From assembly GCF_018623055.1 (NCBI RefSeq), contig NZ_CP076019.1, positions 1,984,001 to 2,048,000 of the forward strand: 64,000 bases of DNA, in the 5' to 3' direction. Position 1 is the stretch's first letter. Each line of letters begins with the position of its first letter. The translations under genes were made by a program, and so were the position numbers. This document shows positions 1 through 64,000 of the stretch, in pieces. Source of the DNA: Halorubrum sp. 2020YC2 (GTDB taxonomy: Archaea > Halobacteriota > Halobacteria > Halobacteriales > Haloferacaceae). Under the pieces are notes generated by a model that was given only the letters and a program-made list of their open reading frames with translations, did no database searches and was not told the origin of the DNA.

Positions 1-254
1 GAACGACTCGTGAGATTCGCACGAGCGTAGCACGCGCGGAGTCCAGTCCGGATCGGGACGACCGCCGGTGACGGCTCCCGAGCGAATACGTTCTGAGCGT
101 CAGATACCTCAATCGCATCTAAGCGGGCGTTTCAGAGGCTAAACGGATTTCTCCGTACTAAGCCGCATCGGGCACGGTAGACAGAGGGGGATCGGACGAC
201 ACGTATATACTGGTTGACGGAAATGTCAGATCGAACGGCGAAGTCCCCAGCTGA
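1..254. other. Intergenic region upstream of the Bat-like regulator
   Basis: No open frame here looks like a gene on either strand. A TATA-like stretch, acgtatatac at 201-210, lies about 45 nt before the first start codon on the plus strand and is the likely promoter of the regulator that follows. A short inverted repeat (CTCGTG...CACGAG, about 8-26) sits at the window edge and could be the end of a transcript arriving from outside. Confidence 0.4.
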
Positions 255-1796
255 ATGAAGATGGAACATCGCCTCGCGGAAGCGCCGATCGGTGTGATCA
301 CCGTCCAAGACGGCACGGTACGCGCGTGGAACGACTCCGCGGCCGACGTCCTGACGGCCGATGCGCCAGCGGGTGACCCGATTACAGACGTGTTTCCCCG
401 GTCGGTCGAGCGTTCACTCCCGCAGGCGTTGGAGGGGTCGGTGTCCGATGTGGCGTTCGAAGAGTACTATCCGGAGCTCGACCGCTGGCTGTCGGTGTCT
501 GTCGTTCCCGGTGAAGATGCGACGACCCTCTACGTCACCGATGTCACTGAGAAACGGACCAACGAGCAGACGATCGAACGGCTTCGTGCGGAGTCTGAGC
601 GGGCCGAGATGGTCGATACGCTGATCGCCGACGTGCTTGAGGGGCTCGTCGGAGCCACGTCTCAAGACGCAATTATAGAGACGATCCGGGAGCAACTGGG
701 GACGTCCGACCAGTATCGGTTCGCGTGGACCGGTGAGTACGCCGTCGACGGTGACGAGCTCGTTATCAGCGGCGTTGCGGGTGAGCGGGGAGAACTGTTC
801 CCGGCGGTCCGCGAGGCGGTGGAGAGTGGACGGGCTACCCCGGAACGGCGAGCGGTCGAACGGCAGCGCCCGACGCTGGTTCAGTCGCTAAGCGAGAACA
901 CGTCGGTCCCGAGAGCGGTTCGTGCCGCCGGGTTTGCGGACGGCGTCCAATCGGTGTTCGCGCTCCCGCTGGTGTACGGCTCCAGCGTCTACGGCGTCGT
1001 CGGTGTGTACGCAGGAACCGAAGCCGCGTTCAGCGACCACGTACAGTCCAGTTTCGAGACGCTCGGCGAACTGGCCGGATACGCTATCAACGCGACACAG
1101 AACCGGAAACTGTTGTTCGCGGACACCGTCACGGAGGTGACGTTCGGGCTCACAGAGAACTCACCGCTGGTACGCGTGAGCGACACCTGCGACGCGGAAC
1201 TCGCGCTGGACGGGACCGTAACGCCGAGCGACACCGGGCTCACGTGTTTCTTGTCGGTGTCGGGAGCCGATCCGGACGACGTCCGCAAGACCTTCGAAGC
1301 GCTTCCGAGCGCCCGGGATGGTCGAATGATTCGTCAATCGGACGCGGACCACGGCCGCATCCAGGTGACACTAGGCGAGACAGCCCCGCTCGTTGCGGCG
1401 GTCGACCGTGGTGCGACGGTACGGACGGCGGTATTCGACGGCGACGACAGCCGACTCACCGTCGAGCTATCGCCGGACGCGAACGTGCGTCGGCTAGCGA
1501 ATGTGCTCGGTGAGGACGGCCCGGCGCCCGTTCTCGCGCGGCAGGATACGACTCGATCGCCGACGACCACGCGAGAATTACGAAACGATTTGTACGAGCG
1601 GCTCACTGACAGACAGGCGACCGTCTTGCGGACGGCCTATCTCGCGGACTACTTCACGTCCCCGCGTGGAAGCACTGCCGAGGAGGTCGCAACGTCGCTC
1701 GGGATCACCGGATCGACGCTTCTCCACCATCTTCGGGCGAGTCAGCGAAAGCTGTTGAACGCGTTCTACGACGAACACGACAACAGTAGTGGATAG
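255..1796 (+). CDS. Bacterioopsin-activator-like regulator (PAS, GAF, HTH_10)
   Basis: A cytoplasmic sensor-regulator of 513 residues with the layout of haloarchaeal Bat homologues. Residues 1-100 look like a PAS domain, about 130-275 like a GAF domain, and about 280-430 like the Bat-type middle domain. The C-terminus (about 450-505) is the HTH_10 DNA-binding module, recognisable by LTDRQATVLRTAY and the second helix around TAEEVATSLGITGSTLLHHL. In characterised Bat proteins the PAS/GAF part senses light or redox state and the HTH activates target genes; the ligand and targets here are unknown. No opsin gene is adjacent (the heliorhodopsin is 14 kb away). Start: ATG at 255; a second Met two codons later is also possible. 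Confidence 0.85.
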   Translation: MKMEHRLAEAPIGVITVQDGTVRAWNDSAADVLTADAPAGDPITDVFPRSVERSLPQALEGSVSDVAFEEYYPELDRWLSVSVVPGEDATTLYVTDVTEKRTNEQTIERLRAESERAEMVDTLIADVLEGLVGATSQDAIIETIREQLGTSDQYRFAWTGEYAVDGDELVISGVAGERGELFPAVREAVESGRATPERRAVERQRPTLVQSLSENTSVPRAVRAAGFADGVQSVFALPLVYGSSVYGVVGVYAGTEAAFSDHVQSSFETLGELAGYAINATQNRKLLFADTVTEVTFGLTENSPLVRVSDTCDAELALDGTVTPSDTGLTCFLSVSGADPDDVRKTFEALPSARDGRMIRQSDADHGRIQVTLGETAPLVAAVDRGATVRTAVFDGDDSRLTVELSPDANVRRLANVLGEDGPAPVLARQDTTRSPTTTRELRNDLYERLTDRQATVLRTAYLADYFTSPRGSTAEEVATSLGITGSTLLHHLRASQRKLLNAFYDEHDNSSG

Positions 1797-1941
1797 GGTC
1801 CACGATGCGCCGTGCCACATCCGATCGATCTGAGCCGTTTGCGCTCACGCGGGGGGAGTCTGTATAGTTAGATACCCTCGCTGAGGAGACTCTGAATACT
1901 GAGCATACTCCACCAAGGGCGTTCTCCATCATCGTAGCCAC

Positions 1942-2286
1942 ATGGCAGTTCGACACAAGTCGCGCGACGACCAGACTGAGGAACCGACCGACGAGCTATC
2001 GACGGAAGAGCTGCTCGACCTCTTCGGCGATGAGTACACCCGGCGAGTGTTCGAGGCGGTCTCTGAGCAGCCTCGCGGCGGGCGTGCGGTCGCACAGGCG
2101 GCCGACGTTTCTCGACCGACGGCGTACCGGCGTCTCAACGAGCTTCAAGACGCCGGACTGGTCACGAGCGAGTGTTACGTTGCGCCCGACGGCCACCACC
2201 GAGAGCAGTTTAGCGCCTCCGCGCAACACCTCTCCGTGTCGCTCGACGGCGGGGACATCGAGGCGACGATCAGTCTGAGTTGCTAG
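1942..2286 (+). CDS. Winged-helix (ArsR-like) transcriptional regulator
   Basis: A 114-residue protein with one winged HTH. Residues about 25-75 carry the haloarchaeal signature LLDLFGDEYTRRVFEAV followed by a recognition helix in SRPTAYRRLNELQDAGLV, then a short beta wing. The acidic N-terminus is typical of halophiles. It sits 29 nt upstream of a membrane protease gene in the same direction, so the two are probably co-transcribed and the regulator may control the pair. The inducing signal is not visible. It belongs to the same broad group as the proteins at 7870, 12277 and 44027 but lacks the DUF7521 partner those have. Confidence 0.8.
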   Translation: MAVRHKSRDDQTEEPTDELSTEELLDLFGDEYTRRVFEAVSEQPRGGRAVAQAADVSRPTAYRRLNELQDAGLVTSECYVAPDGHHREQFSASAQHLSVSLDGGDIEATISLSC

Positions 2287-2314
2287 CAACGACAGAAACG
2301 CTTACTCTGATCAC

Positions 2315-3238
2315 ATGAGCACACGCTTGAGTTCGGTCGGTCGTATGGGAGGAGAGACGTCGATCGGCGGCGCGGTCACACGAGTAGTGATAACAGCGGT
2401 GACATTTGTCGCGACACTGGCCGCCGTGGGACTGGTGTTCGCTCAACTCCCATCGCCGGACGTGTTAACTAACCTTCCGAATCAACTTCCGATGCTCTGT
2501 GGGGTCGCAGCGGCGGTACTCGTCTTATCTTACGCGTTCGGAACCGGTCCCGCGACGTACGGGCTCTCTCTGGGCCGGCGTTGGCTCGGTGACTTCGCCG
2601 GCGGTGCCGTAATCGGCGTTCTGTTTCAGGCTCTTTCGACGACCGCGATCCTCGCGACGGGGAGCGGGCGGATCGTTAGTTCGTGGTCGATGGGGGTTTT
2701 CAACGACCCCGTGACCGTCGGACTCGCGATCGGAGCGACGGCCGCTGGGTTCGTCATTGTCGGGCTGTGGGAGGACTTTCTCTTTCGAGGCGTCCTGATC
2801 CGTGAGCTCGTCGTCGGGCTGACGGCTCGCCGGATTTCGAGGTCGACTGCGACGGGGAGCGCGGTCGCCGTATCGGCCCTCGTGTTCGGAGTCCTTCATC
2901 TGAACGCTGGCGCGACGGGACTCTCCACGTCGGTCGCCGCCATACAGGCGGTGGTCGGAGGGCTGTATTTCGGTCTCGCGTACGTGCTCACCGACAGCCT
3001 CGCGCTTCCAGTCGGTATCCACTTCTCGACGAACCTCTGGACGACGGTCGTGTTCGGGCAACCGGAGAGCGGGTATCCGGCAGCGTTTCGGCTCACCCGA
3101 CCGTTCGATCTCAGTGCCGACCTCATCGTCATGTTACTTCTTCCGGCCGCCGTACTCGTCGCGGCGATTGTGTTGTGGGTTCGAGTAACGCGGGGGGAAG
3201 TTCCAGACGTGTCACTCCGGTCAGTCGGGGAACAGTGA
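2315..3238 (+). CDS. CPBP-family intramembrane metalloprotease
   Basis: A 307-residue polytopic membrane protein with about eight hydrophobic segments. The three CPBP/Abi motifs are visible: a variant of EExxxR (E153-D154...R158, in WEDFLFRG), FxxxH at F191-H195 (FGVLH), and HxxxN at H236-N240 (HFSTN). Glu and His residues of these motifs bind the catalytic metal in the Rce1/CAAX family. The usual second Glu is Asp here, a conservative change. Family members process prenylated proteins or bacteriocin-related peptides; the substrate here is unknown. It follows the winged-helix gene by 28 nt and probably shares its transcript. Confidence 0.85.
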   Translation: MSTRLSSVGRMGGETSIGGAVTRVVITAVTFVATLAAVGLVFAQLPSPDVLTNLPNQLPMLCGVAAAVLVLSYAFGTGPATYGLSLGRRWLGDFAGGAVIGVLFQALSTTAILATGSGRIVSSWSMGVFNDPVTVGLAIGATAAGFVIVGLWEDFLFRGVLIRELVVGLTARRISRSTATGSAVAVSALVFGVLHLNAGATGLSTSVAAIQAVVGGLYFGLAYVLTDSLALPVGIHFSTNLWTTVVFGQPESGYPAAFRLTRPFDLSADLIVMLLLPAAVLVAAIVLWVRVTRGEVPDVSLRSVGEQ

Positions 3239-3263
3239 TGTCGAACTCGAAGTGACAAGTTGT

Positions 3264-3386
3264 ATGACGGACGAGCAGGCCGCACTTCGATCACGCCTCC
3301 GTTCGCTTCGCACGGCACTCATCGCGGTGGCAAGCTCAGTTCTCACGGCCGGACTCGTCATCGCCGGAGAGGACGGATTGGGGTAG
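3264..3386 (+). CDS. Possible 40-residue single-helix membrane peptide
   Basis: A short open frame with an ATG start and TAG stop encodes a basic N-terminus (RSRLRSLRT) followed by one hydrophobic helix (ALIAVASSVLTAGLVIAG). It begins 25 nt after the CPBP protease gene on the same strand and ends before the convergent histidine kinase. The basic-then-hydrophobic pattern and operon-like position favour a real small membrane protein. It could also be the truncated start of a lost gene. No family recognised. Confidence 0.4.
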   Translation: MTDEQAALRSRLRSLRTALIAVASSVLTAGLVIAGEDGLG

Positions 3387-3444
3387 CGCTAGTCCCAACG
3401 AACTCGGAGAGATACGTCGCGGTACGGGCCAGACGAGTTCACGC

Positions 3445-5079
3445 TCAGCTTGGAAACTCGATGACTGCAGCCGTGCCACCGAGGTGACTCGGCTCGAAGT
3501 CCAACGTCCCGCCGACGGTCTGGATCGCCCAGTTCGCGCCCCACAGTCCGAAGCTGCTCGCGTGAGCGAGGTCCTCCTCGGTACCGGATTCGATGACGTC
3601 GAGTTCGGTTCGCGGGATACCGGGACCGCCGTCTGCGATAACCACTTCGACGCCGGTCTCGTCTCGCGATCCGGTGATTTCGACGCGTGGCGGCGTTCCG
3701 TCGCCGTGTTCGATCGCGTTCTCGACGAGTTGTTCGATCGCGTACCGGCACAGATGTGGATCGGCGTCGAGGCTCACGGTAGGGAGGTTGACGCTCGTTT
3801 CAGCCTCGGCACTGGAGTCGGTCACGTCAGCGACGGCATCGTTGACGACCTCCTGAAGCTGCGCTTCCGTCTGGTCTGGGCCGGAGCGCTGCATGAGCGT
3901 CTCGAGCCGGCGAGCCTCGGTACTGAGTTGGTGAAGTTGGTCGGCGTTCTGGACAATCGGAGCGTTCTGCGTCTCCTCGGCGTGGGCTTTGATGACGTCA
4001 AGTCGGTTGCGGAGATTGTGTCGAAGGACCCGGTTGAGAACTTGAAGGCGTTGCCGTCGGATTTCCCTGTCGGTCACGTCGAACAACGTGATAGTGAGAC
4101 CGAGGAGTTCGTCACGGTCGTTTCGAAGCTCGGTGACGCGGGGGTCAAATTGGCGCTGTCCGTTCGCGGTTTGACACCGAACCGTCTCGCGTTCTGTGAG
4201 TGCTGCTACGCCAACGTCAGTCACCTCGCTCATCTGGACGCCCGCGTCGATAGCGCCGAAGTGATCTTCAGCCGCCGGGTTGACGCGAGCAACCCGCCCG
4301 TCGCGATCAACCACGAACACCGCTTCGTCCATTCTGTTCACCGCCGCCCGTTCTCCGAGCGTGCCGGTTCCGGGGCGATCTGAGAGAATGGAATGCCGGA
4401 ACACGCTGAACCAGATCACGACGGCCACCAATCCCAACCCCGTTCTAGTCAAGATATCATTGAGCCACGGAGTAGAGGGGCGGGTCGTTTGGAACACCAA
4501 CAGCGGGATAGCGACTGGCGCGACGGCGACCAGTCCGTCTCGCCAGGTGAACCGATCGTGACGGCGTGACGTTGACAGCACTAACCACATCGCGGCAAAG
4601 GCGAGCGCTAAGACCGCCAAGACGAGGACAGACGAGGTGACGCTCAGGAGTTGTCGCTGCTCCGTAGCGAAGTTGAACGGGTTATACAGCGCGATGGACT
4701 CGAGCCCGACAACACAGAGAACGAGTCCGGCGGCGACGACGATGCGGCGACGTGTTACCAGCGTTCCGCGGCCCACGTATCGAAGCGCGAACACCGTCCA
4801 CGGGAGGACGATAGTAGGAAGTAGCAGACCCATAGTGCGGTCTGCTGCGGAGTCGACCAACTGGACGCCGATCGATTCTAATACGAGCACGCCAGCGTAG
4901 ACGAATCCAGAAGCACCGAATAGCAGCGCCATACCACCAAACGGAACCGCCAAGTCGGCGTATGCACTCGCTGTCGACCCTCGCCGTCGCAGTGCTGCGA
5001 CTCCGGCGGCGATGCACGTGAGTCCGGCGAGTACGGGGACCAGCAAGCGACCCGCCAGTTCGGAAGCGAGGCTGACCAC
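3445..5079 (-). CDS. Membrane histidine kinase (7TM sensor, PAS, HATPase)
   Basis: A 544-residue sensor kinase. Residues 1-230 contain about seven hydrophobic helices resembling the 7TM N-terminal sensor of archaeal histidine kinases. Residues about 240-335 form a PAS domain (MDEAVFVVDRDGRVARVNPA). The dimerisation/phosphoacceptor helix carries H354 in VLRHNLRNRLDV, and the ATPase domain shows an N-box (QLVENAIEHGDG) and a G1 box (DGGPGIP). It autophosphorylates on His and passes phosphate to a response regulator; no regulator gene is adjacent, so the partner must be elsewhere. It converges with the CPBP protease cluster. The N-terminal helices may sense a membrane or small-molecule signal. 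Confidence 0.9.
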   Translation of the reverse strand: MVSLASELAGRLLVPVLAGLTCIAAGVAALRRRGSTASAYADLAVPFGGMALLFGASGFVYAGVLVLESIGVQLVDSAADRTMGLLLPTIVLPWTVFALRYVGRGTLVTRRRIVVAAGLVLCVVGLESIALYNPFNFATEQRQLLSVTSSVLVLAVLALAFAAMWLVLSTSRRHDRFTWRDGLVAVAPVAIPLLVFQTTRPSTPWLNDILTRTGLGLVAVVIWFSVFRHSILSDRPGTGTLGERAAVNRMDEAVFVVDRDGRVARVNPAAEDHFGAIDAGVQMSEVTDVGVAALTERETVRCQTANGQRQFDPRVTELRNDRDELLGLTITLFDVTDREIRRQRLQVLNRVLRHNLRNRLDVIKAHAEETQNAPIVQNADQLHQLSTEARRLETLMQRSGPDQTEAQLQEVVNDAVADVTDSSAEAETSVNLPTVSLDADPHLCRYAIEQLVENAIEHGDGTPPRVEITGSRDETGVEVVIADGGPGIPRTELDVIESGTEEDLAHASSFGLWGANWAIQTVGGTLDFEPSHLGGTAAVIEFPS

Positions 5080-5175
5080 GGATAGTGTACTATTACGCTT
5101 CGATCAACCTGTTAGTGGTGGTATTTTCGAGTGGTAAGTTGATGGACAGGAAGATAACTACGAACACCGGTTGCC

Positions 5176-5337
5176 TTACAATCCTCTGTCAGTACCAGAT
5201 TTTGACTCGATGAGCACCCACAGTATGATCGTGGTAAAAAAAGAGAGAGCAGCGCCACTGGTCGGAGAGAGGATCACCGCACCCAAAACGAGTGAGGCGA
5301 TCATCCAAAGTGTGATTCCCGCTTCCTGATGTCGCAT
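5176..5337 (-). CDS. Small two-helix membrane protein (53 aa)
   Basis: An ATG-started frame on the minus strand encodes 53 residues with two hydrophobic helices (about 7-22, LWMIASLVLGAVILSP, and about 27-43, LSFFTTIILWVLIE) and charged ends. The length, start and clean helical-hairpin pattern match the many tiny membrane proteins of haloarchaea. It is divergent from the similar small membrane gene at 5435. No named family recognised; the function is unknown. Confidence 0.55.
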   Translation of the reverse strand: MRHQEAGITLWMIASLVLGAVILSPTSGAALSFFTTIILWVLIESKSGTDRGL

Positions 5338-5434
5338 GACAGGAGGTTAGTTGATAAACCGGTATGCCCGTCGGAGAGTATCTGTCCCGGAAACACGCCA
5401 GTATCAATATATTAGTCCATACTAATGATTTGGT

Positions 5435-5629
5435 ATGTCACAATCAGCGAACATATTCCGAAGTCCGGTCGTCCGGTGGGGGATGCCCGCTATGACGGCC
5501 ACTATCATCGTAGCTATCGCGGTCCTCGTCATCGAAGATCAGACGCTCAGATTAGCGATGTTGGGTGTTGCCGCCGCCGACTTTCTTGTCACGCCACAGA
5601 TATTGAAACGCGCTGCTCGGAGCGCGTAG
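5435..5629 (+). CDS. Small membrane protein (64 aa)
   Basis: The product has two hydrophobic stretches, about residues 18-35 (AMTATIIVAIAVLVIED) and about 38-54 (LRLAMLGVAAADFLVTP), with a basic C-terminus (ILKRAARSA), suggesting a helical hairpin in the membrane. An A/T-rich region with TATA-like sequence (caatatatta, about 5405-5414) lies roughly 25-30 nt before the ATG, consistent with a leaderless transcript. It is divergent from the 53-residue protein at 5176. I do not recognise a family; a conserved haloarchaeal small membrane protein is likely. Confidence 0.6.
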   Translation: MSQSANIFRSPVVRWGMPAMTATIIVAIAVLVIEDQTLRLAMLGVAAADFLVTPQILKRAARSA

Positions 5630-5839
5630 CCGGAGTTCAACGACCAGGAAGTCATTACACACAGGGAAATGGGACGGACAGGAGTGTTTCTGGCGTAGAA
5701 GGGAAAAATAATGTTAAACATGGCTCCGGGCAAACGTGGCGATATGGCTTGTGTCGGGCGGTGGTCCGATCGGTTATCGGCCGTACTCGCACGGTGGAAC
5801 GGGCTCGGAAACGGTGTCGGTTAGAGAGGTGAGCAACCG

Positions 5840-6880
5840 ATGAGTGATGATCGTCACACAGCGATTCCGTTACGGGAGTTTCCGGACCCCGCGCTCGCAT
5901 ACACCGTCGACGGTGACGACGCCCGCGTGACCGCCGCGAACGACGCCTTCGAGCAGCAGTTCGAACAGGGGCCGGTGGGGAGACGCGTGTCGACGATATT
6001 TGACCGGTTCAACAGCTGCGATACGACCGGCGACCTGGGACCAGTCTCGCACCTCGTCCGAGGCGACCGGATCGGCGTTCGTCTGGACGGATACGGCAAC
6101 CGAGGCCCGTTTTTCGCTCGTGTCATCCCGTCGGACGGCGACACCGGGTACATCGTGTTTGCCGACCTTCGCGAGTGTCCCGACGAAGGGAGCCCCCCGG
6201 GCGTTGACCAGGTGAGCAGCGTTATCAGCCACGACCTCCGGAACCCGCTCGACGTCGCGAAGGCCCATCTCCGGGCAGCAGAGGAGACCGGTGACCCCGG
6301 GCACTTCGAGTCGGTCGCAGACGCACACGATCGGATGGAACGGATCATCCGTGACGTCCTAACACTAACGCGCGACGAGGCCGTCGTTCAGCCCACAGAG
6401 GAGGTCGCGATCGAGACCGCTGCGAGAGACGCGTGGGAGTCGATCGATACCGAACAGGTCGAACTGACAGTTTCGGAGTCGCTGCCGACTGTCACCGCGG
6501 ATCCCGATCGCCTCCAGCGGCTGTTTGAAAACCTGTTCCGAAATAGCGTCGAACACGGCGTCGCGACCGACGAAACAGGGACCGGGCAAGCGACAGAGTC
6601 ACCGACTGAAGGCCGTTCAGACGGTCGAGACGGGCAGACAAGGGGGAGCACGACCGTGGCAGTTCACCCAGTCGAGGGTGGATTTTATATCGCAGACGAC
6701 GGGCCCGGTATCCCGTCCGCGAAGCGTGACATCGTCTTCACCCCCGGATATTCCACGCAGAGCGGGGGGACCGGCCTTGGCCTAGCGATCGTCGACCGAA
6801 TCGTCGAAGCGCACGACTGGGATCTGACGCTCACAGCTGCGGACGACGGCGGTGCGCGGTTTGAAATCAGCTTCTGTTAG
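5840..6880 (+). CDS. Soluble histidine kinase (PAS-like, HisKA, HATPase)
   Basis: A 346-residue cytoplasmic kinase with no membrane helix. Residues 8-115 are a degenerate PAS-like sensor (DDARVTAANDAFEQQF). H131 in SHDLRNPLDVAKAH is the phosphoacceptor. The ATPase domain shows ENLFRNSVEHG (N-box), DDGPGIP (G1) and GGTGLGLAIVDR (G2). A disordered acidic insertion at about 240-270 separates the N-box from the next strand, a common haloarchaeal habit. It converges with the HalX response regulator at 6974-7558, whose stop lies 94 nt away, so the two may form a working pair although they are not in one operon. Confidence 0.9.
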   Translation: MSDDRHTAIPLREFPDPALAYTVDGDDARVTAANDAFEQQFEQGPVGRRVSTIFDRFNSCDTTGDLGPVSHLVRGDRIGVRLDGYGNRGPFFARVIPSDGDTGYIVFADLRECPDEGSPPGVDQVSSVISHDLRNPLDVAKAHLRAAEETGDPGHFESVADAHDRMERIIRDVLTLTRDEAVVQPTEEVAIETAARDAWESIDTEQVELTVSESLPTVTADPDRLQRLFENLFRNSVEHGVATDETGTGQATESPTEGRSDGRDGQTRGSTTVAVHPVEGGFYIADDGPGIPSAKRDIVFTPGYSTQSGGTGLGLAIVDRIVEAHDWDLTLTAADDGGARFEISFC

Positions 6881-6973
6881 GTGTCTGCCGAAGCGAGAGA
6901 GGCCACCGTGATCGCTACAGTCGCGAGACACGGCGCGTCGACAGCCAGCCCCGGCCACGCTTCTGGGCAGGTG

Positions 6974-7558
6974 TCAGTAGCCCTCGCGATCAATACCAGT
7001 GAATCGGTCTAACAGGTCGTCCGCGTCGGGGAGAAGGCGACAGATGCGGTCCCGCAAACTGCTGGCCTGCTCGTCGAGCGACGAGAACTGGTCGTGGTTC
7101 TCAAGCCGGTCCTGTGGCAACTCGGCGGCGATAACCGCTCGCTTCGATTCGACTCCGAAGTATCGACCGAGAAGTTCGTATGCGAGGACCTGACACTGCT
7201 GGTCAACGGCGGCCCTGATATCGTCGCGGTCAACTGGTTTACAGAGGTAGTCGTCGAACGGAAGCTCAAGAAGTTCCAACCCCGGGTCGATGGCGGTCAC
7301 CATGATAACCCGGGTGTGAATGTCGTACTCTCGTAACTCACGGAGGATGTCGTCACCGGATCGATCCGGCATGTGCCGATCGAGGAGGATTACGTCCGGC
7401 GGGTCGGACTCGTCGACCGCGGACAATGCCTCGGGACCGCTGTAAGTAACCGTAACGTCAGCCACTGCGTCCAGCCGGAGGGCGTACGCGTCGGCGACCT
7501 CTTTCTCATCGTCAACGAGCAGCACCCGCGGCCGGTCGACGTACATATCGGCCGTCAC
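6974..7558 (-). CDS. Response regulator with HalX domain
   Basis: A 194-residue regulator with a CheY-like receiver at residues 10-125: acidic pocket DDE at 16-18, phosphoacceptor D60 in VILLDRHMP, Thr in VIMVTAID, and Lys in YLCKPVD. The C-terminal part (about 125-190) matches the HalX domain, a helical module found behind receivers in haloarchaea, with no DNA-binding motif visible. The first codon is GTG; an in-frame ATG lies four codons later. A TATA-like stretch (TTATTAAAC on the minus strand, about 7581-7589) lies 25-30 nt upstream of the GTG and favours it as a leaderless start. Likely partner: the convergent kinase at 5840. Confidence 0.88.
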   Translation of the reverse strand: MTADMYVDRPRVLLVDDEKEVADAYALRLDAVADVTVTYSGPEALSAVDESDPPDVILLDRHMPDRSGDDILRELREYDIHTRVIMVTAIDPGLELLELPFDDYLCKPVDRDDIRAAVDQQCQVLAYELLGRYFGVESKRAVIAAELPQDRLENHDQFSSLDEQASSLRDRICRLLPDADDLLDRFTGIDREGY

Positions 7559-7869
7559 GTGGTGTCGATACTCACTACAGCGTTTAATAACCGCGGCTTC
7601 CGAGACGGTCTCTCGCTTGTATAAACGCAGAACGACGGTCTACCTGAGGTCACGACGACGCCGCGTTATTTCGACGTTTTTGAGGGATTTCCACTCGGTC
7701 CGAGGAGCTTCAGGCAGTAGCCGCAGTCGTCGAACTATTATCGGAATCAGTACCGATCCAACCGCCTACGGTCCTGCCGAGTCCCCGGATAAATCTACGT
7801 CGTAGAAGGTTTCGACGGAGCAGAGAGAGAAAGCGAAAAGACGCGTCGGGACTGTTAAGTTGCGTCCAA
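7559..7869. promoter_or_regulatory. Divergent promoter region
   Basis: About 310 nt between the HalX regulator (minus) and the winged-helix gene (plus). It holds a TATA-like element for the regulator near 7581-7589 and a weaker ttaag element near 7855 for the plus-strand gene. I see no convincing gene inside; a basic stretch readable on the minus strand has no good start and overlaps the next gene. Confidence 0.35.
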
Positions 7870-8241
7870 ATGACCCACCGGCGGATGGTCCCCGAGCCGG
7901 TGGCCGATGCCCCCGAAGTGTACTCGTTGCTTGACGACGAGTACGCCAGACGGATCCTCATCGAGACGTATGAAGAAACGCGCTCGGCGAGTGCGCTCTG
8001 TGAGGCTTGCGACGCGTCAGAGGCGACGGTTTATCGACGGCTCGAACGGCTCCAACAGCAGAAGCTCGTCGAGAGTGTCCAAGAAATCGATCCGAACGAG
8101 GGCCCCCACGAGGTGTACGCGGCACGCCTCGATCACGTCTCGATCGACCTGACCGCATCCGGGTTCGAAGTCAACGTCGAGTACGTCGACGAAACGGCCG
8201 CCGACCGACTGACCAGACTGTACGAAGAACTCTCCGGATGA
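7870..8241 (+). CDS. Winged-helix regulator paired with DUF7521 genes
   Basis: A 123-residue protein with an ArsR-like winged HTH. The signature EVYSLLDDEYARRILIETY is followed by the recognition helix ASEATVYRRLERLQQQKLV and a beta wing ending DHVSIDLTASGFEVNVEY. It overlaps the next membrane gene by 4 nt (ATGA), so translation is probably coupled. The same arrangement recurs at 12277 and 44027 in this window, implying a conserved regulator-plus-membrane-protein module. The signal and targets are not known to me. Confidence 0.85.
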   Translation: MTHRRMVPEPVADAPEVYSLLDDEYARRILIETYEETRSASALCEACDASEATVYRRLERLQQQKLVESVQEIDPNEGPHEVYAARLDHVSIDLTASGFEVNVEYVDETAADRLTRLYEELSG

Positions 8242-8597
8242 TACTGTTTCGTCTCACCGCGGCACGACTCGCCGTGGCCAAACAGTCGGCGCTTCCCTTA
8301 CAAGTGGAAGTCGTCGGTGACAACGCCGCGTTAGCGGCCGTCACGATTGCCGCGTTCTTCCTTTCCGTCGTACTGGCGGTGTTTGTCACGTACCGCTTCG
8401 CGCGCGGCTACCTGCGGACGCGCCGGCGCCCGCTGTTGTATCTCACGGTCGGGCTGCTGTTGTTGGCTCCGCTCCCGATGTTCCTGCGATTAGCATTCGG
8501 CAACATCGAATCGGTGACAGGGACTGAGCGCAGAATTCTGGTGACGGCGAGCAAGTTCTGTGGGCTGCTCATCATCCTCGGGGTGGTATACCGATGA
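8238..8597 (+). CDS. DUF7521-like small membrane protein, long form
   Basis: The ATG at 8238 overlaps the stop of the winged-helix gene. The 119-residue product has about three hydrophobic helices (near residues 31-51 AALAAVTIAAFFLSVVLAVF, 68-88 LLYLTVGLLLLAPLPMFL, and 103-118) and a basic loop between the first two (RFARGYLRTRRRP). It resembles the haloarchaeal DUF7521 proteins that follow such regulators, with a longer N-terminus. It overlaps the next gene by 4 nt. Function unknown; a membrane sensor or effector controlled by the regulator is an inference. Confidence 0.75.
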   Translation: MILFRLTAARLAVAKQSALPLQVEVVGDNAALAAVTIAAFFLSVVLAVFVTYRFARGYLRTRRRPLLYLTVGLLLLAPLPMFLRLAFGNIESVTGTERRILVTASKFCGLLIILGVVYR

Positions 8598-8866
8598 CAT
8601 TGTCCGTGATCGCGACCGCGGGCGGGATTGCGACCGCCTGCCTCGGGGCGTACGTCGGATATCTCGCATATGACGGCCACCGTCGCAACGAGAGCCGGAC
8701 GATGCTGTTGCTGGCAGTTGGCGTCGTGTGTATCGCTGTGGTACCGTACGCGATAAGTTTCGCCCTGACACCGCTGCTTTCGCTCTCGGACGCGGTAACC
8801 GTCCTCGGCGTCACGGTAGCCCACCTGGCGGGGCTCGGAGCGTTGGCGCGGTCGGTGACGGCGTGA
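8594..8866 (+). CDS. DUF7521-like small membrane protein, short form
   Basis: A 90-residue protein with three hydrophobic helices (about 2-24, 37-58, 64-88) and a short charged loop after the first (YDGHRRNESRTM). This matches the product at 12628 (YGYRRNTSQPM) and that at 44422 (RAYDRTGDRSLREL). Third gene of a translationally coupled set (7870-8238-8594), each junction overlapping by 4 nt. Two DUF7521-type genes in tandem behind one regulator is unlike the other two modules, which have one. Confidence 0.75.
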   Translation: MTLSVIATAGGIATACLGAYVGYLAYDGHRRNESRTMLLLAVGVVCIAVVPYAISFALTPLLSLSDAVTVLGVTVAHLAGLGALARSVTA

Positions 8867-8908
8867 CGTCTGGGACTCGGAGCACCGTTTTTCGTATTTA
8901 TATTTTTG

Positions 8909-9623
8909 GGAACGTTGCCACGTCGCGTTAAGTTAGAGGATGAGGCGCTCGACTTCAGAGTGTCTATGGCCGAAACCGAGCGCCTCAGCGAACGTATCGC
9001 GTGGATCGACTTGTCGTTTGTGGAGCGAGATCGAACGCCGCGATGGGCGATTGAAGTAGGGATCCGCTGTCACTTGGCCGGTATGTCATTGCGAGAGGTA
9101 AGTAAGCATCTTGAGCTGTTTGGGATCAAGCGGAGTCACGTCGCGATCCATAACTGGGTTCATAAGGCCGAACTACAGCCGATCTCGACCGTCTCCGAGG
9201 ATCAAATCGCGGTTGACGAAAAGATGATCCGCCTCCACGGCCAGAAGTTCTGGCTGTACGGCGCGGTTGATCCGCAGACGAACGAGATCCTTCACGTGAG
9301 TCTCTATCCGACCGCAAATAAACAGACGACGCGATGGTTTCTCACCGAGCTTCACCGGCGCTATCAGCTCGATAGCGTGGAATTTCTCGTCGATGACGCA
9401 GACTATCTCGGATCAGTACTCGCTGAAGACGGCTATCGATCTCAAGTCATTCGACATGGAAATCGGAACGCCATCGAACGTGTCTTTTAGGAGATAGAAC
9501 GACGAACACCATCGTTTGCGAATAGTTTCAGCAATGTCGCGTTAGAGACAGCTCAAAACTGGCTCAAAGCCTTCGCCGTCTACCACAATCCACGTCAAAC
9601 TTAACGCGAGGGTTTTAGTTGCC
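8909..9623 (+). mobile_element. IS6-family insertion sequence (inactive)
   Basis: The element carries one transposase pseudogene. A 12-bp perfect inverted repeat (tcgcgttaagtt at 8923-8934; its complement at 9598-9609) flanks the coding part, with weak similarity extending outwards to about 8909 and 9623, so the outer boundaries are approximate. No 8-bp target duplication is visible at those limits. A 7-bp direct repeat GTTGCCA (8914-8920 and 9618-9624) lies near both ends but does not fit the repeat geometry well. Confidence 0.7.
8966..9604 (+). pseudogene. IS6-family transposase with in-frame TAG stop
   Basis: A DDE transposase of the IS6 type. The N-terminal zinc/HTH region is followed by catalytic Asp in QIAVDEKMIRLHG, a second Asp in FLVDDADYL, and Glu in NAIERVF. 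A TAG at 9488-9490 directly follows this Glu segment. Reading through, the frame continues EIERRTPSFANSFSN and ends at TAA 9602-9604, giving the usual full length of 211 residues plus the stop. The conserved basic residue after the catalytic Glu is lost in the truncated product, so it should be inactive. ATG at 8966 is chosen because it starts a standard IS6 N-terminus (MAETERLSERIAWI). Confidence 0.85.
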
Positions 9624-9820
9624 AACTGTACAAGTATCGAGCGATGTGTTCAGCCCTCCAACAGTACCGTCGGATACTCGAACGACGCATACGGCGGCTC
9701 CCGCTGCTTCGCTTGGGACACAGTTCTCCGTGGCGTAAACGGGTCGGTCGGCAGTCAACAGAACCCCCGATAAACACCCGACAACCACTCGATCACAAGC
9801 GGCTTCGAGGTGATTGATAC

Positions 9821-10315
9821 ATGGGCGATAGTTCAGGTGTGAATATTAATGGCCCTGATACGCTCAAAGGCGCAGTCCTGTACATCCTCGTTGGAATTGC
9901 GATCATCAGCTACGGGGGATACGATTACGTTCAACAGACGGAGGCAGTTCGAGAGTCAGTCGAAGTCGACGCGACTATCACAGAACTCGACATCGAGGCG
10001 GACAGCGGAACGTCATCAAGCCCGGGTGCGAATTTCGAACCGGTCGTTGCGTTTGAGTACACGTACAATGGGACCGAATATACCGGGACGAAGATATATC
10101 CAGCAGACATCGAACAGAACTACGAAACGCAGTCGGGAGCTGAATCGGCCATTGAAGAGTACGAACAAGGGGCACAGACGATCGCATACGTTTCTCCAGA
10201 CGAGCCGGGAGATGCGTTTCTAAAAAATGAGACGTCGAACGCGCCCGTCATAGCGATTGTACTTGGTGGGCTGTTCACACTTTTCGCAACAGTCTCTACG
10301 ATAAGGAAGCTGTGA
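9821..10315 (+). CDS. DUF3592-domain membrane protein
   Basis: A 164-residue protein with an N-terminal membrane helix (about 18-36, AVLYILVGIAIISYGGYDY), an extracytoplasmic beta-rich domain (about 45-135) with the DUF3592 pattern VVAFEYTYNGTEYTG...VSPDEPGDAFL, and a C-terminal helix (about 143-159). DUF3592 proteins are of unknown function. Base composition is more A/T-rich than in the core genes, and the gene sits between an IS6 relic and an IS200/IS605-like right end, suggesting recent acquisition. Its stop codon lies within GTGA, the complement of the TCAC terminus of the relic downstream. Confidence 0.8.
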   Translation: MGDSSGVNINGPDTLKGAVLYILVGIAIISYGGYDYVQQTEAVRESVEVDATITELDIEADSGTSSSPGANFEPVVAFEYTYNGTEYTGTKIYPADIEQNYETQSGAESAIEEYEQGAQTIAYVSPDEPGDAFLKNETSNAPVIAIVLGGLFTLFATVSTIRKL

Positions 10316-10440
10316 CTTCCGCCCCTACTCACTCACGGCTGACGCCGTTCGCTCGTTGAGGGTGGGGCTTCCTGCTTCCACGACACACTTTGTGGACCGC
10401 CTCGGGGTCTAGCCCCGAGGCACTCCGCCCGCTCCGCCTG
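10312..10440 (-). mobile_element. Solo right end of an IS200/IS605-type element
   Basis: Read on the minus strand, this stretch has a strong hairpin (GCCTCGGGG/CCCCGAGGC, about 10400-10422) and a gaagcaggaagcccc motif. It then has a hairpin-rich tail ending in TCAC, as in haloarchaeal TnpB-type (IS1341-like) right ends. No tnpB coding sequence adjoins it. A related right end with its tnpB remnant lies at 12909-13272. Such right ends encode the 3' part of the TnpB guide RNA in intact elements. The palindrome could now serve as a terminator for the two convergent genes. Confidence 0.45.
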
Positions 10441-10449
10441 TAGACTCCG

Positions 10450-12126
10450 CTACGCTTCAGCGTCAGCTTCAGCGTCGTCTTGGAGTTCCGTGCGGCGGAT
10501 TTTTCCGGTCACCGTCTTGGGCAGTTCCTCGCGGAACTCCAGTTCACGGGGATACTCGTGGGCCGAGAGTTCCGTTTTAACGTGAGATTTGATCTCGTCT
10601 TCGAGTTCATCGGAGGGGACCGCATCCTCACTCGGGACGATATACGCTTTCACGATGTTACCTCGCTCTGGATGCGGCTTCGGGACGACTGCCGCCTCGG
10701 CCACCGCGTCGTGTTCACCAAGTGAGCTTTCGACCTCAAAGGGACCAATGCGATATCCCGCAGAGAGGATAATATCATCGGCCCGGCCCTCGAACCAGAA
10801 GTAGCCGTCGTCGTCTTTATGGGCGAGATCCCCAGAGAGGTACCACTCGCCGTCGGGGCCATCCACAAAGCACGAAGCTGTCTTCTCGGGTTTGTCCCAG
10901 TACTCCGCGAAGAAACAGGGGTAGTCACCCCGTTGGGCGATCTCACCGGTCTCACCGGAGTCGAGTACTTCACCGGTGTCCGGGTCGACGACTTCGGCCT
11001 CGATACCGGGGAGTGGTTTTCCCATCGAGCCGGGGCGTACCTCCATCGTCGGGTAGTTGTTGACGATCATGTTCCCCGTCTCTGTCTGTCCATAAGTATC
11101 GAGTACTGTTACGCCAAGCGTCGCTTCACCCCACTCAACGACGCCGGCGCTGAGTGGCTCTCCGATCGACAGGGCATGCCGGAGGTCGAGTTCGACGCCG
11201 TCGAGGACGGATTCGTGTTCTCGTAGCATCCGGTAGGCCGTCGGTACTGAGAACAATACTGTAATCGGGTACGTGTCGAGTAGCCCCGCCCACGTTTCGG
11301 GGTCGAACTCGCCTTCATAAGTGAACAGCGCAGTCCCCCAAAACCACGCTCCAAGCGTGTTTATCGCGCCAGTCAACCACCCGAGATCCCCCGTACTCCA
11401 GTAGAGATCGCCTGCCTGAAGGTCGACCGCGTCACGCTGTGTGGCCGCAACGCCGGCGATCCAGCGGTGACGGTGGAGCACGCCTTTTGCCGGGCCGGTC
11501 GTTCCGGAGGTGTAGTAGAGGAGCGCGTTGTCTTCACCGGTCGTTGGAGCCGTCTCGTAGGTTGTCGATGCGTTATCGAGCGCGGGGTTGAACAGGGTAT
11601 CTGTGGGCGGGGCGCCGTCACCCCTGTCGACGGTAATGATGTGGTCGACGCTTGGCGCATCAGCGAGCGCGGCGGCAATCGTGTCACGGTTGTCTGTCGT
11701 CGTGACCACCGCGGTTGCGTCACAGTCGCGGAGTCGATACGCGATCCCTTCGGGACCGAATCGCTCGTTGACGCTCCCCCAGACGGCCCCATGTTTGAGC
11801 GTGCCGATCATCGCCACGTAGTGTTCCGGAATCCGCGGCAGATACGAGACGACTCGGTCGTCCGCGGCGACGCCGAGGGCGTCTAAGACGTTCGCGAACT
11901 GGTTGGATCGCTCGGCAAGCTCCCAGAACGTTAGCGTGGTGAGCTCGCCGTCAGTCCCGACCTGATACAGCGCAACGGAATCACGCTCCGTCGCGTGGCG
12001 ATCGACCGTCTCGTGGGCGATGTTCAGTTCGGTCGGTGCGTCCCAGTCGGCTTCGTCGTAGATGTCTGCCCACTCGAAGCTGGCGCGACGCTGGTCGTAG
12101 TCTGTGAGGTTGTGGCTTGGCCCCAT
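10450..12126 (-). CDS. AMP-forming acyl-CoA synthetase (acetyl-CoA synthetase-like)
   Basis: A 558-residue adenylate-forming ligase that activates a short- or medium-chain acid to its CoA thioester with ATP. Diagnostic motifs are present: the phosphate loop YYTSGTTGPAKGVLH (A3), DTYGQTETGN (A5), YLSGDLAHKDDDGYFWFEGR with the hinge Asp (A7-A8), DDIILSAGYRIGPFEVE, and the C-terminal catalytic Lys in PKTVTGKIRRTEL (A10). It resembles the medium-chain/acetyl-CoA synthetase branch; exact substrate cannot be told. It starts with ATG at 12126 and is divergent from the winged-helix gene at 12277. Confidence 0.9.
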   Translation of the reverse strand: MGPSHNLTDYDQRRASFEWADIYDEADWDAPTELNIAHETVDRHATERDSVALYQVGTDGELTTLTFWELAERSNQFANVLDALGVAADDRVVSYLPRIPEHYVAMIGTLKHGAVWGSVNERFGPEGIAYRLRDCDATAVVTTTDNRDTIAAALADAPSVDHIITVDRGDGAPPTDTLFNPALDNASTTYETAPTTGEDNALLYYTSGTTGPAKGVLHRHRWIAGVAATQRDAVDLQAGDLYWSTGDLGWLTGAINTLGAWFWGTALFTYEGEFDPETWAGLLDTYPITVLFSVPTAYRMLREHESVLDGVELDLRHALSIGEPLSAGVVEWGEATLGVTVLDTYGQTETGNMIVNNYPTMEVRPGSMGKPLPGIEAEVVDPDTGEVLDSGETGEIAQRGDYPCFFAEYWDKPEKTASCFVDGPDGEWYLSGDLAHKDDDGYFWFEGRADDIILSAGYRIGPFEVESSLGEHDAVAEAAVVPKPHPERGNIVKAYIVPSEDAVPSDELEDEIKSHVKTELSAHEYPRELEFREELPKTVTGKIRRTELQDDAEADAEA

Positions 12127-12276
12127 ATCTCATGTACACGTCGGCCCCGACATAATATCAACGGTAAATCATGATAGATACGGTTTGGTGTGTTGGCAAC
12201 CAACGGACAGTTACACAGTCGCTGAGTCAGCGAACCCGCATAGCGGTTTATTACTCTCTCGCGGATAGCAGAACCC

Positions 12277-12627
12277 GTGGCTGAGGATTGCCCTCCAGAC
12301 GAGGTGTTCGCGCTCCTTGACGATGAGTACGCACGCTCATTGTTAGCGGCTACAAGCCACGAACCCATGACCGCCCCCGAACTCAGCGATCAATGTGAGA
12401 TGTCCGAGTCGACTGTGTATCGTCGATTAAACAAACTCGAAGAGTGTGGCCTTGTGAGGGCTGTTCACGTTCCAGACCCTCATGGCAACCAGAGAAAGCG
12501 GTACGAGGCGCAACTTGACGAGTTGGTTGTCAGCCTTGATGAGGGAGAGTTCAACCTGAATCTACGAACGACCACACGGACACAGGAGTTTGCAGACGTG
12601 TTCACCGACCTCTGGGAGGGCCTCTGA
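12277..12627 (+). CDS. Winged-helix regulator paired with DUF7521 gene (second copy)
   Basis: A 116-residue winged-helix regulator: DEVFALLDDEYARSLLAA, recognition helix MSESTVYRRLNKLEECGLV, and a C-terminal tail ending FADVFTDLWEGL. The same tail form (RLADLWSELREET) occurs in the paralogue at 44027. The only good start is GTG at 12277; the next ATG would remove the first half of the HTH. The gene directly abuts a DUF7521 gene (stop at 12627, ATG at 12628). Codons are less GC-rich than in core genes. Confidence 0.82.
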   Translation: MAEDCPPDEVFALLDDEYARSLLAATSHEPMTAPELSDQCEMSESTVYRRLNKLEECGLVRAVHVPDPHGNQRKRYEAQLDELVVSLDEGEFNLNLRTTTRTQEFADVFTDLWEGL

Positions 12628-12912
12628 ATGAGCCCACCAACACTTCAAATCGCAGAGGTTCTTACGGTGCTACAACTCCTATTGGGCCTCGTAATCGTAA
12701 TCTTCGCGTTGTATGGTTACCGACGCAACACCAGCCAACCAATGCTTTTCCTCGGTGTTGGTATTGCGATGTTGACCCTGGTGAGTACGGCGACAACCGC
12801 GGTCAGTAGCATTTTTTTCGGCGGTTCGTTTGTCGCACCACTGGGTTTGGCGACGGAGGTTGTCGGAATGGGCCTGATACTATATGCGGTCGTTTTAGCC
12901 CGCCGAGAGTGA
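12628..12912 (+). CDS. DUF7521-family small membrane protein
   Basis: A 94-residue protein with three hydrophobic helices (about 11-32, 41-62, 69-90) and the family-like loop YGYRRNTSQPMLFLGVG after the first helix. It starts immediately after the regulator stop, so the two are translated from one message. Its own stop codon (12910-12912) lies within GTGA, the complement of the TCAC terminus of the downstream IS200/IS605-type right end. Function unknown. Confidence 0.78.
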   Translation: MSPPTLQIAEVLTVLQLLLGLVIVIFALYGYRRNTSQPMLFLGVGIAMLTLVSTATTAVSSIFFGGSFVAPLGLATEVVGMGLILYAVVLARRE

Positions 12913-13017
12913 CACCCTCCTCAACGTAAACGGAGCGGGAGCTTCGCTCCCTCAGGCAGTCGGGCTACGCCCGACGACGGCGAGGCTTCCCGTGCCGCAG
13001 GTGGGATGGTTGCTGGT
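12909..13017 (-). mobile_element. Right end of an IS1341-type (TnpB) element
   Basis: Read on the minus strand, the sequence after the TnpB stop carries gggaagcctcgccgtc, a hairpin (GTCGGGC GTA GCCCGAC) and a second (GGGAGC GAA GCTCCC). It ends GAGGAGGGTGTCAC at the stop of the neighbouring gene. This is the usual form of a haloarchaeal IS200/IS605 right end and, in an intact element, would hold the scaffold of the TnpB guide RNA. The left part of the element is missing. Confidence 0.6.
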
Positions 13018-13272
13018 TTACGACATGGCCTGTTCTCGCGGTGTAAAGCATCCGCTCTCGCGGACGAACAGGTATGTTGATGGCTGCGCCACACGGCCGC
13101 TACTCCTGTCCTCGCTGTGAGGACTCGGAGTTATCTTCCGTCGCGTATCCTCCGCCCCGTTACAGTCCGCGTTGGCTACCGACTCGCACGACGAGCAGAC
13201 CTGCGGCCCACGTTCGACGCGGTTCGATTTCGTGTCGTCTCCACGCGGAAACATGTCTTCGAGGTGTTCCAC
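13018..13272 (-). pseudogene. TnpB C-terminal fragment
   Basis: The 84-residue frame contains the last zinc knuckle and tail of a haloarchaeal TnpB: QVCSSCESVANADCNGAED, then RRKITPSP...EDRSSGRVAQPSTYLF and the usual end FTPREQ. TnpB is a RuvC-like, RNA-guided nuclease of IS200/IS605 elements. The RuvC core and the first zinc knuckle are absent, and the sequence just upstream is not recognisable, so only the 3' end survives. A TnpB remnant next to a matching right end (12909-13017) shows a 5'-deleted element. Confidence 0.7.
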
Positions 13273-13406
13273 CAGTCCTTTTTCAATACCACACCACCGC
13301 GCATTTCGCCGTCGTATTCGAGGGCGATACGCGAGTTAACGTACGAATGCCGACCGTTGACGTCGCCGACAGACAGGCATTTATGCGTCGCCGCGGCGGG
13401 AATCGC

Positions 13407-13970
13407 ATGGGACGCGAGAAAGAGCGGATGCTCGCCGGCGAGGCGTACGACCCGACGGACCCGGAGCTCGTCGCGGACCGCCGACGCGCCGGCGACCGCT
13501 GCCGCCGGTACAACGCCACTACTGCCGCGGAGACCGACCGCCGGGAGCGGCTCCTCCGAGAGCTGTTCGGGGAGGTCGGCGGCGACGCGGTCGTCGAGCC
13601 GCCCGTCCGCTGCGACTACGGGTACAACGTCGGCGTGGGCGACGGCTTCTTCGCGAACTACGGCTGCGTCTTCTTGGACGCCGCGCCGATCGCGTTTGGC
13701 GAGCGCTGCCTGCTCGGGCCGGGCGTCCACGTCTATACCCCGACGCACCCGATCGACCCTGCCGAGCGCGCGACCGGTCGCGAGTTCGGGGACCCGGTCA
13801 CCGTCGGCGACGACGTCTGGATCGGCGGGCGGGCGGTGCTCACGCCCGGCGTCGAGGTCGGTGACGGCGCGGTCGTCGCTGCCGGCGCCGTCGCCGTCGA
13901 CGACGTGCCGGCGCGGACGGTGGTCGGCGGGAACCCGGCCGAGGTCATCCGGGAAATCGACGACGAGTGA
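13407..13970 (+). CDS. Maltose/galactoside O-acetyltransferase-like protein
   Basis: A 187-residue trimeric left-handed beta-helix acetyltransferase. The start MGREKERMLAGEAYDP is the standard N-terminus of the Maa/LacA family, which decides the ATG at 13407 over an in-frame ATG eight codons upstream. Hexapeptide repeats run from about residue 65 to 175. The catalytic His is in YTPTHPIDPAER, and the CoA-binding end is VGGNPAEVIREI. It transfers acetyl from acetyl-CoA to a sugar hydroxyl; the real acceptor is unknown. It converges with prs, only 3 nt separating the genes. Confidence 0.88.
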   Translation: MGREKERMLAGEAYDPTDPELVADRRRAGDRCRRYNATTAAETDRRERLLRELFGEVGGDAVVEPPVRCDYGYNVGVGDGFFANYGCVFLDAAPIAFGERCLLGPGVHVYTPTHPIDPAERATGREFGDPVTVGDDVWIGGRAVLTPGVEVGDGAVVAAGAVAVDDVPARTVVGGNPAEVIREIDDE

Positions 13971-13973
13971 TCG

Positions 13974-14834
13974 TTACGGGGAGTCTACGGCGTCGGCCAC
14001 GGCCGGCGCGGCGCTGACGACGCTACAGCCCCGCTCGACGGTGTCGCTGCCGACGATCCGGTCGACGCCGGCGGCGCGGAGCTTCGTCACGGCGTTGGCC
14101 GCGAGCACCGGGTGGACGCAGGCGGTCAGCACCCGCGCGGCGCCGCGGTCGGTGAGGACGGCCACCGACTCGCTCATCGTCGACCCGGTCGCGATGATGT
14201 CGTCGACGACGACCACGTCCCGGTCCGCCACCGGGGCGTCGGAGGGCGACACCGCGACGGCGCCCGTCTCGCGGTCGCGGTGCTTCTCGAAGTAGTCCGT
14301 CTCGCCGGCGCCGTAGGCGTCGCGGACGGTCGCGGCCACGTCGACCGCGCCCTCGTCGGGGGCGAGGAAGAGCGGGTCATCGAGGTCGGCGGGAAGGGGG
14401 TCCGCGAGGGCGGCCGCGGCGTCGACCGCCTCGACGGGCGCGTCGAAGAAGTCAGCGACGGCGCGTTCGTGGGGGTTGACGAGGACGACCCGGTCCGTCC
14501 CGGTCGAGATGGCCCTCGCCATCGCGCGGGCGGAGACCGGTTCGCCCTCACCGAACGACGCGTCCTGCCGCGCGTAGCCCATGTACGGGACCACCGTGGT
14601 CACATCCGTCGCGCCGGCCTCGCGGACGGCGTCCTGTAGCTGGAGCAGTTCGACCCACGCCTCGTCGGAGTCGGTCGCGGCGACGATCACGGCCTCGTCG
14701 GCGTCGAAGTCCGGCACGGCGGCGAGCCCCTCCCCGTCCGGGAACCGGTCGTAGGTGGGCGTCGCGAGCGCCCGGCCCGTCTCCTCGGCGAGCGCGGCCG
14801 CGAGCTGCTGCGAGCTGGACCCGGGTACGATCAT
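13974..14834 (-). CDS. prs: Ribose-phosphate pyrophosphokinase
   Basis: Makes PRPP from ribose 5-phosphate and ATP for nucleotide, His and Trp synthesis. At 286 residues it is the short archaeal form. The start MIVPGSSSQQLAAALA fits the family. The catalytic flexible-loop region is VVPYMGYARQD. The ribose-5-phosphate/PRPP-binding loop is VVVVDDIIATGSTM. The ATG at 14834 is preferred because longer reading adds an unrelated N-terminus. Confidence 0.93.
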   Translation of the reverse strand: MIVPGSSSQQLAAALAEETGRALATPTYDRFPDGEGLAAVPDFDADEAVIVAATDSDEAWVELLQLQDAVREAGATDVTTVVPYMGYARQDASFGEGEPVSARAMARAISTGTDRVVLVNPHERAVADFFDAPVEAVDAAAALADPLPADLDDPLFLAPDEGAVDVAATVRDAYGAGETDYFEKHRDRETGAVAVSPSDAPVADRDVVVVDDIIATGSTMSESVAVLTDRGAARVLTACVHPVLAANAVTKLRAAGVDRIVGSDTVERGCSVVSAAPAVADAVDSP

Positions 14835-14999
14835 GGGCGACCGTTCCGCGGACACCGGTAAACCAGTTTCCTTACCGCGCGGCCCCGCTCGGCGGTCTCG
14901 GTCTCCGGAACCCCCAGCGCCGTCGCGCGCCACGCGAGCGCGACCCACACCGGCCGCACAGGGGCGGATATTTACGGGCGCGGCGGGTACGAGCGCCCA

Positions 15000-15656
15000 A
15001 TGAGCGACACCGAAGCCGGCGCGCGCGTCGGACTCCCCTGTCCGTCGTGTTCGCCCTCCGAGCCGACCGTCCACGAGGTCCTCAGTCCGGGCGGACAGGC
15101 TACCGTGCGCTGCACCGAGTGCGACCACACCCACAAGACCGAGATCCCCGAGGAGGAGACCGTCGCCGTCACGATCGTCGTCTCACAGGACGGCGAGTCG
15201 TTCACGACGACGATGGACGTGCCGGCCGAGGGCGACGTCGCCACCGGCGAGGAGTTCGTCGTCGACACCGACGACGCGCTGATGCAGGTGCGGATCACGG
15301 GGATCGAGCTCGGTCCCGAAGAGCGCGTCGAGGAGGCGGACGTCACCGACGTGGAGACGCTGTGGACGCGCGCGGTCGACAACGTCGCGGTCCCCGTCAC
15401 GCTCCACCCGAAGGACGGCGAGGCGGACCAGACGCGCTCGCTGCGGGTGAACGTCCCCGGCGACTACGAGTTCACCGTCGACGAGACGGTGGAGTTCGGC
15501 GGGGAGGAGTTCACCGTCGAGGGGCTCCAGATCCGCGAGGACGCGCCCGAGTACCGTCACGAGAAGCTCGACCACCCCGGCGACCTCGCCTACGCGAAGG
15601 ACCTCAAGCGGGTGTACGCCCGCGACGAGACGCTCACCGCGTGGTCCGCCTGGTAG
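15000..15656 (+). CDS. HVO_0476-family zinc-finger protein
   Basis: A 218-residue haloarchaeal protein with an N-terminal zinc ribbon made of two CxxC pairs (LPCPSC and VRCTECDH) followed by an all-beta region with two similar halves (about 50-125 and 130-190). I recall this as the HVO_0476 zinc-finger family, whose role is undetermined. The ATG at 15000 lies about 30 nt after a gatatttacgggc promoter-like stretch, so the message may be leaderless. It is divergent from prs. Confidence 0.82.
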   Translation: MSDTEAGARVGLPCPSCSPSEPTVHEVLSPGGQATVRCTECDHTHKTEIPEEETVAVTIVVSQDGESFTTTMDVPAEGDVATGEEFVVDTDDALMQVRITGIELGPEERVEEADVTDVETLWTRAVDNVAVPVTLHPKDGEADQTRSLRVNVPGDYEFTVDETVEFGGEEFTVEGLQIREDAPEYRHEKLDHPGDLAYAKDLKRVYARDETLTAWSAW

Positions 15657-15736
15657 GGCCGAGCGTCGTCGCGTCCCGGTAACACCGAGGAGCGCGATCC
15701 CGGCCCGCGGCGAACCTCGTACCAACATAAACAATT

Positions 15737-16043
15737 ATGAAGGATACGCTCGTGTGTAGTGACGTGCCACCCGTAGTACACGACTGACGCACGCTCGACG
15801 GCGGGGACGGCGACCGGTCCCGGCGGTCCGAGCACGCGCGAGGCGACCGAGACCGAACCGGCGACCGACCAATCGGGTCCATCGACGAATCCGAACGCGG
15901 ACGACGCGACCGAAGGCGCCGACGACCTGCCGACCGCCGCCGAGGCCGTCGCGCAGGCGGCGGCGACGTTCGACCCGTCGGACACCCAACGGATCGCGAA
16001 CGGCACCGACCGCTGGAACGCGTACGCCGGCTCGTCGCAGTAA
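15737..16043 (+). pseudogene. Possible decayed small gene upstream of heliorhodopsin
   Basis: An ATG at 15737 after a TATA-like cataaacaatt opens only 16 codons. An overlapping frame then stays open from 15777 to a TAA at 16041-16043 and encodes about 88 acidic, Ala/Asp/Thr-rich residues ending RIANGTDRWNAYAGSSQ, which looks like genuine haloarchaeal coding sequence but has no ATG, GTG or TTG of its own. A frameshift joining the two frames would explain both. No family recognised, and it may be chance. Confidence 0.3.
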
Positions 16044-16094
16044 CGGCGCGGCCGGATCCTTTTATTCGACGGCGCGACTACCGACGAGCGGCCG

Positions 16095-16220
16095 ATGACG
16101 AACCACCGCTCCGAGCCGGACTCGGCACCCGGCGACGACGAGCCCTATGAGTACCGAGGCCGCTTCCGCGCGTTCCCCGAGCAGTCGGTCGACGCTTTTC
16201 GACCGGTGGCACGTCCGTAA
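16095..16220 (+). CDS. Possible 41-residue peptide or gene fragment
   Basis: An ATG-started frame about 25 nt after a TATA-like ccttttattcg. The product is acidic at first and then basic (DEPYEYRGRFRAFPEQ). It has no membrane helix or known motif. It lies between the decayed frame at 15737 and the heliorhodopsin gene, and could be a truncated start of a lost gene. Confidence 0.3.
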   Translation: MTNHRSEPDSAPGDDEPYEYRGRFRAFPEQSVDAFRPVARP

Positions 16221-16313
16221 TGCCCCGCGGTCCGTCCCTCGAGACCAGCAGGGACGAACGGTTCGACCCTGCCGCCCACAGAGCTATCCCCGTGTAGTCT
16301 GTTACGGGACACG

Positions 16314-17123
16314 ATGTCTACATCGAACAGCGCGGCCGCCGAGACCGGCGGGCGGACGTCAGCGAGGGATACGCAACTTCGGCTGTGGAACGCCGTCATG
16401 GCCGTCTTACACTTCCTACAGGGGGCAGCGATGGTCGCCCTCGCCGACCGGGTCCTGTGGCCGATCACGCGGACGAGATACGGCTTCGACCCCGGAACAG
16501 AGACTATCTTTCCGGAAACGGTCTCCTTCGTCGACGCGAACCTCCCCCTGCTCGTGGCGGGGTTCCTCTTCGTCTCCGCGTTCGCCCACGCGGCGATCGC
16601 GACCGTGCTGTACGACCGGTACGTCGCGTACCTCGACAGGGGGATGAACCCTTACCGCTGGTACGAGTACGCCGTGAGCGCCTCGCTGATGATCGTCGTC
16701 ATCGGCATGCTGGCCGGGGTCTGGGACCTCGGAACGCTCACGGCGCTGTTCGGACTGGTCGCCGTGATGAACCTCTGTGGACTCCTGATGGAGCGGCGCA
16801 ACGAGTCGACCGACGAGACGGACTGGACGCCGTTCTGGGTCGGCGTCGTCGCCGGTGTCGTGCCCTGGGTCGTCATCGCGATCACGTTCCTCGGCACGGT
16901 GACGGCCAGCAACGGGGAGTTCCCCACCTTCGTCATCTACATCTACGTCTCGATCTTCGTCTTCTTCAACCTCTTCACGCTGAACATGGCGCTCCAGTAC
17001 CGGGAGGTGTCGCGGTGGAAAGACTACCTCTTCGGCGAGAAGGCGTACATCCTGTTGAGCCTCGTCGCGAAGTCCGCGTTGGCCTGGCAGGTGTACTTCG
17101 GGACCCTCAACTCCCCGATCTGA
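16314..17123 (+). CDS. Heliorhodopsin
   Basis: A 269-residue seven-helix protein that matches heliorhodopsins, the retinal proteins whose membrane orientation is opposite to type-1 rhodopsins. Retinal would bind K253 in LVAKSALAWQVY near the C-terminus. The Schiff-base counterion is E118 in PYRWYEYAVSASLM. Other family marks are LRLWNAVMAVLHFLQG (TM1), VMNLCGLLME (TM4), DWTPFWVGVVAGVVPWVVIA (TM5), NMALQYREV and KDYLFGEKAYILLSL. It is distinct from bacteriorhodopsin or sensory rhodopsin, which lack these motifs. The family does not usually pump ions; signalling or regulation of a partner enzyme is suspected in other organisms. No obvious partner or carotenoid gene adjoins. Confidence 0.93.
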   Translation: MSTSNSAAAETGGRTSARDTQLRLWNAVMAVLHFLQGAAMVALADRVLWPITRTRYGFDPGTETIFPETVSFVDANLPLLVAGFLFVSAFAHAAIATVLYDRYVAYLDRGMNPYRWYEYAVSASLMIVVIGMLAGVWDLGTLTALFGLVAVMNLCGLLMERRNESTDETDWTPFWVGVVAGVVPWVVIAITFLGTVTASNGEFPTFVIYIYVSIFVFFNLFTLNMALQYREVSRWKDYLFGEKAYILLSLVAKSALAWQVYFGTLNSPI

Positions 17124-17256
17124 CCGATTTCGGGGGGACTTCTGAGGAGCGCGCGTGGAGGTATGTGGGTCGGGAGCGTCGAGGCTGCCCGTCGGACGAG
17201 GACCCGGATCTCCCGAAAATGCGGTCGGAAGTGGACGCGAACGACCGAAAGCCGTG

Positions 17257-17985
17257 CTACGGCGGGGTCGTCTCGGCGACGGCGTTCGCGAGGAGATCGA
17301 GAAATTCGCTCTCGTACCCCTCGTCGACGTGATTCACGTTCCAGAGACCCGATTCCCGGATTTTGTCGCTCCGACTGTGCCGGCCGATCCAGTCGTCTCT
17401 CCGGGAGTCGATCGACCGCTTCTCGAAGTTGCTGAGGAGGGCGATGGCGTTCCGTTCGAGGCGCGCCCGATCGCTGTCCGCGCCGGGTTCGTCGTCGAGG
17501 TTCACCCAGAGGAACGGCTGTTCGCGGACGTAGGCGCTCACCCGCCGTTCGACGATGTACTCTTCAGAACGGACCTCCGACCGCTCGCGGTCGATCCCCG
17601 ACCAGCGGTCGTCCCAGTCGGGATAGTCGTCGGAGAGGTCGTGCTTCTCGATCATCGCCTCACCGACGCGCTTGCGGTACACCGAACCGCGGTGCGCCCC
17701 TCCGTGTGGATGGCTGGCGCTCCCGTCACCGGTCCCGTAATGCTGTTTCAGTCGGTCCCAAAGCGACGTGCTGCTTCCCGCAGAAACGGCGTGTGTCCCG
17801 ACCCGGGTGACGCGGAACTGGTCCGTCGAGTCCCGCGTTTCGCCCGGTTCGAGGAAGAAATAGACACCGCGCTCGGGCCAGTCCATGTAGCCGGTACAGT
17901 TCTTGAGCTTCCGTGTACCGCCAACTCGCTGGGCGAGGTCATCGAGTATGGTGTACAGACGGTCGAGGTCGGCCTGACGGACCAT
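17257..17985 (-). CDS. GIY-YIG-like nuclease-superfamily protein
   Basis: A 242-residue protein with the core layout of a GIY-YIG domain. A GIY-like strand is at G40-V41-Y42 (RGVYFFLEPGE), a YIG-like strand at R61-V62-G63 (VTRVGTHAV), an Arg in the following helix (LWDRLKQHYG, R78), and a late Glu in ARLERNAIALLSN (about residue 185). These positions match the family's catalytic pattern, though strand 2 lacks Tyr. The role could be DNA repair, restriction or phage-related. ATG at 17985 chosen; a longer TTG start ten codons upstream is possible. It converges with the heliorhodopsin gene. Confidence 0.65.
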   Translation of the reverse strand: MVRQADLDRLYTILDDLAQRVGGTRKLKNCTGYMDWPERGVYFFLEPGETRDSTDQFRVTRVGTHAVSAGSSTSLWDRLKQHYGTGDGSASHPHGGAHRGSVYRKRVGEAMIEKHDLSDDYPDWDDRWSGIDRERSEVRSEEYIVERRVSAYVREQPFLWVNLDDEPGADSDRARLERNAIALLSNFEKRSIDSRRDDWIGRHSRSDKIRESGLWNVNHVDEGYESEFLDLLANAVAETTPP

Positions 17986-18119
17986 TCTTACCAAACGGCT
18001 CCCTCTCGCGGACAAAGAAGTTCATCACTCAGTACGGCGGATCGAGTGGGAAAACGGGTCGACGGTCCCGTGTGTCGGTCGAACCAACCGTTTTCACGTC
18101 GCCGCGCGATCTGACGCTC

Positions 18120-18323
18120 ATGGATCACCGCTGTCCCGACTGCGGCGTCACGATGGAAGAGGTCGAGTTCAGCATGGGCGACGCTTGGAACGCACACGTC
18201 AGGACCGGCGAGGAGCGGTCAGGGCTCCTCGGAAAGCTCGGGATGAACGAGCGCAAGGAACTGACGACGGTGATGTGTCCCGAGTGCGGGCTGGTCCGCC
18301 ACTACGCCGAGTTCGAGGAGTGA
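18120..18323 (+). CDS. Small zinc-ribbon protein (67 aa)
   Basis: The product begins MDHRCPDCGVTMEEVEFSMG and ends MCPECGLVRHYAEFEE, giving two CxxC knuckles that can bind one zinc, separated by about 45 residues containing a Lys/Arg-containing loop (GLLGKLGMNERKELT). Small zinc ribbons of this kind are common in haloarchaea and their roles are mostly unknown. ATG at 18120 chosen because upstream codons are not conserved-looking. Confidence 0.7.
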   Translation: MDHRCPDCGVTMEEVEFSMGDAWNAHVRTGEERSGLLGKLGMNERKELTTVMCPECGLVRHYAEFEE

Positions 18324-18428
18324 CGCCGGAGGTCGGCTCTCGCGTTCGGTCGCGTCGCTGACCGCACGCGACCGACACCGGACAGTTCCGGTCGGGGCTT
18401 TATTCACCCCCGCGCCGGACGGAGACAT

Positions 18429-20087
18429 ATGGAGCCAGACCTGGACCGATTCACGTCTCGCCGGTCGACCGTGTACGGCCAGCGCGGCGTGGTGGCGACC
18501 AGCCAGCCGCTCGCCAGCGAGGCGGGCATCGAAGTGTTACGCGAGGGCGGCAACGCGTTCGACGCCGCGGTCGCGACCGCCGCCGCGCTCAACGTCGTCG
18601 AGCCCACCTCGACCGGGCTGGGCGGCGACGTGTTCGCGCTGTACCGGACCGCGGACGGCGAGGTCGGCGCGATGCGCTCCTGCGGCGGCGCCCCCGCGGA
18701 CGCGACGATCGAAAACGTCCGGGCCGCGCTGGCGGAGGACGACGACGCGGACTCGTACTACCCCGACGACGGCGGCTACGCGGTCGACGACGCGGGCGAG
18801 GCCGGGATGCCCTTCTACGGCCCGCACGCGGTCACGGTCCCCGGGACGGCCCGCGGCTGGGAGGCGACCGTCGAGGAGCTGGGCCGGCTGAGCCTCGGGG
18901 ACGCGCTCGCGCCGGCCATCCGCTACGCGACGGAGGGGTACCCGGTGTCGGAGGTGATCGCCTCCTACTGGGCGAGCGCCGACGCGCTGTTCACCGACGA
19001 CCACGCCCGCGAGGCGTACCTGTTCGACGACGAGCCGCCGAGCGTCGGACAGACGGTGACGATGCCGCGGCTGGGCGAGTCGATGCGGACGATCGCGGAG
19101 GAGGGCGCGGACGTCGTCTACGAGGGCGAGATCGCCGAGGCGATCGCCGACGAGGTACAGTCGCAGGGCGGGTTCATGACCGTCGACGACCTCGCGGAGT
19201 TCGAGGTCGAGTGGCCCGACCCGGTGTCGACCACGTACAACGGCGCCGAGGTGTACGAACTGCCGCCGAACAACCAGGGGCTCATCGCGCTGGAGGCGCT
19301 CAACGTCGCCGCGGAGCTCGGCGCGGGCGAGCACGAGTACGACTCGCCGGAGCGCGTCCACTACTTCGCTGAAGCGATGAAACGCGCCTTCCACGACGGC
19401 CACCGCTACATCACCGACCCCGAGTACGAGGAGGTCCCGCCGCTGGCGTCGAGCGAGTGGGCGGAAGAGCGCGCCGCCGGCGTCGGCGCGACCGCCTCGC
19501 ACGACGTCTCCTTCGGCGTGCCGAACGCGAACGCCGAGGACGCCGACACCGTCCTCCTCACGGTGGCCGACGAGGCGGGCAACGTCGTCTCCTACATCAA
19601 CTCCCGGTTCGCCGGCTTCGGCTCCGGACTCGTCGCGGGCGACACCGGCATCGCGCTCCAGAACCGCGGCGCGTCGTTCTCGCTCGACCCCGAGCACCCG
19701 AACTCGCTCGAACCCGGCAAGCGGCCCTTCCACACGCTCATTCCGGGCGTGGTCCGGTTCGACGAGGACGACTGGGCGGCGTTCGGCGTGATGGGCGGGT
19801 ACATGCAGCCGCAGGGCCACGTCCAGGTTATCTCGAACCTCGTCGACTACGATATGCCGCTCCAGCGCGCGCTCGACGAGCCGCGGTGGCGCTACCGCGA
19901 GAGCGGCGAACTGGCGCTCGAACCGCACTTCGACGGCGACGCCGCGGCCAAGCTCGTCCGGAAGGACCACGACGTGCGGACGCTCTCGCCGGTCATGTTC
20001 GGCGGCGCGCAGATCGCCCGGAACCGGAAGGGTGTTCTCTCGGCCGCGACCGAACCGCGGAAGGACGGCAACGCACAGGGGTACTGA
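18429..20087 (+). CDS. ggt: Gamma-glutamyltransferase-family protein
   Basis: A 552-residue Ntn-hydrolase of the gamma-glutamyltransferase family. It would hydrolyse or transfer gamma-glutamyl groups from gamma-glutamyl compounds. The N-terminal part shows GGNAFDAAVATAAALNVVEP and GLGGDVFALYR. The self-cleavage/catalytic Thr should be T374 in NAEDADTVLLTVAD, followed by GNVVSYINSRFAGFGSGL and the Pro/Gly loop of the small subunit. No signal peptide is visible, so it may be cytoplasmic. Haloarchaea use gamma-glutamylcysteine, a plausible substrate (inference). Confidence 0.88.
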   Translation: MEPDLDRFTSRRSTVYGQRGVVATSQPLASEAGIEVLREGGNAFDAAVATAAALNVVEPTSTGLGGDVFALYRTADGEVGAMRSCGGAPADATIENVRAALAEDDDADSYYPDDGGYAVDDAGEAGMPFYGPHAVTVPGTARGWEATVEELGRLSLGDALAPAIRYATEGYPVSEVIASYWASADALFTDDHAREAYLFDDEPPSVGQTVTMPRLGESMRTIAEEGADVVYEGEIAEAIADEVQSQGGFMTVDDLAEFEVEWPDPVSTTYNGAEVYELPPNNQGLIALEALNVAAELGAGEHEYDSPERVHYFAEAMKRAFHDGHRYITDPEYEEVPPLASSEWAEERAAGVGATASHDVSFGVPNANAEDADTVLLTVADEAGNVVSYINSRFAGFGSGLVAGDTGIALQNRGASFSLDPEHPNSLEPGKRPFHTLIPGVVRFDEDDWAAFGVMGGYMQPQGHVQVISNLVDYDMPLQRALDEPRWRYRESGELALEPHFDGDAAAKLVRKDHDVRTLSPVMFGGAQIARNRKGVLSAATEPRKDGNAQGY

Positions 20088-20300
20088 GGGCGGCCGCAGT
20101 GGCCGCGGCATCCGCGGCACCGGCGTATTTATCAACAAAACAATACAAGCCGCTCTTTCGCGCTCGGCCGTCGATCAGCGAACGGTCGGTAGAGCGCACC
20201 TGTCTACGACAGGGAGGGCCTGATCGGTCCGAAATCGACCGGTGTCGTATTTGTGTCCGTGGATACACTTATAATGACTCGTATGGTATACGCTCACAGG

Positions 20301-21683
20301 ATGACGCGAAGAATCCAGCGACGAGACGTACTCAGAGGCGCCGGTGCGGTCGGAATTGCGGCCGTCGCCGGCTGTTCGACGGAGAGCGGAGACGGGGGCG
20401 ACGGCGACGACGGGGGCGACGGCTCCGACGGCTCCGACGGGATGGACGGCGGAGACGGCTCCGACGGGGGCGACGGCGGCGACGTCCCCGACGCCGTGAT
20501 GGTCGTCGGCTTCCCGCAGTCGGGCATCCAGCTGTTCCGCGACTTCTACTCGGAGTTCGCGGACAGCGCGCCGGACTTAGACATCATCGTCCCCGACGGG
20601 CTGATCGACGGCGACCTCCCGAGCGAGGTCGACAACGCTATGAACAACGTCATCGGCACCGCGCCGTCCGCGGGCGGTCCCGGCGCGGAGTTCTTCACGT
20701 CGTCGTACGAGGAGGAGTACGGCGAGGCGCCCGGCGTGTTCACCGCGCAGGCGTACGACGCGATGGCGGTCGAGATCCTCGCGGCCACCGCCGCGGGCGA
20801 GAACGACGGCGAGGCGATCCGCGACCGCGTCCGGACCGTCGCCAATCCCGGCGGCGAGGAGTTCGGTCCGGCCGACCTCCCCGAGGCCGTCGAGACGGTC
20901 GCCGGCGGCGACCCGGTCCACTACGTGGGCGCGTCCTCCAGCGTTAACTTCGACGTCAACGGCGACGTGGCCACCGCCGCGTACGACATCACGGACTTCC
21001 AGGACGGCGAGCTGGTCACTCTCGACACCGTCGAGTTCGGGAACGACCTCACCGAGGAGGACCTGAACGCGACCGCCGAAGCCCCCGTGGGCGTCGACTC
21101 CTTCACCGCCCGGATCGGCGTGTTGATGCCGGAGACGGGCGACCTCGGGCCGCTCGGCGTCCCGATCCGCGACGGCGCGCTGCTCGCGGCCACGCAGGTC
21201 AACGACGCCGGCATCAACGTCGACGTCGAGACCCGCGTCGAGGACACCCAGACCGACCCGCAGGCCGGTATCTCGGGCGCGAACGCCCTCGTCAACGCGG
21301 GCTTCGGCGCGGTCGTCGGCCCGGCGTCGTCGAACGTCAACCTCCAGGTGGCCGACCAGGTGTTCATCCCGAACGGCGTCGTCGGCATCTCGCCGTCGTC
21401 GACCGACCCGGCCGTGACGGACTTAGACGACAACGGCTACATCTTCCGGACCGCGCCCTCCGACCTGCTTCAGGGGCCCGCGATGGCCGACCTCGCCGTC
21501 GGGGACACCGTCGGCGCCGAGAGCTCCGGGACGCTGTACCTCAACGACGCGTACGGCCAGTCGTTAGAGGAGTCGTACGTCAACGCGTTCGAGGAGCGCG
21601 ACGGGACGATCGACGAGCGCGTCTCCTTCGAGCCGAATCAGGCGACGTACACCAGCCAGTGGTCGAGCGTGCTGAACCAGTAG
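20301..21683 (+). CDS. Branched-chain-amino-acid-type ABC substrate-binding lipoprotein, halves permuted
   Basis: A 460-residue exported solute-binding protein. It has a Tat signal (RRDVLRGAGAVG), a lipobox ending at C25 (AVAGCS) and a Gly/Asp linker (26-62). The rest looks like a LivJ-type protein with its halves swapped. Residues 63-265 carry what is normally the C-terminal half (VVGFPQSGIQLFRDFYSEF, VHYVGASSSVNFDVNGD, LDTVEF). Residues 270-460 carry the N-terminal half, which normally follows the signal (IGVLMPETGDLGPLGVPIRD, YIFRTAPSDLLQGPAM, LYLNDAYGQSLEESYV, YTSQWSSVLNQ). The frame is intact. Start ATG 20301 chosen for the Tat signal. The gene is convergent with livHMGF. Confidence 0.88.
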   Translation: MTRRIQRRDVLRGAGAVGIAAVAGCSTESGDGGDGDDGGDGSDGSDGMDGGDGSDGGDGGDVPDAVMVVGFPQSGIQLFRDFYSEFADSAPDLDIIVPDGLIDGDLPSEVDNAMNNVIGTAPSAGGPGAEFFTSSYEEEYGEAPGVFTAQAYDAMAVEILAATAAGENDGEAIRDRVRTVANPGGEEFGPADLPEAVETVAGGDPVHYVGASSSVNFDVNGDVATAAYDITDFQDGELVTLDTVEFGNDLTEEDLNATAEAPVGVDSFTARIGVLMPETGDLGPLGVPIRDGALLAATQVNDAGINVDVETRVEDTQTDPQAGISGANALVNAGFGAVVGPASSNVNLQVADQVFIPNGVVGISPSSTDPAVTDLDDNGYIFRTAPSDLLQGPAMADLAVGDTVGAESSGTLYLNDAYGQSLEESYVNAFEERDGTIDERVSFEPNQATYTSQWSSVLNQ

Positions 21684-21784
21684 AGCGTTCGGCCGAGCCT
21701 TTTCGGATTTTTCACACCATCTGAGCCGCGGCGCTCGGTAGCGTGAGCCGGTACGGTCGGGATGGGACTGCTATCCGTCTATGA

Positions 21785-22073
21785 GCCGGTGCGGTGGCGC
21801 GTGCCGGTGAGCGCCGCGCCGCGGCGCGAACCGCACGCGCGAGGGAGTCGCTGGCGGCGGCAGCCGCCAGCGACGAGGCTGGGGAGGCGTGGGGTGCCGT
21901 GCGGCTGCGGGCGGGCGGGACTCAAAGGGGCAGTTGCGAGGACGCAGTAGGCGTTCACGAGAGCATAGCTCTCGTGAGCCAATCAGAACGCTACGCGTTC
22001 TGATGACGATGTAAGCACCGCAGCGAGCAACGCGAGCGAGGAGCGCAACGAGCGTACTGCGTCCTCGCGACTG
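21785..22073 (-). ncRNA. Structured element core, locus A (candidate structured RNA)
   Basis: About 289 nt, read on the minus strand. The outer stem P1 pairs 22055-22073 with 21931-21949 (18 of 19 positions). Inside it are perfect hairpins at 21983-22003 (TCAGAACGC/GCGTTCTGA) and 21956-21976 (CACGAGAGC/GCTCTCGTG). The 20-nt linker CTGCCCCTTTGAGTCCCGCC follows (complement of 21914-21933), then a hairpin GTCGCTGGCGGC/GCCGCCAGCGAC at 21847-21874, then a GCGCGTGC...GCACGCGCC closing stem. The same plan with different stem sequences occurs at three other loci. No protein frame is conserved among copies. Transcription is not shown, so RNA is an inference from compensatory changes. Confidence 0.5.
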
Positions 22074-22349
22074 GGGCTTTGGAGGTCTTTGCCGCCGATC
22101 CACAGTCAGTTGTTTATAAGCGAGCGGCTGGGGCTTTGGAAGTCTTTGCCGCCGATCCACAGTCAGTTGTTTATAAGCGAGCGGCTGGGGCTTTGGAGGT
22201 CTTCGCCGCCGATCCACAGTCAGTTGTTTATAAGCGAGCGGCTGGGGCTTTGGAGGTCTTCGCCGCCGATCCACAGTCAGTTGTTTATAAGCGAGCGGCT
22301 GGGGCTTTGGAAGTCTTCGCCGCCGGTCTACCGTCAGGATCGGATAACT
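22071..22349 (-). repeat. 57-bp tandem repeat array, locus A
   Basis: Four full 57-bp units (starting at 22071, 22128, 22185 and 22242) and a partial fifth (from 22299) that diverges after about 40 nt. Read on the minus strand each unit runs CCGCTCGCTTATAAAC, then a spacer with GGATCGGCGG, then CCTCCAAAGCCCCAG. Units differ by only a few bases. Each holds a TATA-like box, so the array looks like serial promoters leading into the structured core. Because 57 is divisible by three the array is open in several frames, but no start or family supports a protein. Confidence 0.9.
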
Positions 22350-22407
22350 GGCTGCCGCCGGCACCGGGAAGCGAGCTACAGCCGATCGCTTCCTCGTCGG
22401 AAACCGA

Positions 22408-23253
22408 TTATCCGCCTAAGAAGTCGCGCCGCACGTCCTCGTCGTTGAGCAGCACCTCGCCGCGGTCGGTGTAGCGGTTCTCGCCGTTCACCAGCACGTA
22501 GCCGCGGTCGCACCGCCGGAGCGCCTCCTTCGCGTTCTGCTCGACCATCAGCACCGCCGTCCCGCTGTCGTTGATCCGGTCGATCCGGTCGAACATATCG
22601 GAGACGAGGTCGGGCGCGAGCCCGGCTGACGGCTCGTCGAGCAGCAGCAGGTCGGGGTCGAGCATGAGCGCCCGCCCCATCGCGACCATCTGGCGCTGGC
22701 CGCCCGAGAGCGTCCCCGCCTTCTGATCCTTTCGCTCCCGGAGGATGGGGAAGCGGTCGTAGATCGTCTCGATCTGGTCTTCGGGCACCTCGTCGAGGAT
22801 GTACGCGCCCATTTCGAGGTTCTCGCGGACGCTGAGTCCGGGGAACACGTTGTCGTTCTGCGGGACGAACCCGATCCCCTCGCGGATGATCTGCTCCGGC
22901 GCGAGCCCCTGGATCGGCTCTCCCTCGAACTCGACGGTGCCGCCCATGTGGGTCGTGAGTCCGAAGACGGTCTTCATCACGGTCGACTTCCCGGCCCCGT
23001 TGGGACCGACGATGGTCACGTACTCGCCGTCCGCGACGTCTAAGACCACGTCCGAGAGGATCTGGAGGTCGCCGTAGCCGGCGTCGAGGTCGCGGATCCG
23101 CAGTATCGCGTCGCCGTCGAGCGCGTGGGTCGTGCCGGCGTCCGCGCCGGTCTCGACCGTGTCCGGGTCGACGTCGACCGCGTCGGCCGCGCGCTCGGTC
23201 GTCGCGGAGGTCGCGTCCGCCGCGACATCGTCCTCGGAGGCGTCGGCGGTCAT
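22408..23253 (-). CDS. livF: Branched-chain-amino-acid-type ABC transporter ATPase LivF
   Basis: A 281-residue cytoplasmic ATPase energising import. An acidic, disordered N-terminus of about 50 residues precedes the ABC core: Walker A GPNGAGKSTVMK, Q-loop FVPQNDNVFPGLSV, signature LSGGQRQMVAMGRAL, Walker B LLLLDEPSAGL and H-loop replaced by MVEQNA, as is typical of LivF. Last gene of livH-livM-livG-livF; its ATG overlaps the livG stop by 4 nt. Confidence 0.92.
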   Translation of the reverse strand: MTADASEDDVAADATSATTERAADAVDVDPDTVETGADAGTTHALDGDAILRIRDLDAGYGDLQILSDVVLDVADGEYVTIVGPNGAGKSTVMKTVFGLTTHMGGTVEFEGEPIQGLAPEQIIREGIGFVPQNDNVFPGLSVRENLEMGAYILDEVPEDQIETIYDRFPILRERKDQKAGTLSGGQRQMVAMGRALMLDPDLLLLDEPSAGLAPDLVSDMFDRIDRINDSGTAVLMVEQNAKEALRRCDRGYVLVNGENRYTDRGEVLLNDEDVRRDFLGG

Positions 23254-24191
23254 AGGTCCTCACCCAGGTACGCCTCGATGACCCGCTCGTCGTTCCGTAT
23301 CTCGTCGCCGGTCCCCTCGGCGAGCACGCTGCCCTGATGCATGACGATGACGCGTTCGCAGTTGTTCATGATGACGTCCATGTCGTGTTCGACGAGCAGG
23401 AAGGTGTAGCCGTCCGCGCGCAGGTCGTGGATCCGGTCTAAGAGCTTCTCTTCGAGGGTCGGGTTGACCCCGGCGAGCGGCTCGTCGAGCAGCACCATCT
23501 CGGGGTCGGTCATCAGCGCGCGGGCCATCTCCAGCAGCTTCCGCTGGCCGCCGGAGAGGTTCCCCGCGTGCTCGTGCGCGAGGTGGTCGATCTCGAAGAA
23601 CTCCAGCGTCTCCCACGCCCGCTCGCGGAGCGCGGTCTCCTCCTCGATCACCGCGCCGCGAAGCCCGGGCGTCACCGCCCGGATCGCGGACTCGCCGAGC
23701 TGTCCCTGCGGCGCGAGCATGAGGTTCTCTAGGACGGTCATCTCGGAGAGCTCCCGGGCGATCTGGAACGTCCGGACCAGTCCCTGACGCGCGATCTGGT
23801 GCGGCCTGAGTCCCGTGATGTCCTCGCCCTCGAAGTACACCTTCCCGGCGGTCGGCTGGTGGACGCCGGTGATACAGTTGAACGTGGTCGACTTTCCGGC
23901 GCCGTTCGGCCCGATGAGTCCGGTCAGCGACCCGGACTCGACCTCGAAGGAGGCGCCGTCGACGGCGGTGACGCCGCCGAACCGCTTCACCAGCCCCTCC
24001 ACGCGGAGCGGCACCGTCGTGGGGGTGCGCTTGGCTGCCTCCTCCACGTCGCCGTCGTTCGCCTCCGCCTGCTGTGTGGACCCGTCCGCCGCGGCGACGG
24101 CGTCCGCCGCGCCGGCGTCGCCCGCGTCGCTCGGATCGGCGGCGTCGCCCGCGTCGCCCGCGTCGCTCGGATCGGGAGCGTCGCTACTCAT
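23250..24191 (-). CDS. livG: Branched-chain-amino-acid-type ABC transporter ATPase LivG
   Basis: A 313-residue ATPase with a low-complexity Ala/Asp N-terminus (DPSDAGDAG repeats, about residues 5-60) and then the ABC core. The core shows Walker A GPNGAGKSTTFNCITG, Q-loop VRTFQIARELSEMTV, signature LSGGQRKLLEMARAL, Walker B MVLLDEPLAGVNP and H-loop LLVEHDMDVIM. The LivG-type end EGTGDEIRNDERVIEAYLG is intact. ATG 24191 overlaps the livM stop by 8 nt; a GTG three codons upstream is the alternative start. Confidence 0.92.
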   Translation of the reverse strand: MSSDAPDPSDAGDAGDAADPSDAGDAGAADAVAAADGSTQQAEANDGDVEEAAKRTPTTVPLRVEGLVKRFGGVTAVDGASFEVESGSLTGLIGPNGAGKSTTFNCITGVHQPTAGKVYFEGEDITGLRPHQIARQGLVRTFQIARELSEMTVLENLMLAPQGQLGESAIRAVTPGLRGAVIEEETALRERAWETLEFFEIDHLAHEHAGNLSGGQRKLLEMARALMTDPEMVLLDEPLAGVNPTLEEKLLDRIHDLRADGYTFLLVEHDMDVIMNNCERVIVMHQGSVLAEGTGDEIRNDERVIEAYLGEDL

Positions 24192-25521
24192 CGCTCTCAC
24201 CTCCGGCGGGCCGCTCGGAGAGGTCGACGGCGGCGGCCGTCTCGATCCGGTCGCCTAAGATCCCCTCCGGGCGCCGGTGGATGATGAACACCAAGACGAG
24301 CCCGAGGAAGACGAACTGGAGCGGTGCGACGTTGTCGCTCGCGTACGCGAGGAACGTCACCGGGTCCAGCGAGACGAGCGCGTCAGCGAACGACGGCGGC
24401 GTCTCGGCGTCGATGAACCCGCGGACGGCCCCGCCGACGCGCCGCGGTCCCTCGAACAGCACCGCGGCGAAGACGATGCCGCCGAGAACGGAGCCGGTGT
24501 TCGAGCCGGAGCCGCCGATGATCACCGCGATGAACACGTAGAAGGTCAGGAGGGGGCGGAACTGCGGCGTCGGCGAGACGTTGCCCTGACTGCCGAACCA
24601 GAGGATGCCGGCGAGTCCCATCAGCGCGCAGCCGATGACGAACACCTTGATCTTCACGAGGTTCACGTCCTTGCCGAGCGAGTTGGCGACGAGTTCGTCC
24701 TCGCGGATCGCCTTCATCGTCCGGCCGAACGGCGACCGGCCGAGGCGTTCCAAGAGGAGGTAGAAGCCGACCAGGAAGCCGGCGAGGACGACGATGTACC
24801 CCCAGCCGATGAGGATCGGATGGGAGATGCCGAGCCCGTCGGTTCCGAAGACGCCGAAGACGAGGTCCCCGAGCGCGGTCGGGTTCCCCGCCTGCCCGTC
24901 GACGAGGAACAGGCTGCGGACGGGGTTGTCCGGCATCCCCATCCCGCGGCCGCCGCCCGTCCCGGCGCCGATCGTGTCGCGCAGGAAGTTGTCGAACGTG
25001 CTCGACTGGAGCGACAGCCGGACGATCTCCGAGAGCCCGAGCGTCACGATGGCGAGGTAGTCGGCCTTGAGGCGCAGCGCCGGCAGGGCGGCGATCCCGC
25101 CGAGCAGCGCCGCCATCCCCATCCCGGCGACGATGCCGACCGGGAGCGGCAGCCCGAGTCCGGGCGGCCCGAAGGCGGGGTCGGGCGACCGGACGACCAT
25201 CCCCATCGTGTACACGCCGACGGCCATGAAGCCGGCGACGCCGATGTTGAAGAGGCCGGTGTACCCCCACTGGAGGTTCAAGGCGAGCGCGGTGAGCGCG
25301 TAGACGAGACCGAGGAACGTCAGCGTCTCCATGAGCCCGACGACGCTGTTGAGACCGTCGGTGAAGGTCAAAAGCGTCGCGGCCGCGTAGATCGCGAGCA
25401 GCGTCCCGACTACGAGTCCGAGGTCGCTCTCTCGGGCGGCCTCGATCACCGCCGCCGTCGCGCTCTCGGGCGCGTCGGACGCGGACGCGTCGGCGTCGTC
25501 GGGGGCGTCGTCGTCGCTCAT
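24184..25521 (-). CDS. livM: Branched-chain-amino-acid-type ABC permease LivM
   Basis: A 445-residue membrane permease. After an acidic N-terminus (MSDDDAPDD) there are about ten hydrophobic helices. LivM marks include LNLQWGYTGLFNIGVAGFMA near residue 80, RLKADYLAIVTLGLSEIVRL, and the ATPase-contacting loop GRSPFGRTMKAIREDELVA near residue 290. It forms the pore with LivH. ATG 25521 overlaps the livH stop by 4 nt; the upstream in-frame extension overlaps livH and is not used. Confidence 0.92.
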   Translation of the reverse strand: MSDDDAPDDADASASDAPESATAAVIEAARESDLGLVVGTLLAIYAAATLLTFTDGLNSVVGLMETLTFLGLVYALTALALNLQWGYTGLFNIGVAGFMAVGVYTMGMVVRSPDPAFGPPGLGLPLPVGIVAGMGMAALLGGIAALPALRLKADYLAIVTLGLSEIVRLSLQSSTFDNFLRDTIGAGTGGGRGMGMPDNPVRSLFLVDGQAGNPTALGDLVFGVFGTDGLGISHPILIGWGYIVVLAGFLVGFYLLLERLGRSPFGRTMKAIREDELVANSLGKDVNLVKIKVFVIGCALMGLAGILWFGSQGNVSPTPQFRPLLTFYVFIAVIIGGSGSNTGSVLGGIVFAAVLFEGPRRVGGAVRGFIDAETPPSFADALVSLDPVTFLAYASDNVAPLQFVFLGLVLVFIIHRRPEGILGDRIETAAAVDLSERPAGGESDE

Positions 25522-26639
25522 GTCGTACTCACCCCCCCGAACAGCCCCTCGGGACGCAACAGCAGCATCAGGATCATCACGGCGAACGCCGCCGCCTGGT
25601 TGAAGTCGGAGGGGATCCAGATCGTCGAGGTCGTGAACACGACGCCGATGACGAGTCCGCCGACGATGGCGCCGTAGACGGAGCCGATCCCGCCTAAGAT
25701 TACGGCCGCGAAGATGAGGAGCAGGAGGAGCCAGCCGAAGTCGAACTGGATCGTCCCGCGGAGCAGGACGTAGAGGTAGCCGGACGCGCCCGCGAGCCCG
25801 CCGCCGATGATCCACGTGGCGGTGACGACGCGCTCGGCCGGGATTCCCGTGATGAGCGCGAGGTCCTTGTTGTCGGCCATCGCGCGCATCGCGGTCCCGA
25901 GCTTCGTGTGCTGGAGCATGCCGTGCATCGCGAGCATGAGTCCGAGCGCCGCGACGAGGATGGTGAGCTCGTGCGCGTTCACCGAGACGCCGAGGGGACC
26001 GAACGCCAGGTTCGACGCGTCGACGCTGGCGGTGATCCCCCGGCGGTCGGAGCCGTAGACGAACTGGAGCAGGTAGCGGACGATCAGCGCGGCCCCGATG
26101 GAGGCGATAAGCAGCGCGATCCCGTCGCGGTCCCGCATCGGCTTGTAGAAGGCTCGGTCGAGCGCCACCGCGAGCGCCGCGGTGACGACGAACGCCGCGA
26201 CCAGTCCGACGAGGATGGCGGCGGGCGTCGTGAGGATGTGCGCGCCGATGTCGCCCGGCGAGGCGCTCCCGGCGTCGCGGAGGGTCAGCAACGCGCGGGC
26301 CGGCACGTCACCGAAGCCGGCGATCAGGAACGCGACGCCCCAGCCGGAGAACGCCCCGACGCTGACGAGGTCGCCGTGCGAGAAGTTCGCGAACGAGAGG
26401 ATGCTGTACGTCATCGAGAGCCCGATGCCCGCCAGGCCGATCACCAGTCCGATTACGATTCCGCTCCAGAGGTTCGATCCGAGCTGGTCGACCGAGAGCG
26501 ACCCCCCGATCGGGCCGAGACCGACCCCTCCGAGTTTCGCCGCGAGGTCGAGCAGAAGCAGACCGCCGAGGACGGCGACGAGGAGGAGCCCCGGCCGAGC
26601 CCGCGCGGAGTCGACGATCGACGAGTCAGTTGTTCCCAT
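25518..26639 (-). CDS. livH: Branched-chain-amino-acid-type ABC permease LivH
   Basis: A 373-residue membrane permease with about eight to nine helices. LivH marks are GLSMTYSILSFANFSHGDLV near residue 80, FYKPMRDRDGIALLIASIG, and the coupling loop KLGTAMRAMADNKDLALITG near residue 260. First gene of the livHMGF operon. The binding protein expected with such an operon is the convergent gene at 20301, separated from livF by repeat locus A. The 150-nt gap before lipA on the right contains the operon promoter; a gagttatttaccc stretch (minus, about 26675-26687) lies 40-50 nt upstream of the start. Confidence 0.92.
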   Translation of the reverse strand: MGTTDSSIVDSARARPGLLLVAVLGGLLLLDLAAKLGGVGLGPIGGSLSVDQLGSNLWSGIVIGLVIGLAGIGLSMTYSILSFANFSHGDLVSVGAFSGWGVAFLIAGFGDVPARALLTLRDAGSASPGDIGAHILTTPAAILVGLVAAFVVTAALAVALDRAFYKPMRDRDGIALLIASIGAALIVRYLLQFVYGSDRRGITASVDASNLAFGPLGVSVNAHELTILVAALGLMLAMHGMLQHTKLGTAMRAMADNKDLALITGIPAERVVTATWIIGGGLAGASGYLYVLLRGTIQFDFGWLLLLLIFAAVILGGIGSVYGAIVGGLVIGVVFTTSTIWIPSDFNQAAAFAVMILMLLLRPEGLFGGVSTT

Positions 26640-26793
26640 GTGTACGTCTCACTAAGGCAGGGTGAGTTACCGAGGGGTAAATAACTCGCTGTTCGGACAA
26701 AAAGTCGAACCTCAAAAACGCCTGACAGCTGTCGGAGGAAGCGAGTCGGGAGAGCCGCTCCCAGTCGCCGCCGACGGCCCGCGCGTGCCGCAC

Positions 26794-27732
26794 TCAGTCG
26801 CCGCCGGCGGCTCGCGCGTGCCGCCGCGCGTCCTCGGGCGACCGCCCCTCGCGGACGAGCGCCTCGACGAACAGCTCGCCCGCCTTGTACGACGACCGGA
26901 CCATAGCGCCGGACGCGCAGTAGAGGAAGTCGAACTCCGCCTCCGCGACCCGCCGCCACGTCTCGAAGACGTCCGGGTGGACGTACTCGAACACGTCCAG
27001 ATGCGAGCGCGAGGGCTGGAGGTACTGGCCGAAGGTGACCACGTCGACGCCGACCTCGCGGAGGTCCCCGAGCGTTCGGTACACCTCGTGGTCGTACTCC
27101 CCGACGCCGAGCATGAGGCTCGTCTTCGTGTAGATGTCGGACTCGCGGTCGACCCGGTCGAGGACCGCGAGCGACTGCTCGTAGTCCGCCCGCCGGTCCC
27201 GGACCGGCCACTGCAGCCGCTCGACCGTCTCGACGTTGTGCGCGATCACGTCCGGCTCCGCGTCGACGATCCGGTCGATCGCCTCGGGGTCGCCCTGAAA
27301 GTCCGGGATGAGCGTCTCCACGAGCACCTCCGGGTCGCGGCGCTTGATCTCGCGGATCGTCTCCGCGAAGTGCGCCGACCCGCCGTCCGCGAGGTCGTCG
27401 CGGTCGACGGAGGTCAAGACGACGTAGTCGAGACCGATCTCCGCGACCGCGTCCGCGACGTTCGCCGGCTCGTCGGGGTCGAGCGCCTCCATCCCGCCGG
27501 TCTCGACGTCACAGAAGTTACAGCCGCGCGAGCAGCGGTCGCCCATCAGCATGAACGTCGCCGTGCCGGGGCCGTCGTTCCCCGACCAGCACTCGCCCAT
27601 GTTCGGGCAGTTCGCCTCCTCGCAGACCGTGTGGAGGTCGTGCTCGCGGAGGGTGGACTTGATCTCGGTGAAGCGACTCCCGGACGGCGGGCGCGACTTC
27701 AGCCAGTCCGGCTTCCGGCGGCCGCGTTGCAT
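26794..27732 (-). CDS. lipA: Lipoyl synthase
   Basis: A radical-SAM enzyme that inserts two sulfurs into a protein-bound octanoyl group to make lipoyl. Both iron-sulfur sites are present: the auxiliary cluster motif CEEANCPNMGEC near residue 40 and the SAM-cluster motif CSRGCNFC near residue 70. The C-terminal RSSY (MVRSSYKAGE) also marks LipA. Length 312 residues. ATG 27732 is chosen because the protein starts MQRGRRKPDWLKSR as in other LipA. Confidence 0.95.
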   Translation of the reverse strand: MQRGRRKPDWLKSRPPSGSRFTEIKSTLREHDLHTVCEEANCPNMGECWSGNDGPGTATFMLMGDRCSRGCNFCDVETGGMEALDPDEPANVADAVAEIGLDYVVLTSVDRDDLADGGSAHFAETIREIKRRDPEVLVETLIPDFQGDPEAIDRIVDAEPDVIAHNVETVERLQWPVRDRRADYEQSLAVLDRVDRESDIYTKTSLMLGVGEYDHEVYRTLGDLREVGVDVVTFGQYLQPSRSHLDVFEYVHPDVFETWRRVAEAEFDFLYCASGAMVRSSYKAGELFVEALVREGRSPEDARRHARAAGGD

Positions 27733-27911
27733 GGTCGACCCTTGGCGTCCGAGCGCAAAAGGGTGCGGGTCGGATCGTCTCCCGCTGCCGGGTTTTCGAG
27801 CGTCGTATCGGCTCACCTCGATCTGCGCCGTCAGCGGATCCTCCGGCCAGTAGGTGATTCAATTATTTGAGGTGGAAATAGATTTATTGCTCACCATCCG
27901 GTAGGTAGAGT

Positions 27912-28433
27912 ATGAGCGAAGTCAGCCCCGCGGTTGAAGCGTGGAAAGAAAACGCGAGCGCATTCGACAGGGTTCAGTCAGTCGCCAGCACCCTTTCAGA
28001 ACCGCAGACGGCGTCGTACATCGCGAACGAAGCGTACGTGGCTGAGAACACCGCACGGAAACACTTGGAGCGGCTCGTGGATCTGAACGTCCTGATAACG
28101 AGCGAGCGAGAGGGGACGACCCACTACTCCGCCGACCCACTCCACACCCGGCTACAGACGCTTCGGGAATTGCTGGAACAGAACGATCGCGACGACCTGA
28201 TCGAATTGAAGTCGGATCTACAGTCGGAGATCCAAGGGTGGAGCGACGAGTACGGGGTCGACTCACCCTCCGAACTCCGTGCCTGTGCCGCGGAGACGGG
28301 GACTGCCGCGCAAACGAGAGCAGTCAAAACGACGGCGAGTGATTGGGAACTCGTCTCGTATCGCCTGTCTATCGTCGAGGACGCTATCGAGAACTACGCG
28401 GAGTACGACCGAGACTACCGAGCGTCGGCCTGA
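27912..28433 (+). CDS. HTH protein of a putative toxin-antitoxin pair (DUF7342-like), pair 1
   Basis: A 173-residue protein. Residues 15-65 are a winged HTH (TASYIANEAYVAENTARKHLERLVDLNVL) and the rest is helical with the marker SDEYGVDSPSELR and a final helix SYRLSIVEDAIENY. The paralogue at 30531 has the same parts. The next gene begins 3 nt after the stop and encodes a TumE-like protein, so this is probably the antitoxin and autoregulator. A TATA-like atagatttattgc stretch lies about 25-30 nt before the ATG. Confidence 0.75.
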   Translation: MSEVSPAVEAWKENASAFDRVQSVASTLSEPQTASYIANEAYVAENTARKHLERLVDLNVLITSEREGTTHYSADPLHTRLQTLRELLEQNDRDDLIELKSDLQSEIQGWSDEYGVDSPSELRACAAETGTAAQTRAVKTTASDWELVSYRLSIVEDAIENYAEYDRDYRASA

Positions 28434-28435
28434 CT

Positions 28436-28876
28436 ATGAGCGGTAGTGGAGGATCATACGATCCGGCAGCGGCTTCCCATCGAGTCCTTCGCGGTATCCA
28501 GCAAGAACTCGAGCGGCATCCGGTGGTCACGGAGGTTCGAGGGTTCCCGGCAGGAGAGTTTACGCAAGTTGTCGCAGAGATAGCGGCCGGACGGTGGGAG
28601 ATCGAGCGTGACGGGGGCACGCTCACGGTGCGGTGGTTTACCGGAGAGACGCCCGACGACCGCCCGGTGTTTTCGTTTCACTACAGCGACGAGCGGGTCG
28701 ATTTCGGGTGGCACCACGAGCCGAACCCACACGTCGACGAGTGGGGGCACTTTCAGGAGCGGACGGGCGAGAAGGCGGAATATTCGTACGAGCCGTTCAC
28801 GTTCCCTTCTAAAAGCCCAACGCGGCTCGTCTGGGAGATCATGACTTCCCTCTCCGAACGACTCGAGTCGGAGTGA
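28436..28876 (+). CDS. TumE-like (DUF6516-like) putative toxin, pair 1
   Basis: A 146-residue protein. The central part FSFHYSDERVDFGWHHEPNP followed by HVDEWGHFQER resembles the YhYxD...H-rich core of TumE/DUF6516 proteins, which act as toxins with an HTH partner in characterised systems. It then has YEPFTFPSKSPTRLVWEIM and a short C-terminal helix. Starts 3 nt after the HTH gene. The similarity to the product at 30051 is moderate, so the toxin role is inferred mainly from arrangement and the His/aromatic core. Confidence 0.55.
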   Translation: MSGSGGSYDPAAASHRVLRGIQQELERHPVVTEVRGFPAGEFTQVVAEIAAGRWEIERDGGTLTVRWFTGETPDDRPVFSFHYSDERVDFGWHHEPNPHVDEWGHFQERTGEKAEYSYEPFTFPSKSPTRLVWEIMTSLSERLESE

Positions 28877-28973
28877 ACGTCTGGTAGGGGGTTCGCGCGG
28901 GACCGACTCAACCCGGGTGATACCGCTCGCAACCGGATCCGTCCTCCGCTACGCCCGGCCCAGCCCGGGCGAC

Positions 28974-29975
28974 CTACGCCTCCGGGACGAAGACGTTCAT
29001 CGACGGCGTCTGGATCCCCTGAAACTTGTTCTTCCAGTTGTACGCGATGTTCAATACGCGCCGCCGGTTCCCCGGCGGCCCGGTCACCACGCTCACGGAG
29101 GTGCCGTCCTCCGGGACCTCGACGCGCGTGTCCTCCCACTCGAAGCCGGCGAGCAGCTCAGCGGGGTTCTCATCGGTCACCGTCGCGCTGTTCCTGTTCA
29201 CCTCGTACAGGCGGTAGGCGTCCGCCGCCAGCAGCCGCTTGATCTCGTCGAGGTCCTCGTCGAAGTGCTCCCGCAGCGCGTCGGCGGTGTGGTAGCCGCA
29301 GACGATCAGGTGCGCGAACGTCTCGACGTTGCGGGGGTTCTGCTCCGCGGCGCGGAGGTGATCGAAGTACGCCAGCTTCTCCTCGCGGTCGAGTTCGAGG
29401 ATTTCGTTGATGATTCGGGCCGCCTCCCGCTGCGTCTCCGTCGCGTCCGGGTCCGCGAGAACCTCGTCCGCCCGCGACCCGGTGTTCTGTCCCCGCGACA
29501 CGTCGACGACGTTCTTGAGGTGTTTCGCGCGGTCGTACACCGCCGACTTGTACGACCAGTCGCGGACGTCGTCCGGGTAGTCGTCGAACTGCCGGAGCAG
29601 CGCCTCGCGGTCCTCGGGGAACCCGATCTCCTCCCGGAACTCGCTCCACGCGGTCGCGTCCTCGAAGAGTCCGAACTGCGTCAGGGTGTCCTGCCCGAGG
29701 TTCGCCCGCGTGCCCCCGCTGGCGACGAACTTCGCTTCGAGGAACGTCTCCGCGCCGTCGACGTCGACGACGAGGTCGCCCAGCGAGTCGTAGGAGTTGC
29801 CGGCGTGGCACACCTCTGTCCGCTCCGGGAAGTCGGCCGCGATCCGCTCGGCCAAGGCCGCCGCGAGGTCGGGTCGGCCCTGCTCTTCGAGGTCGGGGTC
29901 GGGTTCCGCGCCGTTCGCGAGTTGCGCCGTCAGCTTCTCGGTGGCCTCGACCCAGCCGCGCTCGTGTTTGCCCAT
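28974..29975 (-). CDS. PD-(D/E)XK nuclease-like protein
   Basis: A 333-residue protein of a family I cannot name. Residues 40-110 look like a restriction-endonuclease fold: an N-terminal helix with Glu, then SLGDLVVDVDG (D67) and, 13 residues later, TFLEAKF (E80-x-K82), which fits PD-(D/E)XK spacing. A Gln in GQDTLTQFGLF follows. The remainder is helical and ends in a beta-rich segment (YNWKNKFQGIQTP). It lies between two toxin-antitoxin-like pairs and has no methyltransferase neighbour, so a solitary defence nuclease or repair enzyme is likely. Activity is unproven. Confidence 0.6.
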   Translation of the reverse strand: MGKHERGWVEATEKLTAQLANGAEPDPDLEEQGRPDLAAALAERIAADFPERTEVCHAGNSYDSLGDLVVDVDGAETFLEAKFVASGGTRANLGQDTLTQFGLFEDATAWSEFREEIGFPEDREALLRQFDDYPDDVRDWSYKSAVYDRAKHLKNVVDVSRGQNTGSRADEVLADPDATETQREAARIINEILELDREEKLAYFDHLRAAEQNPRNVETFAHLIVCGYHTADALREHFDEDLDEIKRLLAADAYRLYEVNRNSATVTDENPAELLAGFEWEDTRVEVPEDGTSVSVVTGPPGNRRRVLNIAYNWKNKFQGIQTPSMNVFVPEA

Positions 29976-30050
29976 GTAGCCTGTCGGTCGGAGAGTGGGG
30001 AATAAAAAAGCGCCTACCCCGCGGAGATTCGATCGGTCACCGGCGCCGAT

Positions 30051-30527
30051 TCAGGGCGAGTTGCTCGCGGCGTTGAGCGGCGCGTGCGAGTCCGCGTGGT
30101 AGGCGACGCGCCACAGCTTGAGAACGGCGCGGGTGACCAGTTCCTCGGGGGACCGCGTGATACAGGACGCCTCGACCGCGTCGGGATCCGAACTCGCGTC
30201 CGGCGGCGGGTGATAGTGTTCCTGCTCGGAGGCGCGGACGTAGTCGCCGCCGTGGAGATGGTTTCCCCACCGGAGGTCCACGCCCGTGGGGTCCGTGTAG
30301 TGGTACTTGTAATCGTCTCGCGTCGTCCACGTCACGTCGATGCGGGCCTCCTCGGCGTCGCGGAGGCCGTCCGCGAGTTCGACTTCGAGCACGGACGGAT
30401 TGAGGTAGTCGTCGAGGCTGGCCGTCGCGAGCGGCTCCATCTCCTCGATAATGTCGCGGATCGCGAGCAGCGCCGGGCGGTCGGTCGCCCCCCTGAGGGC
30501 GTGGGCCTCGTCCCGTGGCTCCGGCAT
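30051..30527 (-). CDS. TumE-family (DUF6516) putative toxin, pair 2
   Basis: A 158-residue protein with the TumE/DUF6516 core: YLNPSVLEVELADGLRD, RIDVTWTTRDDYKYHYTDPT, DLRWGNHLHGGDY and a His-rich segment (EQEHYHPPPDAS), then ASCITRSPEELVTRAVLKLW. The conserved Tyr/His positions are those expected for the family. It follows the HTH gene at 30531 by only 3 nt on the same strand, the standard antitoxin-first order. Confidence 0.7.
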   Translation of the reverse strand: MPEPRDEAHALRGATDRPALLAIRDIIEEMEPLATASLDDYLNPSVLEVELADGLRDAEEARIDVTWTTRDDYKYHYTDPTGVDLRWGNHLHGGDYVRASEQEHYHPPPDASSDPDAVEASCITRSPEELVTRAVLKLWRVAYHADSHAPLNAASNSP

Positions 30528-30530
30528 GCG

Positions 30531-31121
30531 TTATACGGGGACGCCGCCGTCGCCGGGGCTGCGGTCGTCGTCGACGAACCGCTCCGCGTTGCCGATCGAG
30601 AGGGCCGCGTTCGCGAACGCGAGGTTCCGCCGGAGCGTCTTCCACTCGCGGACCGTCTCCGGATCGGGGCCATCCGACGCGGACTCGGACGCCGCGAGCG
30701 CGTGGTTCGTTCGGTCGACGGTCAGTTCCTCAGGAGACTCGACGCCGTACTCCGACTGGAGCTCTGCGAGCCGCGTCCGCATCTCTCGGATCCGAGCGAC
30801 GAGGTCGTCGGTGGAGACGCGTTCGAGGATCTCCGCGGCCTGCTCGACGACCAGCGACTCCGGCGAGCGCCGGTACAGCGTCCCGCCGTGGTCGCCGTTC
30901 GCCGTCTCGACGAACCCCTCCGTCGCGAGCGCGTTTAGGTGTTTGCGGGCGGTTTTCGGCGCGGTTCGCGCCTCCTCCGCGACCGTGTCGGCCGAGACGA
31001 GGTCGTACGCGTGCTCGATGACGCGCCGGACGCGTTCGTACGGCGTCGTTTCGGCCTCCCACTCGGCGCCGACCGCCTCGTTGATGTCCGCGAACTCCTC
31101 CGGTGGGCTTCCGTCGTTCAT
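30531..31121 (-). CDS. HTH protein of a putative toxin-antitoxin pair (DUF7342-like), pair 2
   Basis: A 196-residue winged-helix protein: TPYERVRRVIEHAYDLVSAD, then HTH TVAEEARTAPKTARKHLNAL, then helical LQSEYGVESPEELTVDRT and a C-terminal helix WKTLRRNLAFANAALSIGN. It is the clear paralogue of the protein at 27912. A TATA-like box in atactatattccc lies 15-25 nt before the ATG on the minus strand, within an imperfect palindrome (tagtattttggagcgtacta, 31148-31167) that could be the operator. Confidence 0.75.
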   Translation of the reverse strand: MNDGSPPEEFADINEAVGAEWEAETTPYERVRRVIEHAYDLVSADTVAEEARTAPKTARKHLNALATEGFVETANGDHGGTLYRRSPESLVVEQAAEILERVSTDDLVARIREMRTRLAELQSEYGVESPEELTVDRTNHALAASESASDGPDPETVREWKTLRRNLAFANAALSIGNAERFVDDDRSPGDGGVPV

Positions 31122-31147
31122 ACGGCCACGAAGGCTGTGAGGGAATA

Positions 31148-31167
31148 TAGTATTTTGGAGCGTACTA
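31148..31167. promoter_or_regulatory. Palindromic putative operator of TA pair 2
   Basis: The sequence tagtattttggagcgtacta has matching ends (TAGTA...TACTA) and lies just upstream of the HTH/toxin genes, overlapping their likely promoter. Autoregulation through such a site is usual for antitoxins with an HTH, but nothing here proves binding. Confidence 0.3.
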
Positions 31168-31350
31168 AATCACGATAGATTCGGTCGAGTCCCTCACAGA
31201 GACGAGATGTCGGCGCCGTGACCCGTCCATGCTCGAGTGAAGACGCGCGTGGTATTCCATCGAGACACTACCGGGAGCTCGTTCGTCCCCTTCGACCGGT
31301 GTCTCACTACGTAACGGAGGTGTAACTATCGGAGATAGTGAGCAAAGAAA

Positions 31351-31421
31351 GCCTAGGCCGAGATTTGAACTCGGGGTCTCGTCCTTACCAAGGACGCGCT
31401 TTACCGCTAAGCTACCCAGGC
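31351..31421 (-). tRNA. tRNA-Thr (GGT anticodon)
   Basis: On the minus strand a full cloverleaf is visible. The acceptor GCCTGGG pairs with CCTAGGC (one G-U), the D arm contains AGCGGTAAAG, the anticodon stem CGTCC/GGACG encloses loop TTGGTAA with anticodon GGT, and the T arm is CCGAG-TTCAAAT-CTCGG. No intron. CCA is not encoded. Confidence 0.95.
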
Positions 31422-31517
31422 ACGCAAACTGTCGTTGACCGGATTCGACTTTATGGGTTTCGATTCGCGGGCGCGGCGTCGGGGAATCGCCGAGGTCCCG
31501 AAACGTCTCTCCGCCGA

Positions 31518-32186
31518 CTAACTGTCCGTCGCGCTGACGGCCCGGTCGGAGATGTCCGCGATGCGGTCGGCGGTCGCCTCCGGTAGCGCCCGGCCCGCGG
31601 GCGGGAACTCGCCGTCGCAGTCGGCGGCGAGGTCGCGGGCGTATTCGAGCAGCTCCTCGGGCGGGTCGCCGCCGACGGCGGTGGTGCCGGCGACGACCGC
31701 GAGTTCGAGGGCGTCCACCTCCAGGTTGCGGTCGAGCCCGGCCGCCGTCTCGGGGTCCGTGCCCTCGCGGTCGCGTAGGGTCTGGTCGCGGCCGAACGCG
31801 CGCACCACGTCGACCGCGGGGCGGGCGGCGTCGGTACAGGCAAGCAGCGAGAAGCCGCGGGAGACGAGCACGTCGGCGGCGAGGACGTCCATGTCCGCGT
31901 CGATGTCGGCGGCGGTCGGCGCGGTCACCCACGGCTCCTCGCGGGCGACCGTGCGGGTGAGCCGCAGCCCCTCGTAGATGAGCTGCACGCCCGCCGCGCG
32001 GTCGGCCACGTCCGCGAGGTCGACCTCCGACTCCAGCGCGCGAGCCGTGACCAGCGCCAGCACGCCGGGGGTCACCGCCGCGTCGCCGATCCGGGCGTCG
32101 AGGGCCTCGCGGAGCTGTTCGGGTTCCACGTCCGCGAGCGCCTCTCGCGCGGCGTCACGCGCTCGCGCGGCATCGTCCATTGCCAT
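31518..32186 (-). CDS. Conserved haloarchaeal helical protein (DUF7114-like)
   Basis: A 222-residue, almost wholly helical acidic protein. The segment YEGLRLTRTVAREEPW...DADMDVLAADVLVSRGFSLLA recalls the small subunit of heterodimeric polyprenyl synthases (helical, with similar Asp spacing) but the DDxxD motif of active prenyl synthases is absent. I recall the family as DUF7114; its function is unknown to me. Start at 32186 (MAMDDAAR); the Met two codons later is equally good. It is divergent from the enoyl-CoA hydratase gene. Confidence 0.65.
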   Translation of the reverse strand: MAMDDAARARDAAREALADVEPEQLREALDARIGDAAVTPGVLALVTARALESEVDLADVADRAAGVQLIYEGLRLTRTVAREEPWVTAPTAADIDADMDVLAADVLVSRGFSLLACTDAARPAVDVVRAFGRDQTLRDREGTDPETAAGLDRNLEVDALELAVVAGTTAVGGDPPEELLEYARDLAADCDGEFPPAGRALPEATADRIADISDRAVSATDS

Positions 32187-32239
32187 CCGGTAGACGAGCG
32201 AAGGGCAAAGACCTTTGGAAACGAACGGAATCCCGTACC

Positions 32240-32947
32240 GTGATCCGGACCCGAACCGACGGCGACGTGCGCGTCGTCACGCTGGACCGCCCCGAGGCGC
32301 GCAACGCGCTCCGCCCCGCGGACCTGACCGCCCTCCGAGAGGCGTTCGCGGAGCCGAAAGCCGACGAACGCCGGCCGGTGACGTTCCTTCGCGGCGCGGG
32401 CGACGCCTTCTGTGCCGGCGCCGACCTCGACGCGGTCGCCGCGCTCGACGACCCGGAGGCGTTCGCGCGGCGCGGCCAGCGCGTCGCCGCCGCGATAGCG
32501 GCGTCGCCGTCGGTCGTCGTCTGCGGAATCGACGGGTCGGCCCGCGGCGGCGGCGTCGAACTGGCGCTGGCGGCGGACGTCAGGGTCGCGACCCCGCGGG
32601 CGACGTTCGGGGAGCCGGGCGTCTCGCTCGGCCTGTTTGGCGCGTGGGGCGGGACCGTCAGGCTCCCGCGGATTATGGGCGAGGGCGACGCGCTCGACTT
32701 CGCGCTGTCGGGGCAGGTCCTCGACGCGGCGGCCGCGCTCCGGACCGGACTCGTGTCGCGCGTCGTCGACGACCCCCGCTCGGTGGCCGACGAGATTGCG
32801 GCGGGCGAGCCGGACGCGCTCGCGGCGATCAAACGCCGGATTCGGGACCGACGGGACGAGGGGACACAAGAGGACGCGGAGGCCGCGGCGTTTGCCGACC
32901 TTCACGACGCCCACGCGGCGGAGATCGCTCGACGGAGGGGAGAGTGA
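32240..32947 (+). CDS. Enoyl-CoA hydratase/isomerase-family protein
   Basis: A 235-residue crotonase-fold protein: TLDRPEARNALRP, the oxyanion-hole loop GAGDAFCAGADLDAV, and the second oxyanion segment IDGSARGGGVELALAADVRV, then EPGVSLGLFGAWGGTVRLPR. The active-site Glu of hydratases should lie in the last segment, where Leu-Gly-Leu replaces the usual KxGxxP pattern, so the reaction is uncertain. GTG at 32240 chosen since VIRTRTDGDVRVVTLDRP is the normal N-terminus; the upstream frame overlaps the neighbour's promoter. Confidence 0.85.
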   Translation: MIRTRTDGDVRVVTLDRPEARNALRPADLTALREAFAEPKADERRPVTFLRGAGDAFCAGADLDAVAALDDPEAFARRGQRVAAAIAASPSVVVCGIDGSARGGGVELALAADVRVATPRATFGEPGVSLGLFGAWGGTVRLPRIMGEGDALDFALSGQVLDAAAALRTGLVSRVVDDPRSVADEIAAGEPDALAAIKRRIRDRRDEGTQEDAEAAAFADLHDAHAAEIARRRGE

Positions 32948-33023
32948 GGCGCCGCGTCGATGGAGACCGTCCCGATGTGACAGACTTAAGTGAGTCTCCG
33001 ACCAACTGCCAGATGCGAAGCAC

Positions 33024-33094
33024 GCACCGGTAGTGTAGTGGTATCACGCAACCTTGCCATGGTTGCAACCCGAGTTCAAATCTCGGCCGGTGCA
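33024..33094 (+). tRNA. tRNA-Gly (GCC anticodon)
   Basis: A complete cloverleaf. The acceptor GCACCGG pairs with CCGGTGC, the D loop contains GTGGTATCAC, the anticodon stem CAACC/GGTTG encloses TTGCCAT with anticodon GCC, and the T arm is CCGAG-TTCAAAT-CTCGG. The last 23 nt are repeated at 33200-33222, suggesting use as an integration site. Confidence 0.96.
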
Positions 33095-33199
33095 TTTTGC
33101 GAACGAAGTGAGCAAAGTCACCGAGAGAGATTTGAACGCTATCAGTCGCGCGCAGCGAACGGCGAGCGAAGCGAGCCGTGAGCGAGCACGTCTGATTCT

Positions 33200-33222
33200 G
33201 AGTTCAAATCTCGGCCGGTGCA
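33200..33222 (+). repeat. Direct repeat of the tRNA-Gly 3' end (att-like)
   Basis: A perfect 23-nt copy of the end of tRNA-Gly (33072-33094) found 106 nt downstream of the gene. Tyrosine integrases of haloarchaeal viruses and islands commonly recombine at tRNA 3' ends, leaving such repeats at both sides of the insertion. The 105 nt between the repeats contain no gene, so this would be an empty or collapsed remnant. Confidence 0.65.
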
Positions 33223-33239
33223 CTCCTTTCAGTCGTCTC

Positions 33240-33318
33240 CGCTGCGAACACAGCCAAAGCTCCAGCTGTTCGTTATAAATAACAAACCACCGCTCAACGG
33301 TGAACACCGCCAAAGCCC
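33240..33318 (+). repeat. Repeat units of locus B (degenerate plus one good unit)
   Basis: Two units about 56 bp apart: one degenerate (ccaaagctccagctgttcg) and one complete with TATA box cgttataaataac at 33271-33283, a spacer CAACGGTGAACACCG and CCAAAGCCCCAG at 33310-33321. The spacing and motifs match the 57-bp units at loci A, C and D. The unit leads directly into the structured core. Confidence 0.7.
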
Positions 33319-33640
33319 CAGCCGCGAGGACTCGCGAGGACTCGCGCGGCTCGCTGCGCTCCTCACCCGGTCGCTCACTCCGTTCGCTCTCTCGTTGCGG
33401 TGCTTGCGTCGCCGTGCTTCGTCCTCACGGCTGCCCCTTTGAGTCCCGCCCAACTCCGCACAGCACCTCACGCCTCCCCAGCCTCGTCGGCGGTCCTCCG
33501 CTTCGCTCCGGACCGCCGACTCCCTCGCGCGTGCTGTCGCCGGCGCGAAGCGCCGGCTTCCAGAGGGACCTTCGGTCCCTCGCGGCTCGGCCGCAAGGCG
33601 GCCTCACAGGCACGCGCCGCCGCCTCGCTCGTTTATAAAT
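33319..33640 (+). ncRNA. Structured element core, locus B (candidate structured RNA)
   Basis: About 320 nt. P1 pairs 33319-33331 (CAGCCGCGAGGAC) with 33421-33433 (GTCCTCACGGCTG), one mismatch. The linker CTGCCCCTTTGAGTCCCGCC is identical to the other copies. Hairpin 33486-33520 is GTCGGCGGTCC/GGACCGCCGAC. Further hairpins are GCCGGCGC/GCGCCGGC and GAGGGACC/GGTCCCTC. The 3' end is GGCACGCGCCGCCGC followed by gtttataaat. It lies between tRNA-Gly with its att-like repeat and the phosphate permease. Expression not shown. Confidence 0.5.
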
Positions 33641-33788
33641 AGTATACACCGGATCCCATCGTCATTTAAATACCGTATCGGATTCTCTTCCGTCACTCGA
33701 AGTGCCCGCAGCGCGAGCGTCCGACGAGCGGACCCGACGGGGACGGACCCCGTCCGTTTAACAGCGCGTGCGTACTCTGTTGGCGTAT

Positions 33789-34967
33789 ATGGTCGAAATT
33801 CTTCTTTTGGTCGGGGTCGCGGTGGCGGCGTTCGTCGGATACAACATCGGCGGGGCGACGACGGGACCGGCGTTCGGGCCGGCGGTCGGCGCAGACGTGT
33901 TATCGAAGGCGGGCGCGGCGGCGCTGATGTCGGTGTTCTTCTTCGTCGGCGCGGGGACGCTGGGCCAGCGCGTGGTCACGACGCTGGGCGAGGACCTCGT
34001 CACGGGCGCGAGCGTGTTCACGCTGGAGACGAGCATCATCGTCCTCTTTTTCATCGGCGGCGCGCTGTTCATCGGCAACTTCGCCGGGGTCCCGGCGTCG
34101 ACGTCGATGACGGCGGTCGGCTCCATCGCCGGGCTGGGGATCGCGACGAACACCCTCGACTGGGCGGTGATGGGCGAGATCGCGATCTGGTGGCTCGTCG
34201 CGCCGATCATCGGGTTCTGGGTGTCGGGCGTCGTCGGGCGCTACTTCTACTCCGCGATCGACCGCTGGGTGGCGATAGAGAGCACCGATGGCGCGCTGTT
34301 CGAGTTCGACCGGTCGAAGACCATTCCGCGACCGGTCCTCGGGCCGAACACGACGCGGCGCGAGCTGACGGGCGGGATCATCGTCATCGCCATCGGCTGT
34401 CTGATGGCGTTCTCCTCGGGCACTTCGAACATCGCGAACGCCATCGCGCCGCTCGTTGCGCTCGACGGCGTGGAGATGGAGCCGATGATCCTCCTCGGGA
34501 GCGCCGCGGTCGCGGTGGGCGCGTTCACCATCGCCCGCCGGACGCTCGACACGCTCGGCAACGACATCACCGACCTCCCGCTGACGGCCGCCATCGTCGT
34601 CGCCGTCGTCTCCTCCGGGATCGTCATCAGCCTCTCGGCGGTCGGCATCCCCGCCTCGTTCGTGATCATCGCGACGATGTCGATCGTCGGGCTGGGCTGG
34701 GGGCGCGCGACGCGCACGGTGACCGTGCGACAGGGGATCAAAGGCGAGAAGGAGCCGAAGGTTTCCGTCGGCGCGCTGACGGCCGACGAGATGCCGGAGA
34801 TCGGTGAGGGCGGCGCGAGCGACATCCCCTCGGCCTCGGACCTGTTCAACCCGGGCACGAGCGCGCGCGTCGTGCTGATGCAGAACATCGTGCCGATCCT
34901 CTCGACGGTGGGCGCGCTGGTGACGTTCACCCTGCTTTTCACCTTCGTCTGGCAGGGTCAGCTCTGA
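33789..34967 (+). CDS. Inorganic phosphate transporter (PiT family)
   Basis: A 392-residue membrane protein with about ten helices. The two inverted PiT signature regions are visible: VGYNIGGATTGPAFGPAVGA near residue 15 and FSSGTSNIANAIAPLVAL near residue 215. PiT proteins import phosphate (or metal-phosphate) with a cation. Between the halves is a hydrophilic loop (RSKTIPRPVLGPNTTRREL). ATG 33789 is chosen over the GTG at 33768 because a TATA-like cgtttaac lies about 30 nt upstream, fitting a leaderless start. Confidence 0.9.
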   Translation: MVEILLLVGVAVAAFVGYNIGGATTGPAFGPAVGADVLSKAGAAALMSVFFFVGAGTLGQRVVTTLGEDLVTGASVFTLETSIIVLFFIGGALFIGNFAGVPASTSMTAVGSIAGLGIATNTLDWAVMGEIAIWWLVAPIIGFWVSGVVGRYFYSAIDRWVAIESTDGALFEFDRSKTIPRPVLGPNTTRRELTGGIIVIAIGCLMAFSSGTSNIANAIAPLVALDGVEMEPMILLGSAAVAVGAFTIARRTLDTLGNDITDLPLTAAIVVAVVSSGIVISLSAVGIPASFVIIATMSIVGLGWGRATRTVTVRQGIKGEKEPKVSVGALTADEMPEIGEGGASDIPSASDLFNPGTSARVVLMQNIVPILSTVGALVTFTLLFTFVWQGQL

Positions 34968-34976
34968 GGGGGCCGG

Positions 34977-35645
34977 TCACCGGCCGAACCGGCGCTGCCG
35001 GTTCTGGTAGTCTAACACCGCGCGGAGGTACTCTCGCCTGCGGAAGTCCCGCCAGTTCACGTCGGTGAAGTACAGCTCCGCGTACACCGACTGCCAGATG
35101 GCGAAATCGGAGAGCCGCTCGGCGCCGGTCTTGATGACCAAGTCGGGCTCTTCAGGGAACAACAGCCGGTCCGCGACGTCGTCCTCGTCGATGGCGTCGG
35201 GAGGTAACTCGCCGTCCGCGACGTCGGTCGCCAGTTCGCGGACCGCGCCGGCGAACTCCGCTTTCCCACCGAGACCGACCAAGATCCGGACCGGCGCGTC
35301 CGCGTCGCTGTCCGGCGACCGGTCGGCGTCTGGGCCGTCTTGGCCGTCGGCGGTCCCTCCCGGTGACCCGTCGGCGTCCGGCCCGCGAACCACGGTCTCC
35401 GCGGGGGCGTCGAGGCGGCGCAGCTCTCGGACCAGCGTCGGGGCGACCGCCCGGTCGAGGACGGAGACGGAGACGGTGACGCGCTCCGCGCCGTACTCGA
35501 ACGCCCAGCCGACCGACGACGACAGCGTGTCGAACGCGCCGTCGGCGAGAAGGTCGCGCTCCGTGAGGACCAAGGCGACGTGCGCCGGCGGCTCGGCGTC
35601 GTGGAGGCGGTGGCGCGTCGCGAGGTACGCGTCGTAGAGACCCAC
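34977..35645 (-). CDS. Undecaprenyl-diphosphate-synthase-like protein lacking catalytic Asp
   Basis: A 222-residue cis-prenyltransferase homologue. The C-terminal family block is clear (PDLVIKTGAERLSDFAIWQ then SVYAELYFTDVNWRDF). The N-terminal block HVALVLTERDLLADG aligns with HVAIIMDGNGRWA of UppS, but T28 replaces the catalytic Asp and the G-N-x-R-W residues are lost. The first Arg of RTGGE is Lys. An acidic low-complexity insertion lies at about 88-115. It may be a non-catalytic partner subunit, as NgBR/Nus1 is in eukaryotic cis-prenyltransferases, or have another role; a true UppS must be encoded elsewhere. Confidence 0.75.
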   Translation of the reverse strand: MGLYDAYLATRHRLHDAEPPAHVALVLTERDLLADGAFDTLSSSVGWAFEYGAERVTVSVSVLDRAVAPTLVRELRRLDAPAETVVRGPDADGSPGGTADGQDGPDADRSPDSDADAPVRILVGLGGKAEFAGAVRELATDVADGELPPDAIDEDDVADRLLFPEEPDLVIKTGAERLSDFAIWQSVYAELYFTDVNWRDFRRREYLRAVLDYQNRQRRFGR

Positions 35646-35724
35646 GTGGGAGGGATCCGGTCGAGCGTATAAAGGACTTCCCGCCGACGAGGGATTTAAT
35701 TCGCCACCGCACCTACTGGTGTCG

Positions 35725-36267
35725 ATGGCAGACAGCTACCGCGGGGTGTTCGGCGCGATCCCCTACGCGTTCCGCGCGACCGAGTCGAGGACGATGCGCG
35801 CGTACGCCGCGCTCGGCGCGCTGACGGCCGGGTTCGTCGCGCTCGTCGTCACGCTCGGACTGGTCGTCTGGATGGGCGAGACCGTCTCGGCGCAGGGGGG
35901 GACGTTCCTCTTCTCGCGGTCGCTGTTCGTGGTCGCCGGGCTCGGCGCGGTCGGACCGCTGCTCGCACCGATCCTGTTCGTCGCCCGCCGCCACCGCCGC
36001 GGCGATCGAGTCGCGGCCACGTACGACCGGTGGATGGGCGTCGCCGGCTTCCTGTTCCTCGTCTCGCTGTACCTCGGGCTGGTCATCTCGGCGCCCGAAG
36101 GGCTCCGCGACCCGAGCGGCTCAGTGATTATCAACGCGCTGTACGCGCTCCCCCAGCCGGCGGGGTTCGTCCCGCCCGTCGCGGCCGCGCTCGCGGTCTT
36201 CGCGACGCACTTCCGGCTTCGGGGGGGAGGCGACGACGAGGCGGCGGCCGGCGGCGGGGCGACGTAG
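35725..36267 (+). CDS. Haloarchaeal four-helix membrane protein
   Basis: A 180-residue membrane protein with four hydrophobic helices (about 27-50, 65-83, 104-123, 140-160) and an acidic/Gly tail (GGGDDEAAAGGGAT). The first segment SYRGVFGAIPYAFRATESR is probably an amphipathic cytoplasmic helix. I do not recognise a named family. ATG 35725 chosen; a GTG two codons upstream is the other option. It is divergent from the UppS-like gene with about 80 nt between, a tight divergent pair that may be co-regulated. Confidence 0.7.
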   Translation: MADSYRGVFGAIPYAFRATESRTMRAYAALGALTAGFVALVVTLGLVVWMGETVSAQGGTFLFSRSLFVVAGLGAVGPLLAPILFVARRHRRGDRVAATYDRWMGVAGFLFLVSLYLGLVISAPEGLRDPSGSVIINALYALPQPAGFVPPVAAALAVFATHFRLRGGGDDEAAAGGGAT

Positions 36268-36327
36268 GCGCGAATCACCGTCCGCGGCTCGAAAGCCGGA
36301 AGTCGCCCGAGCGACTACCCGAGCGCA

Positions 36328-36798
36328 ATGACCGACGAGAAGGAGAGTACGTTCCTCGTCACGCACGTCGAGAGCGACTCGGCCGTCCTGAAAGACGTCC
36401 ACGACGGACAGGTCCACACGCTGAGCTCGAACCCCGGACTCGACGTCGACGACGCCGTCGAGGCGACCGTCGCCCCCGACCCGCCGATGGAGGTCACCTA
36501 CCAGGTGATCGAGGTCGAGGAGCGTCGCCCGCTGTCGATCGAGGAGAGCCCGGAGCCGCCGACCGTCCACGAGCGCGAACTCGCCGCGGAGACGCCGACC
36601 GGAGAGCTCGCACGGGAAGAGCGCGCGGGCGTGGGCGAAATCCACGTGCTGACGCCGCCGGAGTCGGAGACGGACGCGGCGGTGGCCGACGTGATCGACG
36701 ACCGCGAGGGGACGCTCTCGCGAGCGGCCCGGTTCGGCGTGAACCGCGTCGAGGTCCGGTCGGAGCCGGGGGTCGTCGCGGTTCGATACCTCCCGTAG
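36328..36798 (+). CDS. DUF5812-like haloarchaeal protein
   Basis: A 156-residue acidic soluble protein: TFLVTHVESDSAVLKDVHDG starts a beta-rich first half, followed by a linker (SPEPPTVHERELAAE) and a second half EIHVLTPPESETDAAVADV...RFGVNRVEVRSEPGVVAVRYLP. I recall this as DUF5812, found beside secF in haloarchaea; no function is established. It precedes secF by 81 nt on the same strand. Confidence 0.7.
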   Translation: MTDEKESTFLVTHVESDSAVLKDVHDGQVHTLSSNPGLDVDDAVEATVAPDPPMEVTYQVIEVEERRPLSIEESPEPPTVHERELAAETPTGELAREERAGVGEIHVLTPPESETDAAVADVIDDREGTLSRAARFGVNRVEVRSEPGVVAVRYLP

Positions 36799-36879
36799 CG
36801 CGGGCGGACGGGGCGCCCGTCCCGCCGCCGGGTCGCCAGATAAGAAGGCTTATTCGCGCACGCGGGGGAAGCGGTGTTT

Positions 36880-37761
36880 ATGGTAGCGATCGAGGTGCCG
36901 AAAGTCAACTACACCGACTACTCGAACCGGCAGCTTGCGGCGGTGCCGCTCGCGTTTCTGGTCCTCGCGCTGGCGATCATCGGCGGGTGGTTCGTCGCCA
37001 CGGGTGCGCCGGCGAACCTCGGGCTGGAATTCACCGGCGGCGTCGAGCTACGAATCGCGGACGACGGGGGCGACGTCGAACAGCAGATCCAGACGGCCTT
37101 CGACCGGGAGCCGGACTCGGTCCGGACGATCCCCGGCGACAGCGTCGTCGTCGTCACGTTCCAGGCCGCCGAGGACGACCCCGAAGGGCTCGCGAACGAC
37201 CTCCAGGAGCAGGCGGACGCGGCGGGGTTGACCACGACCGCGGTCGACCAGGTGTCGCCCAGCTTCGCGAGCGACACCGCGCGGACCGCCCTCTTCGGCG
37301 TGGCGCTCGCGTTCCTCGGGATGAGCGTGCTCGTGTTCGCGCTGTTCCGCACGTTCGTCCCCTCGATCGCGGTCGTCGCGTCCGCGTTCTCCGACCTGGT
37401 GATCCCGGTCGCGGCGATGAACCTCCTCGGCATCCAGATGACGCTGGGGACTATCGCGGCGCTGCTGATGATCATCGGGTACAGCGTCGACTCGGACATC
37501 CTGTTGAACGACTCCGTGCTGCGCCGCACCGGCGAGTTCTACGAGTCGGTCAGCCGCGCGATGCGGACCGGGGTGACGATGACGCTCACCTCCATCGCGG
37601 CGATGGTCGTGATGGCGGTCGTCGCCTCCGTGTTCGGGGTCGGACTCCTCCGTGACATCGGGATCATCCTCTCGGTCGGGCTGTGCGCCGACCTGATGAA
37701 CACGTACCTGATGAACGTCTCGCTGCTTCGCTGGTACAAGTTCGAGGGGGTGGCGCGGTAA
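36880..37761 (+). CDS. secF: Protein-export membrane protein SecF
   Basis: A 293-residue subunit of the Sec accessory complex that uses the proton gradient to aid translocation. The first helix is followed by the family mark LGLEFTGGVELRI. Then comes a periplasmic domain (about 60-130) and five C-terminal helices with IGYSVDSDILLNDSVLRR and MRTGVTMTLTSIAAM. ATG 36880 is chosen over the GTG two codons upstream. The secD ATG overlaps its stop (TAATG). The F-then-D order is usual in archaea. Confidence 0.94.
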   Translation: MVAIEVPKVNYTDYSNRQLAAVPLAFLVLALAIIGGWFVATGAPANLGLEFTGGVELRIADDGGDVEQQIQTAFDREPDSVRTIPGDSVVVVTFQAAEDDPEGLANDLQEQADAAGLTTTAVDQVSPSFASDTARTALFGVALAFLGMSVLVFALFRTFVPSIAVVASAFSDLVIPVAAMNLLGIQMTLGTIAALLMIIGYSVDSDILLNDSVLRRTGEFYESVSRAMRTGVTMTLTSIAAMVVMAVVASVFGVGLLRDIGIILSVGLCADLMNTYLMNVSLLRWYKFEGVAR

Positions 37762-39365
37762 TGCTCGAACCGATCAAGGAGAACTGGCGGATCCTGCTGC
37801 TCGTCGTCGTCGTGATCGGGGCGTCCGTGGCGCTGTTCGCGCCCGGATTCGGTCCGGACCCGGCGCCCGGCGAGAACGCGAGCGAGGCCCGGGAAGGGAT
37901 CACGAACCTCCAGTACGGCCTCGACCTAGCCGGCGGGACGCGCGTCCGCGCGCCGCTCTCGGGGTACACCGCGACCGACGTCGCGTTCGACGGCGACGCG
38001 CCGGGGACCGTCGCGGAGGCGGTCGCGGCCGAACTCGACAACGCCTCGACGCGAGACGTCGGCGCCGTTCCCGAGGAGAGCGCGGTGGAGGTGACGGAGC
38101 CCTCGGTGACGGAGTCGCAGTTCCGGGCGGCGATGGACGCCGCCGGCTACGAGTACGGCGACGTCCGGTCGGGCGTCACGCAGGAGACGCGCGACGAGAC
38201 GATGAACGTCATCCAAGGCAAGATCAACGAGGCGGGCCTCTCGGGCGGGAGCGTCCAGCAGGTCCAGTCGCTCACCGGCGAGTACTTTATCCTCGTGGAG
38301 GTGCCCGGCGAGGGGCGACAGAACGTTATCGACCTCCTCGAAGAGCGCGGGACGGTCCGGATCGACATCGCGTACGCCGACGGGAACGGGACGGCCGTTC
38401 AGGAGGGCGCGCTGATTCAGGGCGACTTCGACGAGATCGGGACCGCGGCGCAAAGCGACCGAGGCCCGGGGGCGTACGTGCCCGTCACCGTTCGCAACAG
38501 CGACGACGACGGCCAGTCGCCGGCACACGGGTTCCAAGACGCCGTGGTTCAGCGCGGCTTCCCCGACGCGTACGAGACGCAGGCGGACCAGTGCGGGTAC
38601 AACTCCGAGACCGGCGAGATAGAGGAGGTGAACGGGGATCGGAACCCGTGTCTCCTGCTCGTCGTCGACGGCGAGGTCATCAACTCCTTCGGGATGGACT
38701 CCGGCCTCGCGGGCGACATGGGTGACGGCTCGTGGGCGGAGACCGGGCGGTTCCGGCTCACGACCGGGGAGTTCGCAGAGGCGCAGCAGATCTCGCTGAA
38801 CCTCCGCGCCGGCGCGCTCCCGGCCGACCTCGACATCAGCGGCGAGGGGACCTCCTCGTCCATCTCGGCCTCGCAGGGGGAGAACTTCCGGACGTACTCG
38901 CTCGTCATCGGCGTGCTCTCGGTGTTCGCCGTCGCCGGCATGGTGTTCCTCCGCTACCGCGAGCCGCGGGTCGCCCTGCCGATGATCGTCACGGCGCTGG
39001 CCGAGGTGTACGCCCTGCTCGGCTTCGCGGCGCTGCTCGGCTACCCGCTCGAACTCGCGGTGATCGCGGGCTTCATCGCGGTGGTCGGGACCGGCGTCGA
39101 CGACCTCGTCATCATCGCGGACCAGGTGATGAGCGAGGGCGACGTGAACTCCCGGACGGTGTTCGACTCGCGGTTCCGGCAGGCGTTCTGGGTCATCGGC
39201 GCGGCCGCGGCCACGACGATTATCGCGATGTCGCCGCTGATGGTGCTGTCGCTCGGGGACCTCTCCGGGTTCGCCATCTTCACCGTCCTCGGCGTGCTGA
39301 TCGGCGTGTTGATCACCCGGCCCGCGTACGGCGACATCCTGCGCCGCCTGCTGACGGTCAAGTAA
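37761..39365 (+). CDS. secD: Protein-export membrane protein SecD
   Basis: A 534-residue partner of SecF. After TM1 come QYGLDLAGGTRVRAPL (the D1 motif), a large extracytoplasmic domain (about 55-370) with INEAGLSGGSVQQVQ and YFILVEVPGEGRQNV, then five helices with GTGVDDLVIIADQVMSE and FWVIGAAAATTIIAM. The first base of its ATG is the last base of the secF stop codon, so translation is coupled. Ends before a gap of about 170 nt that holds the promoter of the DtxR gene. Confidence 0.94.
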   Translation: MLEPIKENWRILLLVVVVIGASVALFAPGFGPDPAPGENASEAREGITNLQYGLDLAGGTRVRAPLSGYTATDVAFDGDAPGTVAEAVAAELDNASTRDVGAVPEESAVEVTEPSVTESQFRAAMDAAGYEYGDVRSGVTQETRDETMNVIQGKINEAGLSGGSVQQVQSLTGEYFILVEVPGEGRQNVIDLLEERGTVRIDIAYADGNGTAVQEGALIQGDFDEIGTAAQSDRGPGAYVPVTVRNSDDDGQSPAHGFQDAVVQRGFPDAYETQADQCGYNSETGEIEEVNGDRNPCLLLVVDGEVINSFGMDSGLAGDMGDGSWAETGRFRLTTGEFAEAQQISLNLRAGALPADLDISGEGTSSSISASQGENFRTYSLVIGVLSVFAVAGMVFLRYREPRVALPMIVTALAEVYALLGFAALLGYPLELAVIAGFIAVVGTGVDDLVIIADQVMSEGDVNSRTVFDSRFRQAFWVIGAAAATTIIAMSPLMVLSLGDLSGFAIFTVLGVLIGVLITRPAYGDILRRLLTVK

Positions 39366-39510
39366 GCCGGGTCCGGGTCGTCGGTCGACTCCCCCGGTGT
39401 ACCCCACGATCGGTCAGTTCTCTCGCTTCTGCCGCTGTCTTTTTGATTATCTTCGTCTCGGTAGAGCCTTGGGTTGGGTTCATCAAGAGCAGGCGATCTA
39501 TCCGACAAAC

Positions 39511-39538
39511 TATTAATTTAGACCGGTCAAAAGCGGGC
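39511..39538 (+). promoter_or_regulatory. Leaderless promoter of the DtxR-family gene
   Basis: The box tattaattta at 39511-39520 is centred about 24 nt before the ATG, the spacing of leaderless haloarchaeal transcripts. Directly after it is gaccggtc (39521-39528), a perfect 8-bp palindrome at the start site, which could be an operator for the metal regulator itself. Confidence 0.45.
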
Positions 39539-40243
39539 ATGCCGACCGACGCCGTCGAAGATTATCTCAAGGCGATCTATCGGATCGAGTCCCGCGCGGG
39601 ACCCCCGGTCTCCACCTCGCAGATCGCGGAGGCGCTCGACAAGACCCCCGCGACGGTGACGAGCATGGTGGAGACGCTCTCCGACCGGGGGCTGCTCTCC
39701 CGCGAGAAGTACACGGGCGTCGAACTCACGCCGGCCGGCGAGGTGGCCGCGCTGGAGGTCGTGCGCCGACACCGGCTTATCGAGGCGTTCCTCGCGGAGC
39801 AGTTGGACTACGAGGCGACCGAGGTCCACGACGAGGCCGACGCGCTCGAACACCACGTCAGCGAGGAGTTCACCCGGCGGGTCGAACGGGTCCTCGACTA
39901 CCCCGCCGCCGACCCGCACGGCGACCCGATCCCCCCGGCGGACCTGTCGACGCCGGAGGACGCGGGAACGACGCTCGTCGCCGCGATGAAGCCCGGCGAG
40001 CGCGGCGCGGTCGCCCGCGTCAGCGACCGCGACCCGGACGTGCTGGAGTTCCTCGTCGACGCCGGGATCACCCCGGGGACGACCGTCGAGGTGGTCGACG
40101 TCACCTCCTTCGGGCTGGTCACGGTCCGGACGAGCGACGGCGACGAACACGGGCTGCCGGAGGCGGTCGCGGACCGCGTGTACGTCCGCCGCGCGGCGGA
40201 GTCGAGCGCCGCGAGCGACGGGCAGGAGGCGGGTGACGCATGA
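39539..40243 (+). CDS. DtxR/MntR-family metal-dependent regulator
   Basis: A 234-residue repressor. Residues 1-65 form the winged HTH (AVEDYLKAIYRIE, TSQIAEALDKTPATVTSMVE). Residues about 66-140 form the dimerisation/metal domain, with candidate ligands E and H in RRHRLIEAFLAEQL and EVHDEADALEHHVS. Residues about 150-225 are an SH3-like FeoA-type domain (GERGAVARVSDRD...GTTVEVVDVTSFGLVTV). The last four bases overlap the start of a GDT1-family manganese exporter gene, which strongly suggests manganese control of export. Confidence 0.9.
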   Translation: MPTDAVEDYLKAIYRIESRAGPPVSTSQIAEALDKTPATVTSMVETLSDRGLLSREKYTGVELTPAGEVAALEVVRRHRLIEAFLAEQLDYEATEVHDEADALEHHVSEEFTRRVERVLDYPAADPHGDPIPPADLSTPEDAGTTLVAAMKPGERGAVARVSDRDPDVLEFLVDAGITPGTTVEVVDVTSFGLVTVRTSDGDEHGLPEAVADRVYVRRAAESSAASDGQEAGDA

Positions 40244-40941
40244 CCGGCTACGCCGAGATCGTCGTCGTCGCGTTCGCCGCCCAGCTCGCGGTGTTACCGG
40301 GCGAGAAGGTCCAGTTGATGATCGCCGGACTGGCGACGAAGTACGACCCGAAGGTCGTCGTCGCCGCCGCCGGCTCCGCGTTCGCCGGCTGGACCGCCGT
40401 CGAGATCGCGTTCGGGCAGGCGCTCCAGTCCGCGCTGCCCCCGCTCGTGCTCAACGCCGTGACCGCGGTGCTGTTCTTCGTCTTCGCGGTCCTCCTGTAC
40501 CGGTCCGCGCCGGCCCGCGGGACGAGCGCCGAGGCGGAGCGCACGGACGGCGGGCTGGCCGCGTTCGACGACCTCTCGCTCCCGGGGCGACTCGACCGGT
40601 ACTCGGGGTCGCTCGGCGGGTTCCTGCCCATCTTCGCGCTCACCGCGACCGGCGAGTTCGGGGACAAGACCCAGCTCGTCACCATCGGGCTGGCGGTCCA
40701 GTACGGCGCGACGTCCGCCATCTGGGTCGGAGAGATGTTCGCGATCATTCCCGTGAGCCTCGCGAACGCCTACTTCTTCCACAAGTTCGCCGGCCGGGTC
40801 GACATGCGGCTCGCGCACCTCGGCTCCGCGCTGCTCTTCGCCTTCTTCGGCGCGGACACCGTGCTGTCGATCGCGACCGGCTTCTCGGTGTGGGAGACGT
40901 TCGTCGGCGCGGTCAGCGGTCTCGTCGGCGGGCTGTTCTGA
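40240..40941 (+). CDS. TMEM165/GDT1-family cation (Mn) transporter
   Basis: A 233-residue membrane protein with six helices in two repeats. The second repeat has the intact family motif ATGEFGDKTQLVTIGL (ExGDKT). The first has the degenerate VLPGEKVQLMIAGL, in which the Gly-Asp pair is lost. GDT1 proteins move Mn2+ or Ca2+ out of the cytoplasm. Translationally coupled (ATGA) to the DtxR-family regulator. Family known; substrate inferred from the regulator. Confidence 0.85.
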   Translation: MTGYAEIVVVAFAAQLAVLPGEKVQLMIAGLATKYDPKVVVAAAGSAFAGWTAVEIAFGQALQSALPPLVLNAVTAVLFFVFAVLLYRSAPARGTSAEAERTDGGLAAFDDLSLPGRLDRYSGSLGGFLPIFALTATGEFGDKTQLVTIGLAVQYGATSAIWVGEMFAIIPVSLANAYFFHKFAGRVDMRLAHLGSALLFAFFGADTVLSIATGFSVWETFVGAVSGLVGGLF

Positions 40942-40973
40942 GCCGTCCCCGGCGAGCTCGCTTCGCTCCCGTC

Positions 40974-41684
40974 TCAGAACTCGTCTAACGCCGACTGCTC
41001 GGCGGCCGCGAGCGCGTCCTCGCAGGTGCTCCAGGACTCGCGCGCGCAGTCGGGAAGCTCGCCGGTGTCGTCGACGTACGCGGCGAGAAACGAGCGCGTC
41101 GCGGGGTCGCTCGGGTAGCCGCTCCCGAGGTCGTCGTAGTCGGGATAGGCGGCGTCGATCTCGGCCATCGCGGCGTCGCGGACCGCCTTCGCGACGACGC
41201 TCGCGGCACCGACGGCGGGGTCATCGGCGTCCGCGCCGTGGGCGGCCGTCACGTCGACCGACGGGAGCGGTTCGTCCACCTCCGGAGTCCCGTCCTCGCC
41301 GTCGCTCTCGACGAACTCGCGGAGGCGCCGCGCGAACCGCTCCTCGCTGGTGTCGCCCGCGTCCGCGACGACTCGGACGGGGTCGTCGGCCTCAGGAGGG
41401 AGGTCCGCGAGCGCCGCCCGGACCGCCCGCGCCTGCCCGCGGACGGTGAGCGTGTTCATGTCGGTGTCCGGTCGGTCGATCTCGGCGGGCTCGACGCGGG
41501 CGATCCCGACGGCGACCGAGGGGTCACTCCTGAGGGCCGCGGCCATCTCCACGCGCCGCGCCGGCGCGACCCGCTTCGAGTCGTCAACGTCGGCCGGGAG
41601 GCTCGCCGGATCAGCGGCCACCGCCGCCGCGACCATCGGTCCGAGCGCGGGCCCCTTGCCGGCTTCGTCGACGCCGAGGTACAC
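40974..41684 (-). CDS. rnhB: Ribonuclease HII
   Basis: A 236-residue RNase HII, which cuts RNA in RNA-DNA hybrids. The catalytic start GVDEAGKGPALGP supplies D and E. The second Asp lies in VVADAGDTSE. The late block is GAASVVAKAVRDAAM followed by GSGYPSDPATRSFL, the family's C-terminal mark. A haloarchaeal acidic insertion is at about 125-145. It is convergent with the GDT1 gene and upstream of nothing in the same operon. Confidence 0.93.
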   Translation of the reverse strand: MYLGVDEAGKGPALGPMVAAAVAADPASLPADVDDSKRVAPARRVEMAAALRSDPSVAVGIARVEPAEIDRPDTDMNTLTVRGQARAVRAALADLPPEADDPVRVVADAGDTSEERFARRLREFVESDGEDGTPEVDEPLPSVDVTAAHGADADDPAVGAASVVAKAVRDAAMAEIDAAYPDYDDLGSGYPSDPATRSFLAAYVDDTGELPDCARESWSTCEDALAAAEQSALDEF

Positions 41685-41764
41685 GCGTCGGTAGTGGGGA
41701 AGCGAGGGGAAATACCTTCAGAAAGGCTCCGACGGAGCCGTCGGGCGACGGCGTCGCGTCGGCG

Positions 41765-42136
41765 TCAGTCGAGCAGGACCGCGTTGACCTGCCCGGTCTG
41801 GCCGGGACGGGAGGTGACGCGGGCGCGGCCGGCGGACGTCTCGATGATGGCGCCCTTGGTGACGATGTTCCGGCGGACGTAGTTGACGTTCGCGGGGTTG
41901 TCGACGACGTTCTCGATCTCCGCCTCGCTCACGTCGCCGTCGGCGGCGACCTGCGCGACGTTCGTCGAGAGCGCGCGGACCTTCTGGTCCGTGCCGCGGG
42001 CGTCGATGTACTGGAGCCGGGTCTCGCCCACCGTCGTCTCGGCGGGCTCGCGGCCGAGCTGGTGGCGCTTCTTGTTCGAGGCGTGCTTGAGTCGGCCGCC
42101 GGTCCGCTTGCGTGTGGAGCGTCCCTGGTCTTTCAT
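41765..42136 (-). CDS. rps8e: 30S ribosomal protein S8e
   Basis: A 123-residue archaeal ribosomal protein: the N-terminus MKDQGRSTRKRTGGRLKHAS and the end NIVTKGAIIETSAGRARVTS are standard for S8e. Full length. It stands alone, as it often does in archaea, between rnhB and the TrkA-type channel gene. Confidence 0.95.
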   Translation of the reverse strand: MKDQGRSTRKRTGGRLKHASNKKRHQLGREPAETTVGETRLQYIDARGTDQKVRALSTNVAQVAADGDVSEAEIENVVDNPANVNYVRRNIVTKGAIIETSAGRARVTSRPGQTGQVNAVLLD

Positions 42137-42222
42137 ACGGTTACGAACAGCCAGCGAATACTTGAACCGTTCGACTCGTCCCGGGAACGGCGGCGGGAGC
42201 GGGACCAGCGCCGCGAGCCGGT

Positions 42223-43857
42223 TCAGGCGAACGCGCGCTCGAACGCGCGGACCCCCTCATCGGTGCCGGCGACGACGAGTTCGTCGCCGCGCTCGATCCG
42301 CGTCCCCGGCCCCACGTCGGTGACGAGCTCGTCGTCGCGCTCGATCGCGATGACGGTACAGCCGGTGGTCTCGCGCACGGCCGCCTCCCCGATCGTCCGG
42401 CCGATCAGGGCCGGCGTCTCGCTCCTGACGACTTCGACGTGCGTGTCGAGCGAGAGCACGTCTCGGTCCGTCAGCACGGCCGACGCGGACATCCGGCCCG
42501 TCACCGTCGAGAGGGAGAGGACGTAGTCGGCACCGGCCCGGTGCATCTTCGGCACGCTCTCGGGGTCCGCGACCCGCGCGAGCAGTTCGACGTTCGGCGC
42601 CAGGTCCCGCGCGACGAGCGTCGCGAACTCGGCGGTGGTGTCGTCGGGGAGCGCGAGGACGACGGTCCGCGCGTCCGCGACGCCGGCCTCCCGCAGCGTC
42701 TCCGGGTCCGTCGCGTCGCCGACCACGTCGATCGCCTCGCCACCGTCGCGGTCGACGACCGTCACCGGGAGCCCGGCTTCCCTGAGCGCGTTCACGATGG
42801 TCTTTCCGACCTGTCCGTGGCCGATGACGACCGTCTCGCCCGCGCCGAACCGCCGTGCCGCCGAGTTGGTCAGGTCGACGAGCCGCTCCACCTGCCCCTC
42901 GGTCCCCGAGACGAGGAGGACCGTCCCCGCAGACAGCGTCGCGTCCGGCGGCGGGGCCGCCTCGAACGCCCCGTTGAACCACGCTCCGATCACGTCCACG
43001 CCGGTGCGCTCGCCGATCCCGCTCCCGGCGAGCGTCGACCCGGCGAGGCCGCTGCCGTGGTGGATCGACACCTCCGCGATCCGTAGCGAGTCCCCGATGG
43101 CGACCGCCTCGTCGAGGTCGGTGCGGACCGCGGTCGTCACCTTCGAGGCGAGGCTCTCCCCGAGCAGCGACCGGGGAGAGAGTACCTCGTCCGCGCCGGC
43201 GAGGCGGTGGTAGCGCTCGCGGGACGGGTCCTCGACGACGCTTATCGCGCGGACGTCCGTCGAGAGCTCCTTCGCGGCGAGCACGATGCTCGCGTCCACC
43301 CGGTCTGAAACGTCGGTGACGAGCGCCCGGGCCGCGCCGAGGCGGGCGCTCTCGAGCCCGGCGGTCGTCTGCGGGTCGGCCTGAACGACCGTGTGACCCG
43401 CCTCGTACAGCGCCAGCGCCCGGTCCGGGTCTGGTTCGACGACCACGTACGGGACCGCCTCCGAGTCGAACTCGTTTAACAGCGCGTCGGAGCGCGTGGT
43501 GTCGGAGGCGACCACGACGTGTCCCTCCGCGTCGCCCTCCAGCGAGCGGGGGACGGTCGTCGAGAACGCGGACTCGAGGAGCGGGGTCGCGACGACGGGG
43601 AGCGCGCCGAAGAGCAGCGCCATCCCGACGAGGTCCATCACGGCGATGTACGCGTTCATCTCCTGACTCTCCCACGGCGCATCGCCGCCGAACCCGGTGG
43701 TGGAGAACATCTCGACCGCGAACCGGAGCGACTCGATCAGGGTGCGCGGGTCGTTCTCGTACACGCGCATCCCCCACTGATACGTGACAGCGGTGAACGC
43801 TATCATCCCTCCGAGAAAGGCGGCGTACAACACGACCCGCCGCTTCCACGTGTCCAT
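42223..43857 (-). CDS. Potassium-channel-like protein with two TrkA (RCK) modules
   Basis: A 544-residue membrane protein. Residues 8-105 form a two-helix pore with a selectivity-filter-like loop FSTTGFGGDAPW. The first RCK/TrkA-N domain (about 115-240) has VVVASDTTRSDALLNEF, followed by a TrkA-C domain. The second (about 330-450) has a clear Rossmann loop VVIGHGQVGKTIVNAL, followed by another TrkA-C (ALIGRTIGEAAVRE). Such proteins gate K+ flux in response to NAD(H) or nucleotides. Potassium handling is central to salt-in halophiles. Confidence 0.87.
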   Translation of the reverse strand: MDTWKRRVVLYAAFLGGMIAFTAVTYQWGMRVYENDPRTLIESLRFAVEMFSTTGFGGDAPWESQEMNAYIAVMDLVGMALLFGALPVVATPLLESAFSTTVPRSLEGDAEGHVVVASDTTRSDALLNEFDSEAVPYVVVEPDPDRALALYEAGHTVVQADPQTTAGLESARLGAARALVTDVSDRVDASIVLAAKELSTDVRAISVVEDPSRERYHRLAGADEVLSPRSLLGESLASKVTTAVRTDLDEAVAIGDSLRIAEVSIHHGSGLAGSTLAGSGIGERTGVDVIGAWFNGAFEAAPPPDATLSAGTVLLVSGTEGQVERLVDLTNSAARRFGAGETVVIGHGQVGKTIVNALREAGLPVTVVDRDGGEAIDVVGDATDPETLREAGVADARTVVLALPDDTTAEFATLVARDLAPNVELLARVADPESVPKMHRAGADYVLSLSTVTGRMSASAVLTDRDVLSLDTHVEVVRSETPALIGRTIGEAAVRETTGCTVIAIERDDELVTDVGPGTRIERGDELVVAGTDEGVRAFERAFA

Positions 43858-44026
43858 CGAGCCGCGATACGCCGTGGCGGTACAAAAACGGGCGGACTCG
43901 CGCGGTTCGACTGCCGCGTCCTCGGTCCGTTCCCCGCCGTCCCGTCGCCCGCCTGGCGGCCGGTCGGACCGACCCCGAGTCAGGCGAAATTCGATGCTTT
44001 AAGTTTCGGGGGCCGAACCGTCGCGT

Positions 44027-44425
44027 ATGGTGCGGGACCCGTCGCGAGACCCGGAGCCGCCGTCGGTCGACGAGGTGCTCGACGCGCTGGCCGACGACGC
44101 GGCCCGTCGGATCGTCGCGGCGCTCACCGAGCCGAAGACCGCGAGCGAGCTCTCCGAGGAGTGCGACATACCCCTGTCGACGACCTACCGGAAGCTGGAG
44201 AAGCTCACCGACGCCTCCCTGCTGTCGGAGTCGACCGACATCCGGCGGGACGGGCAGCACACGACGCGGTACTCGGTGTCGTTCGACGCCGTCACCGTCT
44301 CCGTCGACGACGGGGGCGAGGACGGCGCGGACCGGCGGGAGTTCGGCGTGGAGTTCTCCCGTCCGGAGCGGACCCGAGACGAGCGACTGGCCGACCTGTG
44401 GTCGGAGCTACGAGAGGAAACATGA
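44027..44425 (+). CDS. Winged-helix regulator paired with DUF7521 gene (third copy)
   Basis: A 132-residue winged-helix protein: SVDEVLDALADDAARRIVAA, HTH in ELSEECDIPLSTTYRKLEKL, and the tail RLADLWSELREET matching the paralogue at 12277. Its last four bases overlap the next gene (ATGA). TATA-like aagtttcggg is near 43997-44007. High GC, unlike the copy at 12277, so this one looks native. Confidence 0.83.
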   Translation: MVRDPSRDPEPPSVDEVLDALADDAARRIVAALTEPKTASELSEECDIPLSTTYRKLEKLTDASLLSESTDIRRDGQHTTRYSVSFDAVTVSVDDGGEDGADRREFGVEFSRPERTRDERLADLWSELREET

Positions 44426-44700
44426 ACCCGTACATCGACCTGTCTATCATCGTCGCAAAGACCGCCATCCTGGTACTCGGTGGCAGCATTACCTACTACG
44501 CGCTCCGCGCGTACGACCGGACCGGCGACCGGTCGCTCCGGGAGTTGGGGGTCGGCTTCGGCATCGTCACCGTCGGGGCGCTCTTGGGCGGCGTCTCTCA
44601 CCAGATCATCGGCGCCGACCTCGCGGTCGGCATCGCCGTCGACGGCCTCCTCACGGCGGTCGGCTTCGGCGTCATCGTCTACTCGCTGTACCTGGAGTGA
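44422..44700 (+). CDS. DUF7521-family small membrane protein
   Basis: A 92-residue protein with three hydrophobic helices (about 7-27, 41-60, 68-90) and the loop RAYDRTGDRSLREL after helix 1. It overlaps the regulator by 4 nt. Same size and helix pattern as the products at 8594 and 12628. Function unknown. Confidence 0.78.
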   Translation: MNPYIDLSIIVAKTAILVLGGSITYYALRAYDRTGDRSLRELGVGFGIVTVGALLGGVSHQIIGADLAVGIAVDGLLTAVGFGVIVYSLYLE

Positions 44701-44808
44701 CCCTCGCGGGCCGCGGTCGACGCCCCTCGCGGGCGTCGGTCGGTCCGGTCGGGTCTCGACGCGCGACGAACGGTACCCTTTTGCGGCGCTCGGCCGTCGA
44801 TTCACGCC

Positions 44809-45510
44809 ATGAACGACGCACGCGAGGAGCTCTCCCGCCGGATCGCCGGCGAGATAACGCTGAGCGACGACCCGGGCGCGACCCTCCGGAAGTGGCGCAC
44901 CGACTTCGACGTCTCGCAGACGGAGCTGGCCGACCAGCTCGGCGTCTCCTCATCGGTCATCTCCGACTACGAGAGCGGCCGCCGCGAGAGCCCGGGGATC
45001 GGCGTCGTCCGCCGCACCGTCGAGGGGCTCCTCGACATCGACGAGCGCCGCGGCGGCGGCCGGCTCCGCCAGCACGCGCGGGTGCTCTCGGCCGGGTTCG
45101 AGAGCGATATCGTCCACGACCTCCGCGAGTACTCGACCGCGGTCCCCCTAGAGGAGCTCTACGAGGCGATGGGCGCGACGGAGGTCGTCCGCGGCGACCA
45201 CGACCATGTCAACGGCCACACCGTCATCGACTCGATCCAGGCGATCACCCGGCTCTCCAGCGAGGAGTTCTACCGGCTGTACGGCCAGTCGACGAACCGC
45301 GCGCTCGTGTTCACGCGGGTGACCCGCGGCGAGTCGCCGCTCGTCGCGCTGCGGGTCGTGAGCCCGACGCCGAACGCGGTCGTGCTCCACGGCATCGAGG
45401 ACGGCGACCTGTGGGACCACGCCGCCGACCTCGCCCGCGTCGACGGCGTGTCGCTGGCGACGTCGAACCGCGACCTCGACGAGTGCCTCGCGGACCTCCA
45501 GGCGCTGTGA
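44809..45510 (+). CDS. XRE-type HTH regulator, conserved archaeal form
   Basis: A 233-residue DNA-binding protein. Residues about 25-80 are a Cro/C1-type HTH (DFDVSQTELADQLGVSSSVI and SDYESGRRESPGI). The larger C-terminal domain (about 95-230) contains EEFYRLYGQSTNRALVFTRV and RVVSPTPNAVVLHGI, a mixed alpha/beta domain found behind XRE domains in archaea. Its ligand is unknown. Full length and in normal composition. Confidence 0.82.
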   Translation: MNDAREELSRRIAGEITLSDDPGATLRKWRTDFDVSQTELADQLGVSSSVISDYESGRRESPGIGVVRRTVEGLLDIDERRGGGRLRQHARVLSAGFESDIVHDLREYSTAVPLEELYEAMGATEVVRGDHDHVNGHTVIDSIQAITRLSSEEFYRLYGQSTNRALVFTRVTRGESPLVALRVVSPTPNAVVLHGIEDGDLWDHAADLARVDGVSLATSNRDLDECLADLQAL

Positions 45511-45599
45511 GGTCGGCGGCGGCGCGCTGACCCCCGCGCCGGAACCGCGCCGCCGACCGAACCGCGGACCTGAAACCCCGGGCGCCCGTCGGACCGCCC

Positions 45600-46145
45600 A
45601 TGAGCGAGGATTACGCCGAGCGCCTCCGCGCGAACCGCCGGGAGAAAGACGAGTTCTTCGCCGAGCACCAGCAGTCGCCAATTCCGCCGGAGCAGCGCGA
45701 CGAGTTCGACGGGCTGGACTACTTCCCGCCGAACCCCGACTACCGCGTCGAGGCGACCGTGGCCGTCCACGACGACCCCGACCCCGTCGAGATGGAGACG
45801 ACCGCGAGCAACCCGGTGCGGTACCTCCGGATCGTCACCTTCGCGTTCGAGATAGGCGGCGAGGAGCACACGCTCGCGGGGTACAGACAGGCGGGCGACG
45901 ACGGCGCGGTCTTCGTCCCCTTCCGCGACAAGACGACGGGCCAGCAGACGTATCACAACGGCCGATACATGGAGCTGGCGCCGGAGCGGGACCTCTCCGA
46001 CGGCGACGAGGTCACGGTCGATTTCAACCTCGCGTACAGCCCCTTCTGCGCGTACAGCGAGACGTTCTCCTGCCCGCTACCGCCCGAGGAGAACTGGCTG
46101 GAGATCGCGATTCCGGCCGGCGAGCGGACGCCTGATCTCGACTGA
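45600..46145 (+). CDS. DUF1684-family protein
   Basis: A 181-residue soluble protein with the DUF1684 pattern: RREKDEFFAEHQQSPIPPEQ, GLDYFPPNPDYRVEA, VFVPFRDKTTGQQTYHNGRY and the Asn/Cys-rich end DFNLAYSPFCAYSETFSCPL, followed by PPEENWLEIAIPAGE. The family is widespread and its role is unknown; several conserved acidic and His/Asn residues suggest an enzyme. It converges with dpsA. Confidence 0.85.
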   Translation: MSEDYAERLRANRREKDEFFAEHQQSPIPPEQRDEFDGLDYFPPNPDYRVEATVAVHDDPDPVEMETTASNPVRYLRIVTFAFEIGGEEHTLAGYRQAGDDGAVFVPFRDKTTGQQTYHNGRYMELAPERDLSDGDEVTVDFNLAYSPFCAYSETFSCPLPPEENWLEIAIPAGERTPDLD

Positions 46146-46154
46146 TCGGAGGTC

Positions 46155-46211
46155 GGGACCGTCGGTAGCGGCGGCTGGGTCGGAGTACGGGACCGTCGGT
46201 AGCGGCGGCTG
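46155..46211. repeat. Short direct repeat after the DUF1684 gene
   Basis: A 23-nt sequence (gggaccgtcggtagcggcgg plus ctg) occurs at 46155-46177 and again at 46189-46211, a period of 34 nt. It lies between two convergent genes and overlaps no gene. It may be a simple slippage duplication or part of a terminator region. Confidence 0.6.
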
Positions 46212-46225
46212 CGGGGCTGAACGGT

Positions 46226-46242
46226 CGAAAAAACAAAAATTC
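46226..46242 (-). terminator. T-rich terminator of dpsA
   Basis: Read on the minus strand the sequence after the dpsA stop is agaatttttgttttttcga: two T-runs about 40 nt past the stop codon. Archaeal transcription terminates in such T-rich stretches without a hairpin. Confidence 0.55.
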
Positions 46243-46281
46243 TGACTCCGGAACGTCCCGGGAAGCAGTCCGCCGGCCGGC

Positions 46282-46830
46282 TTACTCGAGCGTCTCGCTC
46301 GTGACGAGCGTGTCGTCTTCGAGGTAGTGCTCGAGGTGGTGGCCGTGCTCCTCGACGTCTTCGAGGATATCGCGGAGCTGCTCTTCGGTGTTGTAGTCGC
46401 CGAGGTTGTTGGCGAGCTGGATGTGCTCGCGGAGCTGCTCGGTGATGTCACCGAACATCTTGAGGTCGTGCTCCAGCGACGTCCGGATGTCGTAGGCGTC
46501 GGCGTCCTCGGGGGTCACCGGGGCGTGCTCCTCGTAGTTCGCGCCGCCCGAGAGCGGCACGCCGCCGAGCGCCTGCGCGCGCTCCGCGAGCACGTCGGCG
46601 CCTCCTTCGAGGTCGCCCGCGACCTCGCCGAGGTACTCGTGGATGCCGAGGAACTCGGCGCCCTCGACGAGCCAGTGGTGTTTCTTGATCTGGTGGTAGA
46701 GGACGTACGTCGCCGCGAGGTCGCTGTTGAGCGCGTCGACGAGCTGTTCGGCCTTCTCCTCGGGGACGCGGAGCGCTTCGCTCTCGTGAACGTCGCCGTA
46801 CTGCTGACGGGCCTGCTTCTGGGTGCTCAT
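46282..46830 (-). CDS. dpsA: Dps-family ferritin-like protein DpsA
   Basis: A 182-residue iron-storage and DNA-protecting protein that forms dodecamers. The ferroxidase residues are in YHQIKKHHWLVEGAEFLGIH and the helix LGEVAGDLEGGADVLAER (His, Asp and Glu ligands). The C-terminus EEHGHHLEHYLEDD is His-rich. It is full length compared with halobacterial DpsA. Upstream is a TATA-like actattaag (minus strand, about 46857-46865) 30 nt before the ATG and an A/T-rich region that may bind an iron regulator. Confidence 0.95.
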   Translation of the reverse strand: MSTQKQARQQYGDVHESEALRVPEEKAEQLVDALNSDLAATYVLYHQIKKHHWLVEGAEFLGIHEYLGEVAGDLEGGADVLAERAQALGGVPLSGGANYEEHAPVTPEDADAYDIRTSLEHDLKMFGDITEQLREHIQLANNLGDYNTEEQLRDILEDVEEHGHHLEHYLEDDTLVTSETLE

Positions 46831-46903
46831 TTCAGTTACACATACGCGCGCGACCTACTTAATAGTTCCTACTGAGAAAACTACTTTTTCGAAATTGAAA
46901 AGA
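46831..46903. promoter_or_regulatory. dpsA promoter and end of the nitrilase-family gene
   Basis: On the minus strand the order is T-run aaaaataatctttt right after the nitrilase stop, then TTTCGAAAAAGTAGTTTTCTC, then actattaag and the dpsA ATG. The aattTCGAaatt-like inverted symmetry (about 46886-46900) inside the A/T-rich block is a candidate operator. Confidence 0.4.
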
Positions 46904-47767
46904 TTATTTTTGGTCTTCGCCCACGGCGCCCACGAGGTCGCGCTGTGCGGACAGCGTCTCGCGATCGAGCGTCGCGGTCAGCGTCGCCGGTTCCCGGCCG
47001 AGTTCCGCGGCGACCGCTCCGTCGGGGCGGGCGACGAGGGAGCTGCCGGCGTACGTCGCCGCCTCCGTGGGTCGTGCGCCGCCCGCGGTCCCGGTGCGTC
47101 CGGCGCCGACGACCCACCTGACGCCGTCGAGCGCGCGGGCGCGACACAGCAGCCGCCAGTTCGCGGCGTGGTCGGCGGGCCACGCGCCGACGACGACGAG
47201 GGCGTCGACCGCGCGCTCCGCGAACCACGCGCTCTCCGCGACGAAGTTGAGGTCGTAGCAAGTCAACAGCCCGGTCGACCCCGCGGGCGTCTGAACGACG
47301 ACGCGGTCGTCGCCCGGGTCAAGCCACGCCGCCTCCTCGCCCCACAGGTGTCGTTTGCGGTAGACCGAGAACTCCCCGACCCCGTCGCTCGCCCCTGCGC
47401 CCGAGTCCTCGCCGGCGGACCGCCCCGGCGCCGGGACGTACGCGGTCGCGTTGTACGCGCTCTCGGCGTCGCGCCCGACGTAGCCCGCGATCACGGCCGC
47501 GTCCGCCGCCTCAGCGACGGATTCGAGCCGCTCCCGCGCGGCGCCCCGCGAGAGCGCGACCTCCCGGAGCCGCTCGTCGGCCGCGAACCCCGTGAGCGCG
47601 TACTCGGGGAAGACGGCGAGGTCGACGGCGGGACCTAGGTCGGCGGCCCGGTCCCGGAGCCGGTCGAGGTTCGCGTCGGCGCGGAGGTCGTCGACGGCGA
47701 CCTGCGGGACGGCGACGGTCGGATCGGCGGGGTCTCGGCGGGTCGCGTCGGCGGGTCGGTCGCTCAC
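46904..47767 (-). CDS. Carbon-nitrogen hydrolase (nitrilase superfamily)
   Basis: A 287-residue amidase-type enzyme with the Glu-Lys-Cys triad: E55 in VFPEYALTGF, Lys in FSVYRKRHLWGEE, and Cys in GLLTCYDLNFVAES. Cuts or forms C-N bonds of amides, carbamoyl compounds or omega-amidated acids; the substrate cannot be told. An acidic insertion follows AYVPAPGRS. The start is GTG at 47767; the much longer upstream frame is antisense to mutY and not used. Divergent from the PIN-like gene at 47888. Confidence 0.88.
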   Translation of the reverse strand: MSDRPADATRRDPADPTVAVPQVAVDDLRADANLDRLRDRAADLGPAVDLAVFPEYALTGFAADERLREVALSRGAARERLESVAEAADAAVIAGYVGRDAESAYNATAYVPAPGRSAGEDSGAGASDGVGEFSVYRKRHLWGEEAAWLDPGDDRVVVQTPAGSTGLLTCYDLNFVAESAWFAERAVDALVVVGAWPADHAANWRLLCRARALDGVRWVVGAGRTGTAGGARPTEAATYAGSSLVARPDGAVAAELGREPATLTATLDRETLSAQRDLVGAVGEDQK

Positions 47768-47887
47768 GCCGTCGCGTTCGGCGCGGGCGAGCAAAACGTC
47801 CGGGCTTCGGGGGTGAGGCCGCGGGCTCGATCCCGCCCCCCAGCCGCGGCCGCAAGGACGATACGGACGGGGCGCCGACCGACCGGT

Positions 47888-48544
47888 ATGACATTCGCCG
47901 ACCTGTTCGAGCGCGCGGCCGCGCTCGGCGGCGACATCGACGAGGCGGACGCCCGGCGCGCGCTCGACGACGTGCGGTCGGGATCGGCGGCGGCGGACGA
48001 CGACTCCTCCGGAGACGGCGAGGGGGCGGTCACCGATCCCCTCGATCCCAGCCCGGCCCGCGTCGTCGTCGACGCGGACGCGCTCGCGGCGGACCTCCTC
48101 GTCGGGGGCGCCGCCCGCGAGGCGCTCGACGCGCTGCGGTCGCACGGGTGGACGACGCTCGTCGCCAGCGGGCCGCTCCTCGACGACGCCGAGGCGACGA
48201 TCGCGTCGCTGTCGGACCCCGAGTTGGCGGCGGACTGGCGCGCGGCGGCCGAGGCGTGGCGCGAGCCGGTCGCGCAGCCGCCGGGCGACCACCCCGCGCT
48301 GGCGTCCGCGTACCGCGGCGGCGCGATGCAGATCGTGAGCCTCGACCCGTCGCTGACCGGGCCGGGGGCCGCGGCCGGGCTGCGCGACCGCCTGCCGGTG
48401 AGCGTCAGGGAGCCGCGCGCGTTCGCGACGGTGTTCGACCCGGCGAAGCTGTACCCGGACGCGGTCGGCGGGGAGTACCCCGGCCCCGACCGCGACCCGC
48501 GGACGATGGCGGCGGTCGACGCCGACGGGGACCAGCACGGATAA
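47888..48544 (+). CDS. PIN-like protein (DUF7384-like)
   Basis: A 218-residue haloarchaeal protein. After an acidic linker (about 38-52) residues 58-190 look like a PIN nuclease fold: VVVDADALAADLLVGGAARE with an early Asp, LVASGPLLDDAEATIASL, and HPALASAYRGGAMQIVSLD with a late Asp. The end REPRAFATVFDPAKLYPD is well defined. I recall the family as DUF7384. RNase activity is an inference from fold similarity. It precedes mutY by 24 nt, in the same operon. Confidence 0.7.
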   Translation: MTFADLFERAAALGGDIDEADARRALDDVRSGSAAADDDSSGDGEGAVTDPLDPSPARVVVDADALAADLLVGGAAREALDALRSHGWTTLVASGPLLDDAEATIASLSDPELAADWRAAAEAWREPVAQPPGDHPALASAYRGGAMQIVSLDPSLTGPGAAAGLRDRLPVSVREPRAFATVFDPAKLYPDAVGGEYPGPDRDPRTMAAVDADGDQHG

Positions 48545-48568
48545 ACCGCCGCCGGCCGGACCGGAGGT

Positions 48569-49528
48569 ATGACCGACTCGGACGGTGCCGCCGCGGGCGC
48601 GGGCGATGACGCCGAGGAGTCGCCGGAACTCCCGGCCGACCTCGACGCGGTCCGCGACGCGCTCGTCGACTGGTACGAGGCGGACCACCGGGACTACCCG
48701 TGGCGCCGCACGGAGGACCCCTACGAGGTCCTCGTCAGCGAGGTGATGAGCCAACAGACCCAGCTCGACCGGGTCGTGCCCGCGTGGGATGACTTCCTCG
48801 ACGAGTGGCCGACGACCGCCGACCTCGCCGCGGCCGACCGCGCCGACGTGGTCGCCTTCTGGTCGGACCACTCGCTCGGGTACAACAACCGCGCGAAGTA
48901 CCTCCACGAGGCGGCCGGGCAGGTCGAAGACGAGTACGGCGGGGCGTTTCCGGAGGACCCGGACGGCCTGAGCGACCTGATGGGTGTCGGGCCGTACACC
49001 GCCGACGCGGTCGCGTCGTTCGCGTTCAACAACGGCGACGCCGTCGTCGACACCAACGTGAAGCGGGTGCTGTACCGCGCGTTCGACGTCCCGGACGACG
49101 ACGACGCGTTCGAGCGGGTCGCCTCCCGGCTCATGCCGGCGGGCGAGTCGCGGGTGTGGAACAACGCGATTATGGAACTCGGCGGCGTCGCCTGCGGGAA
49201 GAAGCCCCGCTGCGACGAGGCGGGCTGCCCGTGGCGCGAGTGGTGTCACGCCTACCAGACGGGCGATTTTACGGCCCCAGACGTGCCCGAGCAGCCGAGC
49301 TTCGAGGGGAGCCGCCGGCAGTTCCGCGGGCGGATCGTTCGGCTGCTCGGTGAGCACGACGAGATGGAACTCGACGCGCTCGGCCACCGGATCCGCGTCG
49401 ACTACGCGCCGGACGGCGAACACGGCCGGGAGTGGCTCCGCGGGCTGGTCGACGACCTCGCGGAGGACGGGCTGGTCGAGGCCGAGGCGCGGAGCGACGG
49501 TGAGGTCGTCGTGTCGCTCCGTCGCTGA
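48569..49528 (+). CDS. mutY: A/G-specific adenine DNA glycosylase
   Basis: A 319-residue base-excision enzyme removing A opposite 8-oxoG. HRDYPWRRTEDPYEVLVSEV has the catalytic Glu, followed by MSQQTQLDRVV. The helix-hairpin-helix LMGVGPYTADAVASFAF leads to the catalytic Asp in AVVDTNVKRVL. The iron-sulfur cluster motif CGKKPRCDEAGCPWREWC is complete. The C-terminal part (about 230-319) is shorter than bacterial MutY and looks like a winged helix, not the usual NUDIX-like 8-oxoG reader. Confidence 0.93.
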   Translation: MTDSDGAAAGAGDDAEESPELPADLDAVRDALVDWYEADHRDYPWRRTEDPYEVLVSEVMSQQTQLDRVVPAWDDFLDEWPTTADLAAADRADVVAFWSDHSLGYNNRAKYLHEAAGQVEDEYGGAFPEDPDGLSDLMGVGPYTADAVASFAFNNGDAVVDTNVKRVLYRAFDVPDDDDAFERVASRLMPAGESRVWNNAIMELGGVACGKKPRCDEAGCPWREWCHAYQTGDFTAPDVPEQPSFEGSRRQFRGRIVRLLGEHDEMELDALGHRIRVDYAPDGEHGREWLRGLVDDLAEDGLVEAEARSDGEVVVSLRR

Positions 49529-49601
49529 GACCGCTGACGTCGGGGTCGACGCCGCCCCGAGAACCGTCACCCGTTTATTACGGGAGCCGGAAGGGAAACG
49601 T

Positions 49602-50000
49602 ATGAGCGAGACCGTCGATCCGGACCTGTACACCCGCACGAAGGCCCTGCTTGAGCCCGGCGACATCGAGCTGCTGGGCTGTATCGTCCACACGGACCTC
49701 GACGGGCAGCAGGACTTGGAGATGCACGAGCTGACGGTCGACGCCAACGAGGTCATCGCGGACCACGCGGGGAAAGGCGAGACGTACATCGAGGCGGGCA
49801 ACGACGACACGGACTTCTCGTCGAACCAGTTCCAGGGGCTGACGCTCGACGGCGAGGAGTTCGTCTGGGAGTGCCAGCAGCTGCTCCGCGACGGCGCCTT
49901 CGACATCGTGTTCTACTACGAGGCGACCGTCGACCAGGAGTCGCTCGCGGCCGACCTGGAGGCGCTCGACAACGTCGACCGCGTGACGCAGGTCCCCTGA
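49602..50000 (+). CDS. DUF5778-like haloarchaeal protein
   Basis: A 132-residue acidic protein: DLYTRTKALLEPGDIELLGC, VIADHAGKGETYIEAG, SNQFQGLTLDGEEFVWECQQ and the end YYEATVDQESLAADLEAL. I recall it as DUF5778, of unknown function and restricted to haloarchaea. ATG at 49602, about 25 nt after a TATA-like cgtttattacg (49572-49582), so the transcript is probably leaderless. Confidence 0.75.
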   Translation: MSETVDPDLYTRTKALLEPGDIELLGCIVHTDLDGQQDLEMHELTVDANEVIADHAGKGETYIEAGNDDTDFSSNQFQGLTLDGEEFVWECQQLLRDGAFDIVFYYEATVDQESLAADLEALDNVDRVTQVP

Positions 50001-50024
50001 TCGGGAGACGGGCTTCGCACTTCC

Positions 50025-50684
50025 GTGAGCGACACCGTCCTAATCGCCGGCGGCCGCGACGTGCGCGCCAGCCTCGACACCGCCGCGAGCGACGGCTCCG
50101 AAGGCGGCTCCGGGGAGATATCCAAGGGCTCGCCCCGCGCGGACGCGGTCGTCGTCGCCTGCCCGCCGCATCCCCAGCAGCGCGGGCACCGCGGCGACGA
50201 GCGGCTGGTGGCCGTGAGCGACGCCCTGACCGACCGCGGCGTCGACTGCCTCCGGTTCGACTACGGCGACTGGGACGAGGGGTACGGCGAGACCACCGAC
50301 GCGGACCGGGCGGTCGGCTGGGCGCTCGACCGCTACGACCGCGTCGGGCTGTTCGGCTTCTCGTTCGGCGGCACGGTCGCGCTCGTCGCGGCCGCGTCCC
50401 GGCCCGAACTCGCGGGCGTCTGCGCGCTCGCCCCGACGGCCCGGCTGAACGACGACGTCGACGCGGTCGCCGCGCTCGACGATGTGGTCGGGCGCGGCAC
50501 TCCGGTCCGGGTCCTGTACGCGACGCGCGACTCGACGGCCGACTGGCGACCCGTCGTCGAGCGCGCGGAGGAACTGGGGGTCGAGGCGGTCGCGTTCGAG
50601 TCCGACCACTTCTTCGTCGGGCGGAGCGGGGCGGTGGGAGAGAGCGCGGCAGCGTTTCTCACGCCGCGGCTGCGCGGTGAGTGA
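50025..50684 (+). CDS. Alpha/beta hydrolase
   Basis: A 219-residue hydrolase with the nucleophile elbow LFGFSFGGTVALVAA (Ser in GFSFGG), an early HPQQRGHRGDERL segment typical of small alpha/beta hydrolases, an Asp in VLYATRDSTADW, and a final His in FESDHFFVGRSG. These give a complete Ser-Asp-His triad. The substrate is unknown. GTG at 50025 starts MSDTVLIAGGRD, 24 nt after the DUF5778 gene, so the two are likely co-transcribed. It converges with tfs, 4 nt apart. Confidence 0.83.
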   Translation: MSDTVLIAGGRDVRASLDTAASDGSEGGSGEISKGSPRADAVVVACPPHPQQRGHRGDERLVAVSDALTDRGVDCLRFDYGDWDEGYGETTDADRAVGWALDRYDRVGLFGFSFGGTVALVAAASRPELAGVCALAPTARLNDDVDAVAALDDVVGRGTPVRVLYATRDSTADWRPVVERAEELGVEAVAFESDHFFVGRSGAVGESAAAFLTPRLRGE

Positions 50685-50688
50685 CGGC

Positions 50689-51018
50689 TCAGTTGTACCC
50701 GCGCCAGCGGTGGCCGCACTCCTTACATTTAAAAAAGCGCGTCGGCGGCTCGTCCGCGGCGCCGGTCTGTTTGATCGTGTACCACGCCTCGCCGTGGCCG
50801 CACTCGTCGCAGACGACGTCGTTGGCGGTGGGCTTCCCCTCGAAGTTCGCTCCCTCCTCCGTCTCGATCACCTCCTCGCCGGTCTGTTCGGTCGTCGACT
50901 CGAACTCGGCGGCCAGCGCCTCGTCGCGCTCGGCAGTGCCGGCGCAGTCGTCGTTCTGACACACCATCTCCCCGTCGCGAGAGACCATCATCGAGCCGCA
51001 GTCGTCACAGAACTGCAT
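50689..51018 (-). CDS. tfs: Transcription factor S (TFS/TFIIS-like cleavage factor)
   Basis: A 109-residue factor that stimulates RNA cleavage in backtracked RNA polymerase. Zinc ribbon 1 is MQFCDDCGSMM...MVCQNDDC and zinc ribbon 2 is VVCDECGHGEAWYT...FFKCKECGHRW. The tip carries the catalytic Asp-Glu in GAADEPPTRFFKC. Full length for archaeal TFS. The start at 51018 is decided by the family N-terminus; repeat locus C lies upstream on the opposite strand. Confidence 0.94.
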   Translation of the reverse strand: MQFCDDCGSMMVSRDGEMVCQNDDCAGTAERDEALAAEFESTTEQTGEEVIETEEGANFEGKPTANDVVCDECGHGEAWYTIKQTGAADEPPTRFFKCKECGHRWRGYN

Positions 51019-51169
51019 ATACGTGGGTGTTAGGGGGTCGAGCGGTTTAGCTCCGGTGGGTACGGCCGAATACGCGGTGTACGGTGTCGGATATTTATCA
51101 ATAGACGATGCCGTTGGGGGAGGTGACGGTGTCTCGTGACCCGTCGCCGCGGTGACGGATTTCAGAGTT

Positions 51170-51341
51170 CCAGCCGCTCGTTTATAAATAATCGACTGTG
51201 GATCGGCGGGAAACGCCTCCAAAGCCCCAGCCGCTCGCTTATAAATTGGTGTCAGTAGATCGGCGGAGAACGCCTCCAAAGCCCCAGCCGCTCGCTTATA
51301 AATTGGTGTCAGTAGATCGGCGGAGAACGCCTCCAAAGCCC
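51170..51341 (+). repeat. 57-bp tandem repeat units, locus C
   Basis: Three units with CCAG marks at 51227, 51284 and 51341, spaced exactly 57 bp. Each has a TATA box (ttataaat at 51182, 51239, 51296 approximately), a spacer GATCGGCGG, then CCTCCAAAGCCCCAGCCG. The second and third units are nearly identical; the first differs in its spacer (ATCGACTGTG, as at locus A). The array faces the structured core on the same strand. Confidence 0.88.
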
Positions 51342-51594
51342 CAGCCGCGAGGGCTCGGTGCGCTCGCTGCGCGCCTCGGTCGCTCACTCCGTTCGCTCCC
51401 TCGGTGCTTACGTCGCGCGCCTTCGCCCTCGCGGCTGCCCCTTTGAGTCCCGCCCCGCACAGCACCGCAGCCTCACACCTCCCCAACCTCGTCAGCCGGC
51501 CTCCGCTTCGCTCCGGCCGGCTGACTCCCTCGCGCGTGCTGCTCGGCCGCGGGGCGGCCTCGCAGGCACGCGCCGCCGCGCTCCATTTATAAAT
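51342..51594 (+). ncRNA. Structured element core, locus C (candidate structured RNA)
   Basis: The shortest copy, about 253 nt. P1 pairs 51342-51354 (CAGCCGCGAGGGC) perfectly with 51425-51437 (GCCCTCGCGGCTG). Within its loop CGGTGCT (51402-51408) can pair with AGCACCG (51461-51467), a pseudoknot. The common linker is at 51435-51454. Hairpin 51491-51525 is GTCAGCCGGCC/GGCCGGCTGAC with loop TCCGCTTCGCTCC. The last stem CGCGCGTGC pairs with GCACGCGC around a short hairpin, and the element ends GCCGCCGCGCTCC-atttataaat. No conserved protein frame. Confidence 0.5.
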
Positions 51595-51614
51595 GATCTC
51601 CTCACACTAGCCCG

Positions 51615-52706
51615 CTATCCGCCGATCCGCTCCCACGCGAGGTGGACAGCGATACCGACGAGGAACGCGACGCCGAGATTCGTCGCGAGCGCGAGGAGTC
51701 CGATCCCGACCGAGAGCGCGCGGTTCCCCGAGTCGGTGACGTTGCGCGCGAGCGAGACGGCGACGATCGCGAGGAGGGCGCCGAGCATCGCCAGCGGGAA
51801 CGCCGCGATCAGCGCGGGCGTGGCGAACAGGGCGGCGATGAGGTAGCCGGCACCGAGGACGACGTTCGCACCGCCGGTGCGCGCACCGAACGCGTGCTTG
51901 CCGGCCACGCCGTCACAGCCGTGACACATCGGAATTCCGCCGAACGGCACCGCGATCAGGTTCGTGATCCCCATGCTCGTCGACAGCTCGTCGGGCGTCA
52001 CCTCGGCGTCGAGCAGGTCCGCGAAGAGGAGCGAGGTCGCCAGAGCGGCGTTGCCGATAGTCATGGCCAACTGCGCGACCACCCCGTCGAAGGTCGCGCG
52101 CGTGAGCGCCGCGCCGAACGCCGGCGTGGGGGGCACACCGGGGAGTCGCGGGGTCGGCACCCCGGCGACGACGAGCGCGGTCGCGACGCCGACGGCGGCG
52201 ACGGCCAGCGCGCTCGCCTTCCCGCGGCCCGCGAGCGCGAACGCGCCGGCGATGCCGACCCCGACCAGCGCCACCGCCGGGTCCTCGACCGCGAGTCCGA
52301 TCCCGGTCTCCAGCAGGACGAGCCCCACCGCGAACTGGACGCCGCGGATCACCGGCTCCCCGATCCACCGCTCGACGGACGCGAGCGTCCCCGTGAGTCC
52401 GATCGCGAGGAGGACGACGCCGAGGATCACCCCCGCGAGCGCGAGTTCGGCGTAGGTGAGCGCGCCCGCAATGGCGAGCGCGGCCAGCGCCTTCATCGGC
52501 TCAACCGACACCGGCAGCCCGTACCGCACCCCCCAAACGACCTGGAACGCGCCGAACGCGACGAGCGCGTGCGGCAGCGACACGTCCGTCAGCAGCGCCA
52601 GCGCGACGACCAGCGGGATGACAGTAATCGAATCCCCTATCGCGCCGGTGACGGATCTCACCCCGAACTCGACGGACCGATCTCCCCTGAGACCGAATGT
52701 AGTCAC
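51615..52706 (-). CDS. MOT1-like sulfate/molybdate permease
   Basis: A 363-residue membrane protein with about ten to eleven helices. Two motifs mark the MOT1/putative sulfate transporter family: PVSVEPMKALAALAIA near residue 68 and GGIPMCHGCDGVAGKHAFGA near residue 260, then GARTGGANVVLGAG. These resemble plant MOT1 molybdate importers. Substrate is inferred to be molybdate or sulfate. The left side adjoins repeat locus C, with only 20 nt between the element end and the gene end. Confidence 0.85.
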   Translation of the reverse strand: MTTFGLRGDRSVEFGVRSVTGAIGDSITVIPLVVALALLTDVSLPHALVAFGAFQVVWGVRYGLPVSVEPMKALAALAIAGALTYAELALAGVILGVVLLAIGLTGTLASVERWIGEPVIRGVQFAVGLVLLETGIGLAVEDPAVALVGVGIAGAFALAGRGKASALAVAAVGVATALVVAGVPTPRLPGVPPTPAFGAALTRATFDGVVAQLAMTIGNAALATSLLFADLLDAEVTPDELSTSMGITNLIAVPFGGIPMCHGCDGVAGKHAFGARTGGANVVLGAGYLIAALFATPALIAAFPLAMLGALLAIVAVSLARNVTDSGNRALSVGIGLLALATNLGVAFLVGIAVHLAWERIGG

Positions 52707-52794
52707 GTGACGGGCGCCCTACAGGCTGCGAGCGCTTGAACGTGTTCAGAAATCTCTCGGGGTCACGCCGACGGCTCGGAGAAATTAGTTTCGG

Positions 52795-53442
52795 TTACTC
52801 GTCGTCGAACACCGGATCCGCCGCGTCGACCATCGGGCAGTTCCGGACGCGGAACCGCGAGAAGTCGACCGACTCGACGATATCGGTGCCCTCGTGGGTG
52901 CACGCCGTCTCCGGCGGCGCCGAGAAGTGCGGGCACTGCTGGCAGTAGCTCCGCTTGTCGACCACGCGCTCGTCGCCGGCGGTTCCCGGACCCGCGCTCG
53001 GCCCGCCGGGCCACGCCGTCGGGTCGTCGGTCTCGGCGTCGGCGGTTCCGGCGTCGAACTCGGTCGCGTCGGTGCCGATCGACGCCTCCCCGTCGAGCGC
53101 CTCCCACACGTCCTCCTCGCCCACGTCCCCGACCTCCATCGACTCGAACGGGTCCTCGTCGGTCGCCTCGCCGCCCGCGTCGGCGTCGAGCTCCGCGAAC
53201 GGGTCGTCGGCGGGTGCCGCCGGCTCCGGGTCGGCGGGGGACGCCGCGTCTGCGGCCGAGTCAGCGTCAGGAGCCCCCTCGTCGACGCCGTCGCCCAGCG
53301 CCGCGAAGGGGTCGTCGACCTCGCCCGTGTCGGGCTCCGCGAACGGGTCGTCGGTCTCGTCGCCGCTGCCGTCGTCGAGGAGTTCGTCTCCGAAGGGGTC
53401 GCCCTCGGGCGCGTCGTCACCGTCCGAGCGGTCGTCGCTCAT
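52795..53442 (-). CDS. Acidic haloarchaeal protein with C-terminal Cys motif
   Basis: A 215-residue protein. Most of it (1-155) is a low-complexity acidic region with repeated DDPFAxL-type segments (GDPFGDELLDD, DDPFAEPD, DDPFAALGD, DDPFAELDAD, EDPFESM). The last 60 residues form a compact part with four Cys (YCQQCPHFSAPPETACTHEG and RFRVRNCPMVD) that could bind zinc or iron-sulfur. The repeated DPF motifs suggest a flexible scaffold that binds partners. ATG overlaps the end of the coiled-coil gene by 4 nt. Function unknown. Confidence 0.7.
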   Translation of the reverse strand: MSDDRSDGDDAPEGDPFGDELLDDGSGDETDDPFAEPDTGEVDDPFAALGDGVDEGAPDADSAADAASPADPEPAAPADDPFAELDADAGGEATDEDPFESMEVGDVGEEDVWEALDGEASIGTDATEFDAGTADAETDDPTAWPGGPSAGPGTAGDERVVDKRSYCQQCPHFSAPPETACTHEGTDIVESVDFSRFRVRNCPMVDAADPVFDDE

Positions 53443-54400
53443 CGGCCGTCCCCGTCGGGGCCGCCATCGCTCGCGGCGGCGCCGGTCCGGTCTGTCGTCC
53501 GCCTCGTCTCGTCGCGGTCGGTGCCCGCGACGTCCCCGTCGATCGCGGGCCGGTCCGCGACGAGCAGCCGCGACGTGCCGAGGAAGCCGGTGTTCGGCTC
53601 TAAGTCCTCGAACCGGCGCCCGCAGTGGGGACACTCCGGGGTCGACAGCAGCCCCAACTCGACGTCGCCGCCGCAGTGGTCGCAGTCGGCGGCCCGGACC
53701 CCGTGCCGGTTCGCCGTCCGCGTCAGCGCGTCCACGCGCTCGCGGTCGGCGCGGTCGCGTTCGGCCGCGTCGAGCCGGCGCTTGAGCTTGACGACCGCGT
53801 TCGCGACCCGCGAGAGCTTGTCGTCGATCTCGGTCAGGTCGTCCGCGGAGGTGCCGGCGAGGTCGGTCTCCACGTCGTCGAGCCGGCCGTCGACGTCCGC
53901 AAGCCGGTTATCAACGCCGTCAACGCGGTCGTCGACGGCGTCGAGCCGCTCGCGGACCGCCTTCAACTCGTCGAGCCGCGCGTCGAGGGCGTCGAGCCGT
54001 TCTCCGAGGTCGTCGACCCGGTCCGAGGAGGGCGCGTCCGCGACCGCCGCGTCGAGCCGGTCCAGCCGGGCGGCGGTTTCCTCCAGTTCGCCCGCGAGGT
54101 CGTCGAGGCGCGCCGCGTCCGCCGCGGCCGCCCCGTCGCCCCCTCGGGGTCGTCGAGCGACTCCATCTCGCGGTAGAGGTCGATAAACCGCTCTCGGAGG
54201 TCCGCGATCTTCTCGTCGAGGTCGTCGTCGAGGTCGTCGAGGCGCGCCTCGATCGCCGCGACCTCCTCGGCGTCGGGGACGTCGATCCCCTTGGACTCCG
54301 CGAGCGCGACGAGCGCGCGCTTGAGGAGCTCCTCGCGGCTCACGCCGGCGTCCTCGGCCGCGGCGTCGAGGGCGGCCGCCGCCGGATCGAGGTCACTCAT
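53439..54400 (-). pseudogene. Coiled-coil zinc-ribbon protein gene, frameshifted
   Basis: Two frames make one protein. From 54400 the first encodes MSDLDPAAAALDAAAEDAGV...ERFIDLYREMESLDDPEG. It then runs off frame at a five-C run on the plus strand (54139-54143). Adding one base restores GDGAAAADAARLDDLAGELE and a long coiled coil of LDxLD/RLDDV heptads, then a zinc ribbon (CDHCGGDVELG...CPHCGRRFED) and a disordered tail to 53439. The homopolymer suggests either a sequencing/assembly error or a real one-base deletion. Partner of the gene at 52795 by overlap. No function known. Confidence 0.75.
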
Positions 54401-54494
54401 CGCGGATCCTCCGTCATCTACCTGCCGTTGAGCGGCGAGGCTTAAGTAATCTGTCGCGGCGTTCTCCGGATCGATACTCGGCGTTAGGGTCCCG

Positions 54495-55331
54495 TTACCG
54501 GATTTTGCGCACGTCGCTGATGTCGAACCCGCCCTCGTGGATCTCGGTCTCGAACCGGACGATGTTCTCGGCCTCCAGCCGGGAGAGCACGCCGCGGAAC
54601 TCCCGAACGAACATGGTCCGGGCGCGCTGGGAGCCGCCGCTCTCCCACGAGAACTGGAGCGTCCCGCCGGCCGCGTCCGTCAGCGTACCGAACTCGCGGT
54701 CCCGGAGCGCCTCGGTGTTCACCAACACGAGGACGAGGGCGTCCCACTCGTAGGCGGCCTTCTTTAACCCCTTCATCACCATCGCCACGTCGCTCCAGTC
54801 GGTGTCGTCGGAGACCATCGAAACGAGGTCGGTGACGGAGTCGATACAGACGAGGCTCCCCTCGCCGTGCTCCGAGAGGTAGTCTCCGAAGGCGGTGAGC
54901 ACGTCCTCGTACTCGCCGCGGTCCCCGAGCTCCGTTATCGAGGCCGTCTCCGTCTCGTACCAGTCGCGCGGCACCGGCGACAGCTGGAAGTACTCCGGGG
55001 AGAGGTCTCGGAACGATATCTCCGGGACCGCCGCGTCGACTATCTCGTCGGCCATCGTGTAGCTCATCTCCCGGGTGATCGCGTCGGTGTCGGCGGTGAA
55101 GGAGATGTAGTGGACGGACTCGGGCAGGTCGGCGTCGGCGTCGATGTCGCCGTAGTACAGGTCGAACAGCTCCTCGTCGGCGCGCGCCAAGGCGTTCATC
55201 GCGGCGCTGGTGTAGCAGAACTCGCGGGCGCCCGCCCCCGCCTCGCCCGCGAGCAGCACGACGCTCCCCGACGGCGCGCCGCCCCCGAGAATCGAGTCGA
55301 GGCGCGCGACCCCGAACGGAAGACTGGACAT
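54495..55331 (-). CDS. RAD55/KaiC-like RecA-superfamily protein with degenerate Walker A
   Basis: A 278-residue protein of the RecA/RAD55-like group: MSSLPFGVARLDSILGGGAP and GSVVLLAGEAGAGAREFCYT at the P-loop, where the usual Lys-Thr after GxG is Ala-Arg, so ATP binding is doubtful. Walker B-like SLVCIDSVTDLVSMV is present, and the C-terminal part has MFVREFRGVLSRLEAENI. Similar archaeal proteins regulate motility, signalling or repair. It follows the coiled-coil gene pair on the same strand but has its own start after a gap of about 90 nt. Confidence 0.75.
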   Translation of the reverse strand: MSSLPFGVARLDSILGGGAPSGSVVLLAGEAGAGAREFCYTSAAMNALARADEELFDLYYGDIDADADLPESVHYISFTADTDAITREMSYTMADEIVDAAVPEISFRDLSPEYFQLSPVPRDWYETETASITELGDRGEYEDVLTAFGDYLSEHGEGSLVCIDSVTDLVSMVSDDTDWSDVAMVMKGLKKAAYEWDALVLVLVNTEALRDREFGTLTDAAGGTLQFSWESGGSQRARTMFVREFRGVLSRLEAENIVRFETEIHEGGFDISDVRKIR

Positions 55332-55418
55332 GGCTTACGCCCCGTCGCCGCGGGGTTTAGTGTTACCTCTCCCGGCCCGCGTCCCTCTCCCGGCCCGCGT
55401 CCCTCTCCCGGCCCGCGC

Positions 55419-56468
55419 TCACTTCCCCTCGTCCTCGCCGCCCGCCGCGCCTTCGGTGACCCGCGCGCCCTCGTTGGCCGCCCGGACTACCGAGACCGAG
55501 CCGCCGACGCCGGCCGCGTCGAGCGCGCGCTCGCCGGCCTCGCGCGCCGCGTCGGCGTGATCCGCGTCGGTGACGCCGTAGACGGTCGGTCCCCACGAGG
55601 ACTGCCCCGCGCCGAACACCGCCGCGTCCGCCGACAGCGACGCGACCAGCTCACCCACAGGGGGCCTGTACACCCCGCCCTGCTCGTCGGCGTACCACGT
55701 GCCGTTGAGTCGGCCGATCTCCGCGACGGCCGCCCCGAACGCCTCCGCGTTCCCCGTCGCGACCGCGGGGAGGACGCGCCGGGTGACGGTCCCGCCGATC
55801 CGGTCCGCGAGCCCCGGCTCCGCGCGCTCGACCGCGGCGCGCATCGCGTCGTCCTCCGCCGCCCCGCTCCGCCCGGGGTCTGCGTCCGGTTCGACGAGGA
55901 GGAACCGCCAGCCGCCGGGGACGGCGTGCCGCGCGGCCACCGGCGGGACGGTCCACTCGCCGTCGGCGGGGCGGTCGGTGGTGAACCGCGCGGTCGGGTG
56001 GCCGGCGTCGAGGACGAAGCCGCCGGACTCGAACGTCGCGACGCCGACGCCGGAGCGCCCGCCGCGACCGAGCGCCGGGGCGCGCTCGCGCACCCGCGCC
56101 GGCTCGCCGTGGGCGGTCGCGACCGCCGCGAGCGTCGCCGCCGCCAGCTGGGTCCCGCTGCCGAGCCCGGCGTGTCGCGGGAGCGACGCGCGGACCGCCA
56201 CGCGGGCGCCGTCGACGCCGAGCAGGTCGACCGCGGCGCTCGCGTACCCGCGGACGTCGTCGCGCACGCTCGGGGCGGAATCGACCGACTCCGAGCGGTC
56301 TCCCTCCCCGTCCTCGACCGTCACGCGCACCGCCGGGGCCGGCTCCGCGTCGACGACGACGCGGGGCGCCGCGAGCCCCACGCCGAGGGCGCCGTACAGC
56401 CGCTCGTGGGAGAGGCTGAGGTTACAGAAGCCGAAGTGGAGCCGCGCCCCGGCGCAAACGCGTGCCAT
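55419..56468 (-). CDS. Beta-ribofuranosylaminobenzene 5'-phosphate synthase family
   Basis: A 349-residue GHMP-kinase-fold protein. ARVCAGARLHFGFCNLSLSH at the N-terminus and the GHMP loop LPRHAGLGSGTQLAAATLAA (glycine-rich, near residue 100) are the marks of beta-RFAP synthase, the first committed enzyme of methanopterin-type pterin synthesis. Next come RGGRSGVGVATFESGGFVLD and FGAGQSSWGPTVYGV. In haloarchaea the product may serve a modified folate (inference). ATG 56468 chosen by the family N-terminus; it is divergent from hemC. Confidence 0.87.
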   Translation of the reverse strand: MARVCAGARLHFGFCNLSLSHERLYGALGVGLAAPRVVVDAEPAPAVRVTVEDGEGDRSESVDSAPSVRDDVRGYASAAVDLLGVDGARVAVRASLPRHAGLGSGTQLAAATLAAVATAHGEPARVRERAPALGRGGRSGVGVATFESGGFVLDAGHPTARFTTDRPADGEWTVPPVAARHAVPGGWRFLLVEPDADPGRSGAAEDDAMRAAVERAEPGLADRIGGTVTRRVLPAVATGNAEAFGAAVAEIGRLNGTWYADEQGGVYRPPVGELVASLSADAAVFGAGQSSWGPTVYGVTDADHADAAREAGERALDAAGVGGSVSVVRAANEGARVTEGAAGGEDEGK

Positions 56469-56627
56469 AGTCGTCTCCGGTTTCGGGGCGGACTGATAAA
56501 GGGCCCGTGACGGTGGCGGGAGTTGCCTCGGAACGGCCGGAGCGGCCCGAAACCCCCGTGCCGCCGTCGACGGCGCCGAGGCGGCCGAACTGGTGCGCTT
56601 TTGAACGCGGGGGACCTCGGTCCGCGT

Positions 56628-57833
56628 ATGACCGAAACGCTCAGGCTCGCGACCCGCGGGTCGGACCTGGCTCTCCGGCAGGCCGAGACCGTCCGCGAGG
56701 CGCTGTCGAGCCGGCGCCGCGACGTCGAACTCCGGCAGGTGGAGACGCGCGGCGACCAGATCCCCGACGAACTGATCCACCGCCTCGGCAAGACGGGCGC
56801 GTTCGTGCGCGCCTTGGACGAGGAGGTGCTCGCCGGCGACGCCGACCTCGCGGTCCACTCGCTGAAGGACCTCCCGACCGAGGAGATGGACGACCTCGTC
56901 GTCGCTGGCGTGCCCGAGCGCGCTCCCTCCGGCGACGTAGTCGTCCAGCCCGACGGGCTGGGCATCGAGGACCTTCCCGCCGGCGCCGTCGTCGGCACCG
57001 GATCGCTCCGCCGGGGCGCGCAGATCCGGGCGGCCCGCCCCGACCTCACCGTCGAGCCGATCCGCGGCAACGTCGACACGCGCCTGGAGAAGCTGCTCGC
57101 GCCCGGGCTTCAGGCGGAACACGAGCGGCGCCTGATCGCCTCCGGCGAGGCCCGGGCGGCGACGGCCGAGGGGTCGGAAGACGACAGCGAGGACGGTGGC
57201 GGCGAGGACGAACCGAACTGGGACGCGCTCGACGACGAGTCGGAGGAGGGAGAGGAGAGCGACGCGGGCGACGAGGTCGACGAGGAGTTCGAGCGGAGCG
57301 TCGAGGAGTGGTTCGACTCGCTCTCGGACCTCGAACGGACCGCGATGGAGCGGAAAGTCGAGACCGAGTACGACGCGGTCGTCCTCGCGGAGGCCGGGCT
57401 GCGCCGCTCGAACCTGTTCTACGAGGTGGAGACGACGCGGCTCCCGCGCGAGGAGTTCGTCCCGGCCGCCGGGCAGGGCGCCATCGCGGTCACCGCGAGC
57501 GACCCGGACGTGGTCGAGGCGGTCCGCGAGGCGGTCGACCACCCGCGGACCCGGGTGGCGGTCACGGTCGAGCGGACGATTCTAGGCGAGCTCAACGGTG
57601 GCTGCGTCGCGCCGATCGGCGTCTCTGCGCTCGTCAAGGGCGAACACGTCCACGTCCGGGCGAGGATCCTCTCGACGGACGGGACGGAGGAGGTCGTCGA
57701 CACCCGCGATCTCCCGATCCGGTCGCACGCGACGGCCGCCGCGGAGTTCGCCGCGGACCTCGCGGACCGCGGCGCGGCCGACCTGATAGCCGAGGCGCGC
57801 GACGAGGCCGGGGAGGCGGAGACCGATGAGTGA
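56628..57833 (+). CDS. hemC: Porphobilinogen deaminase with acidic insertion
   Basis: A 401-residue hydroxymethylbilane synthase that joins four porphobilinogens. TRGSDLALRQAETVREAL, HSLKDLPTEE with the catalytic Asp, GTGSLRRGAQIRAARP, and the dipyrromethane-carrying Cys in ELNGGCVAPIGVSAL. Unlike bacterial HemC (about 310 residues), it has an extra acidic segment of about 85 residues (about 160-245) between RGNVDTRLEKL and YDAVVLAEAGLRR. First gene of hemC-cobA-hemD, with overlapping stops and starts. Confidence 0.93.
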   Translation: MTETLRLATRGSDLALRQAETVREALSSRRRDVELRQVETRGDQIPDELIHRLGKTGAFVRALDEEVLAGDADLAVHSLKDLPTEEMDDLVVAGVPERAPSGDVVVQPDGLGIEDLPAGAVVGTGSLRRGAQIRAARPDLTVEPIRGNVDTRLEKLLAPGLQAEHERRLIASGEARAATAEGSEDDSEDGGGEDEPNWDALDDESEEGEESDAGDEVDEEFERSVEEWFDSLSDLERTAMERKVETEYDAVVLAEAGLRRSNLFYEVETTRLPREEFVPAAGQGAIAVTASDPDVVEAVREAVDHPRTRVAVTVERTILGELNGGCVAPIGVSALVKGEHVHVRARILSTDGTEEVVDTRDLPIRSHATAAAEFAADLADRGAADLIAEARDEAGEAETDE

Positions 57834-58740
57834 AGGCGGTTCCGGCGCCGGAGCGGGACCCGGACCGAACGCCGACGAGCCGCCGGCTCGCGGCCGCGAC
57901 GACCGGGTCGGGACGGTCTTCCTCGTCGGCTCCGGGCCGGGGAATCCGGATCTGCTCACGGTCAAGGCGAAGCGGCTGATCGAGTCGGCCGACGTGGTGC
58001 TTCACGACAAGCTCCCGGGCCCGGAGATCCTCGGCGAGATCCCCGAGGGGAAACGGGAGGACGTGGGGAAACGCGCCGGCGGCGAGTGGACGCCGCAGGA
58101 GTACACCAACCGGCGCATGGTCGAACTGGCCCGCGAGGGGAACCGCGTCGTCCGGCTGAAGGGCGGCGACCCGTTCGTCTTCGGCCGCGGCGGCGAGGAG
58201 GCCGAGCACCTCGCGGACGAGGGCATCCCCTTCGAGGTCGTCCCCGGCGTCACCTCCGCAATCGCCGGTCCCGCGGTCGCCGGCATCCCGGTGACCCACC
58301 GCGACCACGCCTCCTCCGTCTCCTTCGTCACGGGCCACGAGGACCCGACGAAGGAGGAGTCCGCGGTCGAGTGGGACGCCCTCGCGGCCACCGGCGGGAC
58401 CGTCGTCGTGCTGATGGGGGTCGGGAAGCTGCCGGCGTACACCGCCGAGCTCCGCGACGCGGGCCTCGACGGCGACACCCCGGTCGCGCTCGTCGAGCGC
58501 GCGACGTGGCCGAACATGCGCGTCGCGACCGGCACGCTCGACACCATCGTGGACGCCCGCGACGAGGCGGGGATCGAACCCCCGGCGATCACCGTGATCG
58601 GCGACGTGGCCGCGACCCGCGACCGCGTCGTGACCTTCCTCGAAAACGCCGGCTCGGCGCCGGTGCGGTCGACGGACGAGGGCGGCGAACCGGCGGGAGC
58701 GGAAGACGACGCTCCGGCGGACGGGGGTGACGGGGCGTGA
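57826..58740 (+). CDS. cobA: Uroporphyrinogen-III C-methyltransferase
   Basis: A 304-residue SAM-dependent methyltransferase that makes precorrin-2 for siroheme and cobalamin (and the archaeal alternative heme route). VFLVGSGPGNPDLLTVKAKR, LKGGDPFVFGRGGEEAEHLA, VPGVTSAIAGPAVAGIPVTH and VVVLMGVGKLPAYTAEL are all standard. Acidic and Gly-rich ends are haloarchaeal. Overlaps hemC by 8 nt and hemD by 4 nt, so the three are one unit. Confidence 0.95.
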   Translation: MSEGGSGAGAGPGPNADEPPARGRDDRVGTVFLVGSGPGNPDLLTVKAKRLIESADVVLHDKLPGPEILGEIPEGKREDVGKRAGGEWTPQEYTNRRMVELAREGNRVVRLKGGDPFVFGRGGEEAEHLADEGIPFEVVPGVTSAIAGPAVAGIPVTHRDHASSVSFVTGHEDPTKEESAVEWDALAATGGTVVVLMGVGKLPAYTAELRDAGLDGDTPVALVERATWPNMRVATGTLDTIVDARDEAGIEPPAITVIGDVAATRDRVVTFLENAGSAPVRSTDEGGEPAGAEDDAPADGGDGA

Positions 58741-59510
58741 GCGGCGAGCCGGACCGGCCGCGCGTGGCCGTCTTCCGCCCCGACGACGAGCGTATCGAGT
58801 CGGCGGTCGAACTGCTCCGGTCGCTCGGCGCGGAGCCGGTCCCCGACCCGATGCTCGAAGTCGAGCCGACCGGGGCCGTCCCGGTCGACGCCCCCCTCGT
58901 CGTGCTCACCAGCAAGACCGGCGTCGAACTCGCCGCCGAGGCGGGCTGGGAGCCGGGCGACGCCGACCTCGCCGCAATCGGCCCAGCCACCGCCGCGGCC
59001 GCCCGCGAGGCGGGCTGGACCGTCGACGTCGTCCCCGAGGAGTACACCTCCGCGGGCCTCGTCGCGGCGCTCGAACCGCTCGTCGCGGGCGAGCGCGTCG
59101 TCGTCGCCCGCTCGGACCACGGGAGCGACGTCCTCCTCGACGGACTGCGCGAGGCCGGCGCCGAGGTGACGGAGACCGTCCTGTACCGGCTCACGCGGCC
59201 CGACGACGCGGGCGACTCGGCGGAGCTGGCGGCGGGCGGCGACCTCGACGCCGTCGCGTTCACCTCGTCGCTGACCGTCGAGAACGTCCTCGCGGCGGCC
59301 GCGGACCGCGGCGTCGAGGACGCCGCCCGCGACGGACTGGCGGACGCGGTCGTCGGCGCCATCGGCCCGCCGACCGCCGAGACGGCCGCCGACAACGGCA
59401 TCGAGACCGACGTCGTCCCCGACGAGGCGTCGTTCGAGGCGCTCGCGACCGCGGTCGTCGACGCGCTCGACGACGAGGCCACCGACGGGGTCGACGCCGG
59501 CCGAAGCTGA
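58737..59510 (+). CDS. hemD: Uroporphyrinogen-III synthase
   Basis: A 257-residue two-domain protein that cyclises hydroxymethylbilane. The N-terminal VAVFRPDDERIESAVELLRSL and LVVLTSKTGVELAAEAG, the second domain VVVARSDHGSDVLLDGLREAGAEVTE.. with VLYRLTRPDD and VAFTSSLTVENVL, are typical of HemD, which is weakly conserved. Start GTG at 58737 overlaps the cobA stop. Followed by a 238-nt gap without a gene. Confidence 0.9.
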   Translation: MSGEPDRPRVAVFRPDDERIESAVELLRSLGAEPVPDPMLEVEPTGAVPVDAPLVVLTSKTGVELAAEAGWEPGDADLAAIGPATAAAAREAGWTVDVVPEEYTSAGLVAALEPLVAGERVVVARSDHGSDVLLDGLREAGAEVTETVLYRLTRPDDAGDSAELAAGGDLDAVAFTSSLTVENVLAAAADRGVEDAARDGLADAVVGAIGPPTAETAADNGIETDVVPDEASFEALATAVVDALDDEATDGVDAGRS

Positions 59511-59748
59511 CGCGAGCCGCGGTTCGTCCCGCCGAAGTCGACGTACCTCAGGGTCGACACGTCCGCGATCAGAGAGCCGGCTCCGAATCTCTCGATCGAA
59601 AACGAGAGCGATTCACCCCGTCAAAAGCCGATTTCGACCGTCTATCGGCCGTTACTCCATACTTGTTCGATCACCTCGATCGCTTTCAGATATCGATATC
59701 GATATTCTGGAACGTAGTTTTATAATCAGGAGTGTGATATCAGAGGGC

Positions 59749-60150
59749 ATGGAACCGAGCGAGCGCTGGCTGCTGCGGGTCGAGGACGACGTCCTCGTCG
59801 TCGAGTTCCCTCACGGGACTGGACTGAGCCCCGCAGACGGCGAGACGCTGCTCGACCGATGGCGGAGCGCGGCCACGCGGGACGCGGTCGACGCCGTCGT
59901 GATCGTCGTTCGGACGAGCCGCCCGTGTTCCGACGCCGGGCGCCGGGCGCTCCGCGAGTCCGCGCAAATCGCGGTCGCCCGCGGCGTCGACCGCTTCGCT
60001 GTCGTCGGGCAGCGTTCGAAGCGACGGTACCTCAAGCGGACCATCGACGTCGAGGGGGTCGACACCGAGGCGTTCAACGACGACGACGCCGCGCTGCGGT
60101 GGGCGAAGTGCCCGCCCGCGGCCGCCTCGTCCGTCGAGACCTCCTCGTAG
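59749..60150 (+). CDS. Haloarchaeal STAS-like protein
   Basis: A 133-residue protein with strands LLRVEDDVLVVEFPHGTGLS, VDAVVIVVRTSRPCSDAGRR and DRFAVVGQRSKRRYLKRTID and helices between them, like a small STAS fold, with a Cys-containing end (RWAKCPPAAAS). No family name recalled. ATG 59749 is chosen over the GTG at 59734; TATA-like agttttataatc is at 59716-59727, about 25-30 nt before the ATG, fitting a leaderless message. It is convergent with the DUF4382 gene, with adjacent stops. Confidence 0.65.
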   Translation: MEPSERWLLRVEDDVLVVEFPHGTGLSPADGETLLDRWRSAATRDAVDAVVIVVRTSRPCSDAGRRALRESAQIAVARGVDRFAVVGQRSKRRYLKRTIDVEGVDTEAFNDDDAALRWAKCPPAAASSVETSS

Positions 60151-61140
60151 CTAGCTCCCGCTCGCGGTCCCGTTCTCGTCGTCGTCCGTCTCGTTTCCGT
60201 CGGTGGCGTCGTCCGTCTCAGCGTCCTCGTCCGCTTCCGAGTCGCCGGCTTCTGATTCCTCGTCTTCGTCCTCATCCTCCTCGCCCTCGTCGTCGATCTC
60301 GTTCACGTCGACGTCGCGCCCCGCGACCCCGCTGCCCGAGATGACGGGCTTGAGGATGTAGCCGTTGTTCTTGCCGCGCTTGACGACGTTGATGTCGAAG
60401 ACGAAGCTGACCGGCTCGTCGGGCGTGACCTCGAACCCGTTCGTGATCTGGAGCTTCTCGCTCGGGAGCTTCACGTCGACCGCTTCGCCGTCGACGACCC
60501 CTTCCACGGCGGAGACCTCGAGTTCGATCTTCTCGTAGCTTCCCGCCGGAATCTCGCCGTCGAAGACGGCGATCGCGTCGTCTTCGATCACCCGCGTGAG
60601 ATCGACCGCCGCGTCGTCGAGTTCGACGACGGTGAACCCGCGGTCACCCTCGTCGTCCTCGCCGTCCGCTTCGGATTCCTCGCCACCGTCGTCCTCGCCG
60701 TCCGCCGTCTCGTTCGCGTCGTCGGTCTCGGTGGCGTTCCCGTCGTCCTCGGCGGTCTCGGTGGCGTTCTGCTCGGCACCCTCGTCCGATCCCTCCTCGT
60801 CTTCGTCGTCCGTTTCGGGTTCTTCGTCCTCCTCGTCGCCGTCCCCCGCCTCGAAGACGCGCGCTCGGTCGAAGGTGACGTCCAGCCGGTCGAAGTCACC
60901 GATGTCGGCCGGGGCGTCGCTGATGAGGAGCCGGAAGCCGCCGGTGAGCGTCTGCGAGCCGTCGGCGTCGCCGGAACCGTCCGAGCCGTCCGTCGACGGG
61001 ACCCCTCCGTCTCCGGCGCAGCCCGCGAGCAGCGTCGCGCTCGCGCCGGCGCCGAGGGCGACGAACCCCCGTCGACTGAGCTCGTCGGTGCCCGCGGCCC
61101 GAGTGCGGTCGTCGCCCGTCGTCCGCGATCGGTCCGTCAT
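60151..61140 (-). CDS. DUF4382-domain Tat lipoprotein
   Basis: A 329-residue exported protein: Tat motif SRRGFVALGAGASATLLAGC with the lipobox Cys, a Gly/Asp linker, then DUF4382 (FRLLISDAPADIGDFDRLDV). The domain is interrupted by an acidic, Glu/Asp/Asn-rich insertion (about 100-165) and resumes FTVVELDDAAVDLTRVIE, SYEKIELEVSAVEGVVDG, and PVSFVFDINVVKRGKN. The C-terminus is again acidic. DUF4382 is a beta-sandwich of unknown role on the cell surface. Confidence 0.87.
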   Translation of the reverse strand: MTDRSRTTGDDRTRAAGTDELSRRGFVALGAGASATLLAGCAGDGGVPSTDGSDGSGDADGSQTLTGGFRLLISDAPADIGDFDRLDVTFDRARVFEAGDGDEEDEEPETDDEDEEGSDEGAEQNATETAEDDGNATETDDANETADGEDDGGEESEADGEDDEGDRGFTVVELDDAAVDLTRVIEDDAIAVFDGEIPAGSYEKIELEVSAVEGVVDGEAVDVKLPSEKLQITNGFEVTPDEPVSFVFDINVVKRGKNNGYILKPVISGSGVAGRDVDVNEIDDEGEEDEDEDEESEAGDSEADEDAETDDATDGNETDDDENGTASGS

Positions 61141-61270
61141 GGTGACCTATCGAACGGGGCCCGAACGGGTATACCTCGGAGATACTGTGTCCGAATTTGC
61201 GCCGATAAAGCCCGTTTTAGCGGTGATAGACCGGTTTTTGCGCGCGATGCGGTCGAGGGCCCCGAACGCG

Positions 61271-62596
61271 TTACGGTCTCGCCGTCTCGATCCCCGCCTC
61301 CTCGACGACGCGCTCCGCGTGCCGCGTCGCGCGCTCGCGGACCGCGGCCGCGTCGGTCCCGACGTGCTCGCCGTTCGCGTAGCGGACCTCGCCGTCGACC
61401 ATCGCGAAGGTCACGTCGTCGCCGTGGGCCGCGTACACCAGGTGCGAGAGCGGGTCGTGGAGCGGCGTGGCGCGGGTGATGTCGGTGGTGATCCCGATCA
61501 CGTCGGCGCGGTGCCCCTCGCGCAGCGCGCCGAGGCGGTCGAAGCCGGCAGCCCGGGCGCCGCCCTCGGTCGCCATCTCCAAGACGGTACCCGCGGGGAG
61601 CCGGGTCGGGTCGCGGGCGTCGACCTTCCCGAGGAGGCTCGCCTGCCGCATCTCCGTGAAGGCGTCGAGCGTGTTGTTACACGGCGGACCGTCGTTGCCG
61701 AGCGCGACCGTGATCCCGCGGTCGAGGTAGTCCTGAACCGGGGCGATCCCCGAGGCGAGTTTCATATTCGAGGAGGGGCAGTGGGTGACGACCGTGTCGG
61801 TCTCCGCGAGCACCTCGCGCTCCCGCTCGTCGGTGTGGACGCAGTGCGCGAGCGTTACGTCCGGGCCGGTTAGGCCGACCTCGTCGAGCCAGAGGACGTT
61901 CCGCTTCCCCGTGTCCGCCTCGACCGTCTCGACCTCGTCCTCGTTCTCGCTGGCGTGGGTGTGGATCGTCACGCCGTCGTGGCGGTCGGCCAACTCGCGG
62001 CAACCGCGCAGGCAGGCCTCGGTACAGGTGACGGCGAACCGCGGCGTGACCGCGTAGCGGACGCGACCGTCGGCCGCACCGTGGTATTTCTCGATAAGGG
62101 TCTCGCTCTCCGCGAGCGCGGCGTCGGTCTCCTCCAAGAGGCCGTCGGGCGAGTCGCGGTCCATCAGGACCTTCCCGAGCCGCGCGCGGATCCCCGTCTC
62201 GATCGCGGCCTCGAACGCCTCCTCGGCGTGGTTCACCGAGAGGTGGTCGACGACGGTGGTCGTGCCCGATTCGAGACACTCCAGGTACCCCAGCTCGGCC
62301 GCGGCCCGGGTGGCCTCGGCGTCCATCGCGGCCTCCATCGGAAGCACGGCGTCGAACAGCCAGTCGAGGAGGGCGTCGTCGTCCGCGATCCCCCGTCCGA
62401 GCGACTGGACGGAGTGAACGTGGCCACCGACGAGGCCGGGCGCGACGAGGCCGAACGCGCGGCGCTCGTGGTCGGGATAGCGGTCGCGGAGGGTGGCCTC
62501 GTCACCGACCGCGGCGATCGTTTGTCCCTCGACGACGACGGCGCCGTCGGGGATGACGGTCTCGGAGTCGGCGACGATGGTTCCGGCTATCAGCAT
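61271..62596 (-). CDS. Amidohydrolase (SAH/MTA deaminase-like)
   Basis: A 441-residue metal-dependent deaminase: GLVGGHVHSVQSLGRG holds the HxH metal site, THTHASENEDEVET, LAHCVHTDEREREVLAE and LGNDGPPCNNTLDAF supply further ligands. It resembles the 5-methylthioadenosine/S-adenosylhomocysteine deaminase group, but triazine and guanine-type amidohydrolases share these motifs, so the substrate is uncertain. ATG 62596 follows an A/T-poor region; upstream is a 700-nt gap holding repeat locus D. Confidence 0.85.
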   Translation of the reverse strand: MLIAGTIVADSETVIPDGAVVVEGQTIAAVGDEATLRDRYPDHERRAFGLVAPGLVGGHVHSVQSLGRGIADDDALLDWLFDAVLPMEAAMDAEATRAAAELGYLECLESGTTTVVDHLSVNHAEEAFEAAIETGIRARLGKVLMDRDSPDGLLEETDAALAESETLIEKYHGAADGRVRYAVTPRFAVTCTEACLRGCRELADRHDGVTIHTHASENEDEVETVEADTGKRNVLWLDEVGLTGPDVTLAHCVHTDEREREVLAETDTVVTHCPSSNMKLASGIAPVQDYLDRGITVALGNDGPPCNNTLDAFTEMRQASLLGKVDARDPTRLPAGTVLEMATEGGARAAGFDRLGALREGHRADVIGITTDITRATPLHDPLSHLVYAAHGDDVTFAMVDGEVRYANGEHVGTDAAAVRERATRHAERVVEEAGIETARP

Positions 62597-62754
62597 GTCC
62601 GTCCGTTCCTGACGGTCGACTCGTAAGAGGCTGTCCGTTCGACGGCTCTCCCGACCCCATTCGATCGGTGTTGTCTGGCGACGGGTGTTGAAACAGCGGA
62701 TCAGCCCGCTGACAGCGACGCGATATTTAAATGTGGGTGAGACTGCGAGATCCA

Positions 62755-63177
62755 CTTATAAACGGCGATGCGGTGGCGCGTGCCGACGAGCGGCCGGAGG
62801 CCGCGAGTCGCACGCGCGAGGTCGCCGGCGCGTAGCGCCGGCTGCCAGAGAATCTTCGATTCTCGCTGGAGTCAGCCGGCCGGAGCGAAGCGGAGGCCGG
62901 CTGACGAGGTTGGGGAGGCGTGAGGCTGCGGTGCCGTGCGGGGCGGGACTCAAAGGGGCAGTCGCGAGGCGGGCGCAGGCGTTCACGAGAGCGGAGCTCT
63001 CGTGAGCCAATCAGAACGCGAAGCGTTCTGATGACGACGTAAGCACCGCAACGAGGGAGCGAACGAAGAGAGCGACCGAGTGAGGAGCGTGGTTCGAGAC
63101 GCCTTCGGCGTCTCGTCATCACGAAAGGCGCGAAGCGCCTTTCGAACGACAGCGAGCGTGCGCCCGCCTCGCGACTG
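62755..63177 (-). ncRNA. Structured element core, locus D (candidate structured RNA)
   Basis: The longest copy, about 423 nt, read on the minus strand. P1 is a perfect 19-bp stem (63159-63177 with 62959-62977). Inside are hairpins GAACGC/GCGTTC at about 63007-63031, CACGAGAGC/GCTCTCGTG, a long AAAGGCGC/GCGCCTTT hairpin, and GAGACGCC/GGCGTCTC. The linker CTGCCCCTTTGAGTCCCGCC (complement of 62942-62961) is unchanged. Hairpin 62871-62905 is GTCAGCCGGCC/GGCCGGCTGAC, followed by GAGAATC/GATTCTC and GCCGGCGC/GCGCCGGC. Ends with ggcacgcgccaccgc and a TTTATAA. Confidence 0.5.
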
Positions 63178-63295
63178 GGGCTTTGAAGATGTTCGTCGTC
63201 GATCAGCTATCGTCTATTTATAAGCAAGCGACTGGGGCTTTGGCGGTGTTCACCGTCGAGCAGCGGTCGACTGATTTTAAATACTCGTCGAGAGA
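63175..63295 (-). repeat. 57-bp tandem repeat units, locus D
   Basis: Two units starting at 63175 and 63232 (exactly 57 bp apart), the second continuing to about 63285 with a different spacer. On the minus strand each reads TTATAAAT-type box, spacer with GATCGACGA or TCGACGGTG, and CAAAGCCCCAGTCG. The second unit's box is TTTAAAAT and is a weaker TATA. Faces the core on the minus strand. Confidence 0.85.
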
Positions 63296-63307
63296 ACCGC
63301 GGTCAAC

Positions 63308-63808
63308 TTATTCCAGTCGGCGGTCGCGGAACGCGCGGATCACGTCCTGGCGCGCGATGATACCGACCAGTCGCCCGTCGTCGTCAACCACGGGCACACG
63401 ATTAATATCGGGGTCGTCGCCCACGAGCAGGTCTAGCACGTCGTCGACGTCGCTGTCGGGCGTCACCGTCGCCACGTCCGCGCTCATCACCTCGGAGACG
63501 GGGCGGTCGGCGTTGCGGATCATGTCGACGCCCAGGTCGATGTCCGCCCACGGGCGCTTGATCTGATACGAGAGCGTGTCCACGAACGGCGGGAGTCCGA
63601 CGGGGATCCACAGCGTCTCGTCCTCGGGTTCGAACAGGTCGACGAGGTCGGACTCGGTGATCACGCCGACCACCCGCTCGTCGTCGTCGACGACGGGGAA
63701 GCCGCTGAACTCGTAGCGGGCGAACCGCTTGAACACCTCGGCGACGTCGTCGTCGGGCGAGACCGTCTTCACGTCCGGTTCCATCAGGTCGCGCGCGGTC
63801 AGCGTCAT
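63308..63808 (-). CDS. CBS-domain protein
   Basis: A 166-residue protein of two CBS domains (about 8-65 and 95-160): MEPDVKTVSPDDDVAEVFKR with FARYEFSGFPVVDDDERVV, and SEVMSADVATVTPDSDVDDV with INRVPVVDDDGRLVGIIARQ. CBS pairs bind adenosyl ligands and regulate enzymes or transporters; a linker segment (WIPVGLPPFVDTLSYQIKRP) is typical of archaeal stand-alone forms. ATG at 63808. Divergent from the partial gene at 63897. Confidence 0.9.
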   Translation of the reverse strand: MTLTARDLMEPDVKTVSPDDDVAEVFKRFARYEFSGFPVVDDDERVVGVITESDLVDLFEPEDETLWIPVGLPPFVDTLSYQIKRPWADIDLGVDMIRNADRPVSEVMSADVATVTPDSDVDDVLDLLVGDDPDINRVPVVDDDGRLVGIIARQDVIRAFRDRRLE

Positions 63809-63896
63809 ACCGGACGGTCGCGGGGGGAGGCCGTAGGCGTTTCGCCCGGAGGGGGCCGACGTAACGGACTTACGCGCCGAGAACGCAGTCGCTCAC

Positions 63897-64000
63897 ATGT
63901 ACCGCAAGGGTCACCTCGGGGCCGCGCTCGCCGTCTACGCCCCGTTCGGGTTCCTCGTCGCCGCGTTCGCCTCGTTCGAGGCGGGCGCGGTCGGCGCCCT
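63897..64000 (+). CDS. Membrane metal-dependent hydrolase (DUF457-like), partial
   Basis: The first 34 codons of a gene that leaves the window: MYRKGHLGAALAVYAPFGF followed by a hydrophobic helix. The start with GHxG-like residues and the following helix match haloarchaeal DUF457 (YdjM-type) proteins. Only the N-terminus is visible. Confidence 0.55.
   Translation, partial: MYRKGHLGAALAVYAPFGFLVAAFASFEAGAVGA

Follow-up and report, generated by a model that had tools for sequence, protein, structure and literature searches.

What does a heliorhodopsin (HeR) do in a haloarchaeon, and how did its gene come to lie where it lies? The question is raised by a gene of Halorubrum sp. 2020YC2 (genome G000 below) found in the window, by which is meant the whole stretch of 64,000 nucleotides analysed here (positions 1984001–2048000 of a 3.06-Mb contig). 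An earlier note on this DNA had recognised the protein and had suggested that the locus may have arrived by transfer. The features concerned are collected in Table 1.

Table 1. Features of the heliorhodopsin locus, in window coordinates.
Feature	Position	Strand	Basis or remarks
CPxCG-related zinc-finger protein (PF19769), left flank of the slot	15000..15656	+	Pfam
sR-tMet C/D-box small RNA gene (RF02163), recurrent HeR neighbour in haloarchaea	16090..16161	+	Rfam, 76.1 bits
Variable slot, sR-tMet to zinc-ribbon gene	16162..18119	.	1958 bp: HeR and GIY-like gene
Promoter-like element CCCACAGAGCTAT	16275..16287	+	26 nt before the HeR ATG
Heliorhodopsin gene	16314..17123	+	269 aa, seven-helix retinal protein; PF18761, NF038020, Foldseek to TaHeR
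E118 codon, Schiff-base counterion (TM3)	16665..16667	+	alignment to TaHeR E108
K253 codon, retinal-binding lysine (TM7, SLVAK)	17070..17072	+	alignment to the SLVAKSALAW lysine
246-aa protein, first called GIY-YIG-like; convergent with HeR	17257..17997	-	
Small zinc-ribbon protein, right flank of the slot	18120..18323	+	
Gamma-glutamyltranspeptidase (PF01019), right flank	18429..20087	+	Pfam

Identity of the protein

The HeR reading frame runs uninterrupted from ATG to TGA. A Pfam search returned one family only for its product, PF18761 Heliorhodopsin (E = 9.1e-97; 323.6 bits; cut-off 26.7), with no match to the type-1 rhodopsin family PF01036 at E 0.1, and NCBIfam assigned it to the equivalog NF038020, “heliorhodopsin HeR” (357 bits; cut-off 100). 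The solved structures closest in sequence are TaHeR (6is6, E = 7.5e-75) and 48C12 (6su3, 8.9e-52). An AlphaFold2 model built from a 45-sequence alignment (mean pLDDT 88.5) matched HeR structures with a TMq of 0.80–0.86 and an rmsd of 1.4–2.7, the ten best matches all being HeRs, and matched type-1 rhodopsins with a TMq of 0.49–0.62 among the best 50 matches listed. The HeR fold has a beta-stranded A–B loop; in the model, strands 48–59 and 64–76 lie between helices 1 and 2. The earlier statement that this is a heliorhodopsin and not a type-1 rhodopsin is thus borne out by both family searches, by the solved structures, and by the predicted fold.

The same holds for the two residues on which that statement had relied, K253 in the last helix and E118 as counterion. 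E118 aligns with the TaHeR counterion, the site changed to Asp in the E108D mutant entry 7clj, and both residues are invariant in all 63 haloarchaeal rows of the alignment (50 distinct sequences) and in all 56 other rows. The motifs described for heliorhodopsins are SxxxK, which contains the retinal lysine, in TM7 and ESL in TM3 (PMC9601134). The first is present as S249-L-V-A-K253, invariant and in the last helix of the model, with S249 where the type-1 TM7 signature, DxxxK, has its D. E118 and S122 of the second are likewise present and invariant. Its third place, which we take to lie at +11 from the spacing of bacteriorhodopsin, is V129, and leucine occurs there in 13 of the 63 haloarchaeal rows and 43 of the 56 others. 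With a dN/dS of 0.09–0.18 against eight relatives, the gene is, on this sequence measure, under purifying selection.

Judged by sequence and predicted fold, the protein is therefore a canonical TaHeR-like HeR. When structurally aligned, it is 50–51% identical to TaHeR of Thermoplasmatales archaeon SG8-52-1 (6is6, 7u55, 7clj), with a TMq of 0.84–0.86 and an rmsd of 1.4–1.8; it has the same Lys and Glu counterion and, unlike this thermoplasmatal protein, has residues 1–12 disordered in the model. That a haloarchaeon should encode such a protein is no novelty: haloarchaeal HeRs are already known, that of Halorhabdus tiamatea SARL4B having been expressed and purified with retinal (536 nm; PMC7807009), and they are common, occurring in 41 of the 391 sampled genomes of the class (about a tenth) and in 19 of 86 genera. 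Our comparison with the Halorhabdus protein, haloarchaeal like the window's, is made through five HeRs of group g44 (which includes Halorhabdus salina), not the tiamatea sequence itself; these five fall in the deep haloarchaeal clade to which the window's HeR does not belong and are 65–67% identical to it.

A scan of genome contigs found 199 HeR relatives, of which the 80 kept, as 79 loci, come from haloarchaea, Thermoplasmata, Chloroflexota, and others. One of the loci (L093, 1045–1812), on a MAG contig labelled Haloarculaceae, encodes a highly divergent HeR (identity of about 50%, terminal branch 2.15), and the contig is either mis-binned or from an odd lineage. Within the genus, the gene is present in 4 of 52 genomes, and several close relatives have no HeR at the same locus.

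The slot behind sR-tMet

The 650 nucleotides upstream of the gene had been described as decayed. This description must be abandoned, since the region contains the sR-tMet gene and a flank conserved in the genus: positions 15900–16163 were matched in 51 of the 52 genus genomes (a few of them weakly), with 82–97% identity at the best places, and in the better matches the homology ends at the last base of sR-tMet. The arrangement in the genus is prs, the CPxCG zinc-finger gene, and sR-tMet, all constant, then a slot of variable length, then the zinc-ribbon gene, the gamma-glutamyltranspeptidase, and a substrate-binding protein. The left-hand order was found in 17 of the 20 loci inspected (G001 is rearranged, and the stretches from G012 and G002 are without these genes), and the zinc-ribbon or transpeptidase gene was found on the right in 16 of the 20 (not in G020, G050, G001, or G012).

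What the slot contains differs from genome to genome. It measures 72 bp in G047 and holds the GIY-like gene alone in G011, as against the HeR and GIY-like genes together in G000; in G008 it is occupied by a glycosyltransferase and a further ORF, and in G020 by a HeR with a homologous glycosyltransferase. Since slots thus exist with and without it, HeR behaves, in these sequence comparisons, as a single gene that can be inserted or deleted directly behind sR-tMet.

In the window and 15 other Halorubrum genomes, the slot is an insertion spot with a cargo particular to each species, ranging from 72 to more than 3,000 bp. The cargos of two genomes, G010 and G006, are low in GC. Elsewhere in the window, at 21771–22364, an ORF contains tandem repeats, with several copies of a 19-residue unit, LTVDRRRRPPKPQPLAYKQ, of about 57 bp.

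Integrases use tRNA genes, and a comparable explanation here would be site-specific integration at the 3' end of sR-tMet, where the homology block stops at the last base and the cargo behind it differs among 16 genomes of the genus. However, the best candidates for a far-side repeat of the sR-tMet 3' end match at no better than 10–14 of 18 bases, no integrase was recognised by eye among the ORFs listed for the slots, and selection at the level of the RNA would by itself stop the homology at the same point. Such integration is, in our estimate, quite improbable, and sR-tMet was rejected as an attachment site for want of a repeat at the far side of the slot.

The 246-aa protein encoded downstream, on the opposite strand, is present in 14 of the 52 genus genomes. 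Its designation as GIY-YIG-like found no support: neither GIY-YIG nor any other family was returned by Pfam (E 0.1) or NCBIfam, PHROGs gave one unnamed match only (E = 0.022), a profile from 11 homologues found no nuclease in the PDB, and its low-confidence model (pLDDT 61) had no fold match. Neighbours of HeR elsewhere are mostly unique to one genome, and no immediate neighbour is common to the haloarchaea. The exceptions are a glycosyltransferase in all five genomes of group g44 and a protein of about 175 aa, located roughly 10–50 nt downstream, in three of the four genomes of group g40. A conserved operon partner was accordingly rejected.

The gene seems to carry its own promoter. DNA homology to the HeR locus of G175 spans 16276–17132, that is, from the promoter element to just past the stop codon, and the unit is probably promoter plus gene, of the leaderless type and transcribed alone, as judged from the DNA. 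Of the 25 HeR genes that are more than 74% identical to the window's, 16 have a related element (9 or more of 11 fixed places) at a comparable distance, two others attain 9 of 11 at a different distance only, and of 23 less closely related genes not one attains it; these counts, which cover 48 of 50 loci (G084 and a G287 fragment being left out), are a description and not a test because the motif was derived from the genes on which it was scored. An exact search of 12 HeR genomes gave 22 matches, five of them the HeR promoters themselves, against 19 for the reversed control pattern. With no enrichment over the control, the element looks like a core promoter variant and not like the mark of a co-regulon. 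Two pairs of unrelated small genes (L249/L270 and L263/L268) share an operator-like promoter that resembles the HeR element and consists of ACCAA(C/T)AGA with a partial inverted repeat behind it.

Chromosomal address and exchange of alleles

The sR-tMet gene was found in all 41 HeR genomes (in 36 over the cut-off). The distance from it to HeR on the same contig is at most 30 kb in 18 of the 41 (0.75 expected), at most 5 kb in 9 (0.12 expected), and at most 1 kb in 5 (0.02 expected), these chance figures taking the genomes as independent, which they are not, so that the count by genus (10 of 19 within 30 kb) is the safer one. The other 23 HeRs are not known to be as close as 30 kb, ten of them being on another contig; in the 40-HeR tree described below, this applies to 22 of 40, including two of the four Halorubrum HeRs (that of G039, at 313 kb, and that of G016, on another contig). 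Among the 18 linked HeRs, nine have sR-tMet upstream in the same direction and nine are convergent with it, and this orientation changes once on the HeR tree (shuffled mean 6.3; none of 500 shuffles as low).

A second landmark is ychF, the gene of a YchF-like GTPase, the positions of which were taken in 40 of the 41 HeR genomes (G181, which yielded a paralogue only, was dropped). In 22 of the 40, no more than 100 kb separate it from sR-tMet, and HeR lies between the two in 12 of these 22. In Halorubrum, ychF has moved away and is found in G000 at 1284401, as against 2000090 for sR-tMet. As a control, the Blh/Brp genes are not enriched within 30 kb of sR-tMet (2 of 50; 0.9 expected). Type-1 rhodopsin genes are mildly enriched there (9 of 93; 1.7 expected; one fragment below the cut-off left out), and the genomes in which one lies near sR-tMet are G164, G068, G172, G370, G175, G231, G237, G141, and G086. 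The linkage to sR-tMet, the stability of orientation, and the position between ychF and sR-tMet point to the vicinity of sR-tMet, often the ychF–sR-tMet interval, as an old haloarchaeal home of HeR that would have been kept or refilled; the 23 HeRs outside the linked set count against this reading.

The sequences have a different history from the address. Two trees were built, of 65 and 40 rows; the 40-row tree is without G084, in which the gene is split, and the G287 fragment, and the 65-row tree was built without these, without 13 named loci already represented among the G genomes, and without the majority of the bacterial rows. The haloarchaeal HeRs separate into two deep groups, both of which include members of the genera g9, g26, g50, and g76. 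The window's HeR belongs to a clade of 22 rows (100/100) in which families f1, f2, f3, and f7 are intermingled, its own placement having a support of 85/82 in the 65-row tree and 97/89 in the 40-row tree. A single clade of the four Halorubrum HeRs is moderately rejected (AU p = 0.014), the constraint that places G175 with G353, both of genus g9, is rejected with an AU p of 1e-35, and the nine HeRs of family f1 are far from forming one clade (p = 1e-53). Family labels require 16 changes on the tree, compared with a minimum of 5 and a mean of 21 after shuffling.

The core gene YchF served as a control for these relationships. The HeR of G000 is 88.0% identical to that of the Halapricum genome G278 and 81–84% identical to those of its three genus mates, whereas its YchF is 69.8% identical to that of G278 and 93.5–94.7% to those of the genus mates; in synonymous distances, this reversal is not clean for every pair (for G175, for example, 0.46 for HeR and 0.57 for YchF). 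Over the 190 pairs from 20 of the 41 genomes, picked so as to represent the clade that contains the window's HeR, along with some others, the identities of HeR and YchF correlate with an r of only 0.20. The HeRs of Halapricum, Halosegnis, Halostella, Halosimplex, and Halorubrum kocurii (L081, L038, L036, L037, and L042) are in the same clade as the window's and are 82–88% identical to it; three of the five have the same promoter element at 9 or more of the 11 places, four are from other families or genera, and some lie away from sR-tMet.

Comparison thus shows that the HeR allele of G000 groups with other haloarchaeal lineages and not with its own genus. Because a single Halorubrum clade is rejected and because HeR identity runs opposite to that of the core gene, the sequences support an exchange of HeR between haloarchaeal families and a transfer to the genome of the window. 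The transfer suggested in the earlier note therefore stands, on the strength of the AU test and of the reversal between HeR and YchF; of the grounds given for it at the time, the “decayed” upstream region is incorrect and the GIY-YIG context is unconfirmed.

Another possibility is vertical inheritance with many losses, in which HeR already stood between ychF and sR-tMet in the ancestor of the haloarchaea and has persisted here. The conserved address and orientation are in its favour, as are decayed copies. In G016 (Halorubrum kocurii), the gene contains an internal TAG. In G084 (L201, 9112–10180), it is split by an insertion sequence with a 330-aa transposase-like gene, apparent terminal inverted repeats, and a duplicated target. 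G287 has an intact HeR of another clade on one contig and, on another, a decayed C-terminal fragment (L230, G287:C9, 9546–9800) with Arg at the position of the retinal lysine; this relic, some 4 kb from sR-tMet, lies upstream of it in the same direction and fits neither orientation class. However, the AU results for the genus and for family f1 argue against this explanation, as does the lower HeR identity to genus mates than to other families, with YchF the opposite. Inheritance of this kind is disfavoured and appears rather unlikely.

An import from bacteria, or from elsewhere outside the haloarchaea, might be imagined given that HeRs are widespread in Chloroflexota and other bacteria and that two were found on bacterial plasmids. 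However, the nearest bacterial HeRs are about 50% identical to the window's and the haloarchaeal ones up to 88%, the gene's GC3, 0.915, is close to the 0.95 of the core genes on its flanks, and, in the phylogenetic check that the earlier note had proposed, its relatives in the well-supported clade proved to be haloarchaeal and not bacterial. The tree refutes such an import, to which we attach next to no probability. A viral or plasmid vector was also sought and rejected: no relative was found in viral contigs (peptide patterns) or in 50,697 phage records, and the two plasmid-borne HeRs, both bacterial, were the only ones in 72,556 plasmid records.

As to the mechanism of the exchange favoured here, HeR alleles probably move as a piece of about 0.85 kb comprising promoter and gene, and one allele would probably replace another through recombination that uses the conserved DNA around sR-tMet as its anchor.

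Function and retinal supply

Several regulatory roles have been reported for heliorhodopsins, namely the binding of glutamine synthetase (PMC9529153), assistance to photolyase (PMC9769723), and the modulation of an ABC transporter (PMC11109279). In addition, the viral V2HeR3, which shares the family and the Glu counterion with the window's HeR, is reported to transport protons, with E191 and W195 as the hallmarks (PMC9448325). Light-driven proton transport of this type would be compatible with the fold that the two have in common and with the conservation of Q228 and E242, of the proton-accepting network, in all 63 haloarchaeal and all 56 other rows. However, the hallmark residues given for V2HeR3 (PMC9448325) are replaced by I214 and F218 in the window's protein, Ile and Phe occupy these gate positions in TaHeR too, and neither E nor W occurs there in any of the 63 haloarchaeal rows. 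Proton transport is consequently a highly improbable function for this protein.

Because it is without both residues tied to proton-transporting HeRs, the window's HeR is most likely a sensor that acts on a partner encoded elsewhere. In such a mechanism, retinal on K253 would isomerise under green light, a slow photocycle without transport would alter the cytoplasmic face of the protein, and the altered face would regulate the partner, the gene for which would be elsewhere in the genome. On balance, and with moderate confidence, we consider HeR to be a photosensor cassette of one gene under a leaderless promoter of its own, the alleles of which are exchanged between families at a shared locus and the product of which may sense light for a partner encoded elsewhere.

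A photosensor needs retinal. G000 encodes two Blh/Brp-type and two RPE65-type carotenoid oxygenases, with a lycopene cyclase match 0.35 kb from one of the Blh/Brp matches; with oxygenase and cyclase genes present, the production of retinal is plausible. The same genome encodes three type-1 rhodopsins. The Blh/Brp family is missing from 11 of the 41 HeR genomes, all 11 of which keep K253 and E118, and in 9 of these 11 an RPE65-type match over the cut-off is missing as well (G053, G086, G096, G113, G141, G172, G280, G285, and G370, the last having RPE65-type fragments below the cut-off only). Four of the nine (G096, G113, G280, and G285) are also without type-1 rhodopsins, and their HeR lysine is intact. 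A bacterium with no known retinal gene has been reported to build working rhodopsins (PMC7734400), which makes it plausible, by analogy, that the HeR genomes without matches to the known retinal oxygenases use scavenged retinal or another route.

A more specific combination of these readings is possible, and we put it forward tentatively. HeR cassettes of about 0.85 kb would be swapped between families through recombination anchored on sR-tMet (and ychF), so that the position is inherited and the sequence is not; the photosensor would need no operon partner, and it would persist, with lysine and counterion intact, in genomes without the known retinal oxygenases.

The role of the HeR family is debated, and the window's protein adds one more haloarchaeal case to those already known. 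Among the titles in the open literature on HeR in haloarchaea or Halorubrum, or on sR-tMet, none concerns the genomic context of haloarchaeal HeR, and the observation on its position is modestly new. The lack of a conserved neighbour argues against inferring the function of HeR from operons in haloarchaea, and the 9 of 41 genomes that have the retinal lysine and no match over the cut-off to a known retinal oxygenase offer a way to test whether HeR depends on scavenged retinal. Since some haloarchaea can be manipulated genetically and several close relatives have no HeR at the same locus, the gene could be cleanly knocked out, or knocked in at a site that is defined and empty.

Follow-up and report, generated by a model that had tools for sequence, protein, structure and literature searches.

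The repeated hairpins in this DNA are best read as parts of a gene-less, non-autonomous dispersed element whose RNA would be conserved as a fold, an interpretation to which we give a little better than an even chance on the sequence comparisons set out below. An earlier note made from the 64,000-nt stretch under study (the window) had drawn attention to four loci, here copies A to D; these are real, but they are only a sample of a genome family of about 150 copies. At an estimated 250 to 400 nt per copy the family occupies roughly 1 to 2 % of the genome, and it would constitute a large, order-wide and apparently uncatalogued RNA family in archaea, from which few RNA classes are known.

Copies in the window and in the genome

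The conserved core CTGCCCCTTTGAGTCCCGCC occurs four times in the window against an expectation of 0.00. In the 3.06-Mb chromosome it was found at 141 sites when up to two mismatches were allowed and at 152 with up to three, and its reversed control had 0 genome matches. Among the matches listed for the exact 17-mer in public genomes, all were from Halorubrum save one from an uncultured archaeon. The set of copies used for comparison was assembled by taking 1.5 to 2.5 kb around most genome copies and adding public records, giving 281 distinct copies of which 141 were from the genome that contains the window. The arms that the earlier note had quoted for the central hairpin, here named P2, were all found in the sequence, being GTCAGCCGGCC/GGCCGGCTGAC in copies C (51491-51525) and D, GTCGGCGGTCC/GGACCGCCGAC in copy B and GTCGCTGGCGGC/GCCGCCAGCGAC in copy A; the sequence also agreed with its P1 arm pairs at the four loci (GAGGGC/GCCCTC in C and GAGGAC/GTCCTC in B). 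The features of the four copies are listed in Table 1.

Table 1. Features of the four copies, in window coordinates
Feature	Position	Strand	Basis
Copy A	~21847-22337	+	Window span
Copy A P2 hairpin	21847..21874	+	Sequence
Copy A RNA core, hairpins inserted in P1	21874..22095	+	110.6 bits
Copy A 57-nt tandem array of 3'-end modules	22067..22337	+	TRF, 4.8 copies
Copy B	33273-33640	-	Window span
Copy B RNA core	33297..33486	-	144.6 bits
Copy B P2 hairpin	33486..33520	-	Sequence
Copy C	51170-51579	-	Window span
Copy C 57-nt tandem array, RNA 3'-end module (GCGGCTGGGGCTTTGGAGG...ATTTATAAG)	51170..51348	-	TRF period 57, 3.1 copies
Copy C RNA core, G-rich strand, full-length R1 match	51320..51491	-	cmsearch 160.1 bits, E 7.7e-32
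Copy C P1 long hairpin: outer AAAG/CUUU pairs; inner 2-bp steps split by tandem G.A	51335..51445	-	Covariation; outer pairs compensated between genera
Copy C conserved core GGCGGGACTCAAAGGGGCAG, G-runs, possible G-quadruplex	51435..51454	-	141 to 152 genome sites; G-run columns at least 97 % conserved
Copy C purine-rich conserved segment CGAGGTTGGGGAGGTGTGAGG, between P2 and linker	51471..51491	-	Consensus and invariant columns
Copy C P2 hairpin (GTCAGCCGGCC/GGCCGGCTGAC)	51491..51525	-	Sequence; P2.3-P2.7 covariation; strand asymmetry absent
Copy C P3 5'-terminal hairpin, arms GCGCGTGC/GCACGCGC	51532..51573	-	Arms kept in 102 copies of the same genome; C strand A.C > G.T
Copy D	62820-63284	+	Window span
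Copy D P2 hairpin, identical to copy C	62871..62905	+	Sequence
Copy D RNA core, hairpins inserted in P1	62905..63199	+	91.2 bits

Anatomy of the element

Read on its C-rich strand, the element starts with one or more modules containing TTATAAAT and GATCGGCGG-GAACACCTCCAAAGCCCCAG, continues with P1 (CAGYCGCGAGG.../...CCTCGCGRCTG, with inner hairpins), and is completed by CTGCCCCTTTGAGTCCCNCCC, a linker, CCTCACRCCTCCCCAGCCTCG, P2, CTCCCTCGCGCGTGC, P3 and GGCACGCGCCACCGC. Comparison of the copies shows that a predicted RNA of the G-rich strand, of about 250 nt, would have the order GCGGUGGCGCG-P3-CGCGAGGGA-P2-purine-rich segment-linker in its 5' part and GGGNGGGACUSAAAGGGGC-P1 long hairpin-GGGGCUUUS... 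in its 3' part. When RNAalifold was applied to 29 G-strand copies, 44 pairs were returned, 24 of which had changed on both sides. Within inner P1, two Watson-Crick pairs alternate with 2x2 steps, mostly GA/GA, that are probably tandem sheared G·A pairs, and the non-canonical modules found here (tandem G.A, GAA/GA and YAA/GCA) are kept across the order. The G-runs GGGNGGG...GGGG...GGGG, which reach 97 % conservation or more in Halorubrum and are for the most part retained in other genera, could possibly form a G-quadruplex adjoining P1.

Some copies hold extra near-perfect hairpins within P1, P2 or P3. These cassettes lie at similar points of the three stems in many copies (in the window at 62975-63150 and 21950-22030), as though small palindromes were themselves mobile. 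In one copy (L106, 4878-5048) the inner part of P1 seems to run in the opposite orientation to that of the other copies in the alignment, which suggests recombination between the P1 arms.

Covariation in the proposed helices

Covariation was assessed against a null model in which the substitutions of each branch of a FastTree tree were evolved afresh at randomly drawn columns, with column rate as the weight. The procedure takes up the idea of R-scape in our own re-implementation and is not R-scape itself; paralogous copies swap sequence by gene conversion, which breaks a strict tree model and makes the tree null approximate. The main test covered 202 distinct copies, aligned on anchors, and 14,706 column pairs, of which four reached E<0.05. 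Three of these were P1 pairs, and the long P1 stem gave the strongest covariation signal of all pairs tested. A second test, focused on P2, used the 101 copies whose better-pairing P2 register was GTC...GAC, picked by position and register with no pairing threshold. Here P2 covaried at five of the eight pairs tested under the phylogeny-preserving null, with two-set E values of about 0.003 or less for P2.3-P2.7, P2.4 being significant also when all 9,591 pairs were considered. P1 or P2 accounted for 11 of the 12 best-scoring pairs. The earlier note had read the compensatory changes as selection on structure, as opposed to covariation no greater than phylogeny would produce; with the tree-preserving null, covariation in the proposed helices went beyond the phylogenetic expectation, and this result for P1 and P2, along with the order-wide compensatory changes described below, upholds that reading.

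Strand of the folded molecule

Single-stranded stems tolerate G·U pairs, and a G·U pair shows as A·C when the opposite strand is read. On the C-rich strand of the copies from the window's own genome, pair 3 of P1 was CG in 74, TA in 35, CA in 26 and TG in 0. Tree events in P1, P1o and P3, likewise read on the C-rich strand, led to A·C in 113 cases against 39 to G·T (p=1.5e-9), and unpaired columns were near symmetric (314 changes from G to A, 287 from C to T). Across the order, the P1 domain on the G-rich strand contained 32 G·U as against 5 A·C. Because of the A·C excess in P1 and P3 on the C-rich strand, with unpaired columns symmetric, we take the folded molecule to be the G-rich strand. 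The compensatory hairpin of the earlier note is thus confirmed as regards its covariation and corrected as regards its strand, the folded strand being the reverse complement of the one that was read. Predicted fold energies, -148 kcal/mol for the G strand and -126 kcal/mol for the other (z of -4.4 and -4.6), were not decisive.

The asymmetry emerged after P1 and P3 had been anchored, a naive local-hairpin scan having given 7 against 7, and it is absent from the wobble events of P2 (38 against 31), so that wobbles gather on one strand in P1, P3 and the order-wide P1 domain and not in P2. In isolation P2 could be a DNA palindrome. Although it covaries, its lack of strand asymmetry means that P2 does not by itself identify an RNA; it is P1, P3 and the P1 domain as seen across the order that make the case for RNA.

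These observations bear directly on the suggestion that the stems are DNA-level palindromes, that is, double- or single-stranded hairpins such as REP/IS200-like substrates, cruciforms or recombination sites, in which changes in the two arms are coupled by templated correction. Such an origin would fit the nearly perfect pairing and strand symmetry (7:7; 38:31) of P2 and the inserted hairpins, the seemingly inverted P1 interior of L106, the exchange of entire stems between orthologous sites and the inverted head-to-head pairs of other genera. However, neither double-stranded DNA nor templated correction can produce the wobble asymmetry of P1 and P3, and the order-wide conservation of the non-canonical modules of inner P1 also tells against palindromes; we consider this explanation unlikely, yet deserving of real weight. 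Its most serious form is a single-stranded DNA hairpin of the G-rich strand, which would show the same wobble asymmetry.

Distribution in Halobacteriales

A covariance model of 172 positions, R1, was built from 29 Halorubrum G-strand copies. It matched 51 of the 52 genomes of the genus and, in the order Halobacteriales, 207 of 293 genomes representing 68 of 87 genera, the other 86 genomes being without a match. When a phylum sample of 197 genomes was searched, 25 had an R1 match, all within Halobacteriales, and none of the matches listed lay outside the order. Copies from other genera scored up to 111 bits, with up to 97 matches per genome, and most of those listed were full length. Thirty-one copies from other genera were aligned with R1, which biases the alignment towards the model, but the eye can follow the P1 columns without ambiguity. 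In these copies a standard pair is retained in 98.4 % of paired cells, against 72.8 % in shuffles and 34 to 45 % with a slid partner; cells changed on both sides numbered 254 against 71.5, and 27 of 35 pairs showed double compensation. In Halorubrum the outer stem is almost always CAAAG/CUUUG; most other genera have GAAAG/CUUUC instead, and some GGAAG/CUUCC, which amounts to an independent compensatory change. The P1 domain is thus seen by comparison to be conserved as a predicted fold across Halobacteriales. It is the conserved part of the element, and P2 is a peripheral, lineage-specific hairpin.

Within one genus, some species have 0 or 1 copy and others at least 53. Four Halorubrum genomes (G026, G035, G042 and G049, of which G035 is 79 % complete) have 0 to 4 detectable copies, most of their congeners having about 50 or more.

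Strong maintenance of the structure over the order, together with the many sites common to several species, would also be expected if the copies were simply an amplified family of host RNA genes that work in trans, for example in association with the ribosome or another RNP, and if mobility were secondary or ancient. The GGGGAGG and GAGGUG segments (window 51471-51491) may be taken in the same sense, as they are similar to the complement of the 3' end of haloarchaeal 16S rRNA, a likeness that may be due to chance in a purine-rich strand. Nevertheless, both the range of copy numbers within one genus and the number of genomes of the order without a match would be unusual for an RNA that the host needs, and we think a host RNA family distinctly improbable.

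Genomic context and dispersal

Gene context was determined for 117 parsed copies with our own codon-usage gene caller: convergent genes flank 48 of them, co-directional genes 53 and divergent genes 15. This enrichment of convergent and depletion of divergent sites is what a cis-acting 3'-UTR or terminator-like intergenic element (BIME-like) would give, but avoidance of promoters explains it equally well, and a gene on the same strand upstream of the RNA, which should then be near-universal, was present for only 71 of the 117 copies, so that we attach little credence to a role in cis.

In 56 species-pair comparisons of flanking DNA, a set biased towards presence, the element in most pairs occupies one common site in one orientation, but no fewer than five sites lack it in the other species. 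High copy number and empty orthologous sites together show that the element is dispersed, but many copies share their site across Halorubrum species, so that movement may not be recent. At shared orthologous sites P1, P2 and P3 are often entirely different, which points to exchange between copies. An all-against-all comparison of flanking ORFs, for loci of the window's own genome and for whole-genome loci, revealed no recurrent neighbour gene or transposase. The family is present on haloarchaeal plasmids; the exact core was in no viral contig and no phage record was similar. On four Natrialbaceae plasmids (L313-L316) the RNA and a gene for a 294-aa OB-fold (Ssb-like) protein are in divergent orientation, about 450-600 nt apart. 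As a common neighbour of the element this gene was rejected: the plasmid loci of Halobaculum and Halorussus lack it, and it probably belongs to a shared plasmid backbone.

Head-to-head pairs of copies separated by a short gap were seen, often in other genera (L308, L288, L282, L291, L293 and L285), and the 3' ends of several match, in the manner of a compact composite element. Among the loci examined in other genera, inverted ends or partners were confined to some, and no general terminal inverted repeat was found. No target-site duplication was found among the species compared, which are too diverged for duplications to be read.

Copying by target-primed reverse transcription, as in LINE/SINE-like retroelements, might account for the tandem duplications of the 3'-end module adjoining full copies. 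On this mechanism 5' truncation should be frequent, but 5'-truncated copies are few, the end-motif counts (152 cores against 158 matches to the 5'-end motif, a short motif with a large chance background at two mismatches) show no such excess, and nearly all listed 3'-end motifs lie in full copies; we therefore rejected a retroelement as very improbable. A guide (omega) RNA of TnpB/IS605-type transposons, suggested by the high copy number of a structured RNA whose fixed 3' end borders on flanking DNA and by 15 TnpB matches in the host genome, is scarcely credible, as a search of all 15 TnpB loci with R1 and the core motifs found neighbouring copies only, R1 overlapping the 3' end of 0 of the 15 genes and the three strong matches being element copies some 0.5 to 1.3 kb away, near the number expected by chance.

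Relation to known systems

A search of Rfam 15 gave no match at or above the gathering score, and no clear weaker one, over any of the four window elements, nor any over their relatives at E values up to 0.5, and the family was not found in the open-access literature by topic or by its conserved letters; a description in a subscription journal is possible. Conserved intergenic RNAs of Halobacteria have been reported from a halite metatranscriptome, the main text of which does not name the family (PMC7002113). As far as we have seen, a dispersed structured repeat is a known kind of element, and what appears to be undescribed is the present family, together with its high copy number and its occurrence across an archaeal order.

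Like the HEARO/OMEGA RNAs of IscB and TnpB, it would be a multi-copy structured RNA tied to dispersed elements with its fold kept across distant hosts; unlike them, it has no Rfam match, no TnpB gene attached and no position at TnpB 3' ends. With REP/BIME, ERIC and other bacterial intergenic palindromic repeats it has in common some 100 to 150 intergenic palindromic copies that avoid genes. However, the haloarchaeal element is a multi-domain, multi-helix fold of about 250 nt, and not the short palindrome of 20-40 nt that defines REP/BIME, with order-wide compensation and a wobble asymmetry like that of single-stranded RNA. Orphan structured RNAs from comparative genomics (e.g. PMC2864571) have also been found by covariation and have no function assigned, but the present family is absent from Rfam 15 and has unusually many copies per genome.

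The MITEs and PATEs of haloarchaea, such as those of Haloquadratum, are gene-less, dispersed and polymorphic between species. The family described here shares these traits, having no protein-coding capacity, a dispersed distribution and presence/absence polymorphism; it differs in its conserved predicted RNA fold, and no general terminal inverted repeat or target duplication was found among the loci compared.

Proposed role of the RNA

Our working model for the gene-less element with a conserved RNA fold takes its fold and strand from comparison of the copies; we further infer that a MITE-like element without genes would spread or convert among intergenic sites and would do so through its transcript. 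The element would be transcribed, the RNA would fold into P1 and the G-rich core, a protein of the host or of a transposon would bind the folded RNA in trans, and the bound RNA would be needed for copying or conversion. We propose that the fold may be kept because a trans-acting factor must recognise the RNA. More tentatively, and with considerable doubt, the family may represent a new kind of archaeal mobile element that depends on an RNA in which a long G.A-rich stem adjoins a four-tract G-rich core (possibly a G-quadruplex). Conserved across Halobacteriales, it would be moved, in up to about 150 copies per genome, by a protein that would recognise the fold. If the RNA does keep the element spreading, this would point to a new RNA-protein mobility or RNP system. 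R1 provides an annotation tool for the family, and the differences in copy number between species make a partner protein searchable by co-occurrence.

Boxes and repeats at the ends of the element

TATA-like CTTATAAAT boxes point inwards at both ends of the Halorubrum copies at fixed distances (13-15 nt / 38 nt) and, where measured, are far above background. They were considered as promoters, but their spacing gives no clean start for a G-strand RNA and no promoter is claimed. The 3'-end module (in the sense of the G strand) is often repeated in tandem with a 57-nt period, and the two window arrays (51170-51348 and 22067-22337) are built of such modules, each with a TTATAA box. Up to six identical units occur at other genome sites (e.g. 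genome 524400-524705), and 3'-end arrays of a similar kind are found in other genera (L282, L285).
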